The position numbers and the translations under genes were made by a program. This document shows positions 1 through 64,000 of a stretch of 64,000 nt of DNA, piece by piece; the first letter of the stretch is position 1, and the number at the start of each line of letters is the position of its first letter. A model generated the notes under the pieces. That model was not told the DNA's origin. It searched no databases and was given only the letters and a program-made list of their open reading frames with translations. The stretch is from Tanypteryx hageni. Taxonomy: Eukaryota; Arthropoda; Insecta; Odonata; Petaluridae. Where the stretch lies: NCBI GenBank assembly GCA_028673005.1, contig CM054113.1, positions 209,179,504-209,243,503 of the forward strand, written 5' to 3'.

Positions 1-2818
1 AATTTCATAATTTAATGGATTGAAATGACCAATACTGACACACCCATTCTTTTGCATAGGCTGTTTGCATATGCCGAGGTAGTGCAGGTCGTCCTGGAGG
101 AGCAACTCCCGGTAAAAGCATTATGGGTCTTCGTGTGGTGATGAGTGATCATATAGTTTCTGTGAGCCATACTGAAATACCGCCATCAATCCGCAGAGAA
201 GGTACCTTTGTTAGAGTGCACCCAGGAGGAGATCTTGGATTTTGTTGGGCCATGTGTCGCTCATTTGTCAAAAACTTCTTTCTGGCCTTCTTCTTCCCAG
301 TGTGTTTGACCATGTTCTTCTCCAACCACAATCGCACTGCATATGACAACATTTCTCATTCACTTGTGGTTGAGGAAATACCAAGGCATCAGAATTAAAA
401 ATCTTTTCAGTATATTCCTATAATCTAGCGAACGCATTCCTTTAAAAGTTGTATTTCTTTTGATTTGAATGCATCAGTTTTCCTATTTTACAAAATAATC
501 AAGGAAGTTTGATTTGTTTAAAGTCATTGTTGTGATAATGTTCATAAATAATCACATATGTGAGACATATGAATGTAAATATTCATGTAAATGTTAAATG
601 AAGAATCTAGTAAATGATATGCATTTAATGATCAATTTATTGTGTTAACCAAAAATTATTGCTTTAGTTCAGTACCTCTAGAATTTAAGAAAAACTATCA
701 CACTTTATATTTTTTACATAATGTGCCAATTATCTCATTCAAGGCTTTTATTTTATCTTTAACCCCTCAAGCCCGGAGGAGATTTATTAAATCCCACCCG
801 TATGGCCGGATGAGGTTTTTAAATTTTCACGATTGCGTTGCAAAAACGTTCGAAAATATTAAAATAATCATAACTTTAGAAGTTTTCTCTTGATTTTTCT
901 GAATTTTTTGTGTGGATTTATAAAAGACATGAAATTTGTAAATATCTATTTTGCCTAAAATATTTTACATGCAAAGATTGTTGGAGTAGAAGAGAATGTA
1001 AACCAATCGCTAATTTTCTGGCGTGCATTCGCGCTTTATATATAATATTCAGCACCAGAAAAATCTATAGAAGATATTGATGTGCAATCTTAATAAAAAA
1101 AATAGCTTAAATTAGTAACTATTTCATTCTGTAAGTCTACCCATCTAAACCAATTAGGTGAAAAGTTTTACGCATCTCAACTTTTTCATGTCTTGACTGG
1201 AAATTTTTAAGTAAATGTAGTATTATTACTTTATTAAAAGATGATTTATTTATAATATAAATGTTTTAGTTATACAGTCCTCATTCTTAGTAATTACAGA
1301 AGTCACATAGAAGAAATGGTTGCATTTCGTTCATTGGAAAGGGAGATATGATGTTGTATAAAACATGGAAAACTTTAGCTTACAGGTCCTTTCCAAATAT
1401 TTTCAGAAAATTTACACATGCGTAATTGGATTCAGCAAGAAATGCCTTATAGCTTAGTAAAGACTTCTAGTAATCTATTGTGTAAATGGAAGAGCTTTTC
1501 GTGATTTTTGCTGGCGTGTCATCTTCTTGCCTACTCGCTTCATCGCTGTTTTGGCCTTGCTAGCACAACAGCGAATCACTTATCTGAAGAGGAAAACAGA
1601 CCTCGTTTTCTTTCAAGTGTCAAAGAAAAGGAACCCAATTTGGTGGGTTCCTTTTCCTCAGGTATTTATGGGTCAACTTTAGAAACCGAAAATCCGTAGG
1701 TCCGTGGTAAAAACTAAAATTCTATCACAAAACTAAACGTATTATGTGTAAACAAATACTTACAAATAGATATACTCAATTCCCCGCAATTTTCGTCAAG
1801 ATTAAAATAAAATTCTAAAGGTCTTGAAAATTATATGACAGATATTATCCTTTTCACAAAATGCCTCTCTTTGAGGCGTGGCACTAAATTATGGGAAGAA
1901 TGTCGGCCTTGGATTTTGAGATCAGCTGTTTTGACGTTGACGCTCTCCTATGAAGCGATGAACGAAGGATCACGCGGTAATGGAAGGGAATGTTTACAGA
2001 AATGTTTTTACTCAACCTTATTCCATTCTTCATCAATTGCATTGTAAATATTTGTAATAAGCTGTGCATAGACAGACATAAGATGTTTTCCTTTCTTTCT
2101 TTACATATCGACGAAGACCTTTGTCGCATGACATAAGCCAAATATCTCCAGCAGGAAAAAAGACGAGAAAAAACGTGCTCTCCTTTGAAATGATACACAG
2201 TCCCTACATTGCATTTCAAACACCAAGGAAAGGTTCCTTGCTGAATTGAAAAGCGACTTTTATATGGAGAAACACCATCATATCATAGCAAAATTGAAAA
2301 TTCTATCGCAAAATTCAACGTTGATTATATATTTTTTTAAAGAGAAAAAAAACAGGACAAACACATATAGGAAGTACAAAGCTTCCTCTTTCAAAATATA
2401 TATAGGTTATTTAGATTTAAAGAAGTCTCGAGCGTCAAAAGATAAAATAAATTAGGGCTGCCGCAGGGCATAATAGTACGCCTGACGGCATTGAGGAGTT
2501 AAAGTACAATTGACTCTTAAGTAACACAGTAGTTACGTTCTTGGAAAACTGTGCTATGTAAAATGCATTATATGAACTGAAAAACATATGGGAAAAAATA
2601 GGGCTATATTGTCAGACATAAAAAGTTGTTCAGTATTTGAGAAAAGTTTTATTTTTTATCTTAAAAACTATAAATTGTTAACTGAAAAGGATTATTTAGG
2701 GCAGCACTTCTTAACAAGTTTAAAAAATAATTATTAACCTTTATTTATGGTTATCATTCAAGATTCTGCCTTCGGATACCTTTATCGTGTGAATGTTTCC
2801 AAAATGGACCATGAAACT
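1..2818. other. No recognisable gene; AT-rich DNA with one perfect hairpin
   Basis: The open frames here are short, in both strands, and resemble no family I know. The only clear structure is a perfect 13-bp inverted repeat at 1625-1656. A short phrase (AAATTCTATC.CAAAA) recurs near 1785 and 2295, suggesting decayed repeat material. No coding call is made. Confidence 0.4.
1625..1656. repeat. Perfect 13-bp stem-loop
   Basis: GAAAAGGAACCCA (1625-1637) is followed by the loop ATTTGG (1638-1643) and the exact reverse complement (1644-1656). The stem is perfect. No gene ends next to it, and it is too short for an animal pre-miRNA; its role is unknown. Confidence 0.6.
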
Positions 2819-3120
2819 TTTAGGCTGGTTTCCAAAGCAAACATAACCTTATGAAATGGTCCTGTCTGTATGTGTTTGTGTGTCCCCTACCAACAACTTT
2901 TGAACCAATGGACCGATTTTCATGAAACTTGGTATGAGCCTCATGCTGCCAGGGCCCATCTCCAGGTTATATTTTATTTGACGAAGATTGAAGTCCCGGG
3001 TTCGATTCCAGGAACGTTTTTTCCCTATTTGTTTTACATAGGAAATCTCAAATCTATCGTGCAGAGATGTTTTCTTCAATACATTAAATTATCTTAAAAT
3101 TGTGATATTGGAGTGAGGTT
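2819..3120 (+). repeat. Interspersed repeat R3, copy A, with Pol III B-box-like motif
   Basis: About 300 bp starting TTTTAGGCTGGTTT and ending GATATTGGAGTGAGGTT. It matches 21150-20853 (opposite strand) and 49529-49837. It holds an exact GGTTCGATTCC at 2999-3009, the consensus tRNA B box, but no cloverleaf or clear A box. It could be a SINE or an internal part of a non-autonomous DNA element; the boundaries are set only by where the three copies stop matching. Confidence 0.75.
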
Positions 3121-3165
3121 ATTCATAAAATTAGAGCATTACACTTCATGATGATCAGTACGACT

Positions 3166-3201
<36 letters not shown>
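3166..3201. repeat. (TA)n microsatellite
   Basis: A simple TA run directly abutting the left end of the Tc1 element; its last TA is the element's target dinucleotide. Confidence 0.95.
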
Positions 3202-3204
<3 letters not shown>

Positions 3205-3229
3205 TGGGCAAAAAAGTATTTGCACATCC

Positions 3230-3885
3230 CGTTTTTTGCCTTTCTCCATATACGAAATATAGAGAAAGTATTGTTTTCATGAAAAAACTTGAATTCGAGA
3301 TTTCAACGGAAATGCATGTTTTAAGGTCCCCTGAACACGTTTTGACTATTTTTTCGATGATGTCTGTGTGTTTGTCTGTATGTGATAGATTTTTGTGGGC
3401 GCTTTAACTCAAAAACTATTTATTAATCAGGTCAATGCAAAATTTTATATTTAACATTTTTATAAAAGTTAGAAGATCTGATTAGTTTTTGGTAAAAATC
3501 GGTCGACCGGAAGTGGGTTTTTACTCTTGTCACTTATCCGTTATTTTGAAATATTTGCTTTAATATTTGATAAATGTAAAAATGTATTGGAATAAAAGTT
3601 GTAGGAAATTTCATTTTCTACAACCATTGTTTGATACATTTTTCCATATAATTCCATATAATTCCATATTCCATATAATTTAAGAGATATCTTATATTTT
3701 TAGCTGCCACCACCATGCCACCTACCGAAGACTATTGTTAACTATTGATGCTTAGTTACGTCGGTTACGTCTTAGTAACACTCCTTTTTCTTTTCTTAAT
3801 TGTCAACCGGAAGTAAATATTGGCAATGATCCCAGAGCTTACAACATGTAATTTGCCATATAAATATGGAGAAAGTCATGTGTTG
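3230..3885. mobile_element. Non-autonomous element inserted in the left terminal repeat of the Tc1 copy
   Basis: This stretch breaks the alignment between the two Tc1 subterminal repeats. It has short inverted ends: CTTTCTCCATAT near 3240 and its complement ATATGGAGAAAG near 3864-3875. CACATC occurs on both sides (3223-3228 and 3888-3893) and may be a target duplication. No coding potential. The family is not named with confidence. Confidence 0.6.
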
Positions 3886-4122
3886 CCCACATCAGTTTAT
3901 TACAATTACTTTACCGACACCAACAAGCCATTGATCAAAATAAATATTTTAGACAAAATGTTACAAGTGGAAACACTTGGTACTAATGAACATCTTAATA
4001 AAGTGAACAAAAAATTATAAGAGAAGGAAAACACAATTTCCAAAGTAAAAAAATATTTGCATACTAGATAAGTTACATAAAGGAGAATGAACTATTCGCA
4101 GCAATAAAATAACAATAATAAT

Positions 4123-5144
4123 TTAATATTTAGTATGCATACCCTTTGCATCTATTATTGCTTGCAATCTTCTGGGCATTGATTCTACTAATTTTTTAGT
4201 CGTTTCTGTAGAAGTTTTTGACCAATGTTCGTTAAGTGCTGTTTGTAAATCACTTTTGCTAGAAATTTTACTTTTCCTCACTTCCATGTCTAGCAGCTGC
4301 CACAGATTCTCAATAGGATTGAGGTCCGGTGATTGCGGAGGAGTGATGAGCCGTCTGCGAATATTGTACAGCAACCATTCCCTTGTTTTCTTGGTGGTGT
4401 GCTTAGGATCATCATCCTGCTGGAAAAAATACGACTCACGTATTCCCAATTTCAGTGCACTTGTTGGTAAATTGTTGCGCAACACTTTAACATATTTACT
4501 GGCATCCATTATACCATCAATAAATGCCAGGTTTCCTACATCAGAATACACCCCCAAATCATCATGTGGCCACCTCCGTGTTTTACTGTAACTCGAAGAT
4601 TTTTCTGGTGGAGTTCGGTGTTTGGTTTTTGCCAAATGGTTTTCCTACCATCTGAACCAAACAAGTTAAACTTACTTTCGTCAGAAAATATAACGTGTTG
4701 CCAAAACTCCATTGGCTTATTCAGATACATTTTGGCAAACTCTAGCCATTTTTGTCTGTTGGTTTCACTTATGAAAGGCTTCTTTCTCGGGGCTCTGCCA
4801 TGTAGTTGGGCACTGTGCAAAACATTTCTGATGGTTTGAGGTGTGACATGTTTCTTCGATTGCACAGCGATATCAGCAGCTAAAGAAACAGCACTTTTAA
4901 AGGGTTCTTTAATTGTCTGTTTCACAATTTGTCGACTCTCCCTGGAAGTGAGCACTTTCGAGCGGCCTGATCATGGTTTATTCTCAATAGTGCCAGTTTC
5001 TTCCTGCCTCTTAATAAGGTAATGAACTGTTGAAAAGTTAAGATTCAACAGTTTCCCAATCTGATGATAGCTGTGACCTTGCGAGCGCAATAAAACGATT
5101 CTGCTCTGCAAAGATATCGACGATTAACCTTTCTTGGGAGACAT
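4123..5144 (-). pseudogene. Tc1-like DD34E transposase, inactivated
   Basis: The protein would cut and paste the flanking element. The start is ATG at 5144 (MSPKKG, a common Tc1 transposase N-terminus), but a TAA follows at codon 7 and a TGA lies near 4969. An N-terminal helix-turn-helix (GHSYHQIGKLLNLNFSTVHY) is visible. The catalytic triad is present in pieces: Asp in FSDESKFN, Asp in QQDDDPKH and Glu in PDLNPIENLW. A frameshift between about 4540 and 4590 separates the first Asp from the other two. Length matches the family (about 340 codons). Clearly a fossil. Confidence 0.93.
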
Positions 5145-5489
5145 GATCCTTTGTTTAATATTGTTGAATGACTGAAATGAAACTGAGAGAACATCAATTG
5201 AAGCAGGATTAATGCGCAACCCAAGTAGATACTTTGTTTCCTTTGTTCTGTTTACATTGTATGAACTGTGAACTATGAACGAATGAGAAATACGAGTGTG
5301 CAAATACTTTCTTGACACTGAAAATTGTTTTTTCGTTCTCTTATAATTTTTTGTTCACTTTATCAATTTGTAACATTTTGTCTAATAAGTTCATTTTGAT
5401 CAATGGCTTGTTGGTGTCAGTAAAGTAATTGTAAAAAAACGAGGTGTGCAAATAATTTTTTTGCCCACTGTGTGTATATATATATATAT

Positions 5490-5916
5490 TCTTGCAATAG
5501 GCTCCCACCCCTGCGGAAAACTTCGGTGCCTCACTTGCCCTATCCACCTACCATCATCTTCTTTCTTGAGTCCCTCCACCAACATCACCTACCCCATCAC
5601 CTCCAGAAGCAACTGCACCACCCGTAACGTCATTTACCTCCTTACCTGCACCCTTTGTTCCACGTTTTACGTAGGCCTCACCAGCAATCCGTTAAACATC
5701 CGAATGAACGGTCACCGGAATAGCGTTTCTCTCAGACGCCCCCTCCCAGTTGCATTACACGCTAATACCCATAATGTCCCCTTCAATAGTTGCTACAATG
5801 TTAGGATTATTCGCGCTTTACCCTATGACACTCCTGCCCCCCTTCTCCGACACTGGGAACTAGCACATATCCATCTTCTCGACTCTTTCTCTCCGCCTGG
5901 CCTCAACCTCCGCTAA
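5490..5916 (+). pseudogene. GIY-YIG endonuclease domain of a Penelope-like element (fragment)
   Basis: Penelope-like elements fuse a telomerase-related reverse transcriptase to a C-terminal GIY-YIG nuclease that nicks the target. Here about 140 residues of that end survive in one open frame. Visible are the Cys-rich CGKLRCLTCP, the GIY-equivalent NVIYLLTC, the YIG-equivalent FYVGLTSNPLNIRMNGHR, and a terminal helix WELAHIHLLDSF ending PGLN. The reverse transcriptase half is missing: upstream sequence is a TA run and the Tc1 end. The frame is intact but without the RT it cannot act alone. Confidence 0.88.
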
Positions 5917-6094
5917 CCCTGTTAGCCCCCTTACAATGTATCCTTGTTACATTGTAGTTATTTGCACTTTCCCTTACCACACTCCCTCTTTATTGGCTAT
6001 CCACCCCTCCTACTCCCCACCTCCTCCAATCATCAACCATCCCACATCACCCTGTCATTCCCCGCCCAGTGTGTCACTTTACGTTACTCTTTCG

Positions 6095-6120
6095 CTGAAG
6101 AAGGGCATAGGCCCGATAAG
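6095..6120 (+). ncRNA. Hammerhead-ribozyme-like core in Penelope 3' region, copy 1
   Basis: The order is CTGAAGA (6095-6101), a stem GGGC/GCCC (6103-6106 with 6111-6114) and GATAAG. This matches the hammerhead layout CUGANGA, stem II, GAAA, except that GAAA has become GATA. Penelope-like elements are known to carry such motifs. The A-to-T change in the core predicts an inactive copy. Confidence 0.55.
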
Positions 6121-6269
6121 CTTGCGTGTGTTTTTGTGTTCGTGTGTTTTACGTGTCTCTTCGACGCCCCCAGCAGCCTGCCAGCTTGGTCCTCAACTTG
6201 GTAAGTGTCCGCTGGGCTTCCCTCAACACCTTGTTGCCACCCTCATCACTACCTTTTCTTTTCCTTTAG

Positions 6270-6272
<3 letters not shown>

Positions 6273-6364
<92 letters not shown>
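6273..6364. repeat. (TA)n array between two Penelope fragments
   Basis: About 92 bases of uninterrupted TA starting at the 3' end of one Penelope fragment and ending at the next. Confidence 0.97.
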
Positions 6365-6366
<2 letters not shown>

Positions 6367-6602
6367 ATGTCAACAAGGTGTTGGGATGAGTTCTCTCTCT
6401 GTAGCTGAAGAAGGAGTAGTTCCGAAAGCTTTACGTTTGTGATGTTTCTGTGTTTTTGTGTTATTTTACGTGTGTCGCTTCGACATCCCCGGGGCCTCGC
6501 CAACCTGAAGTCGTCTGATTGGTGAGTGCTCACTGGGTTTCCTCATCCCAACACCTTGTTGACATCCATATATTCATTTTACCGTTCCTTTTCCGTAAGT
6601 TG

Positions 6603-6603
<1 letters not shown>
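6365..6603 (+). mobile_element. Penelope-like 3' fragment, copy 2
   Basis: Homologous in order to the tail of the previous copy but diverged: CTGAAGAAGG with GAAAGC (6405-6429), TTACGTGTGTCGCTTCGAC, then GGTGAGTGCTCACTGGG and CAACACCTTGTTGACATCC. It ends in CCGTAAGTTGT and a (TA)n array. No coding sequence is left. Confidence 0.75.
6405..6432 (+). ncRNA. Hammerhead-ribozyme-like core in Penelope 3' region, copy 2
   Basis: CTGAAGA (6405-6411), short stem GGA/TCC (6413-6415 with 6421-6423) and an intact GAAA (6424-6427). Stem III and stem I are not convincing in this copy, so activity is doubtful. Its value is that the core is conserved in two diverged family members. Confidence 0.5.

Positions 6604-6670
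<67 letters not shown>
6604..6670. repeat. (TA)n array
   Basis: Uninterrupted TA between the second Penelope tail and the TAGGGTGGTCC element end. Confidence 0.97.
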
Positions 6671-6673
<3 letters not shown>

Positions 6674-8224
6674 GGTGGTCCTTATTTTTAAGTTTTGGAA
6701 AACTGGAGGGGGCATATTTTGAATCTGTTCCATTATGAAAAACAATAATTTTGGTGAAATTAGGTTAGTTTTGAATAATATTTAGGGGTCGCTACCAAGA
6801 TCTGAAAAATCGCAATATATCATAATGCTAAACATAGGTGCACTCATTTTTAAATTAGTTTAAATTTTAAACTTATTTGAATTGAATTGTGAATTGTAGA
6901 TACATTGTATTGAAAATTGGTCAATGTTACGCAATACTGCAATAGATATAACCTTTCAGATGTACCCCTCAGAAATCCTGCGTAAGTCCACTTGCAGGAG
7001 CACTCTTTGTGTTATGTAATAGTCCATATCAGGCCTTTTCGAACAATCTAGAACTCCAGAACGTTATAGAACATTCATAAACAATCGTAAATCGTTCCTC
7101 AATTCGTGTAAGTCGCATTCAGCAAAGGGAAGCAACAGCTAAACATATAATCTCTCAATTTAATCCAACAGTTCCGCTAGTTGTGCATTGGGATGGCAAG
7201 CTGCTGCCAGATCTTACTGGAAAGGAAGAAGTTGATCGTCCTCCTATTTTAGTCACAGGTGATGTAGTAGAACAACTGCTCGGTGCTCCAAAAATTGCGG
7301 CTGGAACTGGATTGGAAATGGGCAAGACTGTTGTTGAAACTTTGGAACTGTGGAATCTAGCAGAGAAAGTGAAAGGAATGTGTTTTGACGCTGCTGCGTC
7401 AAATACTGGAAGAAAAAATGGAGCATGGCTTTGTATTGAACAAAAATTAGACAAGAATATTCTTTACATTCCCTGCAGGCACCACATATTGGAGCTGGTA
7501 CTGGAAGCTGTCTTCTCTGTCATCGTAAGTCCATCAGTGAGCCCAGAAATAGTAATCTTCAAGCGATTTCAAGCTCATTGGGTCACTGGATAAGTCCGAA
7601 TACAGAACTGCACTTGATGATGAGTTCACTGCCAGTGCTGTTGCCGATATTAAAGATGAAATAATCACTTTTGCTACAGACCAACTGAACCAGCAGCAAC
7701 TTCGCGATGATTACAGAGAACTCCTGGAAATCTCTATCACCTTTCTTGGAAGTGAACCTTCTCGTGGAATTAGATTTCTTGCTTCTGGTGCAATGCATAA
7801 GGCTCGTTGGATGGCCAAAGCCATTTATACTATCAAACTGTGAATGTTCAAAGGACAGTTTCCATTGAAGACAAAAGAGGAAGCTGGGATAAGGGACAGC
7901 AATTTTTGTTGTGAGATTCTATTTGAAGGTGTGGTTTCAAGCTGCACTTCCAACTGCTGCTCCTTTAAATGACCTGATGCTGTTGAAGAACCTCCAACAG
8001 TACAAACTCAATAGTAGCCAACGCTGCTCTGAAGAAGCTTGCTCGTCATCTGTGGCACCTCAGTGACGAGCTGGTTGCCCTTGCTTTCTTTGATAAAAAA
8101 GTATCAATAGATACAAAAGCCAAATTGATTCAAGCTCTCCAAAATGATGGTAATGAGAACCACTCAAAGAGAGTGACTGTCGATCTGGATAGCATCTTGG
8201 AGAAAAATTTGGACTATTTTGTAT
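6670..8224 (+). mobile_element. DNA-transposon relic with TAGGGTGGTCC end, superfamily uncertain
   Basis: The left end TAGGGTGGTCCTTATTTTT begins immediately after a TA array, consistent with a TA target. Inside is a decayed transposase-like gene. No matching right terminal repeat was found; the relic stops at a short TA run at 8221-8236 where an RTE LINE has inserted. Confidence 0.6.
7095..8219 (+). pseudogene. Transposase-like protein of a multicopy arthropod family, broken
   Basis: The longest open piece is about 7095-7591. Visible phrases are VVHWDGKLLPDLTG, GVKG-type MCFDAAASNTGRKNGA and CRHHILELVLEAVF. This D/SNTG/CRHH arrangement is a pattern I recognise from abundant transposon-derived proteins of arthropods, but I cannot place it safely in hAT or another superfamily. 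Related coding continues in shifted frames (FLASGAMHKARWMAKAIY, then LKKLARHLWHLSDELVAL-like and KAKLIQALQNDGNENHS) to about 8219, with several stops and frameshifts. It is a fossil, not a host gene. Confidence 0.6.
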
Positions 8225-8236
8225 ATATATATATAT

Positions 8237-9073
8237 GTATCATCATCATCATAGGTAGTCTGTCCGTAGACAGGTCCGTGATTATTCATGGTTAAACCTG
8301 GTTCTCCATATACTCCTATTTTCCGCTGTCCTCTTCATATCTTGATAACTCTCTTTCCCTTTCAAATCGTCTATCAGCTGATACCTTTTCCTACCTCTTT
8401 CCCTTTTCCCATCTAGTTTTCCTTCTAACACATCTTTAATCATACTCTCTCTCCTCATGTAATGTCCAACCCAGTTAGCCTTCCTCTTTCTGATAGTCTG
8501 TATAATCATTCGCTTCTCTCCTATTCTTCGTAGCACTTCATCGTTTTTCATCCTATCTGTCCATTTTATCTTCAGCATTCTCCTCCAAGTCCACATTTCA
8601 AAGCTTTCCAAGTATTTGATGTCATTTTTCCTTAGCGTCCATGTTTCTGCCCCATACAATGCTATACTCCATACGTAGCATTTTATCAACTTCTTGCGGA
8701 TATCTTCCCTAATATTCCCTGTAAGTAGTTGTTTCTTTCTCCTGAAAGCCGCTTTTGCTTTTCCTATTCTAGTTTTGATCTCATCCGTACATTTTGCCTC
8801 TCGTGTTATGATACTTCCAAGGTATTTATATTCTGAAACTTGTTCTAATGGCTTTCCCCCAATAGTTATGTTCAGATTCTCTTCTTTACCCGATATTCGA
8901 ATGACCTTGGATTTTTCTGTATTTATTTCCATACCGTATTTTCTACCTGTTATCACTAGTCTATTTATCATTTTTTGTAGTTCCTCTTCCTTTCTTGCTA
9001 GAAGTACTTGATCATCTGCGTATTTTACTGTTCTTATAATCCTTCCTCCAATTTTGAAATCCCCTGTGCCTTC

Positions 9074-9080
<7 letters not shown>
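8237..9080 (-). mobile_element. RTE-clade LINE, 5'-truncated, inserted in a TA array
   Basis: The 3' end carries the (ATG)n-type tail seen as CATCATCATCAT at 8239-8252 on the plus strand. Its 3' UTR phrase (GGACAGACTACCTATGATG, minus strand) recurs at 20600-20625. The 5' truncation point at about 9080 runs into (TA)n, and (TA)n also flanks the 3' tail, so the insertion site was a TA microsatellite. Confidence 0.85.
8282..9080 (-). pseudogene. RTE reverse transcriptase C-terminal part (open but truncated)
   Basis: About 265 residues of an RTE/BovB-like polyprotein are open. They start at the catalytic box (KYADDQVLLA) and continue through GMEINTEKSKV, the YLGSIIT box, IALYGAETWTL and WRRMLKIKWTDR, to the conserved RTE C-terminus (RKANWVGHYMRR, then KLDGKRERGRKR and IWRTRFN). 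The N-terminal endonuclease and RT fingers are lost by 5' truncation. No stop interrupts it, so insertion may be fairly recent. The apparent N-terminal Ile-Tyr run is translated (TA)n. Confidence 0.9.

Positions 9081-9142
<62 letters not shown>
9077..9142. repeat. (TA)n array
   Basis: Uninterrupted TA at the 5' truncation point of the RTE copy. Confidence 0.97.
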
Positions 9143-9144
<2 letters not shown>

Positions 9145-10171
9145 TCATGTATAAATCGATCTCGTGTATAGGTCTACCTCCACCATTTTCGTAAACAATT
9201 TTGTTTTTTCGTATATCTCGTGTATAAGTCGACTCCAGATTTTCAGGTGTAGTAGAAAGAATTCTTTTTTATTTAATACATGTTGATCCAATAAGTTCCA
9301 AGTTAAGTTTCCTTTAGTCCAGTATAACTATGTTGTGTCAAAGTAGCAGGGAAGCAGTCTGATGTCTCTCCCAAGGTCACTGCATAACATCAAAAGTCAT
9401 TACATTGTATACACCTTTGTAATAGATCGAATGACTCGGGATAGACTTCCTATTTTGTCCTGGCATTCATTCAGATGCTATCTTTGTAAAGGAGAAGAGG
9501 GAACAAAACTGACGTTGGGTTGGACCGTGGAGGATAGGTGGCGCTGAAATTGACAATGAAGCAGCAGAAAGATGTACTATGTGGTCCTAGCAAATCCGTG
9601 TTTCGCATGTTTTTGGAAGAGTAATGGAGGAACCTACCCCTCGCAGAGTACAAATATGATCATGGAAGGAAATCCAAGCCAACCCCTAACCAACCCAACC
9701 CGGTGGGGAAGCGTAATCAGAGCCATAACAAGGGCGAGGCAAGTGAGGCAAAGCTGACGGGGGCAGAAGAAATATATAAAAAATTATTATACATCTACTA
9801 TTCCTAGAACGTCATCAAAAAAGGGTGCATTTTTGTAAAACCAAATTAACCCCAGCTTTGCCATTTCCAACTTTGCATGATATCGTATATATTCATCGCT
9901 ATCATCACGAGCCGTGGTATATATTCCCACGAGGCCAATGGGAGATGCAAGCCAGCCACACTTTCCACTCTCTCTGTGAATAGTGGTCATATATTGTTGC
10001 TTTGTACTGTAGCAAGAGTTGCCAAGTTACAAGCTGTATTTCGTTTTTTCTAGTTGTTGTAGTTGTTAGATTGGTTTCTGTTAAATATTTTCTTTCTAAG
10101 ACATATATTTTTGTTTAATATTTGACAAATTTCATACATTTATTATTTATTTTATTTCAGACTATCATAAC
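9143..10171. other. Non-coding, repeat-like; no gene recognised
   Basis: It begins with two related phrases (CTCATGTATAAATCGATCTC and CTCGTGTATAAGTCGACTCC, 9143-9235) that look like a transposon end, but no partner end was found. The rest, including CCTAACCAACCCAACCC near 9690, shows no coding signal. Confidence 0.35.
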
Positions 10172-12090
10172 AAGACCCTGCATCATAAATTCTAAATGAC
10201 CGTCTGGGGCAGAAAATCGTAAACTACGAAAAGATACCACAGTCGAAAATGAAAAGATGTCGAAGGAAATGGGAAAATGGATACTGAAAAATGCATCGAA
10301 CACTGAAAATATGCCAATGTCATAAGCTCGGCACCGATGTCTAATAGTGAGGATGACAATTATCATACAACTTCAGCATTTATTGTTTCTATCGACCAGC
10401 AATTGGATCTTGATATTACAACTTCAGTATCGATTACTGACAATGATCTGAAACTCAATACCTTCAATATCATGACTAAAGCACCTATTGTTAGTACTGT
10501 TGCAGAGATTGGCCAACACACTGATCTCTAGATCTCAACTTCATCACTGATTATGATTGTTGACATTAAGAATGGCTGCAACTGGCAACAAAATTCAACT
10601 GCAATGCAAATCAATTTTAACTATCCACCATCTGGCCCTGTATAAACAACAAAATTAGATGCCACCTTATTGAACATGGACCTGACCAGGGAAATGCTGC
10701 AGATTTTTGTGAATCAACATCGGCAGACGAAAGAAAATTTTCAGGGGACTGGTTTTTTAAAATGCTTTCTAATGGTGAAGCCATAGATTTCAACAGGCTT
10801 ATTTACTCTGAAACTAGCAAGACCATTTTTTGTTTTCCATGCATAATATTATTCAATCAGAGCTTTCCCAAACCAAATATTGCAAATCAGAAAACTGGAT
10901 TTAATGATTGGAAAAATTTAAACCGTGTTGTAGAACGAAAATTCAACCAATGATCGTGAAAATTTCTGTAAGTGGAAATTCCTACAAAAAAGATTATTGA
11001 GCAGAGAATGTATCGATGCACTGCAAAAAGCTATTGAAGCTGATAAACAAAAATGGAGAGATATTCTGAAAATAATTTTTGATGTTTTGTGCCAAAAAAA
11101 TTTACCACTCAAAGGATCGTGTAGCATTATAGAAAACCCTGATTCGGGAATATTTCTTAATCTATTGGAACATATAAGTCATTATGATGTTGAACTAGAA
11201 CAGCATATCGTAACTCACCATAAAGGTTTAGTGAGCTATTTTTCACCGGCTATACAAAATGAATTCATTGGGCTACTAGCAAACCAAGTTCGTAATGAAA
11301 TTATATCATAATTAAAAAAAAAAACAAAATATTATTCTATACTTCTGGACTGCACACCAGACAAATCTTATCGTGAGCAAATGTCCCAAATTGTGAGATG
11401 CGTGATAATCGACAATGGAATTGTATTTATAGAAGTAAGTTTCATAGACATCATGGAAACCAAGGAAAAACAGGAAGTGAATTAGCTAAAGAAATAATAA
11501 AGAAGTTTGAAATGGATGGCGTTGATCTTCAAAGCATGAGAGGCCAAGGGTATGATAATGGAGCAAATATGTCAGGCATGTACAGAAGCATCAAAGCTGT
11601 CATTTTGCAAAAAAAAATAGATTTGCGAATTTTGTACCATGTTCAGCCAATAGTCTCAATTTGGTTGGAGTACATGCTGCTTCTATAAATTCTTCTATGA
11701 TTTCATTCTTTGGCACTGTACAAAAAATATGCACATTTTTTCTATTTCTACCACTCGGGATATTTTAATGGGTATATTAAAAGTATCACAAAAAGTTTAT
11801 GCCGATACTTGATGGTTATCAAAAGCAAATTCAATTGCAGCAGATTTCAGATATTACCAAAGCGCTAAAAATGTTGCTGTTGCAAAAAAATTAATTATGA
11901 GTTTTTGTGCACATTATCCTTATGGCATAATAGGTATTCAAACTCATATCGTCAGGGTGAATAAAGCCCTACAAGCAAAAGGCATTACTGTTCGTCAGGT
12001 TTCTAAGATGATCTATGGATTACGAAATACTTTACAAGAGATGAGTGGAAGCGATAGTGATATGGTAAATATTTTATTTTATGCCTTTAG
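10172..12090 (+). pseudogene. hAT-family transposase of the ZMYM1/DUF4371 type, broken
   Basis: Pieces of one protein appear in order over three frames. They are an N-terminal SGAENRKLRKD motif (about 10200), the TTF-type finger region LIYSETSKTIFCFPCIILF with GFNDWKNL (10798-10920), LPLKGSCSII and LEHISHYDVELEQHI (11100-11210), IQNEFIGLLANQVRNEII (11256-11308), the MRGQGYDNGANMSG box (11538-11582), and ISFFGTVQKICTFF near 11700. The order matches ZMYM1-like hAT transposases with an hAT dimerisation end expected after 12090. Many stops and frameshifts (for example 10952, 11309 and 11686) show it is dead. Terminal repeats were not identified. Confidence 0.85.
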
Positions 12091-13237
12091 GAGAAAATTC
12101 TAATGTATTTTGCTCAAAACTATTGAATAATACCTATTCTTGATTGAAATGGGAGGAGGTTTTTGAATTAAGAGGAGGCGGTATTTTGAAACGTTTGAAA
12201 GCCAAGTACAGAGATTTAGTTTTCTGTGTCCATGGTGAATGTTGCTCATGTGAGGGGAAAAAACTGCCATATGGCATCCCATGGGTGGGTTTCTCTGGCT
12301 TGAATGTGTAAATCATTAATTCATGACAATCATGAAAAAAATATTAATAGACTAGCGCAATTGCCCAGGCTGAGTTTAGAGTTTAGAATTTTTCATGCAC
12401 ATATCACTTTGTAATATTTTCATCCAAACTCAAGGTACTCTCAAGGTAAGTGACCATTCCCCTTTAATTGGTATGAAAAAATTAAATATAGACTCAAATT
12501 TGATACCTCCCTCCCCACCCCCAATAAATCAAAGTTCTGACACTGAGGAGCATATCCTCAACATCACTTTAGTATCTATACCAAGTTTTAAGTCTCTACA
12601 TTTCTTGGCTCAACATTGATATTGGTGGAGAATTCTTCAAAATCAGTCAATTGGTTGCTGAGATATCTTCAAACAGAAAGCTGTTTGTCAAATTCGCCGT
12701 AGTATAATCGAATATTAATGTATTTGCTTTGTAATTAGAAAATTATTTTTCATTATATTGTGGTAGCTCTGCTTTTTAGATCCATTCTAAACATGTTCAT
12801 TTCGTTTTGCCATTCTATACCAGCACTACAAATGAAATTTCTTATTGAAATTGGTTCAGCCGATACCTTCGAAATTCATAGTTACAGAAAAATTCTAACC
12901 TTGATATTGTGGTAGCCCTGTTTAGTCGACCCGGTTGAAATATACTATTTGGGTTATTTATTTATATGAAGATTCATTCATTCATAGTGCTCTGTCTTAC
13001 GACAAGTCCTCCCAATTCATTGATTGGTTTTGACTAGGGAATATACGTGTGTTGTTTTCCCGTTGCCTTCCACACCGGACACAAATGCAGAAGGGAGGAG
13101 GGAAACCCGACGCTGGAATTTGCCTACTCTTTGCAAAGAGCACCAAGGGGGCCACTGTTTAACATCCCTTCCGAAGGACAGAATGCTGAATTTGTGCGGT
13201 CTCCTCAAACCTTTGCATTAAACTACTTCATAAGTAT

Positions 13238-15692
13238 CGCAAGAAGGCATTGGATATTATAGGAGTATACAGGAAACCAAATGATGGCATGTTTATGCTT
13301 GAGGTTCTGGCAGATAAATGCTCAGAAAGACCAGGTAGTTATACCCTAATAGCGGGGGACCTAAACCTCCTGAACGTTCGGTGTGATAGGGACGCAGTGG
13401 GGGATGGGAGGGCTCAAAGCATTGCTAATCGTCTAACTCAAGAGGAGGGGTTCACGCAGTTGGTAAACAAACCAACAAGGAAAGGAAATATTCTTGATGT
13501 CTTTCTTTTAAGGCCGTATTTACAAAACATATGCCCGGAGATCATGCCAGGTTTAAGTGACCATGCGGCAGTGCTTATAGAATTAGAATGGCTCACGACC
13601 AAAGCAACTAAATCGAGCAAAAATTTTATTTGGAATTATAGAAGAGGAAAAAGTGAAGGTTTTAGAAACCACTTAAGGCACCATTTCCCTATGTGGGCAG
13701 GTGAAGGGGGAAGTATTAATGATATATGGAATGCATTCAAGGACATCATTTATGAAGGGCTAGTAAAGTATGTTCCACAAAAAATGCTTAAAAATAATAG
13801 CGACCCTGAATACTATAATTTAAACATACGGAGGCTGAAGAGAATAGTTAGAATTGCGCATAAAGAGAAACACTTAGGACCTGAGTACCTGGAAAAATAT
13901 AAAATACTATTTAGTAATTTAAATAGAGAAAAAGCGAAAGCCAGGGATAATTATTTACTGAACATATTAGACAAGAAGAATACAAACAAATTCTTCAAAT
14001 ATATTAAAAGAAAAAAGGATAATCGCGAGGATATAGTAGCCATTGAATCCAACGAGGGTATTGTGATACCGGACGACGTGGGCAAAGCGAACGAACTGAA
14101 TAACTGGTACGCTAGTGTTTTTAAGGGAAGTGATGGTACAAGTAGAAGAGTGGATGCCTCAATCAATAGAAGGGATTCGCCGTCAAAGAAATTTGAGGAA
14201 GATGCAAACAAAGTGGACTATATAAAGGTAAAAGATGGTGAAATACTGAGTCATTAGTGAGCAACCAAAAAATAAGTCGATGGGGCCTGATAATATTTCG
14301 ATTGATGCACTGAAGTTGGGTGCGGAAGCAATAGTTCCATACATAAGGACATTGTTCTACATAACCCTAAATAACCATGACTTACCATCTGATTGGAGAA
14401 AAGCAGATGTTATTCCTATATACAAGGGAGGGAAGAAAACTAAGGTTGAAAACTATAGACCAGTAAGCTTAACGTCGATCGTGTGCAAGTTGTTGGAAAA
14501 AATAATTGCGAAATATATTCGAAAATTTTGTGATAAAAGTAACCAACATGGATTTCGAAAAGGATATTCGTGTGAGACTCAGCTTCTAGGACTCTGTCAA
14601 GATATTGCTGACACCTTAGACAATGGGGAGGAAACTTATGCAATAGTTATAGACTTCAAAAAAGCATTCGATAGTGTACCCCACGACCGTTTACACGAGA
14701 AAGTTTAGAAGCTAAATATTGACAAAAGGGTTATAAGCTGGATAAAAGAATTCCTCACCGGGAGGTCACAAAGGGTCAGAGTAGGACAAGCATACTCAAA
14801 AGAAGTACCTGTCACATCCGGGGTCCCCCAGGGGAGTGTCCTAGGCCCCCTATTGTTCCTCATGTATATCAGTGATCTTCATGAGGAAGTAACTTCAGAA
14901 ATACGTCTTTTTGCTGATGACTGCATAATATATAGGAAAATAAGAAGTCAGAAGGATAGGATCAACTTACAAGAGGACTTAGTGAAGGTGGATACCTGGA
15001 TAGCAATTAATAAAATGGACATAAATGTTGAGAAAAGTAAGCTTATAACTTTTACCAAAAGAAGAGTTAAGGAATGTAGGCAATATCAGCTAATGGGTGA
15101 CTACGTACCTAAAAGTGACTACTGTAAATACTTAGGAATAATCATTTCAGTAAATTTTGGGTGGGGTCAGCATATTGACCATGTGGTAGGAAAGGCATAT
15201 AAATCCCTACATTGGGTGCTGAGGAACCTCAAGGGGAGTGGTACAGCCACCAAGGAGTTAGCGTACAAAGCCATTATTAGACCAATTTTGGAATACTCTA
15301 CGAATGTATGGGATCCGTATGAAGTAGGGCAAATAAATAAGTTAGAAAAAGTCCAAAGAAAGGCTGCCAGATATGTGATGGGGAAGCATAAGAAGACTGA
15401 AAGTGTAACGGAAATGATAAGAGTGTTAGGTTGGGAATCATTGGAAAATAGAAGGAAACTCAACAGGCTATGTGGGATTTTTAAAATATTAAATAATAAA
15501 GGGGCATGGGAAAATTTATCATCTGGGATCGAGAAACCTCACTACATAGGAAAAAACGACCACAAATATAAAATTAAATACAGGCCGCAGAAGACAAACG
15601 TCGCCAAGAACTTTTTTCTAAATAGAGGAATCTGTGAATGGAATGAGCTACCAGAGGAAATCTTTAAGCCCTTTCCTAAATCGCTTAAGTAA
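13238..15692 (+). pseudogene. LINE polyprotein: endonuclease C-terminus plus reverse transcriptase, two lesions
   Basis: The EN part shows DIIGVYRKP, LIAGDLNLLN and LSDHAAVLIEL, the C-terminal half of an AP-like endonuclease. The RT part shows GPDNISIDALKLG, YRPVSLTSIVCKLLEKII, QHGFRKGYSCETQL, VIDFKKAFDSVPHDRL, the GVPQGSVLGPLLF box and the catalytic FADDCIIYR. The C-terminal region includes AYKAIIRPILEYSTNVWDP and KVQRKAARYV, typical of the CR1/L2 group. The frame shifts near 14250 (stop at 14255-14257), and an in-frame TAG at 14706 interrupts the RT between the first catalytic Asp and the GVPQG box. Otherwise intact, so moderately young. Confidence 0.92.
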
Positions 15693-15887
15693 TTTAGGTC
15701 AAAATGTAAAGGTTTTCTTTTTTTTAGAGGGTGACGAGTGAGCCAGAGGAAGTAGAGTGAATGCTTGGTAGGGTGAAGTACGATGGGGACTTCGTGGGCG
15801 CCGGGACCGCTACGGTAACCGTGAAGGCCTACCATGAACCTCGAAAACTTCGGCTCCGATTAAAGCCAAGAGGAAAGTAATTGTATT
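13238..15887 (+). mobile_element. CR1/L2-group non-LTR LINE, 5'-truncated
   Basis: It inserted into the SINE. ATAAGTAT occurs at 13230-13237 and 15888-15895 and may be its target duplication, which would place the 3' end just after GGAAAGTAATTGTATT. The 3' UTR follows the stop at about 15692. Exact boundaries are inferred. Confidence 0.75.
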
Positions 15888-17183
15888 ATAAGTATTTTAG
15901 CCAAAATTGTATTATTTTTATAAAATTAATAATTTTATTCAGTTAAATTTTGGACAAGTGACCTTGATCACGCAGTAAGTTAGATGATGTGAAATTTATT
16001 GACAATGAGTCATGTAATGTTGCCACCTGGCATGTAGCCAAATTGCAACTCATTTAGTCAACAATAAACAATAAACCACACAAACGGAGCCGGGCGACCT
16101 TGGAAAAAATCCTACTTGTGCAGGATTCGTGCCCAATGCCTTTACAAGCAGCAGGCGAGTAGCAGTCAGCATCCTAACCACTACACCACCGGCACCTCCT
16201 ATATGAAGATTATATATATCATAATGGGTTAAAATCCATGCAGACAGCTCTCTAGAAATGTGTAAATTAAATATTATTTTACCTTTAATTGTAGTAGCAC
16301 TGCTCTTAAGCTCTGCTTTAAAAATCTTGATTTCATTATGGCATTTTGTAAAAATCATATATATATAATATTATAATTTGGTTAAAATTGATGCAAACAG
16401 TTCAACACAAACACTTGTAAAAATAAATTTTTTATTACTTTATTGTGGCAGCCCTGCTTCCTATATCAATGCTAAAAATCTTGATTTTGTTTTTTATGTT
16501 GCACAACCCCTTCATACAAAATTTCGTTGAAACCGGTTTGGCCAATTCCTTCCAAATTCATAATTACCGAAAAGTTTATCTTTGCAATTGTGGCACCCCT
16601 ACTCAGTTAATCAGGTCGAAATGTGTCATTTTGGTCATGAATTTAGGTGAATATTCTTTGTACCAAATTTGGTTGAATTCGGTTTCAGTCAATTCCTTCC
16701 AAAAGCATAATTATCAAAAAGATTTATTTTGCAATTGTGGCACCCATACTTGGTCTATCCGGTCCAAATATGTCATTTGGTCATGAATTTATGTGAAGAC
16801 TCTATGTACCAAATTTGGTTGAAATCGGTTTGACCAATTTATTCCAAAAGCATAGTTAATGAAATTTGGACCGGCCCTTACATTTACGATCCTTGACCCC
16901 GTAGACTGATATTATCCATTTTAGGCTCAAAAATGTATCTCATCAAAACATTGATATTGGTGGAGAATCCATCAAAATCGGTCAATTGGTTGCTGAGATA
17001 TCTTTAAAAAAAACGACATTTGGACCAACAATGGGGACCCTCGGGCACCTGTGGGCCGATTTGAATTACTTTTGGCACTGCAACTCTTATGATCAACCTG
17101 AAACTGCTGCCAAATTTTGAAGCTCCTACATTTATTTTCTGTAGTTATGATTGCCACAGGCAGCTTTTTTATTATTATATAGA

Positions 17184-17859
17184 TGTATGTAGATTTAAGA
17201 GGGCCTGGACCAACTGGAATGAAAGTGGCCAATTAGAACCTGGGAAGTGGCCCAAGTTTTACAATATGTTCCCAATATATGTGTGTGTACATATCATACT
17301 ATATATAAAAATAGTTTAGTGACAGAGGTAGTGTCCATTCATTTATAAGTATGTATCTATAACTCAAAAACTACATAACATAGAGACAAGTGGAACATGT
17401 CATTTTAACTGTAATAAAGACTATAGGGTGGTAGGTTGGTTTTCAAACTATTTCAAACAATTTTTTTTATATTTTCTGTTTTCATTTTCTCCATTTAAAA
17501 ACATGGAGATGTGTGTAGACTATTTTTCATTTCTACATTTTAAAAAAACATACAAAATCAGGACCTGAACCCGAGGATGAAGAAAATATTGAAGTTTCAT
17601 TTTCCTACGGTGAAATTTCAAATATGTACTTATCGAATTTTTCCAAAATTAAGCTTTAAATTACAAAATCTCAAGTTTTTTAAATTAAAATGTTTTCCTT
17701 TCATTGGCGACCGTTATTGTTGCCAAACTCAATATTGTAGGCCTATGACATTGAAATGAATTCAAGGTCAAGTAATTATCCATGTAAATAAGAGATGGCA
17801 TAATAAGCCATTTCTTCAGTTTCAAATATTAAAAGATTAGCAAGGGGAAGAAATAGAGA
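17184..17859. other. Non-coding, no feature recognised
   Basis: AT-rich sequence following the 5' tip of Helitron H4. The phrase AACTCAAAAACTACATAACA resembles text found near the ends of other interspersed repeats, but no boundary or coding signal is seen. Confidence 0.3.
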
Positions 17860-18137
17860 GATGGATGGATAATGGGAGGAAGGAAGAGAGAGGGAGTGAG
17901 AATGGGAGGAAGGAAGAGAGAGAGGGAGTGAGAATGGGAGGAAGGAAGAGAGAGAGGGAGTGAGAATGGGAGGAAGGAAGAGAGAATGGAAGAAAGAGAG
18001 GGAGAATGGGAGGTGAGGGAGAGTGAATAGAAGGAAGAGAGAGGGAGAATGGGAGGAAGGGAGAGAGAATAGAAGGAAGAGAGAGGGAGAATGGGTGGGA
18101 GAGAGAATGGTAGGAAGGGAGAGAGAGGGAGAAAAAA
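17860..18137. repeat. Purine-rich minisatellite (AATGGGAGGAAGGAAGAGAG units)
   Basis: Imperfect tandem units of roughly 30 bases, GAATGGGAGGAAGGAAGAGA with variable GAGAGGGA spacers, are repeated about eight times. The strand is nearly all purine, which favours slippage and triplex formation. The open frame on the other strand (Ser/Leu/Pro-rich) is a by-product. Confidence 0.9.
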
Positions 18138-19089
18138 AAGATGTGGAAAATGTATTTGTTGTAAGGCATTGTAACTAAATGGGTTGTCACACTATTAATG
18201 TTTAACTATTCTTTTTCTCTTTGCTCTATGTTTGTTATTGCTTTTATCATTTTTGTTCATCTTCATGGTTTTATCTTTGTTCTTATTTGTTTGTTCCTCA
18301 TATTGCCATTCTCTCCCGGTGTTTGATTCATCTCTTCTGTTCGTTCTTTGTTTATTTTAATATTTTTTTTTGTTTCTCAAAATTTCCTGCAGTATTAATA
18401 AAAATACCCAATTTCAGTTTTATCCTCTGCATCTAACCTGCCATATAAAAAAATGCTTTTTGTAGAATAACTATGGTTTGTACAATACAATTGCTCCCTG
18501 TGGATTCAGTTTCAAAGTGTCACCTCTTTCAGCACACTTAAGTTCTGGTGCGAAGACAGTAGTTACCATATGCTTGTTCAAAGATTCAAAGAAATGCCCA
18601 TTTATTTTGGAAGAACCTCAAGTAGGCAACCCTAATTGTTTTGTGATTGTATGAAGAGATATGTAGTTATTTCATCGCAATTGGCACCAACTATATTTTT
18701 CGGCAGATAGGCTTTCAGAAAGTCTTGGATTTGCATTATGGCTGTGTTACCTGAAAATACGAGGGGTTTAAAAAGGCCATTGCCTACTTGGGCCTTATTT
18801 CAAATCTGCTACTGCCTCTATGTTCTATAGTCTTTTCCATCCTTAAAAGACAGTATTATGCTTATGGCACATGCAGATGCCAAATTTCTCCTGCATTAGA
18901 GCCAGTGTTTATGTCACTGTCCTGTATTAAACATTTTAAGAAATAAAACTAATAACAATGTAGATCACTAGACGCCTATAAATGTACATGTTTTATTACA
19001 ATTATTTGTTAATCTTATCAGATAATTATATTTACACTGGAAATTAAGTGTAACTGATCATGTATTTTGAAATAAAAATTTAGTATCAA
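18138..19089. other. No gene recognised; possible decayed coding on the minus strand
   Basis: On the minus strand, around 18750-18630 and 18600-18490, phrases such as IQDFLKAYLPKNIVGAN and KHMVTTVFAPELKCAERG read like protein remnants in two frames, but I do not recognise the family and stops separate them. The rest is AT-rich. Confidence 0.25.
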
Positions 19090-19800
19090 TACCAGGAAAT
19101 TTTTTTCTTTAGCGTGGGTTCTGAAATAGGGGATCTCCTTATATTCGAGGTTGCCCTATAATTGGGCAAATGCGGTAATTGCCTCCAAACTCAATGCACT
19201 TCTTTCAGCACAAAGCCAGCTTTTTAGGCCATTATTGAAGAATTATTCCGGAATATCTTTTATCCAGTTTTTCAACGGCTTTTACTGCTTCCAGGGAATC
19301 AAAACATTCCTCTGAGGTTTTTTTATTTCCACCCAAGAGATGTACATCACTGGGGGCAAGGTCAGAAGAGTAAGGTGGGTGCAGGAGCACTTCCTATTCC
19401 AGGTCAAAGATGGTAGCTGTCATAACCCAAGGAGTATGAGTCCAGCATTGTCATGAAGGATAGGCTGCTTCTTTATTAAGGCTTAGTAATGGGGCCACAA
19501 AGTAACTTGGAATAAGACCGGGCATTGATTGCACAGCCTTTTAGTAGGTAGTCAATTTGGATTATCCCTTGGCAATCCCAAAACACGGTAGCCATGACCT
19601 ATCCAACTGAGGGCCTGGAGCTTTGACTGTAGATCCACCCTCAGTACGCCATCACCCGTCGACTGAGTATTCATCTTGGGATTGAAGAATGGAAGCCAGG
19701 TTTCATCTGAGGTGATAGCACCAGCTGCTCAACTGCCTGAACATTTTCGTCATTAACTGTAGTTGCTGGTCACCCATTTTCTGGAACTTCAGGCTCTATC
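19090..19800 (-). pseudogene. mariner-family transposase relic
   Basis: Minus-strand fragments in mixed frames follow mariner order. They are a DETWLPFFNPKMN-like region (about 19705-19665), the MATVFWDCQGII-like box after the first catalytic Asp (about 19590-19550), INARSYSKLL (about 19520), a decayed HDNA box near 19455, SDLAPSD-like text near 19350, and WIKDIPE with the C-terminal tail (about 19270-19190). Every catalytic block is eroded and stops and indels are frequent. Terminal repeats were not found. Old and inactive. Confidence 0.72.
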
Positions 19801-20221
19801 GTCCCTTCTTGAAATGGCCAATCCACAGATAAACTGTTCATTTCATCTTTGCTTGGCTGACATTCAATTATCTCCATATTTTTTCCATAAAAAACATGAT
19901 TACTCTCTGAGACTTGGCTGCATATTCCATGGTTAGAAAAATATAACTGTTGAGAATGTAACTCTAAACTGAATAGTCGCAATTCAGTAACAATTACTAG
20001 TAATGACCAATAGAGTTAATAATGCAAGGTCACAATATAAGAACAATAGGACAAGGGGCAATTCTTTACTGATAATATCCCCAGGACTTTCCCAATGCCC
20101 CTGGTATGATGTAAAATGAAACAATGAAAATAATATCTATTTTCCCATACATTTGATTATGTACATTGACAATAAATTGGTGAGAACTGTTGGTCATTAG
20201 TAAAAAAAATTTATTGAGTAC

Positions 20222-20626
20222 CATGGAGGCTAAGGAAAAATGACATCAAATACTTGGAAAGCTTTGAAATGTGGACTTGGAGGAGAATTTTGAAGATAAA
20301 ATGGACAGATAGGATGAAAAACGATTAAGTGCTACGAAGAATAGGAGAGAAGTGAATGATTATACAGACTATCAGAAAGAGGAAGGCTAACTAGGTTGGA
20401 CATTGCCTGAGGAGAGAGAGTATGATTAAAGATGTGTTGGAAGGAAAACTAGATGGGAAAAGGGAAAGAGGTAGGAAAAGGTTTCAGCTGATAGACGATT
20501 TGAAAGGGAAAGAGAGTTATCAAGATATGAAGAGAACAGTGGAAAATAGGAGTATATGGAGAACCAGGTTTAACCAAGAATAATCACAGCCCTGTCTACG
20601 GACAGACTACCTATGATGATGATGTA
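20222..20626 (+). mobile_element. RTE-clade LINE 3' fragment, second copy of the 8.2-kb family
   Basis: Starting at about 20222 this matches the minus-strand sequence 8640-8239 almost base for base (CTAAGGAAAAATGACATCAA through ACGGACAGACTACCTATG), ending with (ATG)n. It is 5'-truncated to about 400 bp. A GAT-TAA in the block corresponding to KNDEV creates a stop, so it is non-coding. Confidence 0.93.
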
Positions 20627-20852
20627 TGGATCAATTGCTGAAGGAGTCGAGTGGAGAAAATAACCCATTTGTTCACTCGTCTATGCTCAAGCCAAGTTCG
20701 GTAATAATCATCTCCATGGCAAAAATCCGATAAAATGCGATTTAAAATGCTAAAACGCTTTGTTTTAGTAGAAATTCAAGAAAATACAACCAATTGTCAA
20801 AATTTGGTGGTAAGAATTAGAATCTACATTCTTTTTCCCTTAGAACATTACA

Positions 20853-21150
20853 AACCTCGCTCTGATATCACAATTGTAAGATAATTTAATATATTAAATA
20901 AAACATCTCTGCACGATGGATTTGAGATTTCTTATGTAAAACAAATGGAGAAAAATCGTTCCTGGAATCGAACCTGGGACTTCAATCTTCGCCAAATAAA
21001 ATATAACCTGGAGGTGGGCCCTGGCAGCACGAGGCTCATACCAAATTTCATGCAAGTCGGTCCATTGGTTCAAAAGTGGTTAGTAGGGGACACACACACA
21101 GACAGGACCATTTCATAAGGCTATGTTTCCTTTTAAAACCAGCCTAAAAA
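20853..21150 (-). repeat. Interspersed repeat R3, copy B, with B-box-like motif
   Basis: Reverse-oriented copy of 2819-3120. The B-box-like GGTTCGATTCC is at 20974-20964. Similarity to the 49.5-kb copy appears to run past this limit toward 20780, so the full repeat may be longer than 300 bp. Confidence 0.8.
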
Positions 21151-23486
21151 TAATAAAATCATTATTGACTGTAAATAAAAGCATCACTGTGTTTATCAAA
21201 AATGGTTGGCTTAATGCTGAGGCTTGGAAAAGAGCAGTTTGAGGAGGGAAGGGATAATTTAAGCAAAATATCAGGACTCTGCAAGAAGCAGCATAGTATA
21301 GTTTGTCTATTTTTATGTTAAAATTATTATTGATGAGATTAAAATTCTTAAACGTTTCTAAAAGGATCTGAGCAACGTGCTTTTAAACTTAACGCTTCAC
21401 AGGATGTAACTATGTTGAATAGACAGAAAAAGCAAATATGGTGGTTGTAGGTGATGACAATAGCAAGGCTTAAATACTGTCCACAATATGTTTTAAATAA
21501 AAATCATTTTATTTTCATGAGACATATATTACTACACAAATACATAAAATGAAAATTTACAAAAGTTGTATCTCTCAAAAAGAACTTCATTAGTTAACAA
21601 AAAATAATGTTAAGACAGTATTTTTTTTAATTACAGAGATTCCAGACTAAACAATTTACAATATGCCATGAAAATTAAGAGAGAAAAACAATGCGAGGAA
21701 TGTACATAACAAATTTCTGTAACTCTCTTTGAAAGATGTGAATGGAATGCAGCACAACAATATGAAAGAGGATGACTAAAATAATTAGAGTTCTCTTTCT
21801 CGCTTGTAATAAAGGCACTTATATCATCAGAAACACATGATACCAACTTGACTACATCACAAGTTTCCACAGCCACCAACAATGTTTTCAACAATGCTGC
21901 TTGTGTTCTAAGACACTTGTTTCCTAAATGTGAGCACTTAAAGCCAAATTATGATTCTTTAATTCCTTCAAATATATGGCTAAGACTCAACAACTTCACC
22001 ATTTAAAAAAGGGTACAGATAATACAACACCATTTGTTGCGGAAAATGTTCTGCAATCACTTGATGCATAAGTTTAATTGAACTGAAACAGATTTCACCT
22101 GCTAGCAGATCATTAATGAGGACGCTTCACATATGTGCCTCACATCCACTGTCTACAAAATCTTTTACCAAATGTACCATTTTGGAAGGAAACAGTCTTC
22201 AATCATAAACATGAAAAAGAAGGAATTTGTCATTAGGCAGAAACATACTTATACAAGCCTTTATAAAGACTCACTCAAAAACAAAATTACCAAGTAATTT
22301 TACCCAACCCATAAACAATGCACATTGTGGATTATATCATTTTTATTTGTGAAACCTGATAGCTATTTATGTAAATTATGCTTATCTATTTGGGTATTAG
22401 TATTACTCATTAAATGTAAATGTTTACAATCAAAATACATTCTGACAGAATAAATATATATTTTTAACAAAAAATTTAACCTGAATAAAATTTTAAATTT
22501 CTTCTAAATTTGTACAAAGGAAACTTTTCAGCAAAATTTTGTGACACCATTTATGAATATGTTTGATTGTAAATTAAGACATTAGTCTCTGATTAGTGGA
22601 ACTGCTCGCCAAAATGATGGGTAAGCATGAATAAAGAATTAAATTAAAACTCTTCCCATTTACCATTTTCTTAGATGCACATATTTTCATTCAACTCATA
22701 TGTTAACTGATTGTGTCTTCAAACCAAAGCTTCCATTGCTATGTAAACAAATCGAAAAATAAACGAAATTACAAATGCTGCTCACCTCAAGTCCTCCATT
22801 CTTCTACCCAATTTCCATAAACTATTCCCCAATCCTTCACTATAAATTTTTTATATGCTCTCTTTGTTTATTAAAACATTCAGAATGTTCCTCAGAATAT
22901 CATACCATTTCTATTTCAATAATATTTAATTTAGCTCATTATTACGATTTTTAATATGTAATTTCAGCTTTTTAGGTACTCTTCTCGTAAATAAAGTAAC
23001 GAATGTTGTTTACATTGATTGCTATGAAAATCATTTCCCTCTTCTTCTGTCTTTCTCTCCTTTTTGTGTTAAAAGCCTTCGAAGCATGCTTAAACCCATA
23101 AGGATTTCGAGTTTTAACAATGTAATTGGTAGGCAAGACTTTTTCAAAATATATCATTCAAACGATTAACATGAGCGATTTCGAGCTGAAGGCTGAAAAA
23201 TATGAATAGAATAAGAAACTTCAAAATGTTTTCTTTTGAATGGTCCAGATCCAAAGGTCATAGGTCGATTTTTTGAAATTTTAATTTCCAAAAGAAGAAA
23301 AGCCTGCACATCATAGTCTATTTTTACGTGTTATTTTATGCGGAATGGAAATCATCCCCTGGAGTCGAACCTGGGATACTTCTGTAAACAAAAATAGTCT
23401 TCCCGGGGTTTCCTATTTGGCAGAAACAAAATGGCATTTACAGCATTTTTCTATGACAAACTGTTCAAGAGATAAAAATTGAGTAA
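21151..23486. other. No gene recognised; may hold the 3' exon or UTR of the SDR gene
   Basis: AT-rich with no convincing exon. The SDR transcript must continue below 24583, so its last coding exon and 3' UTR should lie here or within the flanking intron, but no candidate has an acceptor, phase and family motif together. At 23361-23371 the minus strand holds GGTTCGACTCC, another B-box-like motif. Confidence 0.3.
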
Positions 23487-24434
23487 TCTCTATCTATATA
23501 AAACTCAACCTGTCTGGCTGGTTGGGAGTCTGCTGTTTCCTTAAAATATTTCTCGCTTAAAATCTTCGGATCTACTAAGCCTAACGAGCTGAAATTTTCA
23601 CAATCATTAAATCCCCATGAGATGGTCCCTAGAAAAATCAAACATCCCGGAAAAAGTCCCGAATTCGACTCTGGGAGACAATTATATTTTCCCATAAGTT
23701 TACAAGTGATTTTCGATTTTTCAAGGTGCAAGATTTTTTCTTTCATTCATCAAAATACGTACGTATCCAATATACCAATTTTCTCCATTTTTAGTTTATT
23801 CGACAGCTAAAACTATAAAATATCTTATTCTTGTGATGTTTGAATGCTATATGGAGGAATTTGTCAGTAATACGCATTTCTTTTCGAAATTTTATCGCTT
23901 TTTCATACTCTTTCTGGGTGTTGCCAAGGCATCACGCATTGTTGCAGCCGATTGAATTAGCGCTTTTTATGAAGCATTGAAATTATTACTGTAGCAATGT
24001 CAAACGTAATAGATTGCAACTTAATTAATTGCAGATACGTTTGATTGTATGGTTCACCCTTGTGTATTGCGGGCAGAAAATTTTGGATTTTTTTTTTAAG
24101 TGGTAACATTCAGAGTGCACCAGTCCTTTTGAGTGTTACATTTGTGCCAAAGTTGAGGAATAAATCCAGGTTAGATTTTTATTTTAGATTTTAGCCCAGG
24201 TAACTTAACCATCCTAGCACATAGAGGAAACACAACAAATATTGTTTACAAATATTATAAACGAAAGGTAAAGTATGATGATATATTACTATTTTAGATT
24301 ATTTTCAGACAACCTCCGGTATCTGTGTTTTATTTCGTTCTCAGACTTCTTTTTCAGTTATGTTATTTTAACCTTCAACAATATAAATACTGTGCCGCTT
24401 TAATATCCTGAGTGAAGCCGGGTACATCTGCTAG
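23487..24434 (+). mobile_element. Non-autonomous Helitron H2
   Basis: The 5' end TCTCTATCTATATAAAACTC follows an A. The 3' end GAAGCCGGGTACATCTGCTAG precedes a T, with a short GC hairpin-like block about 10 bases before CTAG. Insertion is between A and T, as Helitrons do. About 950 bp, no Rep/helicase coding. It lies downstream of the last recognised SDR exon, so probably in the final SDR intron or just beyond the gene. Confidence 0.82.
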
Positions 24435-24582
24435 TTATATATAAAAGATATTTTCATAAAGTTTAAACAATTGTCTGAAAAGAGGATGAAGTGCAGGAGT
24501 TTTTAAAAAATAAGCAATAAATTTATTTTGGGAATTTAAAAAATGATCACATAAATTAAATTAAAATATAGTAAGACATTAC

Positions 24583-27500
24583 CTTGCAAAATTATTTAAG
24601 TACATGAGACCTGATGGTATTGACATCTCAACATAGTTCCTCCTCATGGCAGAGACAATTTTCTGTGCTGCCTCCTCAGGAGATACAACTCCTAACAAGT
24701 TAGGAAATCTAGAACATATAGCAAAAAACAAGATTCAAAACTGAAAAATAATTTATTCCTCATTTGAAATTATTTTATAGCAATATATATTTTATAAGAA
24801 ATTGGAAATGCACTCACAAATGACACATCATTTTTACTGTACGTTAAATTTAACAAACCCTTAGTTAAATAAGAGCTGTAACTTTGGCGAATTCCATAAT
24901 AGCAATTTAAAAATCTGACAATGACTTTGTAAGGTTGTTTATGAATGAAAATTTTAGTCAAATGTGTGACAAGTTATAAATGTTTTCAAATTGTTTATAT
25001 TTCATATTTGTGACTTTACGAATAAAAGCTGGTGCAATAACATGACATTGATCTGCTTTTAGAGTAATAAAATTTGACAAGTTTCCATGAATACATCAGT
25101 CAATGAAGTCAGTCTATGCTAAATATATTATAATATTGGTCCCATCTTTTAAATATGTTTGCGATGTATTTTTCTCAATAAAAAAAAATATCTGTGAAAT
25201 GGTTGAGTTAAAAATAATGCATAAAAGCAAACATGCGATCCTTTAATTGCCGTTAGATAAAAATTAAGGAGCATCTATTCACCATTCGATAAATAAATAA
25301 AAAATTATTGAAACATTAAGCACAATATTAGTCATAGTGTAATTCAATAATATTACTCACCTGAGTTTGGGTTTCTGCACAAGGCCTGTCCCCACAATAA
25401 ATGGAAAAATCGTAGTAAACTTAATATCACGAGCTCGTCCTTCTTCCCTTAGCTCTTCAGACATGGCCTCCATGAGACCTCGAACTGCAAATTTTGAGGC
25501 ACAGTACGGCACAAGATTTGAAAGACCACAGATTCCAGCCATTGATGAGAGTGCTACAATGTGCCCATGATTGTTTTCTATCATTGATGGGAGAAAAGCC
25601 TCAAACACCTATAGCAATATATAGCAATATATTACTTTAAAACAACACTCAATGGAGGATTACAAAAGAAGACAAAATATAACTGTAAATCAGTGGTCGG
25701 CAACCTTTTTTGATTGTAGGTCAGTTAAAGGTTTTTGGAAAATGCAATGGGTCGATTAAAAAATATGAATGAAAAGAAAAAAACAAACCTGGATGTTTAT
25801 ATGAACTATATTTACTTATAGAATTACTCTTTTATTTTCAGAACATAAACTCTTCTAAGCATGTTTACATTTGTGGGTCACTCAAATTGTGGACAGTCAT
25901 CCATTGACCCACAGGTCATAGGTTGCTGACCACTGCTGTAAATGCTCTCATAATAGATACATCACATACTGATTTTAAATTTAAATTTGGTAATTTATAT
26001 TATTATGCTATCTATAAATACTGGCATAACTAATAGTAAGAAAAGAATAAAGAAGGGACAAATCAACTTATATGGAATAATTCAGCAAAACCAATGTCAG
26101 TGATTTTCAAATTCATTATTTTTGTTAATAACACTCACCCAAATGTGAGCCAACACATTGATGTTAAAGAGGCGATGGATCTCCTGCTGACCGTGAGATA
26201 AAAATGGCCGACAAGGCATAATCCCTGCATTATTTACAACAATAGTTACACTTCCAACCTCAGTCTTCACTTTAGCAGCCACTCTCATTACCTCTTCACG
26301 TTTAGACACATCACACTGATAGGCATAAGCCTTTCTTGGAATTATGTAAGACCCATTCTGAGTTGATGAGTGATTTGCATGCTTGGCAGTTTTCTCACGA
26401 GAAGCAAAGAGCTCCGCTATCAAGGCAATCTGAAAAGTAGAATTGTATCATATCTTTTGTTTAAAAAACAAATTTTCAAAATGACAAATGCCACTGTCAT
26501 AGTCCCTGACACTAATTTACTAAAGCTGGCAGATATTTGTTAGTGTTTTAAATCATGAAAAACTTATTTGAGGTGCAGCTGTAAATTCATAAGAGAGGTG
26601 AATATCATCATAAAAAAATCGCAAAGTTATTAAACTGTTAGATTTATAGTAATTATTTTTAGAAGATAATAGTTTAAATAACCTATGATTTGCAACTTTT
26701 AAGCCTGAAAACGTCATCAAATCGCCATTTCTTTTTTAAATATTAATTCATATCCTCAAGAGAGAGACATAAAATACATAACAAGGTATTGAGTATAATC
26801 AAAAGATAAGTCCAACAAAAATTATCTAAAAATATAAACTATCAGTTGATATTCATTTCTATTAGTAAACATTCATGCTGCCTTCCCCAAAATTCCTCCA
26901 ATGTTATCTCATGATATGTATGAATTAGTTTTAGCTAAACTTTATTTTTTGAAATATATACCTATATTTTATACCTATTTTGTACTTGGACAATGCTACA
27001 CAGTGTATAATGTCTTAAGCAAATTAATATTATTATTATACAATATATCAAATTTATTAGAAGATCTGGAAAATTTTATAATTTGTAGATGAGATTTACT
27101 CTTTCAAAACTAGCTTAAATATAACAAGAAAATTTTCTCACAGTCTCAGCATTTCCTGCTTCATCAATATCCCAGCAAACCACAGTAGAACCTAAAGAAG
27201 CAAACTTCAGCGCTAGTTGCCTCCCAATTCCATGACCTGCTCCTGTGATCTACAAAATGAAATGTGCTTTTAATTAATATTATAGTTACTCATAAGAAAT
27301 TAAAATTCTGTTAAAGCAATATATTCACAAATGTTAATTTGTACCTAAATATTATAACCTTTCATTCATAAACATTTGAAAATATAAATGCCGGCAATGA
27401 AAGGAAAAAACAATAATCGAGCTGAGAGCAGCAATCCTTGTACTTACCAAAACTATTTCGCCTTCAACTGACTTCTCAATGGGTGGAATAAGCAACTGGT

Positions 27501-27591
27501 ATAGTGATTCTACCAGCAGCATCACAAATTTAACTACAAGACTAACACTGTCCAGGAAAAGGATACATAGAGAATATAATTTCAGCAGCAT
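24583..27591 (-). CDS. SDR16C-type short-chain dehydrogenase/reductase (17-beta-HSD11/RDHE2-like), 5 exons, 3' end not found
   Basis: Predicted NAD(P)-dependent oxidoreductase of steroids, retinoids or other lipids; in this family it is anchored to the ER or lipid droplets by a hydrophobic N-terminus. Coding exons in transcript order: 27591-27448, 27249-27142, 26429-26139, 25608-25361, 24708-24583. All have AG acceptors and GT donors and the phases join cleanly for about 306 residues. Residues 1-38 are largely hydrophobic. Residues 50-57 are the Rossmann TGxxxGxG motif (TGAGHGIG); Asp75 ends strand beta-2, which suggests NAD preference. NNAG is at 150-153, the catalytic Ser in LSSMAG near 203, and YxxxK (YCASK) at 216-220, followed by a PF-V-TG motif. 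The ATG at 27591 follows a good acceptor at 27605, so a non-coding 5' exon is likely. Odd: about 20 extra residues precede the CDVS motif. The substrate cannot be told from sequence. The C-terminal exon lies at lower coordinates and was not recognised. Confidence 0.9.
25691..25935. mobile_element. hAT MITE in an SDR intron, perfect 8-bp target duplication
   Basis: The ends are CAGTGGTCGGCAACC and GGTTGCTGACCACTG, imperfect inverted repeats of the common CAGTGG type. CTGTAAAT flanks both sides (25683-25690 and 25936-25943). 245 bp, non-coding. The perfect duplication suggests relatively recent insertion. Confidence 0.95.
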
Positions 27592-27604
27592 GCTCCCTTG
27601 CTTC

Positions 27605-28759
27605 CTGTAAGGCATTAAAATAAAAAAATTACATTTTATTGAAAGGAAGAATACATATCAATACTGCAATAAAGTCACTGATATTTTAGATTAAACAAAT
27701 CTATTGAAATACCTGACAGCCAGTATAAGAAAAAAAATCACACCAATCGTAAAAAATTCTAGATGTGAAATTTCAATGTAGATTTTTCAAAAAATAAGTT
27801 AACTTTGTGAACGAATGTGGAAAAAGCGAAGTAAACTGTGGCAGGAGGGTCTCATCCGTGAGCCGCCTCACTTTCCACACGCCTTAAGCATCAAGCGTAG
27901 ACTGAAACAGAAAGTCTCTTTCAAGGCTTTCTCTTTCGTAGTCTGTCACCATAACATGTTAGCAACTACAAGAATTTTTTGTCCGTACCACAATCATTCT
28001 TTTAATTAACGAATCACAACACAAACTGTATAATTTATTCCCAGACCTGAGTGATGAACCCAATAATGTAACAACTCGGATTCATCGCAATGTTTTTTGT
28101 AATGGCTAATCTAATGGGAAGAAAGAAAATTTTCTTTTAAACTATACCCCTAAATTATCTCAAACACTTGAATGCTGATCTGGCGCGATCATTTCCGGGA
28201 ATACAGCCAATCAAGTTTAGTGTTTAGTTTAGTAATGGAGTTTTTGTGAATGCCCGGGAAGTTATTCTGACAAGAGATTCGCAGATTGTCAGAATGGTAC
28301 GTTTCTTTCAGGTCAGAATGGTATATACGTTTCTATCAGTTCACAGATTAAATGAAATATGATTCGTCGTTGTCCTCATCGTAGTTGATCGTAGGGGTAC
28401 TAGTCTTTGATCGTAGTGAATGTAATTTAAGTACTCATAGTTTTTTATGATACTATCAAGTTAAATAATTCACAATTATGTGTGTGTGAGTAAATTGAAG
28501 TATTCCGAGAAAAACTAATGAAACCACTGAATGTCAAAAGTATGATATTACTATATATATATATATATATAATGTGTGTGCATAATTCAATTGTTATTTC
28601 CTGCTACAATGTTAGTTGTACCTTATGTAAAATCAAAAACTTGCATTTAACACAGTTATGCTTTTGATTTATTTCTACAACAATCAAATCCCGTTAAATC
28701 ATATTTATTAAATCAAAGGTTTTACATTAATTGTGTAGTAAGTGTTTCAGCGATTGCAA
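27605..28759. promoter_or_regulatory. Divergent intergenic interval between the SDR gene and calaxin
   Basis: The minus-strand SDR gene and plus-strand calaxin point away from each other across about 1.15 kb. The interval must hold any 5'-UTR exons and promoter elements of both. The tract 27586-27612 is an SDR acceptor (TTACAG on the minus strand) and 28742-28750 resembles a calaxin acceptor (GTGTTTCAG), so both genes probably have upstream non-coding exons. A (TA)n run lies at 28552-28571. No TATA box or factor site can be assigned with confidence. Confidence 0.4.
28552..28571. repeat. (TA)n microsatellite
   Basis: Short TA run in the divergent intergenic interval. Confidence 0.9.
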
Positions 28760-31700
28760 ATGGATCCTTTCGAAGAAAACCGATTGAAAAGAAGATATTC
28801 AAAATTGTTAGAAAAACTAAGAAAGAAGACAAAATTTACAGCGAAAGATTTGGTTACTTTGGCATTATTTTACTACAAAGTTAGTGCAACTAATAAAAAA
28901 TTGAAATTATCGATGTTTTTGCATCAAAAATATTTCTATATTTAATCACTGAGTAATTTACATTTTTTATGATTTTAATTGCGATAATATGATATAATGC
29001 GATGTGGTAATATGCTCTTTTGTATTGTGTATACATTTTCTCATAGTTTATATTCAGTCTTTATGAAATGTTACCATAGTTTCAAAAGAAATGAATTTAA
29101 AAGAATACTTTGATATCCCTATGTTTTCTTTCACGAATAGGTGACATCTATTGCTCCAATTGATCGTCGCATGTTTAGGGTCGTCATTCACAACAGTTTG
29201 GATATGACGGATGATACCCTAATGGACCGAATTTTCCTAGCTTTCGATACAAAGAGCGACAAATTAATTTCCATGTCGGAATTAATCTGTGGACTGTCCA
29301 TGTTTCTTCGAGGCACGCAGAAAGAGAAGATTGAGTATTGTTTTTCGGTAACATCTCCGTCAATTATGGTTTCTACCGCAATCTTTTTTCTCTTTCTTCA
29401 GTCATTCATTTCAGCATTTTGTTAATGACAGTCGAAGCGGAACTAAATTAAACAGGCAAATTTACGCATAAGTATTTTGCTTCACATTGGCCAAAAAGAT
29501 ATTTTAAGAATAAATTGAGTGCATGGAAAACATTTAATTTTTCGTTTGATCATTTGAAAACGGTACCTTAAATAATATACAGATTTGGAAATTCTTATTG
29601 CTTTGCGTTAAATTACCTAAAGAAATAATCTTGAAAGATAAATAGATATGTTGCAATGATTGACAAAAATTTTAATTCAATGGTGACTATCACTATTCTA
29701 TGAATGCATATGCATTTCTTTTAGTTTCTTTCTCTATATATATTTTTATCTGACGACTCCTATATCTACATGAGAGATTGTATGCTCTAAAGCAGGTTTT
29801 ATCAACCTTTTTATTTTCGTACCACCAAATAAAAAACGAAAATGTTCGCGTACCAACATAGTTAGATTGACGGCAGTTTAAATCAATTTAAATTCAGATA
29901 TTGTAATGGTGTAGTGTGCCAACAATCGTTCATGTAATTTTTTAATTGAATTAAGTAAACAACAATATTTTAAGCTATAGGCAAAACTGTTTCTATTTTT
30001 TTTCAAGGACCACATTGCACTGGCTTGCGTACCACTTGTGGTACGCGTACCACAGGTTGAAAATCCCTGCTTTAAAGGATAATAAAGGACATTATTATTG
30101 TTTCAAAATTAAGAAATATTTGGCGATTTCTGTAATGGTTTTGGGTCGGACAAACGAGTTGGTAGGTCAAGTTATTGACTTTTTATTTGGGAGGCATAAA
30201 CTTGAATATAAATTCAAGGAGAGGGAGAGAAATCGTTTCTCGGTCAAGTTCACTCTTATATCCTTCCCTTTCTCTCCTTGAATGGGTTTAACGTCGTTAT
30301 AGTTTACGCTGACATGAGTTGGTAGGCAGAGTAAAAAGTTACAATGGATAATATTAATTTTTATCTAGTCTTGAATCCCGGAAAAACTTTAAGAAGTTCA
30401 CAATCTACTGTAAAGTGCAATTCGTCGTGAATTAAATTAAGTTGTTTTGGCTTGGGATCTATGTTTATGTTAAGAACGCAGCCAATTTATGAGTTGTAAT
30501 ATGTCGTCTTAAGTCTACCATATACAGGGTGTACCATTTAAAACGCAACCCAAAACTCAGTATTGTTCACAAGCGTAGATATTGCGCCAAGAGGGGTTCT
30601 TTCCCTATTTGTTGATTCCCCTCACACTACTGTGCACGCGCATGTCAAGATGACCTTGACTATCTCATAGCTGACGTCCTCAGTTGCTGAATAGCGTTGT
30701 AGACGCAAACATGGTTTTTACCCAAGGAGAACGTGTGTTTATTGTTGAGTATTATTTTTCTTCGAAATCTTTTACTGCAGATCGTGAGGCATTCAGGAAT
30801 GTATATCCAGCAAAGCAGTGGCTGCTGGTGACTAAAATATCTGGGTCTTCTGCAGAAAAACTACACCCAAATATGCTATTCAAGAGACGCCACAAAACAT
30901 ATTCTTTTACTTACCTTTAAATAGTGTGGATAACGGCAGTATGGTTGTCAAAGCATCGTTCATAATCCGTGAAGCACTCCATCCAACATTCACAAGATAC
31001 GAATACACAGTACATACACAGGATAACGAGTACTTACACAGGTTAATAACTCACTTGATTGTTTAAAATTTTAATTCGATACGGCGATCTTTTTTGTTGG
31101 CGAATTTGTCAATGACTTTCATTAAAATTGGGTATTCTAGAAACAAACTTGCGTTCTATGAACAGCATTGCCAATGCTGTTAATCGTTCCTCACACACTG
31201 TGTTTCGAAGAAATGGCTTAATTCTTTTTAATGTAGAAGAACAACGTTTAATAGATTGTGTTAAGTTCTGTGGGGCGTTTGAATTGGCTCCTCGTGGTCA
31301 TGACGGCACATAAACCTACAGACAACCGAGTGCGATACTAGGTCCCTGGCGCGGTTTCATTTCCCGTAAACCTAATATTATTCCCCCTTTTTCCTTTTAT
31401 TTTACCTTTCCTGTGCGAGTGTTTGTGGTTGCCTAGTAGATCTCTGTCGCGGTCGTACAGACTCTCAAACCTAGCAACGGTGTGATTTTCGGGTCCCTGG
31501 CGCAGATTAATCTCTCGCAAACCCGGCTCCATTTTTATCCTTTTTCCATCTTTAGGATTAGTGTTTGTGCGATTGAGTGAGTGGATGTGTGACTTCAGAT
31601 CCCTGGTGTGGAGTAACACCCCCTAATGCTGTAAGTTTGTATTTTTCATTTTCTTTGACTTTTCGCCTCCTTTCTTTTTCTCCCCCTTTTTCCTCTCTCT

Positions 31701-34700
31701 CATTTTTGAACTTTACGGTTAAGGAGTTAGATTTTTCATTTAACATTAATTTCGCAGTAGTCTCCACCTTTACCTATCTATAATATACCATTCAATAAAA
31801 AATTCATGAAACAGGAAGTGTTTATGACAGAAAACATGTTCGTCGTCGAACAGTTTTAACAGACGATAGATAACGTGTGCAACATTGAGGAAAGACTGTG
31901 GCAATCGCCACGGAAATCTTTGAGAATACTTTCCCAGCAAATTAGATTGTCATTGGGAAGCACAGATCGAGTGAAACAACAACTGAAGTTGCGTCTGTTC
32001 CGATTTGAAGCTGTACAGCAACTTCAACAACTGTATACAATTCCAAGGGTCCGTTATTGCCGTTGGTTTCTCAATTTCATACGTGATAGGATAAATATGT
32101 TAAACAAGTGGACACATAAACAGTCAAAATAGACAAACTTGGAGTGACGTAAATCCTCAACCTGTTCGTGAAACACCTTTGCATTCTGTGAAAATTGGTG
32201 TTTGGTGTGCATTGTCACGACGACGAATAGTAGGACCACTGTTCTTCGAAGAAACCATTAACGCAGAGCGATATCAGGACATTTTGATGGTTTGTTACTT
32301 TGTTAGAAGAAGATGAAAGAGGCTGCAGGTTTCAGCATAATGGAGTGACTGCCCATACCGCCAACACAACAGCTCTGATGAAAGATTTCTTTTGTGTGTA
32401 TTGTTGCGTACGGCCTTTGGCCAGCGCAATCTCCAGACCTTACACCTCCAGACTTCTTTTTATGGGGATATCTGAAAGAAACAGCCTACAGGAGCAACCC
32501 GCATACTTTAGAAGAACTCAAACAGAACATCGAACATACTATTTTAAGTATTGAGCAAACAACACTCCGCCGCGTTGCACCGAACACAGTGTAAAGGGTC
32601 GAAGCATGTCTTCAAGAAGGAGGTAGACATTTTAAGCACCTTTTGTGAAGTGGTTAACACTATTTGTAACAAATAACTAACAATATGTAGTGTATATTTA
32701 ATAAAACTTGTAATAAATGATACTTTCTTCCTGTGGGTTGCATTTTAAATGGTACACCCTGTAGATCCATCTCTATTAATAAAAAGCAATGTGGGTGTGG
32801 ACAGCATATCTCAAAAACCAAGGAACTTAGAGCCTTAAAACTTGGTACACTTACTAATAGGACCATGAGTATAGGCAAATCGAGGCCAGAATTTTGATTT
32901 TTGGCGGGAGGAGGAAAGGGGAGGGGGGGGGGCATTTCCCATAAGATAACACGTAAAAATTTTCGACTTACAGGCTTTTACTTTTTGCAAATTAAAATTA
33001 GAAAGAATTTACCTACGATCTTCGGATCTGGACTGTTTTAAAGAAAAATGAATAATGTTTCTTATTCTTATCGTCACATTTTACCTACGACACAAAATCG
33101 CCAAGGTTCTACGTTTAAATAATATTTATTGGTAAATTTTAAGCTTTTTAACAATATGTTGCCTTGCCGACCGTGTCATTTTTGAATCTCGAGATTGTAT
33201 TGTCATCTTAATCCTTATACTCTATGCGTAAGGAATGCGTGCTTTGAATGCTTTAATACGAGAGAGAGAGAGAGAGAGAGAGAAAAACAGAGGGAGAGCG
33301 AGACAAAATTAAATGTCCCGTATATTAAAAATAATTTTGGGCGTAAAAGAATTGTATAGCGTAATGTACTTTTTTGTCATACAATTTCTATTCACCCAAA
33401 ACTATTTTTACTCTCTGGAACACACAATGATTTGAATTATATATTTATTGCTTACTTTTTAGTGCATGTAAAATTAAGTTTCATTAATTTTTATTTCAAT
33501 TTTAACTTAATACTTAATTCACTCATACCCGTCATATTTTACGGGCAATTACGCTAGTTTACAATTATCTTCTGCCAGCACTAAGCGAAATGGAGATTTT
33601 GTCAATTTAGACTAAGGTAATTCGTATTCTGACGCGTACTCGCTAGTGTCCGAATCAGTGGCGTAGCCAGAGGGGGTACATGTGCACCCCCCAAACTTCT
33701 CCAGAAAATATGAAATTTTCAGTGCGTTAACAAACACTGTAATAATGTTAATTAAAACGCGATCGTAGTATCAATATTAATGAATAGTTCTTTAAAATTC
33801 AGGAAATTATTTGTGCTAAAATAATTTATGTATTTTTATTATTAAAAAAAATAGTATGGTGCAACCACCAAACCAAATTTCTGACTACGTCACTGGTCCG
33901 AGCATTGGTTTCCAAGCAAAAAATGTTATTATCTATGTTGGACTGATCAAAGTTCAACAACGGACATAATTGAACTGCAAAACGTGCATTAATCACTAAA
34001 ATTAATCATTTTTTATGAGAACATTTCTCGACGTATAAGCTATAATCGGCAACAATTGAGTCCAGACCCACATTTACTCATCAATACGTTTGCTCTATCT
34101 TGTTCTTCAGTGGCGTAACTAGAAGCTGATCAAAGTTCAACAACGGACGTAATTGAACTGCAGAACGTGCATTAATCACTAAAATTAATCATTTTTTATG
34201 AGAATATTTCTCGAAGTATGAGCTATAATCGGCAACAATTGAGTCCAGACCCACATTTCCTCATCAACACGTTTGCTCCATCTTGTTCTTTAGTGACGTT
34301 ACTAGGAGCAGAAGTGCCCGTGGCAAAATATTATCTATGGCCCTCCTCCCACAATAAAACAAAAATCGAGGCTCCCCCTCGTCCCCCCATACCCCTCCCG
34401 GACTCTTGGGCCCGTGGCCACCCTATAGTCACACCATTGTTGTTGTACTCTCATAGGTGTACGACGTGATGGACGAAGGGTATATCAGCCGCGACCAAAT
34501 GTTTCAATTCCTTCGAAAAAGCATCGTCCGAGTCTCATCCGACGAAGACTCCGAGGAAGGTGCCAAAGACCTCGTGGAACTTCTTCTAAAGCATTGCGAT
34601 AAGGACAAGGACGGCCGAGTGTCTCTGGAAGACTTCCGCAGCACCGTGATGGATGAACCACTCCTCCTAGAGGCCCTGGGTCCTTGCCTCCCCACAAGAT

Positions 34701-34783
34701 CTGCAGCGGACGCCTTCCAGATGGTCTTATCTCAACACACTCCCTGCGGATGCTTCGTCTCGGAGCGTCATTCTCGAGCATGA
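28760..34783 (+). CDS. CLXN: Calaxin (EFCAB1) orthologue, EF-hand protein of the outer dynein arm, 3 exons
   Basis: Calaxin is a neuronal-calcium-sensor-like protein that binds axonemal outer-arm dynein and tunes ciliary or sperm-flagellar beating to calcium. Coding exons are 28760-28879, 29141-29347 and 34457-34783, all joined in phase 0, giving 217 residues, close to vertebrate EFCAB1 (about 211). Recognition rests on collinear family motifs: MTDDTLMDRIF, GLSMFLRG, EKIEYCF, KDLVELLLK and LLLEALGPCLP. Three EF loops are at residues 76-87, 112-123 and 157-168. The third (DKDKDGRVSLED) is near canonical; the first has Lys at positions 3 and 6; the second has Met at 3, Glu at 5 and Gln at 12, so calcium binding there is doubtful. 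The start is the ATG at 28760 just after a possible 5'-UTR acceptor (28749-28750). Donors are weak (GTTAGT, GTAACA). Intron 2 is 5.1 kb and loaded with mobile elements. Expression should be restricted to ciliated or spermatogenic cells. Confidence 0.92.
29793..30069. mobile_element. hAT MITE in calaxin intron 2
   Basis: The left end CAGGTTTTATCAACCT is mirrored by AGGTTGAAAATCCCTG. The target duplication is CTCTAAAG (29785-29792) against CTTTAAAG (30070-30077), 7 of 8 matching. 277 bp, non-coding. Confidence 0.9.
30822..31785 (+). mobile_element. Foreign DNA nested in the 30.5-kb element, with a hAT transposase scrap and degenerate tandem repeats
   Basis: An open stretch at about 31128-31310 reads FRRNGLILFNVEEQRLIDCVKFCGAFELA, resembling the DUF4371/ZMYM1-like hAT transposase N-terminal region. 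Downstream, 31339-31620 contains about four loosely repeated units around TCCCTGGCGC. Neither end of the insertion shows a clear terminal repeat. Confidence 0.6.
31339..31620 (+). repeat. Degenerate tandem units (RGRTCCCTGGCGCRG)
   Basis: Units begin at about 31339, 31439, 31491 and 31597 with AGGTCCCTGGCGCGG, AGATCTCTGTCGCGG, GGGTCCCTGGCGCAG and AGATCCCTGGTGTGG; two of them are followed by CCCGTAAACC or CTCGCAAACC. Spacing is uneven. Confidence 0.6.
32770..33557 (+). mobile_element. Non-autonomous Helitron H5
   Basis: The 5' end TCTCTATTAATAAAAAGCAA follows A. The 3' end has a clean hairpin CCCGT...ACGGG (33528-33545) and CAATTACGCTAG before T (33558). 788 bp, inserted only 8 bp from the right end of the Tc1/mariner element. 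It includes a (GA)n run at 33260-33283. A truncated relative is at 62310-62415. Confidence 0.88.
33260..33283. repeat. (GA)n microsatellite inside Helitron H5
   Basis: Twelve GA units within the Helitron body. Confidence 0.9.
33656..33895. mobile_element. hAT MITE in calaxin intron 2
   Basis: Ends are CAGTGGCGTAGCCAGA and its near complement TCTGACTACGTCACTG. Flanks GTCCGAAT and GTCCGAGC match at 6 of 8. 240 bp, non-coding. Confidence 0.88.
33943..34308 (+). repeat. 183-bp direct tandem duplication
   Basis: Two adjacent units, 33943-34125 and 34126-34308, both starting CTGATCAAAGTTCAACAACG and differing at a handful of positions. Each ends with the first 18 or so bases of a hAT MITE (CAGTGGCGTAACTAGAAG and TAGTGACGTTACTAGGAG), so the duplication breakpoint lies inside the MITE. 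Confidence 0.93.
34291..34439. mobile_element. hAT MITE abutting the calaxin exon 3 acceptor
   Basis: TAGTGACGTTACTAGG at the left is mirrored by CCTATAGTCACACCATTG at the right. TTGTTCTT (34283-34290) and TTGTTGTA (34440-34447) are an imperfect 8-bp duplication. Exon 3 begins at 34457, only 17 bases after the MITE. Confidence 0.85.
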
Positions 34784-36866
34784 GAAGCAGGTAAAATTTT
34801 GCATGTTACCATTCATTTTCGCCTTCTTTCTCCTTCAACCTTATTTGGGAACTAAATGCCACACTGTGTCTCTCCTGCAAGACATGTTGATTGATCGATC
34901 AAACTTTAACTGGCATCATCTTATCGTCCAGCGAGTATTTCCAAATACATGCGACAATGGCCGGGAGGTTTTAAAAGTTTTAGGAACGTTATAATAATAA
35001 ACAAATAGTGTAACGATAACGAGAATTTAACTATCAAAACTTATAATAATTTTAATTACTTAAGATAGCATTGCAGTTTTGAACAAGTTAAACTTTTCCG
35101 TATGGCTTATTTATTCTGATGTAAGAAACTATCCTAAAGACATTCAAATAAGGTACCACGTAAAAGTTGATTGACTAAAAGAGAGCGTTGTTAGAGTAAA
35201 TCATCTATGAAACCAATTGCATTAAGTTGTGCAAGAGAAATTCTTAAATTATACGGACAATGCGATAATTATTCCAGAATGTCCCATTAGAGAAGTTGCG
35301 GAAAATTCGCATTTATTCGGATTCCATTAGAATATTTTGGAAGATACTGATAGGATGTCAGCGAGAAATAAATTTATTCTTATAGCCGAAGTTGCAAGAG
35401 CCAAATTCATTTCTCAGGTTCAGATTTACATGGAAATCAAGTTTTACCAAGTCTTCTGCTGATAATTGGCACGAACGACCCAGAAGCTCCCAAAGGATAG
35501 GGGCCTCTCGCCCTTTTAAATCTCCCACTGCTAACGGCATTTTACTCTGAAAATCTCTGCCTCGGTCAACATGCACGTACTCAGAAAATTACTTCGGAAA
35601 GGGGGGAGGTCTGAGACCGAAAACCAATTCCACTAATTGATTAAATAAAAGTCCTATTCAAATAATTTAAACGTTTTAACGTTTTTAGTTCTCATGATAT
35701 GGATGTATAAACGAATGTGCAGTACGCACTTGCTGAGAAAACGCCTGACGGTTCAGAAGCATCGCCGGTGTCCCGCCCAGCCCGTGCGAGCAGAATCTCC
35801 TTGTTATAGCCCCACAGCTACGTCCGAAATTCTGATTAAAAACACACCGCGTTGCGATCCTCCTGCGGGTAATCCTGAAACGCAGCAATTCTGTTTACTC
35901 GATGGGAAATTTTTGTCCGTGCGGCCACCTAGCTTTGTTTCCATCGGATTCATTCCCTGCGTTTTTTTCTCGTCCAGGTTCGGACAGTTAAAAAACAGCT
36001 CGTGTGGCCGCCCCCTAACTCAACTCAGCAAGTGGCAGCGTAGCAAGAGCAACGTAGCAAGTTTGTAGCGTGGTTATCACAGATTCCTCGAATGTGTGTA
36101 CCCCGGGGGAGAACCGGAAAACCCCGGGTACGTCCTTGTCTGTCAGGATCTTTCTTTCCCTTAACCTATGGACCTAATCTGCAGCGCAGAATCAAGGAAA
36201 TTTGGGGTCCCGTTTCAGAACGGGGATGTTTTTTTAGTTTATGGCAGCCATTAATAATTTAGGCAATCTCACCATTGAGAGGGTAGGGGATTTCTTTGAT
36301 GTGTCTCATTGAGGACATCCGTCGGGGCCGGTTGATATTAGCTTGGATGGCCCGGTCTTAATCTAAGAAAACATTTCCGATCTAAAACGAGAGTACGTAT
36401 TAATCTGCTACGGTAGGTCAGTGGTAGATTATCCGTCCGACAAGTCATAGCAGTTTTTTTCTCCTGTTTCCAAATTTCCCAAATAGGCTTCTGCTATTAA
36501 TTATACTAAGTCGGGTCTATATCAAGGCGATATAACAAAATACGGAGGATCAACAGGTAGTACTGATATTACAATTACTGTAATTATGGACGTTTACTTA
36601 AGTCAGCTATTTGGCGGACAGTGTGGTTTACTAGTCGATTATATCACTTAATGAAGGCGATTTGATAATTGCGCTTATAAATGCAAGCGATGATGTGGCG
36701 ATCTTAGATATGGCCATTACCATCTTAGAGCATGGGCCCACGGAGCTTATGCCTCGGGTCCCGAATGTACTCGGGTTGTAATCCTACGGTCAGTTCGATT
36801 TCTACAATTTTCGCCAAATACTCGGGTCGACATCTTTCATGTTTTAGATATGTTATTACCTATCAC
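34784..36866. other. No gene recognised downstream of calaxin
   Basis: It presumably starts with the calaxin 3' UTR. The stretch 35690-36080 is GC-richer and open on the plus strand for 124 codons, but resembles no family. At 36099-36130 a near-palindromic GC hairpin (TACCCCGGGGG ... ACCCCGGGTA) occurs. The 36.1-36.85 kb sequence reads like the end of some other repeat but could not be assigned. Confidence 0.3.
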
Positions 36867-39800
36867 CCTCCCTTAGGACTGCATAACCTTACAGAGGTGG
36901 GAGGCTTGATGTATTCTAATGAACCAAAGAGCTATGCCGGCGGGAGATAATTCTCCTGGTAGGACCATCCAAGCCGGAAAGGTCGGAGGGGAAGAATCAG
37001 ACTAAGAAGCAGTCTTGGGGATTTTACATCCTCCTGTGCAAGGGAAGCAGCTTGCACAGTACCTCTGTAGGTGGTGATCATGTGGATCTGAACAGCTACA
37101 GATGGGTAATCACTCTTGTGACAATGCGATGAGGAAAGCAAGGGAAAACTACCTCATTATATTTCCCAAGATAGGCTGAAAAGCTTCAAATACCTCTATG
37201 GATCTCTCTGGGGTAAAATATTCCGAAGGTAAAATAGCCCCCCAATCGGATCTCTGGGTGGGGACTACCCTAGGGGATGCACAGAGGAAATGTAACATTA
37301 ATAAGAAGAAAGCGAGTAGTGAGAAATTAAGAATAGGCACATGGAATGTTAGGACTATGAATTCAGGGGTTAAACTAAAGAACTTAAAAAGGGAAATAAG
37401 AAGGAATAATGTAGGTATAGTAGGTCTTAGTGAAGTTCGGTGGGAAGGAGAAGACGAAATAAATTCAGACGAATTTAAGATTATTTACTTGGGAGGAGAG
37501 AAAAAGGAAAGGGGAGTGGGTATTTTGATGAGAAAAGAGATAGCGAAAGAATTAGCAAGATAGTGACAGTTAATGATAGGTTAATAGCCGTAAAACTTCA
37601 GATGGAGCCAGTGGAAATGCTTATAATTCAAGTGTATATGCCAACAACTAATGCTGGTGTTGACGAAGTAGATGAAATGTATGAACAAATTACGGAGATA
37701 TTGGAGGAGGAGGGAAAAGGAAGGATCACCACCATAGTAATGGGAGACTGGAACAGTGTAGTCGGAGAGGGACAGGAAGATAATATAGTGGGAAAATATG
37801 GACGAGGGAAGAGAAATGAAAGAGGGGAGAAACTTGTGGAATTCTGCCATAGAAATAGATTGATTGTAGCTAATACATGGTTTAAGCATCACTTTACTCA
37901 CGGAGAAGCCCAGGAGACAAGAGGCAATACCAGATAGATTACATATTAGTCAATGAAAGATGTAGAAATAGCATTAAAATGTGAAAACACTACCAGGGGC
38001 GGATATCGATTCCGACCACAACCTTTTGGTGGCAAATACGCAATGTAGACTGAAGAGTGTTAAGAGAAACATAATAGTTAACAAGAAATGGAACTTAGAG
38101 GAACTCTTTGAGAACAAGGAGGCTATTGTGACTGAGCTGAAGAAAAGGGGGGGGGGAGAGCTGGAGGAAAGGGGGAAAGAGAGCTGAAGAAAATAGGAAC
38201 AATGTTGATGAGGAGTGGAGATACATCCATAGAAACATTAAAGATGTAATGGAAAAGAAGGTAGGAAAGATAATGGGTGAAAGAAACAAAAAAGAATTGG
38301 TCACAGCAGCCATGCTGCAAAAACTGGAAGAGAGGAGAAAGTGGAAGAACATAAACACTGAAGAAGGCCAAAGAAAGTACAAGGAGTTAAATAATGCTTT
38401 AAGAAGGGAAACAGATAAAGCCAGAGAACAGTGGATAAATGAGAAATGCGAGGAAATTGTTGAGTGCGAAAGAATGCGTAGAACAGACCTCATGTATAGC
38501 AAAGCAAGAAAAAGGCAAGAAAGATAGTACGTAAAGGAATCATGAACAAAAGTGGTAAAATTGTCTCGGAGCCAGACAATGTAAAGAATATCTGGAAAGA
38601 ATACATTGAGGTGCTGTATGACAAAGAAGGAGAACCAAGAAATATTGAATTAGATGAAAAAGAGGATGTGGAAAAAGACCAGCTAGGATCATGTATTCCC
38701 GAGTCTGAAGTTAAAAGAGCAATTGATGACATGAAAAGAAGGAAGGCTGTTGGGAGTGATGATATACCCGTGGACGTTCTCAAGGTTTTGGGGTCTAAAG
38801 CAGTTAAGCAACTCACAAAATTTTTTAACCAAGTATATGATACTGGCATATGGCCTGAAGATTTTTTAGATGTTGTTATGGTACCACTAGAGAAAAAGAA
38901 TAATGTAAAAAGTTGTAAGGATTACAGAACTATTAGTTTAATTTCTCATACAGCTAAAGTTTTAACCAGAATAATAACCAAAAGAATTTAAGGTAAAATA
39001 GAAAAGGAGCTGCAAGATAATCAGTTTGGTTTCAGAAGAGGAAGAGGGACAAAAGATGCTATAGGATGTATGAGGGTGATGATAGAAAGAGCGCTAGAAG
39101 TCAATAAAGATATGTATTTTTGTTTTGTAGATTGGGAGAAAGCTTTTGACCGAGTGAAATGGGATAAAATGTTGGGTATTTTAAATAAAATAGGATTAGA
39201 TTGAAAAGATAAATGATTGCTTAGAAACCTTTACTTAGATCAAAAGATTAGAGCCAGGATCGAAGGAGAAGAAGCAGAAAGTACTTCAATAGAAAGGGGA
39301 TTGAGGCAGGGATATCCTACTTCACCAGTGATATTTAATATTTATGCAGAAACAATAACAGAAGAAGCGTTGATGAAAGAGAAAGGATTTAAGATAGGAG
39401 GTGAAAGTATTACCACCATTAAATACGCGGATGATCAGGGATTAATAGCAGAAGACGAGAAAGAACTTCAGAGGATGACAGACAGACTAGTGGAGGTTGG
39501 CTAACAATATGGAATGAAGATCAATGCCGAAAAAGTCATGGTGGTTTCAAAGGAACATAATGAATTAAATATAATGGTAAATGACCAAAAATTGGAACAA
39601 GTAAGTAGTTTCAAATATCTGGGCAATATTTTAGCGCAAGATGGATGTAGTACACAGGACATCAGAAGTAGGATTGCAATGGCAAAAGCAGCATTTAACG
39701 AGAAGAAGGAGCTTATCACAAGAAAGAAAATAAATTTAGAAAGAAAAAAGAAATTAGCGAAATGCTACATATGGAGCATAGCTCTTTATGGTGCAGAGAC

Positions 39801-40199
39801 GTGGACGGTAAGGAGAAAGGAGGAAAAATATTTAGAAAGTTTTGAGTTGTGGGTATGGAGGAGGTTGATGAAAGTGAAATGGATAGAGAGGAAGAGAAAC
39901 GAATAAGTATTAAAAATGGTGGGAGAAGAAAGGATGCTAATAAAAACAATCAGGAAAAGAAAAGCAAATTGAATAGGGCACATATTGAGAAGACAGTGTT
40001 TACAAAGGACGATCTTAGAAGGCAAAATTAGCGGAAGAAGAGAAAGAGGGAGAAAAAGAATAGGAAATATTAGAGAATATAAAGCAGGAATATAGTACGT
40101 ATAGAGGTATAAAAGAGTCTTCTAGGGAGAGAAAGAGAGAGATGGAGGCAGCGATTCAGCTGAAACCTGTCTCCGGACAGCAGCATGATGATGATGATG
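36867..40199 (+). mobile_element. RTE-clade LINE, near full length, with 12-bp target duplications
   Basis: ATTACCTATCAC lies on both sides (36855-36866 and 40200-40211). The element is 3.33 kb, the usual size of RTE/BovB LINEs. It has a 5' UTR of about 330-460 bp, an endonuclease and reverse transcriptase region, and a (ATG)n tail after CTCCGGACAGCAGC. It is a different subfamily from the copies at 8.2 and 20.2 kb (3' UTR and amino acids differ). Confidence 0.93.
37198..40040 (+). pseudogene. RTE endonuclease-reverse transcriptase, multiple lesions
   Basis: An AP-type endonuclease opens with LRIGTWNVRTM and VGLSEVRW, then VMGDWNSVVG and DIDSDHNLLVA. The RT follows: AVGSDDIPVDVLK, NQFGFRRGRGTKDAI, the first catalytic box CFVDWEKAFDRVKW, RGLRQGYPTSPVIFNIY, the catalytic IKYADDQGLIA and YLGNILAQDG. 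The RTE C-terminal part has IALYGAETWTVR, WRRLMKVKW and RKRKANWIGHILRR. Disruptions include a 1-base slip near 37561, another near 37935, further shifts near 37980 and 38187, and stops at about 38989, 39204, 39502 and 39904. About 1000 codons in family order; inactive. Confidence 0.93.
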
Positions 40200-40211
40200 A
40201 TTACCTATCAC

Positions 40212-41844
40212 AGTGATGCCCACCGAATGTTTCTATTTTGTCTACCAAGGTATAAGGAAAATCCTATTAAAAATACAGTTATTTTCCGGGCCACAGTTTT
40301 TTGGAACCACCTGCAAGATATTGCTAAGGGAGCCCCTTTACTTATTAAAAATTGATATTCGCTTACGCTCTCCTCTTCCCTTCCCCACCTTTTTCGCTGA
40401 ATTAAGAAATGTTTACATACCTTTTTACGAATACTCCCGTAGTAGTGCGGCAGGGGTTACCACGTATAAATAGTAGGGGCCCCATTTAATATTGAGCGCC
40501 GGGAACCCAAAATCGTAAAAACGGCACTGGATACGGCAGCTGCTATATATGCAGTTTGGCAACTCATTTTTTCTGTTGTAAATTATTCTGAGACTAAGTA
40601 AACTTTTCTCCACGAACTTTCACTTCCTAATTTTTAGTTTCTGGGACTATTATTGAATTTTAGCGATGAATTAAATAAAGAACCTTCAATACTATATTTC
40701 AACAAAATCCACCAAAATAGAGCTCAAGCATGCGAACGGTCATACAGAAGGGGAGAAATGCGAATCCAGTATTGGCCACTACTTTTCAATGAAACGCTCT
40801 CAAAATTACTTCCATTATATTTGGTGTTTTATGAATGCAGAAAAAAAGACGAAATTTCTGGTATTTCTGTATTTATGCGTTATTTCCTCAAGTGTTTTAA
40901 TTAATTTAACATTCAAATGAAACGCAATGTGCTTGTCTAATTTTCAATCCCGTACTTATAAGAGAGAAATAAGTGAATCGTGACGGATCGAGCGAGATTG
41001 TTAAGCTTAATTTTTTTCTCACAATCAAGTTAGAGGAGGAGAGAGTAGATTGCGATAGGAGACTCGATCGGCATTTCGAGAGAGTGGGCAGGTGAAGTTA
41101 CTTTCACTGAAGTCTGGGTTCGCTAAGACGAGAGACTGCGCATGCTCAGAAACAGTTTTCACTCATAGAGATCTTAAGTAAAAGTTGCGTCCAGAAGCAG
41201 AATGCAATTGTCTTCGCCGAAGTAATTGAGCGCGGTGTTATTAGTTCAGCGCATTTCCACTTTTACTGGTTGATAAGAGTTTAGAAGCAAACAAAACGGG
41301 TTCACATTAATCTGTTGGATTTTAGCACCATTCATTTCTATGATAATTACACTAATAGATGCATAGACGAGGTAAGCCTCAGAATCATGTTAATGAGAAC
41401 GGTGTCATCAGTGTCATCGCTTTTCTATTCCCCACATTTTTTATTTTCTTTCACACAGCCACTTTGGACTATGTAAGGAACACCAACGAATTATGAAATC
41501 TGAATCGTCAACAAAATCTTAAAAATAATTTTCATTTTAGGGGAAATACAACAGTATATGCGGGCTTTTTTCTTAATATCTCCAAAAACTGGTTGGATAT
41601 GTATTTAAGACCCTTTGGATTTATCAAATGTTTTTCGTTATTAAACAGACCGCACTATAATTCTACCATTATAGCGTTTCTATTTGCTTCCTGGATTTTA
41701 CAAATCCGCCAATTAGATGCATTATAACTTCCTTTGGCTCTATAACTCATCCATATTTGTCTCTGTCGTCTAGTAGAAATTGAACTAACGAATAATGCCT
41801 CTTCAGTACGGTTTGGACTTAGATAATTAGATACGTCTCAAATC
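40212..41844. other. No gene recognised
   Basis: Unique-looking AT-rich sequence with short open frames. AAATCGTAAAAACGGCACTG ending at about 40530 resembles a hAT-type tip, but no convincing partner or duplication was found. Confidence 0.3.
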
Positions 41845-42531
41845 TCAAGGTACTCTCAAGGTAAGTGACCAATATTCCGCTTTAATTGGCATGAAAAAAT
41901 TAAATATACACTCAAATTTGATACCTCCCCCCCCCCTCCCCCCCCAAGAAATCAAAGTTCTGACACCGAGGTGCATATCCTCAACGTCTCTTTAGTGTGT
42001 AAACTAAGTTTTAGGTCTGTACTGGTTCAACGCTGATATTGGTGGAGGATTCTTCAAATCGGTCAAATGGTTGCTGAGATAACTTCAAACAGAATGCTTT
42101 TCGTCAGATTCGCCGTAGTATAAGCGAATATTAAAGTATTTGCTTTGAAATCAGAAAATTGTTTTTCTTATATTGTGGTAGCTCTGCTTTTTAGATCCGC
42201 TCTAAACATGTTCATTTCGTTTTGCCATTCTATACCCGCCCTACAAAAGAAATTTCTTATTGAAAATGGTTCAGCCAATACCTTCGAAATTCATAGTTAC
42301 AGAAAAATTCTAACTTTGATATTGTGGTAGCCCTGTTTAATCGACCCGGTTGAAATATACTGTTTGGATTATTTATTTAGATGAAGATTATATATACCAT
42401 AATGGGTTAAAATCCGTGCGGACCTCTCTAGAAATACGTGTAAATGAAATATTATTTTACCTTTAATTGTGATAGCCCTGCTCTTAAGCTCCACTTTAAA
42501 AATCTTTATTTAATTATGGTATTTTGTAAAA

Positions 42532-42567
<36 letters not shown>

Positions 42568-43872
42568 AGTTGACACCCGTTGAGCCAATTCCTTCCAAAT
42601 CCATAGTTATTGGAAGAGTTTAATTTTTAGTTGTGGCACCCGTTTAGTTGATTCAGTCCAAATATCCTATTATGGTTATATATATATATATAATATTATA
42701 ATTTGGTTAAAATTTATGCAAACAGTTCAACACAAACACTTGTAAAAAGAATTTTTTTTACTTTTATTGTGGCAGCCCTGCTTCCTATATCAATGCTAAA
42801 AATCTTGATTTTGTTTTTTTATGTTGCACAACTCCTTCATACAAAACTTCGTTGAAATCGGTTTGGCCAATTCCTTCCAAATTTATAATTACCGAAATGT
42901 TTAACTTTGCAATTGTGGCACCCCTACTTAGTTAATCGAGTCAAAATGTGTTATTTTGGCCATAAATTTATGTGAAAATTCTATATACCAAATTTGGTTG
43001 AATTCGATTTCAGCCAATTCCTTCCAAAAGCATAATTACCGAAAAGTTTAACTTTGCAATTGTGGCACCCCTACTCAGTTAATCGGGTCAAAATATGTCA
43101 TTTCATCATTAATTTATCTGAAGATTTTATGTACCAAATTTGGTTGAAGTCGGTTTTGCCAATTCTTTCCAAAAGCATAATTACTGAAAAGATTTATTTT
43201 GCGATGGTGGCATCCCTGCTCGATCGATCCGGACCAAATATGTCATTTGTCATGAATTTATGTGAAGATTCTATGTACCAAATTTGGTTGAAATCGGTTT
43301 GGCCAAATCCTTCTAAAAGCATAACTACAGAAAAGTTTTATTTTGCATTTGTGGCACCCCTGCTTGATCGATCCTGTCAAAATATGTTATTTTGGTCATG
43401 AATTTATGTTAAAGATTCTATCTACATACCAAATTTGGTTGAAATCGGTTCAGCCAGTTCTTCCCTGATATATGCGTACGGGCGGACGGACATCGCCGAA
43501 ATTTGGACCGACCGTTCCATGGGGACCCCTCGTAATCGTGAAATTTGGATCGGCCCTTACATTACGATCCTTGGACCCGTAGACCGATTTATCCATTTTA
43601 GGCTCGAAAATGTGTATCACCAAAACATTGATTTTGGTGGAGAATTCATCAAAATCGGTCAATTGGTTGCTGAGATATATTTTTTAAAGACCTATTTGGA
43701 CCAACAATGGAGACTCTCGGGCCCCTGCGGGCCGATTTGAATTATTTTTGGCACTGCAACTCTCATGATCAACTTGAAGCTGCTCCCAAATTTTGAAGCT
43801 CCTACGTTTATTTTCAGAAGAGTTATGACTGCCACAGGTACACACACAGACAGCTTCTTTTATTATTATAGA
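41845..43872 (-). mobile_element. Helitron-like element H4, copy 2, with 145-bp internal repeats
   Basis: Minus-strand 5' end TCTATAATAATAAAAGAAGC at 43872. It aligns to 12430-12974 and 16212-17183 and provides the uninterrupted version of the SINE target. Internal units start at 42988, 43134, 43278 and 43429, each beginning CCAAATTTGGTTGAA, with older units further left. TA runs lie at 42535-42563 and 42679-42692. No Rep/helicase coding. The 3' terminus is not clear in this copy. Confidence 0.75.
42841..43440. repeat. Internal tandem array of H4, period about 145 bp
   Basis: Each unit runs ACCAAATTTGGTTGAAATCG, then CCAATTCCTTCCAAAAGCAT, then TGTGGCACCCCTACT, then a CATGAATTTATGTGAAGATT-like end. 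The spacing of successive starts is 146, 144 and 151 bases. Related arrays lie at about 16370-16880 and 50540-51150. Confidence 0.88.
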
Positions 43873-44171
43873 CAGGGCCGGTCCGAGATACGGGCGCCCC
43901 GGGCGACTGCCCGGGGCGCCTAAGTTTTGGGGGCGCTATCCCAATCATTTATCTATGCAATACTTGCAAGTGACTAAATATTGGATACCGATTTATAACG
44001 ACGAACAGACTAGAATCTTGATTGCATTCCTTTTAATTTTTCATAACCAATAATTTTTACAGAGCGAAGGATACATAACATGTACTTTGTAAATATCTCA
44101 ACAAACATTAATGGAGGGGGCGCTGGGGTGCTATCTCGCCCGGAGCGCCAAAATTCCTCGGGCCGCCCCTG
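43873..44171. mobile_element. hAT MITE inserted at the tip of Helitron H4 copy 2
   Basis: CAGGGCCGGTCC at the left is mirrored imperfectly by CGGGCCGCCCCTG at the right. ATTATAGA is perfectly duplicated (43865-43872 and 44172-44179). 299 bp and GC-rich compared with its surroundings. The duplicated octamer is the first eight bases of the Helitron 5' end. Confidence 0.95.
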
Positions 44172-44313
44172 ATTATAGAATCCAAGTTTTTTGTGTAAGG
44201 CCGCCTACAGAGTATAGTAGGAATAAGCAGTCCCATATTTAGGGTATAGCACATGTATGTGGTTGAAGAATTAGATGCACTTAGATGAAATAATTGATTA
44301 ATTATATACTATA

Positions 44314-45040
44314 CTAGTAAAAGCTGCTTGCATTCTGCAAGCATTTCATTTCACCTTGAAAAACATGAAATTTTCAGACATATTTCATTATTAAAATTAT
44401 TTTTAATTCAAAAGTTTGCACCTCTGCACCGATTTTCGTTCTTTCCTAATGGGACAGTATTGTAGTAAAAGCAATCCCTAAAATTTTCAATTTTAAGAAT
44501 ATTATATTTTTGGTTTTTGTACAAATTCCACACATTTCTGCCAAATTTTAATGTTGTAGCACATCTAGAAGTGATATAATATTTATCTAATTGTTTAATT
44601 TTAAAAAAATGTTAACAGCCGCAATAACAACATTATGGAGATTTTCAAATGTTAATGTGCGCTTTTGCACCAAGCTCTAAATAACTGAAAAAATTCAGCT
44701 CCAAAGCTCGTCTCCTAGTATCTAAACATTTATCTATTTGTTTAAATTTAAGAATTTTTAACAGCCAAAAAAATTAAAATGTCAAAATTTCTATATTTTA
44801 TATTCGGTTATTTTACGAATTCTACCTTGAAAACAATTTCAGCTTCGTAGTTCATTCATAAATACATTAACATTAAATATTTTTTTAAACAGCAAATTTT
44901 TGCGGCCGCAATATTGAACTTTTTTGAGTGTTTCGATTTCTCTATTCGGTTTTGCACATACTCCTACCTGCATAAAAAATTTCAAGTCTCCAGCTCATCT
45001 GGAAATGCCTAATCATTAGTATCCTCCTATATAATAATGA
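44314..45040 (-). mobile_element. Non-autonomous Helitron H3, copy a
   Basis: Minus strand: 5' TCATTATTATATAGGAGG at 45040 (preceded by A), 3' CTAG at 44314 (followed by T). The subterminal hairpin GCTTGCA-TTC-TGCAAGC is at 44326-44342. It matches 51174-51959 and 61522-62235. 727 bp, no coding. Confidence 0.85.
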
Positions 45041-46686
45041 TATATGACATATCGTAAGTAAGAAGCAGATATATAGCAGAATGATAACACGATAAGTTTT
45101 CTAATTTGAAGTTTTTTTATGTCGTTTCATGATTTGTTATTTTGTGTTAAAATTAGAATAAAATGTGTTTATTAATTTCCTGAAATTTCCGTTGAAATTT
45201 ACGATTTGCGTGGGGCCCATGGGTCTCTTAATCTGGCCCTACATAAAAGTAAATGTTCTTCTCGACTTCTATGAATGAATTTTAAAGTTCCAGTCTTCCG
45301 CTTGCTTCTTTCTCTCTAATTAAGGAAACCGCGAGGCGAGCAAATTTCACTTGTTGCCGTCAAACTCGTTCTTGATTCACTTCGGCCAGCGATTGACCTC
45401 ACAGAGCGCTTGTGACCTAGACCCACTTTTCTCGAAAACTTCAATCCCTTTTTCTCGGACCCTTCCAATTCCACTTCCTCCACCGCCTCCTCTTGTGTAA
45501 TGTTCACTTATTATTCATCTTCTCCTGCCTTATGTTAACTTCTTCTAAATACAAATGAGGAATAAGTTATGTTCGTGGAATGTTTGTGATTTTTATCTTC
45601 ATCCTCTATTTTTTTATATCGAAGTTTTAAATATTAACTTCGCGCGAAGGATTTTATTCTCATCGGAGTAAAATATTAACCTGATATTCCACCATTGTCA
45701 ACTTAACATCCTTCTCAGAAAACTCATACGTTTATAGTTTATATTACCTTTTTAGTGTGCAAAGTAAAATTTGCTTAGCATAAATAAAAATAACGTTTAA
45801 AATCTAAAAAATACTTTATTTTAATTCTCTCATTGTTTCATTGTGAGGACATTTTATAGATTTTCTCAGATTTTAGGCAAATGAATACCATTGAAAAATA
45901 TATATTAGTATCGATAATTAAAAGTTTTTAAAATGAAAAAGATGTCTGGGTTAATTGAGATAATTGAAAATTTTTGGATACCATCCCAGAATCTTTATAT
46001 TGTTTATTTTTAACTATGACCCATTCCTTTTCTATTTAGATCGACTTAGAAGCTTAGGTGCTTTCTCTAGGGCCAGGTCATACTGGCATCCATGGTTATC
46101 ATATATTTCCATTATTTTTTAATAATACGGCTTTTTTACATATAAGGGCTCTTGCAAATCTCTGTGCCAGTAGTTACCTCGTCTATTTTACACAGCGTAA
46201 TTCAAGTCAGAGAAAAACCTACCCTGGAACGCTTTTTATGTACTATTTATAAAGTGTAATCTCGACGAAAATTGCAACAACTAGCTTGAAGTATTTATGT
46301 CACAAGTTCGATGTAATCGATTAGAAAATTATTTTCGAATAAATTTTTGTGCTTGTGCTTCTTCCTAATTGTGGCGTTAAAGAATTCGCTGATATCAGTT
46401 CGACCATTTAAGTTTAACCATGGTTTAAAAATGAGAGAAAGTGGAAGCATCTCGGCTGACTGAAGTTAGTATCTACGTATCATTTCACTTCGTGATACAA
46501 AAATGGTGAATGAGAAACAGCTGATGGGAAGAGCTTAATTACACACATTCACAGTACCATTAAATTTGCGTCTCTGTTTCTATTTATTATTTATTGCTCC
46601 TGCATCACCTCTTTCTACCCATTTCTGTTCCTTTCCTTTATTATTTTCATTTTTTCATTTTTTTTATTTCCACTCCGTCTCCTTGA
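45041..46686. other. No gene recognised
   Basis: AT-rich, apparently unique. A GC-richer patch at 45316-45500 is open on the minus strand for 63 codons without family resemblance. Confidence 0.3.
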
Positions 46687-47092
46687 CCCTGGGTATCAAA
46701 CTCACATCAGTGCGCGGGCCGTATAAAGGCACTCCACCAAATCCGCGGGCCGCATTACATAATTCCCCTTCCCTTACACCTTTTCATATCCTTTGAGCAT
46801 TCACTCTCCCCTTCTACAAGTTTGAAATCTCTCCAACCTTAGGATGCAATCTTAAACCCACACATTATGAAAATGTGAGATTCGGCGTCGTGGATTAGGT
46901 CCTTCGGACAAGCAAAAGACTCGTTAACTTCGGGAAAAACATCCATCCCCAACTGTGCAGGGTATTTTAATAAACTCCGGATATTTTAAAAGTTCTGACT
47001 TGCATGAAATATTTTATAAGAAATACATCTGAGTTTGAGCGGTGTAATAAAAATAACTAACATACTTCGTGGGCCGCGATTTGTGACACCTG
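46687..47092. mobile_element. Probable hAT MITE (GGGCCGC type)
   Basis: The left part CCTGGGTATCAAACTCA with GCGGGCCG, and the right part GTGGGCCGCGATTTGTGACACCTG, form degraded inverted repeats of the kind found in hAT MITEs with CAGG ends. No good 8-bp duplication, so the call is tentative. Confidence 0.5.
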
Positions 47093-48368
47093 ATCCAGAC
47101 TTTCCTGGCCTCATAAATTCTGATTGTCACCACAAATGCTTTCTATTGACCGTCATTCGCAGCAGTAAATTTACTCTCCCTCTTTTTCATTTCAATTTCT
47201 TTATAGGATTAATTTCTCTTGATACTCGCACTTATACTTCCGTTATTCAGTTGTCGTCCGTAAAAGATAGTAAAAGATCAGTTTAAATACATAGATTATT
47301 AGGAAACATTGGCCGGAAACGAGCCCCGAGAAATTGATCAAACAAGCGGCATGGGAGAGTGGAATAAGTAATCGAACAATTTTGGGTAGTTTTTGTACCT
47401 AAAGTGGCATCCATTCCAATTTCTTCTCTCAACCGTACTTGAATTGAAATTACAGACTACTAACAAGGAGAGCACACGGTAGTGGGATCACGGATTTATA
47501 TGAAACTTGGTAGGTGCATAGCTCTGGATTTCAGGATTACTGCAAATCCCCTTTTGGGCGTATACAGCAGATAGTTTTTCCGAAAATCGCGATTAAATAT
47601 TGCAATTTCTCGTCTACTGGAATGCATGTCTTAATGCACGCCTCATTGCTCTAGTAGCTGTTGGCGGTGAGTTTATAACGAGTGCGTCCTAAACGTGAAG
47701 GCGCGAGTTCGATTCCTTCGTGTGTAGCTTTTTTTATTTCATTCCTTTTTTGTATTTCGCATTAAAATTTAACTGGCCAACCACGTTCGTATTTTTATTT
47801 TTTTCTATGTTTTTAGGTGGTGGTCCGGATTTTTTCTCTCGAGTCATTCAACACACGATTGTCTCAAAAAAGTTTAAATTATTAGATCGCATATTCTTCA
47901 TTGATCTCGGCACACGCTACAACCTATATCGATGCTTATGACATGGAAAGGATCCCTGAAATTATTTTTGCGAAGACTTCCACAGACTACTTAAAATATA
48001 CCCAATAGGCGGAGGTATATCTGACAAAGGAGCGTTGAAAGTATAAAAGAAAATGAACTGGTGAGAAGTCCGTTAAAAGCACAGTAATATAAATAAATAA
48101 AAATATTTCTTTTATGAATCCCTCAGAAATTCGGTGTCTCATATAGTGTGACATTACGTTCTCTTTGGACAGCAGTTAATTTTTCAGCCACAAAAAGCAA
48201 AATATTACAGAAAGGAAACGAAATCATGGCAGTAAATACATGAAAAAAAATTATACATGATGATATCTGTCATAACAACGCAGTATTTCAATATCGTAAA
48301 TAGGGATCACACTCAGCGGGGGATTCCGAATTTTTAGGACTATGGGGTGATATTTTCAAGGGACCCAT
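47093..48368. other. No gene recognised; one tRNA-like stretch
   Basis: Apart from the tRNA-like sequence at 47640-47720 the region is featureless AT-rich DNA up to the TA array at 48369. Confidence 0.3.
47640..47720 (+). repeat. tRNA-like sequence with B box, probable SINE relic
   Basis: CTCTAGTAGCTGTTGGCGGT, then AGTGCGTCCTAAACGTGAAG, then CGCGAGTTCGATTCC resemble the D-arm, anticodon-arm and T-arm order of a tRNA. The B box AGTTCGATTCC is at 47706-47716. The acceptor stem does not pair, so this is not a functional tRNA gene. Confidence 0.45.
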
Positions 48369-48369
48369 C

Positions 48370-48417
<48 letters not shown>
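48369..48417. repeat. (TA)n array
   Basis: TA run on the 5' side of a Penelope tail fragment. Confidence 0.95.
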
Positions 48418-48419
<2 letters not shown>

Positions 48420-48542
48420 GTGTGCGTGTTTATTTACGTGTGTCTCTTCGACGCCCCCAGCAGCCTGCCAACTTGGTAAGTGTCCGCTGGGCTTCCTTCA
48501 ACACCTTGTTGACACTCTCATCACTACCTTTTCTTTTCCTGA

Positions 48543-48547
<5 letters not shown>
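48418..48547 (+). mobile_element. Penelope-like 3' fragment, copy 3
   Basis: It matches 6137-6272 closely (TACGTGTGTCTCTTCGACGC, AACTTGGTAAGTGTCCGCTG, CAACACCTTGTTG), with a deletion of TCCTCAACTTGG relative to copy 1. It ends in CCTGAAGTTTATATATA and (TA)n. The hammerhead-like core is absent because the fragment starts downstream of it. Confidence 0.88.

Positions 48548-48605
<58 letters not shown>
48548..48605. repeat. (TA)n array
   Basis: TA run continuing from the 3' end of the Penelope fragment. Confidence 0.95.
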
Positions 48606-48612
<7 letters not shown>

Positions 48613-48888
48613 TATATTTCATCATTCGATCTATGAGAATGGATGCTCGAAATCTATTCATCTTTAGCCCCCTAAATCTGGGAATCCTGGGCACCAGCCC
48701 ATATACGTAGCCTGTGGTTAAATTCCTCCTGATCACCCTATATTTCAGCGTGGATAATTCCATCCCATTTGTTAGATATCTATTGATCGCAACAAAAAAT
48801 AAATACCTCGGGGTTAGTATTAATGCCGAATAAGTACAAGGAAACTCCTGAAATAAGGTTAGAATGGCCGTAAAAAGCAGACAACACA

Positions 48889-48981
48889 TTGTTTGAAGGC
48901 GTTTTCGGAAAGGCTGCGTTTTGAGCTTTTTAACTTAAAAATGCTCGCAACACAGCCTCTCCCGAAAGCGCCTTCTAACAA
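48889..48981. repeat. Long imperfect hairpin (about 44-bp arms)
   Basis: The left arm GAAGGCGTTTTCGGAAAGGC and the right arm GCCTCTCCCGAAAGCGCCTTC pair with few mismatches. Pairing continues inward through TGCGTTTTGAGC / GCTCGCAACACA to a loop of about 5 bases. It may be a tiny foldback MITE or a hairpin RNA source. Confidence 0.7.
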
Positions 48982-49528
48982 CGCTGTTCGCTGGGGAAGT
49001 CTACAACCCAAGAGAATACAACACAGTTTGAATTAGTGTAATACCATTACGACCATAGTTAATGTCACTTTCCTTCCCATTGCCCTATACACTTTGTAAA
49101 ATTCGTAAAGTTCAGTATGATCTCCAGATTGCATCTATATTTCTTCTGTAGTTTTATCACTGCCATTTTCAGCCGCACACATTAACGTTTTTAAAACTGA
49201 ATTGTGACGGTAGTCTATTTTATGATGTTACTGAAGTGAAGGAGTTTCGATAGAATGGTGAAGATCAGCGAAAAAGTATCATATAAATTTCCATCGTTGT
49301 TATCTAATTTCAAATCAAACTTGGAAAGGGAAAATAAGAAGTACGTACTTATTAAAGTATCTCCAACGGTTACGAAAAGGTTATGAAAAACCATATGCGC
49401 ATTTCGGCTTCAAGGTAGCCGTCATAAGCGGTATTCATCGATACTAGATTCTAAACTGCTCTTTAGACGAGACGAACATAAGATTTTTTATACATTTTTC
49501 ATCGCTGTTGGAGGTGCTGGAGTAAGTG

Positions 49529-49837
49529 TTTTTAGCCTACTTTCCAGAATGGAAATAGGCTTATAGTTTTGTCGTTGTGTCTGTCTGTCTGTCCGCCACC
49601 CCCCCCTATTAACCTTTGCACCGATAGACCGATCTTCATGACACTTGGTGGAAATCTCTTGTTACATGGGCCAAGCTCCCTAGGATAGTTTTTGTTGCGA
49701 AGATTGAAAGTCCTGGATTCTATTCCAAGAACTATCCTTCCCATCTGATTTACATGGGAAATCTGAAATCCATCATGCAGGGTAATTTTCTCTTGCACAT
49801 TAAAATATCTTAGAATTGTAATATCGGAGCGAGTTTT
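49529..49837 (+). repeat. Interspersed repeat R3, copy C
   Basis: Diverged relative of 2819-3120 and 21150-20853, aligned from TTTTTAGCCTACTTTCC to ATATCGGAGCGAG. The B-box-like site is degraded here (GGATTCTATTCC near 49713). It includes a short (GTCT)n run. Confidence 0.7.
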
Positions 49838-51173
49838 GTAATATTTCTCTGAGGAAAGGAATGAAGATTCTAATTTTTATCGTAGAATTTTGCTTATCGA
49901 TTATATTTCTTAGAATTTCGCGCAAATACTGGCGATTTTGCAGTTTTTATCATTCATTACAAGAGTGTTGCCATAGCAAAAATTATTGTTGAACTCAGAT
50001 TCGGTATTTTCTAATACGTACACACGTTATTTTTGCCACACAAATACGCGTGATTATTCCGTTCGAATGTATTTGTAGTATTTTATAACGGTAAATTATG
50101 AAATTTGGGAACACACATCCGCGATGACTTTAAAGCTATTAAAGCCAATATCCTATAAATAAAAGAGAATGTTTGTCTGTCTGTCTGTGGCAGCCATAAC
50201 TCTTCAAAAAATAAACATTGGAGTTTCAAAGTTTGGCAGCAGGTTGAGGTTGATCCTGAGAGTTGCAGTGCCAAAAATAATTCAAATCAGCCCACGGGGG
50301 CCCGAGGGTCCCCATTGTTGGTCCAAATGCCGGTTTTTTAAAGATATCTCAGCAACAAATTGGCCGATTTTGATGAATCCTCCAATAATATCAATGTTTT
50401 GATGAGATACATTTTCGAGCCTAAAATGGGGTAATGTAATGAGGGGTCGATCCAAATTTCACCATTTCGAGGGGTCCCCATGGAACGGTCGGTCCAAATT
50501 TCGGCAATGTCCGTCTGCCTGCACGTATATATCAGGGAAGATCTGGCTGAACCGATTTCAACCAAATTAGGTAGGTACATAGAATCTTCACATAAACACA
50601 TGACCAAAATGATATATTTGGATCGGATAGACTAAGTAGGGGTGCCACAATTGCAGCATAAAATTTTCTGTAGTAATGCTTTTGGAAGGAAATGGCCCAC
50701 CCGAATTTAAAAAAATTGGTATATAGAATTTTTACATAAATTCATGATCAAAATGTCATACTTGGACCCGATTAACTAAGTAGGAGTGCCACAATTGCAA
50801 AGTTAAACTTTTCGGTAATTATGAATTTGGAAGGAATCGGCCGAACTGATTTCAACGAAATTTTGTAAAAAGGAGTTGTGCAAGATAAAAAAAAACAAAA
50901 ATAAAATTTTTATGATAGATATATAAAGCAGGGCTGCCAAAATAAAAGTAATAAAATTTTTCTTTTTATAAGTGTTTGTGTTGAACTGTCTGCATCGATT
51001 TTAACCATATCTTAATATTTATTATGTACACATATATATAAAGCTATAATAGCATATTTGTACCTGATCAACTAAACAGGGGTGCCAATATTACAAATTA
51101 AACTCTTTCAGTAACTATGGATTTGGAAGGAATTGGCTCAACGGATGTCAACTAAATTTTAAATATATATATA

Positions 51174-51958
51174 CTAGTAGTTGGTGCTTGCATACTGCAA
51201 GCATTTCATCTCAACATAAAAAAACCTTCATTATTCATATTTCATCATTACACATATATTTTTAATACTAAATATTTCACCTCCGCAGCGATTTTCGTTT
51301 TTCCCACATGTAAAAATAATAGTTTAAACAATCCCCAAATGTTGCAATTTAAAAATTTTTACACATTCTTCATTATGGGGTACTGATGCTACACATTTTA
51401 GCCAAATTTTAAAGTTGTAGCACTCCTAGAAGTAAAATAATATTTTTGTAATTGTTTAAATTTAAATAATTTTTAACGGCCGCTGCATATCGTATGTGGT
51501 AAAATTGAAATGTTTATTTATGCAAATTTACTACTCTGTAAATAATTTGAAAATTTCAGCTTCCTAGCTCATCCCGTAGTACCTAAACAGTTATCCAATT
51601 GTTTAAACTTTAAGAATTTTTAACTGCCAAACAAATTAAAATATCAAAATTTGTATAATCCCTATTTCGTTTTTTTAAGAATTCTACTTACAAAAAAAAT
51701 TTCAACTCCGTAGCACATGCGGAAATACATAAACCATGAAAATTTGTTTAAACAATTGCGAATTTTTATCGACCGCATTGTTGCACTTTTTCAAGATTTT
51801 CGTTTTTTCTAATCGGTTTTGCACAAAATCCTACCTAAGAAAAAAATTTCGAATCTCCAGCTTATCTGGAAATGCCTAAACATTAGTATCCTCCTGTTAT
51901 ATGTTATATGTCATATATATGTTATATCCTCCTCTGTAAGAGTCGTCGATATATAATG

Positions 51959-51959
<1 letters not shown>
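51174..51959 (-). mobile_element. Non-autonomous Helitron H3, copy b, nested in H4
   Basis: Minus strand: 5' TCATTATATATCGACG at 51959, 3' CTAG at 51174, hairpin GCTTGCA-TAC-TGCAAGC at 51186-51202. A and T flank the insertion, which lies within the TA/TG microsatellite of H4. Confidence 0.88.
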
Positions 51960-51997
<38 letters not shown>

Positions 51998-52003
51998 TGT
52001 GTG
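51960..52003. repeat. (TA)n/(TG)n microsatellite of H4
   Basis: A short TA run followed by TG units; the equivalent position in copy 2 is a pure TA run at 42535-42563. Confidence 0.9.
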
Positions 52004-52080
52004 GTTTTTACAAAATACCATAATGAAATCAAGATTTTTAAAGTGGAGCTTAAGAGCAGAGCTACTACAATTAATAAATA

Positions 52081-54203
52081 ATGAAAATCGTTTGCAACGT
52101 AAAAGAAAACTCCTTCCCGAGCGTATTCGGGCGTTTCTGCTAGTAATTAAATAAATGATTAACTGGAAAGTAGACATTATAAGTTCTGTTTGGATCATTT
52201 TGTTTCTTTCTGATTTTAGGCGTAAGACGAGCTCGATCATTCTCTAATAAATTGAAAAGGGAAGTGGTTTTAAAGTACTTTTAAAAAAGTATCTCTTAGA
52301 ATATTTTTATCGGATTTTATACCCTAATTGAATATTACACTGAAATACAATTTACAATTTACGAATTCGTTCACTTTATTTTAAGTGTATAAATTTGTAC
52401 TTCTTTATTCAACATTTTCCAATCTCATGGCTGAGGTAGTATTCCATAGAGTTTATTTAATTGATTTAATTTTCTATCCATAGGATGGTAATAGTTGCAA
52501 ATTAGGATGTCATAAGACAATGGTCTCGTTAATTATTTTTAATATAAGGGACACCGTCGAATCGTAGAGTCCGGAAGTAGATTTGAAAACGCTTAATCGG
52601 AAAACTATGCCTAAATGGTTTCGGCTACAAGGAAAGCAATTTCCAGAAATAGGCCGAGTAAAACAAGTATGTCGGAGGGCAAAAAGTCTCCTCAAGTAAA
52701 TCCCAGGGTTAAAAAAGTCTCCGCGAGCAAAACTTTTGCGTGCATGTGAAAGGGGTCGTCGTCACGGATGTCTGTGCAAAATGCTTCCTGGCCAGTGGCC
52801 TCGTCTCTCTGCCACGTTTCCACAGTTATTTATCGATTCAGGGGACACTATGTGTTTTCTTGGTGAAAATAAATTTTTAAATTCCCATTATAAACGCATT
52901 TTAGCACAGAATTGCTTCTTTTTGAGGGAAGTATTTCTCGGGAATAAATAAAACATGTTCATTCCCCAGTTTTTGTCCCTAACATTCGATTTAATCACGG
53001 TAATTTAGAGAAAAAATGAAAGGGAAATTAAAAACGTGAAGAATATTAACATTTGGATGACTTAACGGAGGCATTTACGTTTATGACTAATTTTTCGTGA
53101 GCTGTGAGGGCTTTCATTAGTGACAGTGCCTTTAAATAGGCAGAACATGTTGAGTTACGTTATCCATCTTTCGCAATAAATCAATTACGAATGATTCTAG
53201 GTGAACCGCTAAAAGGGAAACAACCTGTTTCGGAAATGCAACTTTTATGAAACTCGATATGTTAAACATGTCCTACTCTTCATAAGTTGTACATTACAAA
53301 AGAAGGACAATGGTGCACGCGACTGAATTTATGTAAGGGCAAAGTCTTCCCTTTACTCTCACTCCCATTCCATCCATTTCGACACTTATATGGAAAACTT
53401 TGGAACTAGATCACAAAAAACACTGATAATATAATCACGTTTTAATAACTCTTATCGATATAAATGTATCTTATATAATGAAAATAAAATGTATCAATGT
53501 TATGCAATAAAGCTCAAGGATTTTGTGTTTTAAATGACAAATGGATGCCGAAAGCATGTCAATATTTCTAGACAGAGTTTTATCGTTCAATCGAATTAAA
53601 AGTAATTTATTTTTATTTGAACATTTTTGTAAATGGTATATACCACGAGAATTTCAAGCACGATTTTGTTTTTATTCCTTCGTATGATGGCAATAGAAAT
53701 AATTTTTACATGTTGGGGAAAAAGTAATCGGTTGAAACAGACAGGATCCAATAAAACTGTGAAACCGTAAACTCTATTATCGAATTATACCGATAATATA
53801 GATATGAATAATTGTAGTTCTTCACGCGATGAACTGGGGTTCGCAGGAATTGAATCTCGTCCTGTGCCTGACACGTGCTCCAAGGTCATGCATTGAGGAA
53901 GATAGACAAGTACAACTATCCATAATTCGGAGGACTTCTACACATGTGGAACGTGGAAGCCATCTCTATAGAAGCTTTCTCTCATTTAATGACGAACGCG
54001 TGGTTCTGATGTATGCGCTTGTTGTCCTTTGGTTGAAATTTCTTCTCAGGAGAGCTGATCGTAGAAATAACCGGAAAATGTAAGAAAAAGTCGAGCATCG
54101 CACGGCATATTGTTATATGTTAAAGATTTCAATTTGCACTTATTAAAAATGCATTGCGATATTCCTGATTTTGCTGGAAATTTTAACGCTTGAAAATAAA
54201 GTT
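52081..54203. other. No gene recognised
   Basis: AT-rich, unique-looking DNA with short, unrelated open frames on both strands. Confidence 0.3.
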
Positions 54204-54215
54204 TACTATGCTATT

Positions 54216-54561
54216 TAAAAAAGGGAAATGGAGACTACGGTGTACAGATTGGAATTAAAATTTAAAACTCCTTAACCGTAAATTTACCCAGAGGGCACTC
54301 ACACGTCAATAAGAAATAAGGAAAATTAAAATTATACTTACAAGTTTGCAGGACGATGATGGCCTACAGGGACCTGTTGTCAAAAACTAGCCTAAAAAAA
54401 GAAAAAGAAAAAAGAAAAACACACACGCACAAGCACTCTGGAAATCTCTAGATACGTATTTCGGGAGCTATGCTCCCATCTTCAGTAGCTGAAGTCGTAT
54501 TATTGACGTGTGAGTGCCCTCTGGGTAAATTTACGGTTAAGGAGTTTTAAATTTTAATTCC
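54216..54561 (-). mobile_element. Penelope-related foldback element with 62-bp perfect inverted repeat and 12-bp target duplication
   Basis: TACTATGCTATT is perfectly duplicated at 54204-54215 and 54562-54573. Inside, 54251-54312 is the exact reverse complement of 54500-54561. The 187-bp spacer carries a hammerhead-like core on the minus strand. The arms hold GTGAGTGCCCTCTGGGT, which parallels the GTAAGTGTCCGCTGGG and GTGAGTGCTCACTGGG motifs of the Penelope tails at 6.2, 6.5 and 48.5 kb. No coding sequence. Confidence 0.85.
54451..54485 (-). ncRNA. Hammerhead ribozyme core, best-preserved copy
   Basis: Minus strand: CTGAAGA (54485-54479), a perfect 6-bp stem GGGAGC/GCTCCC around ATA (54477-54463), GAAA (54462-54459), then the palindrome TACGTA followed by TC (54458-54451). 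This is the type I order with a very short, self-complementary stem III, the form known from Penelope-like elements and thought to work as a dimer. Cleavage would be expected after the C at 54451. Stem I next to the core pairs for only about 3 bp. Confidence 0.7.
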
Positions 54562-54573
54562 TACTATGCTATT

Positions 54574-55078
54574 GTTATACGTCTACAAAACTGAATGTTC
54601 TGGCAATATAATTATGATTTGTCGGTAATACAAACCTTGATTTAAACGTCGAGTCGTTTTTCTGGCAATTGGCAAAAGCATTTCTCTTAAACATCAGGCA
54701 ATATGAGAATATGGATTATCGATACGGTGGGATTCGAATTTATGATAATAACGAGTGGCACAAAGAGTTCTTTTTCCCATAATAGAACGTTTTACGAAGT
54801 AAGGGGATGTAGCTTCGTTCGGATAGGTTGGCAGGAGAGGGGGGAGGAGTGGGCGGGCGGTTAACCTAACCCTGTCTCATGAAAAGATCTCTTATCTCGC
54901 ACGAAAACGAACATGATGTAAAAAGCACGCGCCGCTCCGAACCACTGCATATCAGATATTGATAAAAGCAAGAAGTTCCCAACAAAACGTCAATCTCGCC
55001 GTAACATATTACTCCCGTAACATCCAGCCCTTTTCAAACCTCAGACTTGGTTCAATCCCACTCCTCACTTTCCACGCA

Positions 55079-55115
<37 letters not shown>

Positions 55116-57507
55116 TTCGCTTTTTCACTCAAAGTAAATTTCTTTATTTATTTGTACAATGATTTGCGGAATTTATCGAACTTTGCGGGGAAAGTTTGCA
55201 CAAAATGAATTATTTGGACAATCAGTAAATACGAAAAGGATGTAATCAAATGGTTTCTTTAGAAATTCATCCGTACGAAATACGCAATGCTGCTAACGAT
55301 TGGTTATTCATTAAATCTAACGTAATGCTTATTAAATTTTATTTACAATCAGATTGAGGTGGGATAGTTCTGTATGATGCTTGTTAAAATACACTTTAAT
55401 ATAAATAAAGTAGATTATAATTGCAAATTATAATTGAAGAATTTATCATATAAATTTGCATAAAACCAGTATTTTGTTTTCAAAGTATAATTTACTGATA
55501 CTAATTAATCGAAAAAGCGTTGTCTTTAGTACATACAAAAAACTCGCGTTACCTCACCACTTCACAGGAATCTGGACACATTTCATTTTCCAATTCAAAA
55601 TTTATTACTTTGCTCAAAGCAGTTTGAGCATTTCCTTTAATAGTTTATTGAATGGATTTTTAAATTCCTTTAAAATTTAAATCTTACGGAATTGATATCT
55701 CTTCATTTTAGAACTGATCGCAGTCATAAATTTTCGAATAATGAATCATTTTTCCAGAAAGTGGCGGAAAATACTGCATATTGGTTTTTGTCTCTTTAAA
55801 TCGATAGTATATCCTTAAAATACCTTCAAAAGTCAGTCCATTAAGCCGCTAACGAACACGTCAAAAAGTTTGCTTTCAACATTAACTAGACCTATTAAAT
55901 TATCTCCTGCAATTACGACTAACTATGTACCTATAATCATATTTGGCTATATTATTCAATAGAATATTTCTTTTAAAATAGTCAATAGTAAATATTTCAT
56001 GAACCGCCATTAGTTGTATGATAGAAAGTAATAATGATTGGAATGGAAAGATGCGAAAAATAACGAGAACGGTTTTGCAATTACTCTTATTAATACTCAA
56101 AGGAAGTCTAAAATTTGTTTAATGTGTGTCTCGAACGTTATGGCACGTAGCTCACTTCACGTTAGCTAAGAACAAATTAAATGTTAACGGTTTATTGCAG
56201 TCTGCAGAATCGATCTGATCGCTCCGGATATTTTTTAAATTAATTTTTTCGACCAAAATATATTGATGGGTCGTAAGATACTTTAATAGTTTTTCTGTAT
56301 GTCACAGGATCTTTTTTTCCTTAGTACAGGATATTTGTATTGGAATTTCATAGGGTAGTATAATACATTGAAGCATAGTTCACCACACTTTTTTCTCTCT
56401 CATAATATTATACAGTAATTTAGAAACTTCGAGCTTAAAAGCGTTCAATTTTTGTACGTTTTAGAAGTGAACTCGGAAAAAAACGTGAAGAGAGCGTTAT
56501 AATAAAGAGAGAACCTTTTGCCTATTCAGCTCGTCATTTTTTCACAGCGCACACGTCAATCGGTCAGTTTATTCAGCTCGATCCGTTCGTCGCCTTAAAT
56601 TTGTTCTTCCACTAAGAGAACGGAAATCGGACAGCGTGACCAGAGTATGAAACGAAATGAAAAATTACGGTACTTGGAGCGCACGAGTGGGGCGAAGATA
56701 TCACGTTACCCACGTAGAATTGCAACTGGAATCTACTTTCTGACGCGGATAAATAAGTATTACTTTCTGCAAGAGAATACGAGACTTGATACGCTAGTTT
56801 ACTTTTAAATCGACGCCGTTTAAAAGATGTCTCATCTAAAAAGGGAGAAAGGAAAAGAAAGGAAATACATTGTTAGTTTCATTAGTCATCAAGTGAAAGC
56901 TGAGACGTAAACCATATTGGGTAATTCGTGAAATCTGGAGAACAAGATAAGAACAGACATAAAATACATGTAAGTATACAACTTTCACATATTTATCCTC
57001 GAGAGTCGATAGCAGTCTCAATTTTACGCGGAGGTACTTGCGACATATGGGTCTCTCAAGGTCAGTCGGTAAACTGCTTTCGACGTATCGGAACTGTATA
57101 AGAGAAAAGAAGCGAGTGGAAGTCAATGGGATAAGGCGAAGGTTGCAGATAGAGGAAAAGGAGTAGGCGAAGGGAGGAAGTGAAATAGGAGTGAGTGAGG
57201 AGGAGAGCAGCTCATGGGAAAGGAAGTCTTTTTAAGGGCAAGCTGGAAGTCTTTGCAGGAAATGAGACGTAAGAAGACAATCGAGAAAAGACTGGTGGTA
57301 TAGAAATGATTGACCTCGAAAGTCTTCAAACACTCGATTAAATTTATTATTTCTTTTGGGATGCATTAAAGGTTGTAGATTAATCAGTAAAGAGCAGCAA
57401 TATAATATGTGTGAAATGTTAACAACCATTAATTTGAAATTTCCTGGCGTATAGTTGAATTATATGGCATACCTATCAGTTATGAGTAAATACATAAGGT
57501 ACATAGA
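54574..57507. other. No gene recognised; one (CT)n microsatellite
   Basis: AT-rich apart from a pyrimidine run at 55081-55113 and a short GC-richer stretch near 54830-54950. No coding family recognised. The tract 57120-57330 is purine-rich, which produces open frames on the other strand. Confidence 0.3.
55081..55113. repeat. (CT)n microsatellite
   Basis: Sixteen CT units. Confidence 0.95.
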
Positions 57508-57740
57508 GTGCTGTAGCAAGGAAGTTTGGCGCCGGGGTCAAGATCGGAAAAAACACCTCCAAACTTTAATAATTGTAAAACTAATAATTTTATTTGTATA
57601 GCATATGAACATTGTTACATTTATTTCCATCTGCGGAAAAATCAATTTTCAACTAACGTATTTTTAGAAACAATTATAGCAAAATTCACGACTTGTAATG
57701 GCGCCCCTTCACTTCGGTGCCCGCTCGCCTCTTCCTTGCC
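57508..57740. mobile_element. Partial hAT MITE (GGCGCC type)
   Basis: AGTGCTGTAGCAAGGAAGTT with TGGCGCCGGGG at the left and ATGGCGCCCCTTCACTTCGG on the right resemble a known style of hAT MITE, but the right tip is missing and no duplication is seen. Confidence 0.4.
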
Positions 57741-57889
57741 ATTCCCGTACATATATATATTAATTGCGTTGCTCTATCAAAATTAGCGATGCAGAAATAT
57801 TTGTATTTACTAACACAAAGCATTCCTGAAAAGGGTTGTATACAAAATTATATCATAAAATGTCAAAAAGTGACAGGGATTGTGTACAT

Positions 57890-58270
57890 GGGTATGTAGG
57901 AACAATTTGTGCTACAACAGCTTCAGGAACTGCAACCGAGAACGTGTTTCAACAAGATGGTCTCTTGCTGCGAGGAACATCAAGATAGGGAATTTCTTGG
58001 GCGATGAATTGGCCGAGACGGACCAATCGCTTGGCCACCACGGTATCCGGATTTGACCCCACTAGACTTGATATTGTGGTGGTATGTGAAAGACATTGTG
58101 CACACTAATCCTGTTGTAGATCTTCAGGACCTACTCAACAGAATCGCAAATGACATTTCAACGGTCACGCCAGATACGCTTCAGCGTGCAGGGCCTGAAA
58201 TTGATTATCGTTTAGACATCATCCGAACCACCTACCATAGTAAGGGTGCTCACGTGGAAATTGTGCAAAA
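57890..58270 (+). pseudogene. Mariner-superfamily transposase C-terminal relic (TPLD type)
   Basis: FQQDG near 57949 is the second catalytic block. PDLTPLDLILWWYVKDIV (58045-58098) carries the third catalytic residue as Asp. The C-terminus follows as DLQDLLNRIANDI, TPDTLQRAGPEIDYRLDI and GAHVEI. At least one frameshift separates the blocks and nothing upstream of 57890 is recognisable. Same lineage as the 30.5-kb element (TPPDFFLWG). Confidence 0.82.
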
Positions 58271-58589
58271 AACTCCCATCTTTTCTAAATTTCCAACAAA
58301 GACCAGAATAAAGTATATTCATTACTTCACAGATTATTACTCTTTAATTTTTTCAACATTATTTTGTATACACCCTGAAGTTCGGAATTCATGGGTTAGT
58401 TCCTCGGGAGTGATTTTTCCAATGTTTAGATATAATGTAGAATTTGTGCCAAAAATACTTTTTTTAAATGTATATGTACAGTACACGTCAGGTAATTTTT
58501 ACCTGTTTTATATTAAAAAGTTGACGTTTTGTAGAGTCACAGAAGATGAGCTTAAGCTCTTAAGATTTAGTTTTGACGTCGCAGATTGA

Positions 58590-61521
58590 ATTTGTGAAGT
58601 CAAAAATTCTTATTTTCGAAATCGAAATTTCTGGAGGTACACACTTGTACATAATTACGTTTTTCGGTTAAAAGGGGGTTGTAACATTAACGGAGAAGCA
58701 CGCCGTACTTTATAAGCAGAACGTAGGGGAAATGCAACGGCTCGCGTGACTCAATTCACTATTGCGTACGTGCAAGATGGATAAAATTAACACACGTGGT
58801 CTTCTCGAGATACCGCGGCGGGGACGCTTAATGAGCTCGATGGAAGTGACTCGATTTTTTAATAATTCCTTATTCCAACGGTTGCACTTGAGTTCCGGGA
58901 GTGCGTAAGAGTAAAGGGCGCGAATGCAGCGTCGCGAGAAGTGAAAATTGAACCGCGGTTTCTGGAGTCGGACGAGGCTCGCTCGAAGTGAAAGTGTAGG
59001 AAGAGCCGTCCTTTCTGCCTAGAGCCTAGATAACCGTGAATGACGCTGCATGTGTGGATAACATTGTATGCCTGCGGGGTGCATTTGCGAAAGAAGGTGA
59101 AATCGAAAGGTGACGGAGAATGCGGCGCTCGCAACAATGGCATACGCGTACGCCGCACGGGCGCGCTGTTGATCAATCGGCGCATCGGAGAAGATGACAG
59201 GTCCTCAAGGTCACCTGATTTCGGTACATTGAACTTTTGCATTTAGAATTTAGCTAAAGGAACGTGTGACAGATGGGAAATAACTATTAGGAATTGTAGC
59301 AACTACGATTAGTCATTCGTTTCCGTTCATTTTTCTTGAAAGAGATGGAAGTCCATATTTAAGAAGGAAAGATCAACTACGTAACTTCTACACCGATTTA
59401 TTTGCACGACCGGTTTTGCTAAATAACTAGCATCAACAGGTGAGCCAAGCGCTTCAAAGTATTCTGGAAATCCAAATCATAAGAGTTGCATAAAGTTATC
59501 ATTCATTATAAATTCTCATGTACAGATTGAATAAACATTTGTAAGGTGGTACAAGATTTGGTGCCTTCTCTTTAAAAATGCATTAGTTTAATTGTAACTT
59601 TTATACTCTTATTAATCCTATAAAATTGGTTGCCATGATATGTTTTTCCGATCATCCAAGTGTTCATAAACCTAAGAAATTCATCTTTCTTTAAAATATG
59701 AGCGTGCATTTATGCTAAAGAAACTAAACTAATGGTTACCTAATACATTTATAAAGGATCCGAATTTTCAAAAGAAAAAATGCGTTACACTGAAAGCGTG
59801 CTTGAAAATCTCCATTGAAAAAAATAGTGTGGTTGAGGCTCATTATATATATCCTCTCCAATTTCAATGCATAAAATTACGGGTCGTAGGATCAAGATAA
59901 CGCCAAAAATTTTTGTTAATTGTTTGTTGTTCATATGTTTTTTCTGTATTTTCTGAGCAATTATATTGGTTCAAGGTCTTGAGGGAGCTATAATATATCA
60001 GAAACAGTGACTATGGCTAAATTTCCCAGTTTGGATTTCTTTCTCATACATTTAAATCGCCATAGCATATCATCATGGCGTCTTTATGAAACTCCTAGTT
60101 TTGGCCATGATTCTATCCGGTTCGACCCTTGTAACCGTGATCCTAAGCAGACAAAATTCTCAATGATTATGTGTTTCCAAATGGCAATCATAAATACGCG
60201 GACAAACGGGATAAAATGAGAACAATAAAAAATACGTGAGATTCTATAGAGAGTTGGAGAGGGAAAAGTGGGGAGGCAAAATTCCTAAAGGGGTCTAGTA
60301 GGCCAAGGAAAATTGCTGGGATCGACGTTATTTTTTTCATTCTTTTCTTTCCGCTCTTGAGATACATAGAATAAGGCATTCAAGGAGAACTTCTTAATAG
60401 ACAAATTATATAGTTAAAAAGTAGTTATAAATTTTAATGGATGTGCAAACCTGTCTCACAGAATCAGAAAGTAATATTTCATCGGATGGAATTGGCGATC
60501 TTTCAGATGAGTCGTTTGATAAGCTTCGAGTGAAATGGGAAGAAATTGTCACTGCCTACTTCGGATAACTTCAACGTGCGTAATAAGCACGTGTAGCGCA
60601 TAAGTTTGCAATGTCGCTGGAACAGCAAAAGAGTCGAAAGAATGCGAAAGTTAACAAAATGGAAAACATTCGGAAGTTTTATTGTAGTTTCAACATCATG
60701 ATTAATTGACGCTAATATGTTATGGTCGGAGAAAGGTTAGTTTTTTCAGATTTATGTGCAAAAATTAAATTAAATTCTTTTTTCTCTATCTTAGATGTGT
60801 CCTCGATGATCTTAATTCTGATATACTATTGTAAACGGCACATACCATGACGAATGCATGTTTCGATTGCCCTGATGTAGTTCCAACTCGATAGAAAGAA
60901 TTATGCACTAGTGTATTATTCCTTGATTTTAAGTTTTGCGCTCTTTATAAGTTTGATAAATAGTATGATAATTACGAATTAGAAATAGTTATGACTTAAA
61001 ATACCCCGTAATATCGTTTAAAGTTTATAATTTTTCATCGGAGAGATTACATAAGTAACCATTTATATTTATCAATTACTATAATTAATTTTCTTAGCTG
61101 CATGGATCACTTTCCACATTTTCTATATAAAACATTCCTTGAGTCTTATTAAAAACAATGTGACAAACCTCTGGGTGTATTTTCAGGATTCTATTTTTAT
61201 TATTATTCTTTTTGGGCACAATTATTAAAAATTTATTTTCCCCCCTTAGTTGGCGCATTAATAAACATATCACGTACTTTTAATAACTAAATATTGCAAA
61301 ACGATAAATCAGAAATGATTCCAGGGAAATATTCAAGTTTTATTAAGTGATTTATTTTCTAATCAGTTTTATTCAACCAAACAATCGAAAATAATTTAAA
61401 ACATACCTCACTTGTGTTCAGTAGTTGTAATATTTACGTTTATCGTATTTTCTTCACTGTAGATAATCCATCTGCCATGCACGCGTAAGGAATTAAATGT
61501 ATCTTGTAATTATAGAAGATA
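58590..61521. other. No gene confirmed; CpG-rich patch and a 43-codon open frame
   Basis: 58680-59240 is richer in GC and CpG than the rest of the window and could be a promoter or first exon of a gene beyond the window, but no splice-supported coding exon is seen. At 60437-60568 a small open frame begins MDVQTCLTESESNISSDGIG; its acidic, non-repetitive composition looks protein-like, but it is too short to call. Confidence 0.25.
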
Positions 61522-62235
61522 CTAGTAGAAGGTGCTTGCATACTGCAAGCATTTAATCTCACCTTGAAAAAAATATTAATTTTTCAAAGATATTTCATCA
61601 TGAGAAATATTTCTTTAATTCAAAAGATTTCTCCTCTGAACGGGTTTTCGTTTTTTCATTATGGAACAATAATGGAGTAAAACAATAACTAATTTCATCA
61701 ATTTTAGAAATATTATACTTTCCGCACATTGAGTTAATAATGCCACAAATTTCTACCAAATTTTAAATTTATAGTACAATTAGAAGTGAAATAACATTTA
61801 TCTAATTGTTTAAATTTAAATAATTTTTATCGGCCAAAATAACAATAGCTCATCCCGTAGTACCTAAACATTTATCTATTTGTTTAAACTTTAAGAATTT
61901 TTAACTACCAAACAAATTAAAATATCAAAATTTGTATAATCCATATTTCGTTTTTTATGAATTCTACTTATTAAAAAAATTTCAACTCAGTGGCACATTC
62001 GGAAATACATAAACCTTGAAAATTTGTTTAAACAATTGCGAATTTTTAGCGGCCGCATTGTTGCACTTTTTCAAGATTTTCGTTTTTTCTAGTTGGTTTT
62101 GCACAAAATCCTACCTAAGAAAAAAATTTCGAATCTCCAGCTCATCTGGAAGTGCCTAAACATTAGTGTCCTCCTATATGTATGTTATATGTTATCTCCT
62201 CCTCCTCCTCTGTTAGGAACGTCTATATAGAATGA
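61522..62235 (-). mobile_element. Non-autonomous Helitron H3, copy c
   Basis: Minus strand: 5' TCATTCTATATAGACGTTCC at 62235 (preceded by A), 3' CTAG at 61522 (followed by T), hairpin GCTTGCA-TAC-TGCAAGC at 61534-61550. 714 bp. Confidence 0.87.
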
Positions 62236-62309
62236 TTATTTACTTCAGTAACCAATAAGACTATTTACGTTGAGAACAATTAGGTAGCAATGCATGAATT
62301 TTTTAAATA

Positions 62310-62415
62310 TGACGGGTATGCGTGAATTAAGTGTTAAGTTAAAAATTGAAATAATAATTAATGAAACCAACTTTTAAAAGTAAGCAATAAATATAAAATT
62401 CACATAACTGCGTGT
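62310..62415 (-). mobile_element. Truncated Helitron H5 3' region
   Basis: The minus strand matches 33435-33540 (ATATTTATTGCTTACTTTT ... CACGCATACCCGTCATATTT) but stops inside the terminal hairpin, so the CTAG end is missing. Confidence 0.75.
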
Positions 62416-62924
62416 TTCTATTAGTTACCATGCAATAACGAAGAATTTTAAACAGCAATCAACAGCGTTCAATGTGTTCTTCCCCTCGGGTTGGGTTGGG
62501 GTGGTTTGCTTTAAAGGTATGGTTTCTCCCCACGCACACTGTGTCATTTCCCTCGCCTTGGGTTGAGCGAGTATTCGTCCTCTGCATTAGTTCGCATTAC
62601 AATGCCTATCAAGTATCGCCATTTGCCCGTTTTTGAAAAATGGTCCGGTATAACCGACAAGTACCATTTTTGTTGTACATAGTTACCATGTGATAAAAAT
62701 GTATGCTAAATTCTGATTGTGCTGCGGCATACAAATTGATATATTTTATCATTTGTTAAAATTAATTAGCGATTAAAATATTAAAATTAAACAGATTTAA
62801 CTTCTTATTTATTTATCGAATTTTTTCAAGGGAAATGGGGTTAAACTTCGCCAAGATATAATTGGCTTTTCGGTAGCCAATCAGATTCTTCAGATTGCGT
62901 TGCCAACAAAATTAGCTTACTATA
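62416..62924. other. No gene recognised
   Basis: Mixed AT-rich sequence with a GGGTTGGGTTGGGGTGG patch near 62490; nothing assignable. Confidence 0.3.
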
Positions 62925-63906
62925 CTAGCTGAAATGCCCGGCTTCGCTCGGGAAAGTTTTCTTTGAGCAAGCGATTTTTATTATTTATTATTTTTATTGA
63001 TATATCACTTTTGATGTCATATTGCAATAAAACTAATATAATAAATTCTGAAATTTACTTACTTTTGCTGTTGGGTACCCCAAGTTTACCAAACGTTCCC
63101 CATTTCTAAATTACGCAAGCGATCTTTACATTAACATTTACTATTGTATGTACTGTAAAGATTTACCATTATTATAATTACGCATTAATGTCTTACTTAA
63201 TGTTCACATGGATAGATGCACCGAAGCCTTTAAATCAGTAATAAAATTATGTGGATTATGTCAATACTATTAGCCAAAACGTAAACAATAAACAACATCT
63301 TGGTTACCGAACAAATGTAAGTAGATGTATCGATTTATGTTACGATAAATCATTCAATGTTAATGGTAAAAGATAACAATGTTCTAATATTCCTTAAAAG
63401 TTATTTGACTCACTTTAAAAGTATTCATAGGCTATATTTAGGCATGAATCCATTTGTACCCTTTATCTTGGCGTTGGCTATTATTCCTCTACGGCGCGCC
63501 ACGGCATGGCTTTTCCTTGCATTGATCTTTACGTGGCTATCTCCCTTTGAAGAGGACAACAATTAAGAAATTTAGCTTTGTTGCCGCCTAGAAAATGTTA
63601 GTAAATGTTGCGTTTAAAGGATAATTTCGAGCGATTTAGCATGTAATACGACTAAAAATGAACATAATTTAAATATTCAGTCTTTTGTGTGTAAAATAAG
63701 CCATTTCCCGTGATCGAAAGTTAATATTTATGTGTATTTATATCCACATCAGTGAAGGGCTGCATGGCATTTTGGGGTAGACCAAGTTCTTCCTTTTGTC
63801 CATAGGATGGCCCATGAAACTTTTGAATTCGATAGCTTCAACGGTGTAAAAAAGTATAAAGAACATGCATGCATACACACACACACACACTAAAATATTT
63901 ATAAGA
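62925..63906 (-). mobile_element. Non-autonomous Helitron H1
   Basis: Minus strand: 5' TCTTATAAATATTTTAGTGT at 63906 (preceded by A). The 3' end has hairpin CCCGAGCGAAGCCGGG (62952-62937), then CATTTCAGCTAG ending at 62925 and followed by T. 982 bp. It contains an (AC)n run at 63874-63890 near the 5' end. A hydrophobic open frame on the plus strand at 63357-63566 is not supported as a gene. Confidence 0.87.
63874..63890. repeat. (AC)n microsatellite inside Helitron H1
   Basis: Short AC run just inside the Helitron 5' end. Confidence 0.85.
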
Positions 63907-64000
63907 TATAGGAGGATTTTCTTTTGTCCATTATGGGATCTGTAAAATCAAAGGATAAAATATTTTTTCCTCTACTTTTTTATATAAAATAGGCTATTGT

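Follow-up and report, generated by a model that had tools for sequence, protein, structure and literature searches.

A minimal type I hammerhead ribozyme motif in a short Penelope-like insertion of the Tanypteryx hageni genome

Introduction

Cervera and De la Pena in 2014 and Lunse et al. in 2017 reportedly described minimal hammerhead ribozymes of type I in Penelope-like elements. As portrayed in the citing literature, they lie in the pLTR, follow the type I order and have a stem III that is self-complementary and very short, as suits dimers; judged by that portrayal, the site described here is like them in all these respects and differs in an extra nucleotide after A9 and in an overlap with an ORF end. 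According to the part of PMC7761336 covered here, what Penelope hammerheads do is a mystery.

Two described elements come close to the present one. Poseidon of Anolis carolinensis (PAc), according to the sections of PMC11167929 used for comparison, shares with the Tanypteryx family the RT and GIY-YIG domains, the pLTRs, a hammerhead at the pLTR/ORF boundary and two internal RT start sites producing a tail, which these sites bound alike on the two strands. The PAc hammerhead overlaps the ORF start, whereas that of the Tanypteryx family overlaps the ORF end, and no cutting of PAc RNA was seen without protein (PMC11167929, same sections). Penelope of the rotifer Adineta vaga, as excerpted from PMC3846280, shares an inverted pLTR ahead of a direct pLTR, a tail (there on one inverted pLTR), target duplications of 8-10 bp and solo pLTRs, whereas the copy described here has an inverted pLTR of just 62 nt and is missing the ORF. 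Hammerheads are not mentioned in the main text of PMC3846280. The available portions of these two papers (PMC3846280, PMC11167929) describe inverted pLTRs, a tail and target duplications of small size as parts of Penelope. For the extra nucleotide, the nearest likeness is in the excerpt of PMC3705267 on CChMVd(+), which has a natural, unpaired extra residue after A9 and in which a change of A10 to U raised trans-cleavage 3-4-fold; the residue is A there and U here, and the viroid is an unrelated context.

In this work, we analyzed a 64-kb stretch of Tanypteryx hageni DNA (the window), in which a sequence-only reading had claimed a hammerhead core on the minus strand at 54451..54485. The locus is mostly ordinary, being a known kind of ribozyme inside an insertion of a known element kind. 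What is less expected, and most noteworthy, is that in this family the ribozyme overlaps the end of a coding frame with its predicted cut at the stop codon.

Results and discussion

Structure of the hammerhead core

The minus strand from 54488 to 54448 reads CUA-CUGAAGA-U-GGGAGC-AUA-GCUCCC-GAA-AUACGUAU-C-UAG (Table 1). Stem I is formed by CUA (54488-54486) and UAG (54450-54448) through 3 bp, and the first core strand CUGAAGA (54485-54479) is followed by one extra U. Stem II consists of GGGAGC (54477-54472) and GCUCCC (54468-54463), which make 6 bp around the loop AUA, and the second core strand GAA (54462-54460) leads into stem III and C17. The invariant type I core is complete (C3 U4 G5 A6 N G8 A9 / G12 A13 A14 / A15.1-U16.1, H17), and the three stems surround it with stem I as the open end. 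The core proposed from the sequence, with its invariant bases in order, its perfect 6-bp stem II closed by ATA and its predicted break just 3' of 54451, was borne out in this examination. Two details were corrected: stem III is self-complementary as claimed and is 8 nt long instead of 6, and the extra U between A9 and stem II had been overlooked. This U violates the consensus, which has no nucleotide at that point, and since an extra residue is natural there in CChMVd(+), we regard it as a deviation that is no bar to the class. Stem III can form 2 bp and a loop within a single copy and 8 bp between two copies, in support of the palindromic stem of dimer type that had been suggested. The small RNA motif in this Penelope remnant is probably self-cutting.

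Table 1. Features of the insertion and of the ribozyme (window positions)
Feature	Positions	Strand	Remark
Target-site duplication, left copy, 12 bp AATAGCATAGTA	54562..54573	-	
Partial inverted pLTR, 62-nt arm	54500..54561	-	exact reverse complement of 54251-54312
Direct pLTR	54251..54499	-	start TACGACTTCAG as in tabulated ORF-less copies
End of RT/GIY-YIG ORF in full-length relatives, ..TTSATEDGSIAPEIRI + stop UAG	54448..54498	-	stop at 54450-54448
Predicted core-masking hairpin CUUCAG-CUA-CUGAAG	54480..54494	-	P about 0.997 in 70-nt RNA
Minimal type I hammerhead ribozyme	54448..54488	-	one additional U (54478); predicted cleavage 3' of C 54451
Self-complementary stem III AUACGUAU, 8 nt	54452..54459	-	
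Right arm, 3' part of direct pLTR	54251..54312	-	
35-nt tail, ORF-region start of full-length copies	54216..54250	-	
Target-site duplication, right copy, 12 bp	54204..54215	-	

Tests of hammerhead identity

A motif of this size might be a chance resemblance to the hammerhead consensus, and the Rfam searches are in keeping with that possibility. No Rfam family reached its gathering score in the 64-kb window (Rfam 15), no hammerhead family was found near 54451-54485 by local search even at E up to 10, and the other Penelope copies at 6.1-6.6 kb likewise gave no Rfam hammerhead. We take this silence as weak evidence, because L008, an unproven hammerhead-like candidate on an IMG/VR contig, also scored far under the cut-offs, with 14.3 bits for Hammerhead_1 (cut-off 34) and 19.1 for RAGATH-1 (cut-off 56.3). 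A covariance model of our own, based on seven hammerheads that belong to other families of this genome, put the site first in the 64-kb window (34.4 bits, E 5e-6), a match that is partly circular because the members were chosen by a pattern that the site fits, so that stem II and the flanks are its only independent parts. The covariance-model check that the sequence-only reading had proposed thus gave no match with Rfam and a match with the model from the same genome. By the terms of that reading the Rfam outcome would count as a refutation, which we hold to be outweighed by the other tests.

The remaining tests speak against chance. First, a descriptor written post hoc, once the motif was known, asked for a stem II of 6 bp or more and a palindrome of 6 or more and tolerated up to one extra nucleotide. 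It matched this site in the real window and had no match in 1900 simulated 64-kb windows (first-order Markov). Second, the genome contains 1219 exact matches to the pattern CTGAAGANGGN{4,14}CCGAAANACG, many of which are copies of one family, versus none for the reversed pattern. Third, stem II covaries. The first 100 matches listed, nearly all in contig C1 order, contained 32 distinct 31-nt variants with at least four stem II types, two matches (28 and 32 nt) being omitted from the covariation. The stem II covariation score of the 32 variants was 0.377 compared with 0.158 in shuffles, and 88.0% of the stem II cells were paired compared with 74.2%, values that none of 500 shuffles reached. The pattern itself, however, fixes two of the six stem II pairs, and the shuffles overstate independence because the copies are related. 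When the stem II partners were slid against each other, at most 55.2% were paired. Measures that count pairs and types were not above the shuffles (453 and 267 of 500), and the extra nucleotide, present in 32 of 32 variants, is uninformative because the search pattern demands it. An excess of stem II covariation over shuffles is the outcome that tells against chance, and from these tests together we consider a chance resemblance extremely unlikely.

The core was intact by eye in 24 of 30 sampled copies, the other six being truncated (four) or mutated (two), and 21 of the 30 passed a stricter automatic test. In hammerhead pattern scans of viral contigs, which returned 21 and 2 loci, L008 was the only one of the 16 inspected among these 23 that looked hammerhead-like by eye.

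Structure of the insertion

The Penelope-like insertion extends from 54561 to 54216 and comprises 346 bp, namely a 62-nt inverted arm, a 249-nt direct part and a 35-nt tail. The two arms are 100% complementary, and the direct pLTR begins 14 nt ahead of the hammerhead core. The left flank ends in AATAGCATAGTA, and because the identical 12 bases stand again 35 nt beyond the right arm, the limits of the insert were placed at these positions; a flank-abutting repeat of this kind within 60 nt is expected at about 3e-5 of random breakpoints. No target duplication is found directly beside both arms, as the tail separates the right copy from its arm. The ORF lists of the window contain no Penelope ORF near the site, which the family ORF matches only through its last 47 residues.

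The sequence-only reading had placed the ribozyme in a Penelope-related element, as the full-length relatives with RT and GIY-YIG support, and had taken the foldback for a new alternative to the pseudo-LTR. The latter view was not upheld, the unit being a direct pLTR preceded by a partial inverted pLTR, together with a tail and a target-site duplication. The features of Penelope-like elements are observed, with the RT and GIY-YIG ORF in the full-length relatives, direct pLTRs and an inverted pLTR, the tail, whose 35 nt lie in the 30-40 nt range of the optional Penelope tail, and the 12-bp duplication, such duplications being short and variable in these elements. The foldback is a form assembled from described Penelope parts. 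The exact form, a 62-nt inverted arm without an ORF, was not found in the portions of PMC3846280 and PMC11167929 that were compared.

Relatives in the genome

In the search of the genome (1.68 Gb, 1022 contigs), 40 of 1439 candidates were scored and yielded at least 98 matches, a pLTR marker matched 784 times, and 32 genome stretches were taken for comparison. Two of them, L032 and L033, hold full-length elements, whose direct pLTRs are 2.73 and 2.72 kb apart and whose open frames have 845 codons from stop to stop with the first ATG at codon 17. One ORF encodes both RVT_1 (1.7e-12 and 3.5e-12) and GIY-YIG (3.6e-6). These elements stand in head-to-head pairs, in each of which the two 2538-nt ORFs are identical (0 differences), and the ORFs of the two pairs differ from each other at 2 bases. 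The first part of the direct pLTR of the window copy is 95.7% identical to L033 and L034. In addition, 16 of 44 tabulated pLTR copies, counting the window copy, lack ORF sequence ahead of the pLTR. Each of these 16 starts at one of the first six bases of TACGACTTC.., at a distance of 9-14 nt upstream of the core; the tabulated copies are a biased sample, consisting of the best matches to a query having that start.

Inverted pLTR pairs in head-to-head arrangement occur in L035-L039. Inverted copies without a tail end at arm position 63-65 in seven stretches (L035, L036, L037, L038, L043, L044 and L050), at 62 in the window copy and at 70 in the three C9 copies (L040-L042). Direct copies reach 95-97 of the 97-nt query, and 0-8 nt more where no ORF follows. 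Because inverted copies stop at 62-70 and direct copies at 95-97, we infer two RT start sites, as described for PAc (PMC11167929). Among eight relatives tested, target duplications of 8, 9, 10 and 10 bp were found in L035, L036, L037 and L043, and a convincing one was absent from L038 (7 bp, AT-rich) and from L040-L042 (4 bp).

Proposed insertion mechanism

The locus could also be read as a non-autonomous foldback or MITE-like DNA transposon, or as a retrozyme, that is mobile as a unit and carries the hammerhead incidentally. The perfect 62-nt arms would suit such an element, as would the inner arm breakpoint AATAA that the three C9 copies have in common with the window copy. However, the C9 copies keep 12 nt that are absent from the window copy, and they look like one duplicated locus because one flank is common to them; the inner breakpoints of other partial inverted copies differ (position 54, 131 and 157). 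Moreover, the right end extends 35 nt past the arm before the target duplication, so that the arms are not both element ends, and the direct part is 99.5% (187 nt) and 100% (97 nt) identical to the pLTR of L032, a coding copy. We therefore judge a unit of this kind to be very improbable. Non-LTR retrozymes, which the consulted part of PMC7761336 describes as non-coding tandem repeats of small size (about 150-300 bp) that have hammerheads and circular RNA, were ruled against by the lone hammerhead in the insertion and by its coding source family.

We consider it highly probable that the locus is a short, ORF-less Penelope-like insertion that arose by priming at two sites with a 12-bp target duplication and whose pLTR carries a hammerhead that would cut as a dimer or with the aid of protein. 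The anatomy, the family, the duplication, the tail and the covariation are observed, and the priming and the dimer action are proposed. The RT/endonuclease of the element would cut both target strands, and each strand would prime reverse transcription of element RNA near the ORF start, with some 33 nt between the two priming sites. One cDNA would reach back to the pLTR start, giving the direct pLTR and the tail, and the other would copy merely 62 nt, giving the inverted arm; joining and repair would then leave the target duplication. The hammerhead would most likely cut tandem or paired element RNAs 3' of 54451, as a dimer or helped by the element protein, because a long stem III can form only when two copies pair.

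Overlap with the ORF end

In the full-length copies, the ribozyme overlaps the last 13 codons of the ORF and its stop. The ORF ends in ..ACG ACT TCA GCT ACT GAA GAT GGG AGC ATA GCT CCC GAA ATA CGT ATC, then TAG, and C17 is the final base of the last sense codon, so that the predicted cut falls exactly between this codon and UAG. The consulted passages of the literature searched contained no earlier report of an overlap with an ORF end, a subject most likely to be treated in the two papers on minimal hammerheads that are known here through citations. Such an overlap allows constraint on RNA structure to be told apart from constraint on protein.

This bears on whether the hammerhead is a neutral relic, kept only as the code for a protein C-terminus. 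The motif is coding in the family of the window copy, the copies are much alike, and the predicted hairpin would mask the core, all of which would agree with a relic. However, stem II covaries across families. In L096, L097 and L103, stem II has A-U in place of G-C as its second pair, a change that alters the meaning of both codons (GGG to GAG, CCC to CTC), with the reservation that L096 is also without G12 and L103 without the first core strand. Furthermore, a TGA within CUGAAGA ends the ORF frame of the relative L125, which is 41% identical over 690 aligned residues; L081 has the same peptide ending and hence a stop at the core UGA, and stem II is still perfect in both. Based on these observations, we regard a mere relic as unlikely.

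L083 (minus strand) and L125 (plus strand, 2735) belong to another Penelope hammerhead family, in which stem I has 6 bp (TTGGCC/GGCCAA), position 17 is U and the ORF stop UGA lies within the core. In L085 (minus strand, 1501), a hammerhead-like site of the GGCTGC type, a putative EIRI frame meets a stop (TGA) directly after C17.

Folding and 5' ends of copies

Folding of monomer and dimer had been asked for beforehand. In the 70-nt monomer, the hairpin listed in Table 1 is predicted to mask the core from C3 to G8, and in the dimer the hammerhead is not the best fold, the two-strand hammerhead being predicted at -25.7 kcal/mol and the best dimer fold at -48.4. The masking hairpin is not general, since its P is 0.94 in L065, 0.07 in L077 and 0-0.24 in L081, L083, L125, L085 and L124.

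The 5' ends were examined in 30 copies retrieved through a marker 3' of the cut, which were the first 30 of 784 listed and all from contig C1. Fifteen extend past the 408-420 nt examined, seven begin inside the ORF, three at the pLTR start and four inside the hammerhead, two of these four being both arms of one locus; L103, an insertion variant with a broken core, was excluded from the count. None of the 29 copies with a determined start begins at the predicted cut, which speaks against cut RNA as the usual template and means that cleavage leaves no visible trace in insertions. This agrees with the in vitro result for PAc as given in the covered sections of PMC11167929.

One possible use of the overlap in this family is a switch at the ORF end; the sister family of L125 has its stop inside the core instead. 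The upstream hairpin and translating ribosomes would block the ribozyme, and untranslated or paired RNA would cut itself, shed its stop and thereby be split into coding and template RNA. We put this forward as a speculation that is probably wrong and rate its likelihood as low.

The Tanypteryx genome would serve as a test bed for the role of Penelope hammerheads, as it has long open ORFs, hundreds of similar copies and readable insertion ends, and it offers several hammerhead types with covarying stems.

Other Penelope and hammerhead-like sites

The window also contains the 3' end of a different Penelope family at 5389-6670 and 48419-48617 (plus strand), whose GIY-YIG ORF is 60% identical to P0001. 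We assign it to a different family because the family ORF of the insertion has no tblastn match at 5.4-6.7 kb at E 0.01. It has hammerhead-like copies at 6095 (GATA for GAAA) and at 6405, the latter also with an inverted arm (about 32 nt) in front, whose end is 14 nt away from the core, and a third pLTR fragment lies at 48.4 kb. Compared with the 5.4-6.7 kb pLTR, the part of our unit 3' of the hammerhead gave scores of 41 and 43, about 3 sd over the shuffle mean and below the maxima of 46 and 44 (300 shuffles); the motif GTGAGTGCCCTCTGGGT recurs in that pLTR with 2 mismatches, where 0.06 chance matches are expected in the window. Scans of viral and genome contigs found no relatives of the GIY-YIG protein at 5.5-5.9 kb, and a protein search with it found one.

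The second match of our covariance model in the window (27.6 bits, E 1.7e-4) is a degenerate hammerhead-like site at 49378-49441 (minus strand) with the core CTTATGA. The hammerhead-like motif of the IMG/VR contig, far under the Rfam cut-off, lies at L008:3731-3794 and has long stems I and III. Finally, the plus strand at 31340-31780 contains repeats of GGTCCCTGGCG together with a 19/20 arm match, followed by GTAGTCTCCA at nearly equal spacing, and is perhaps an older relative of the same pLTR.
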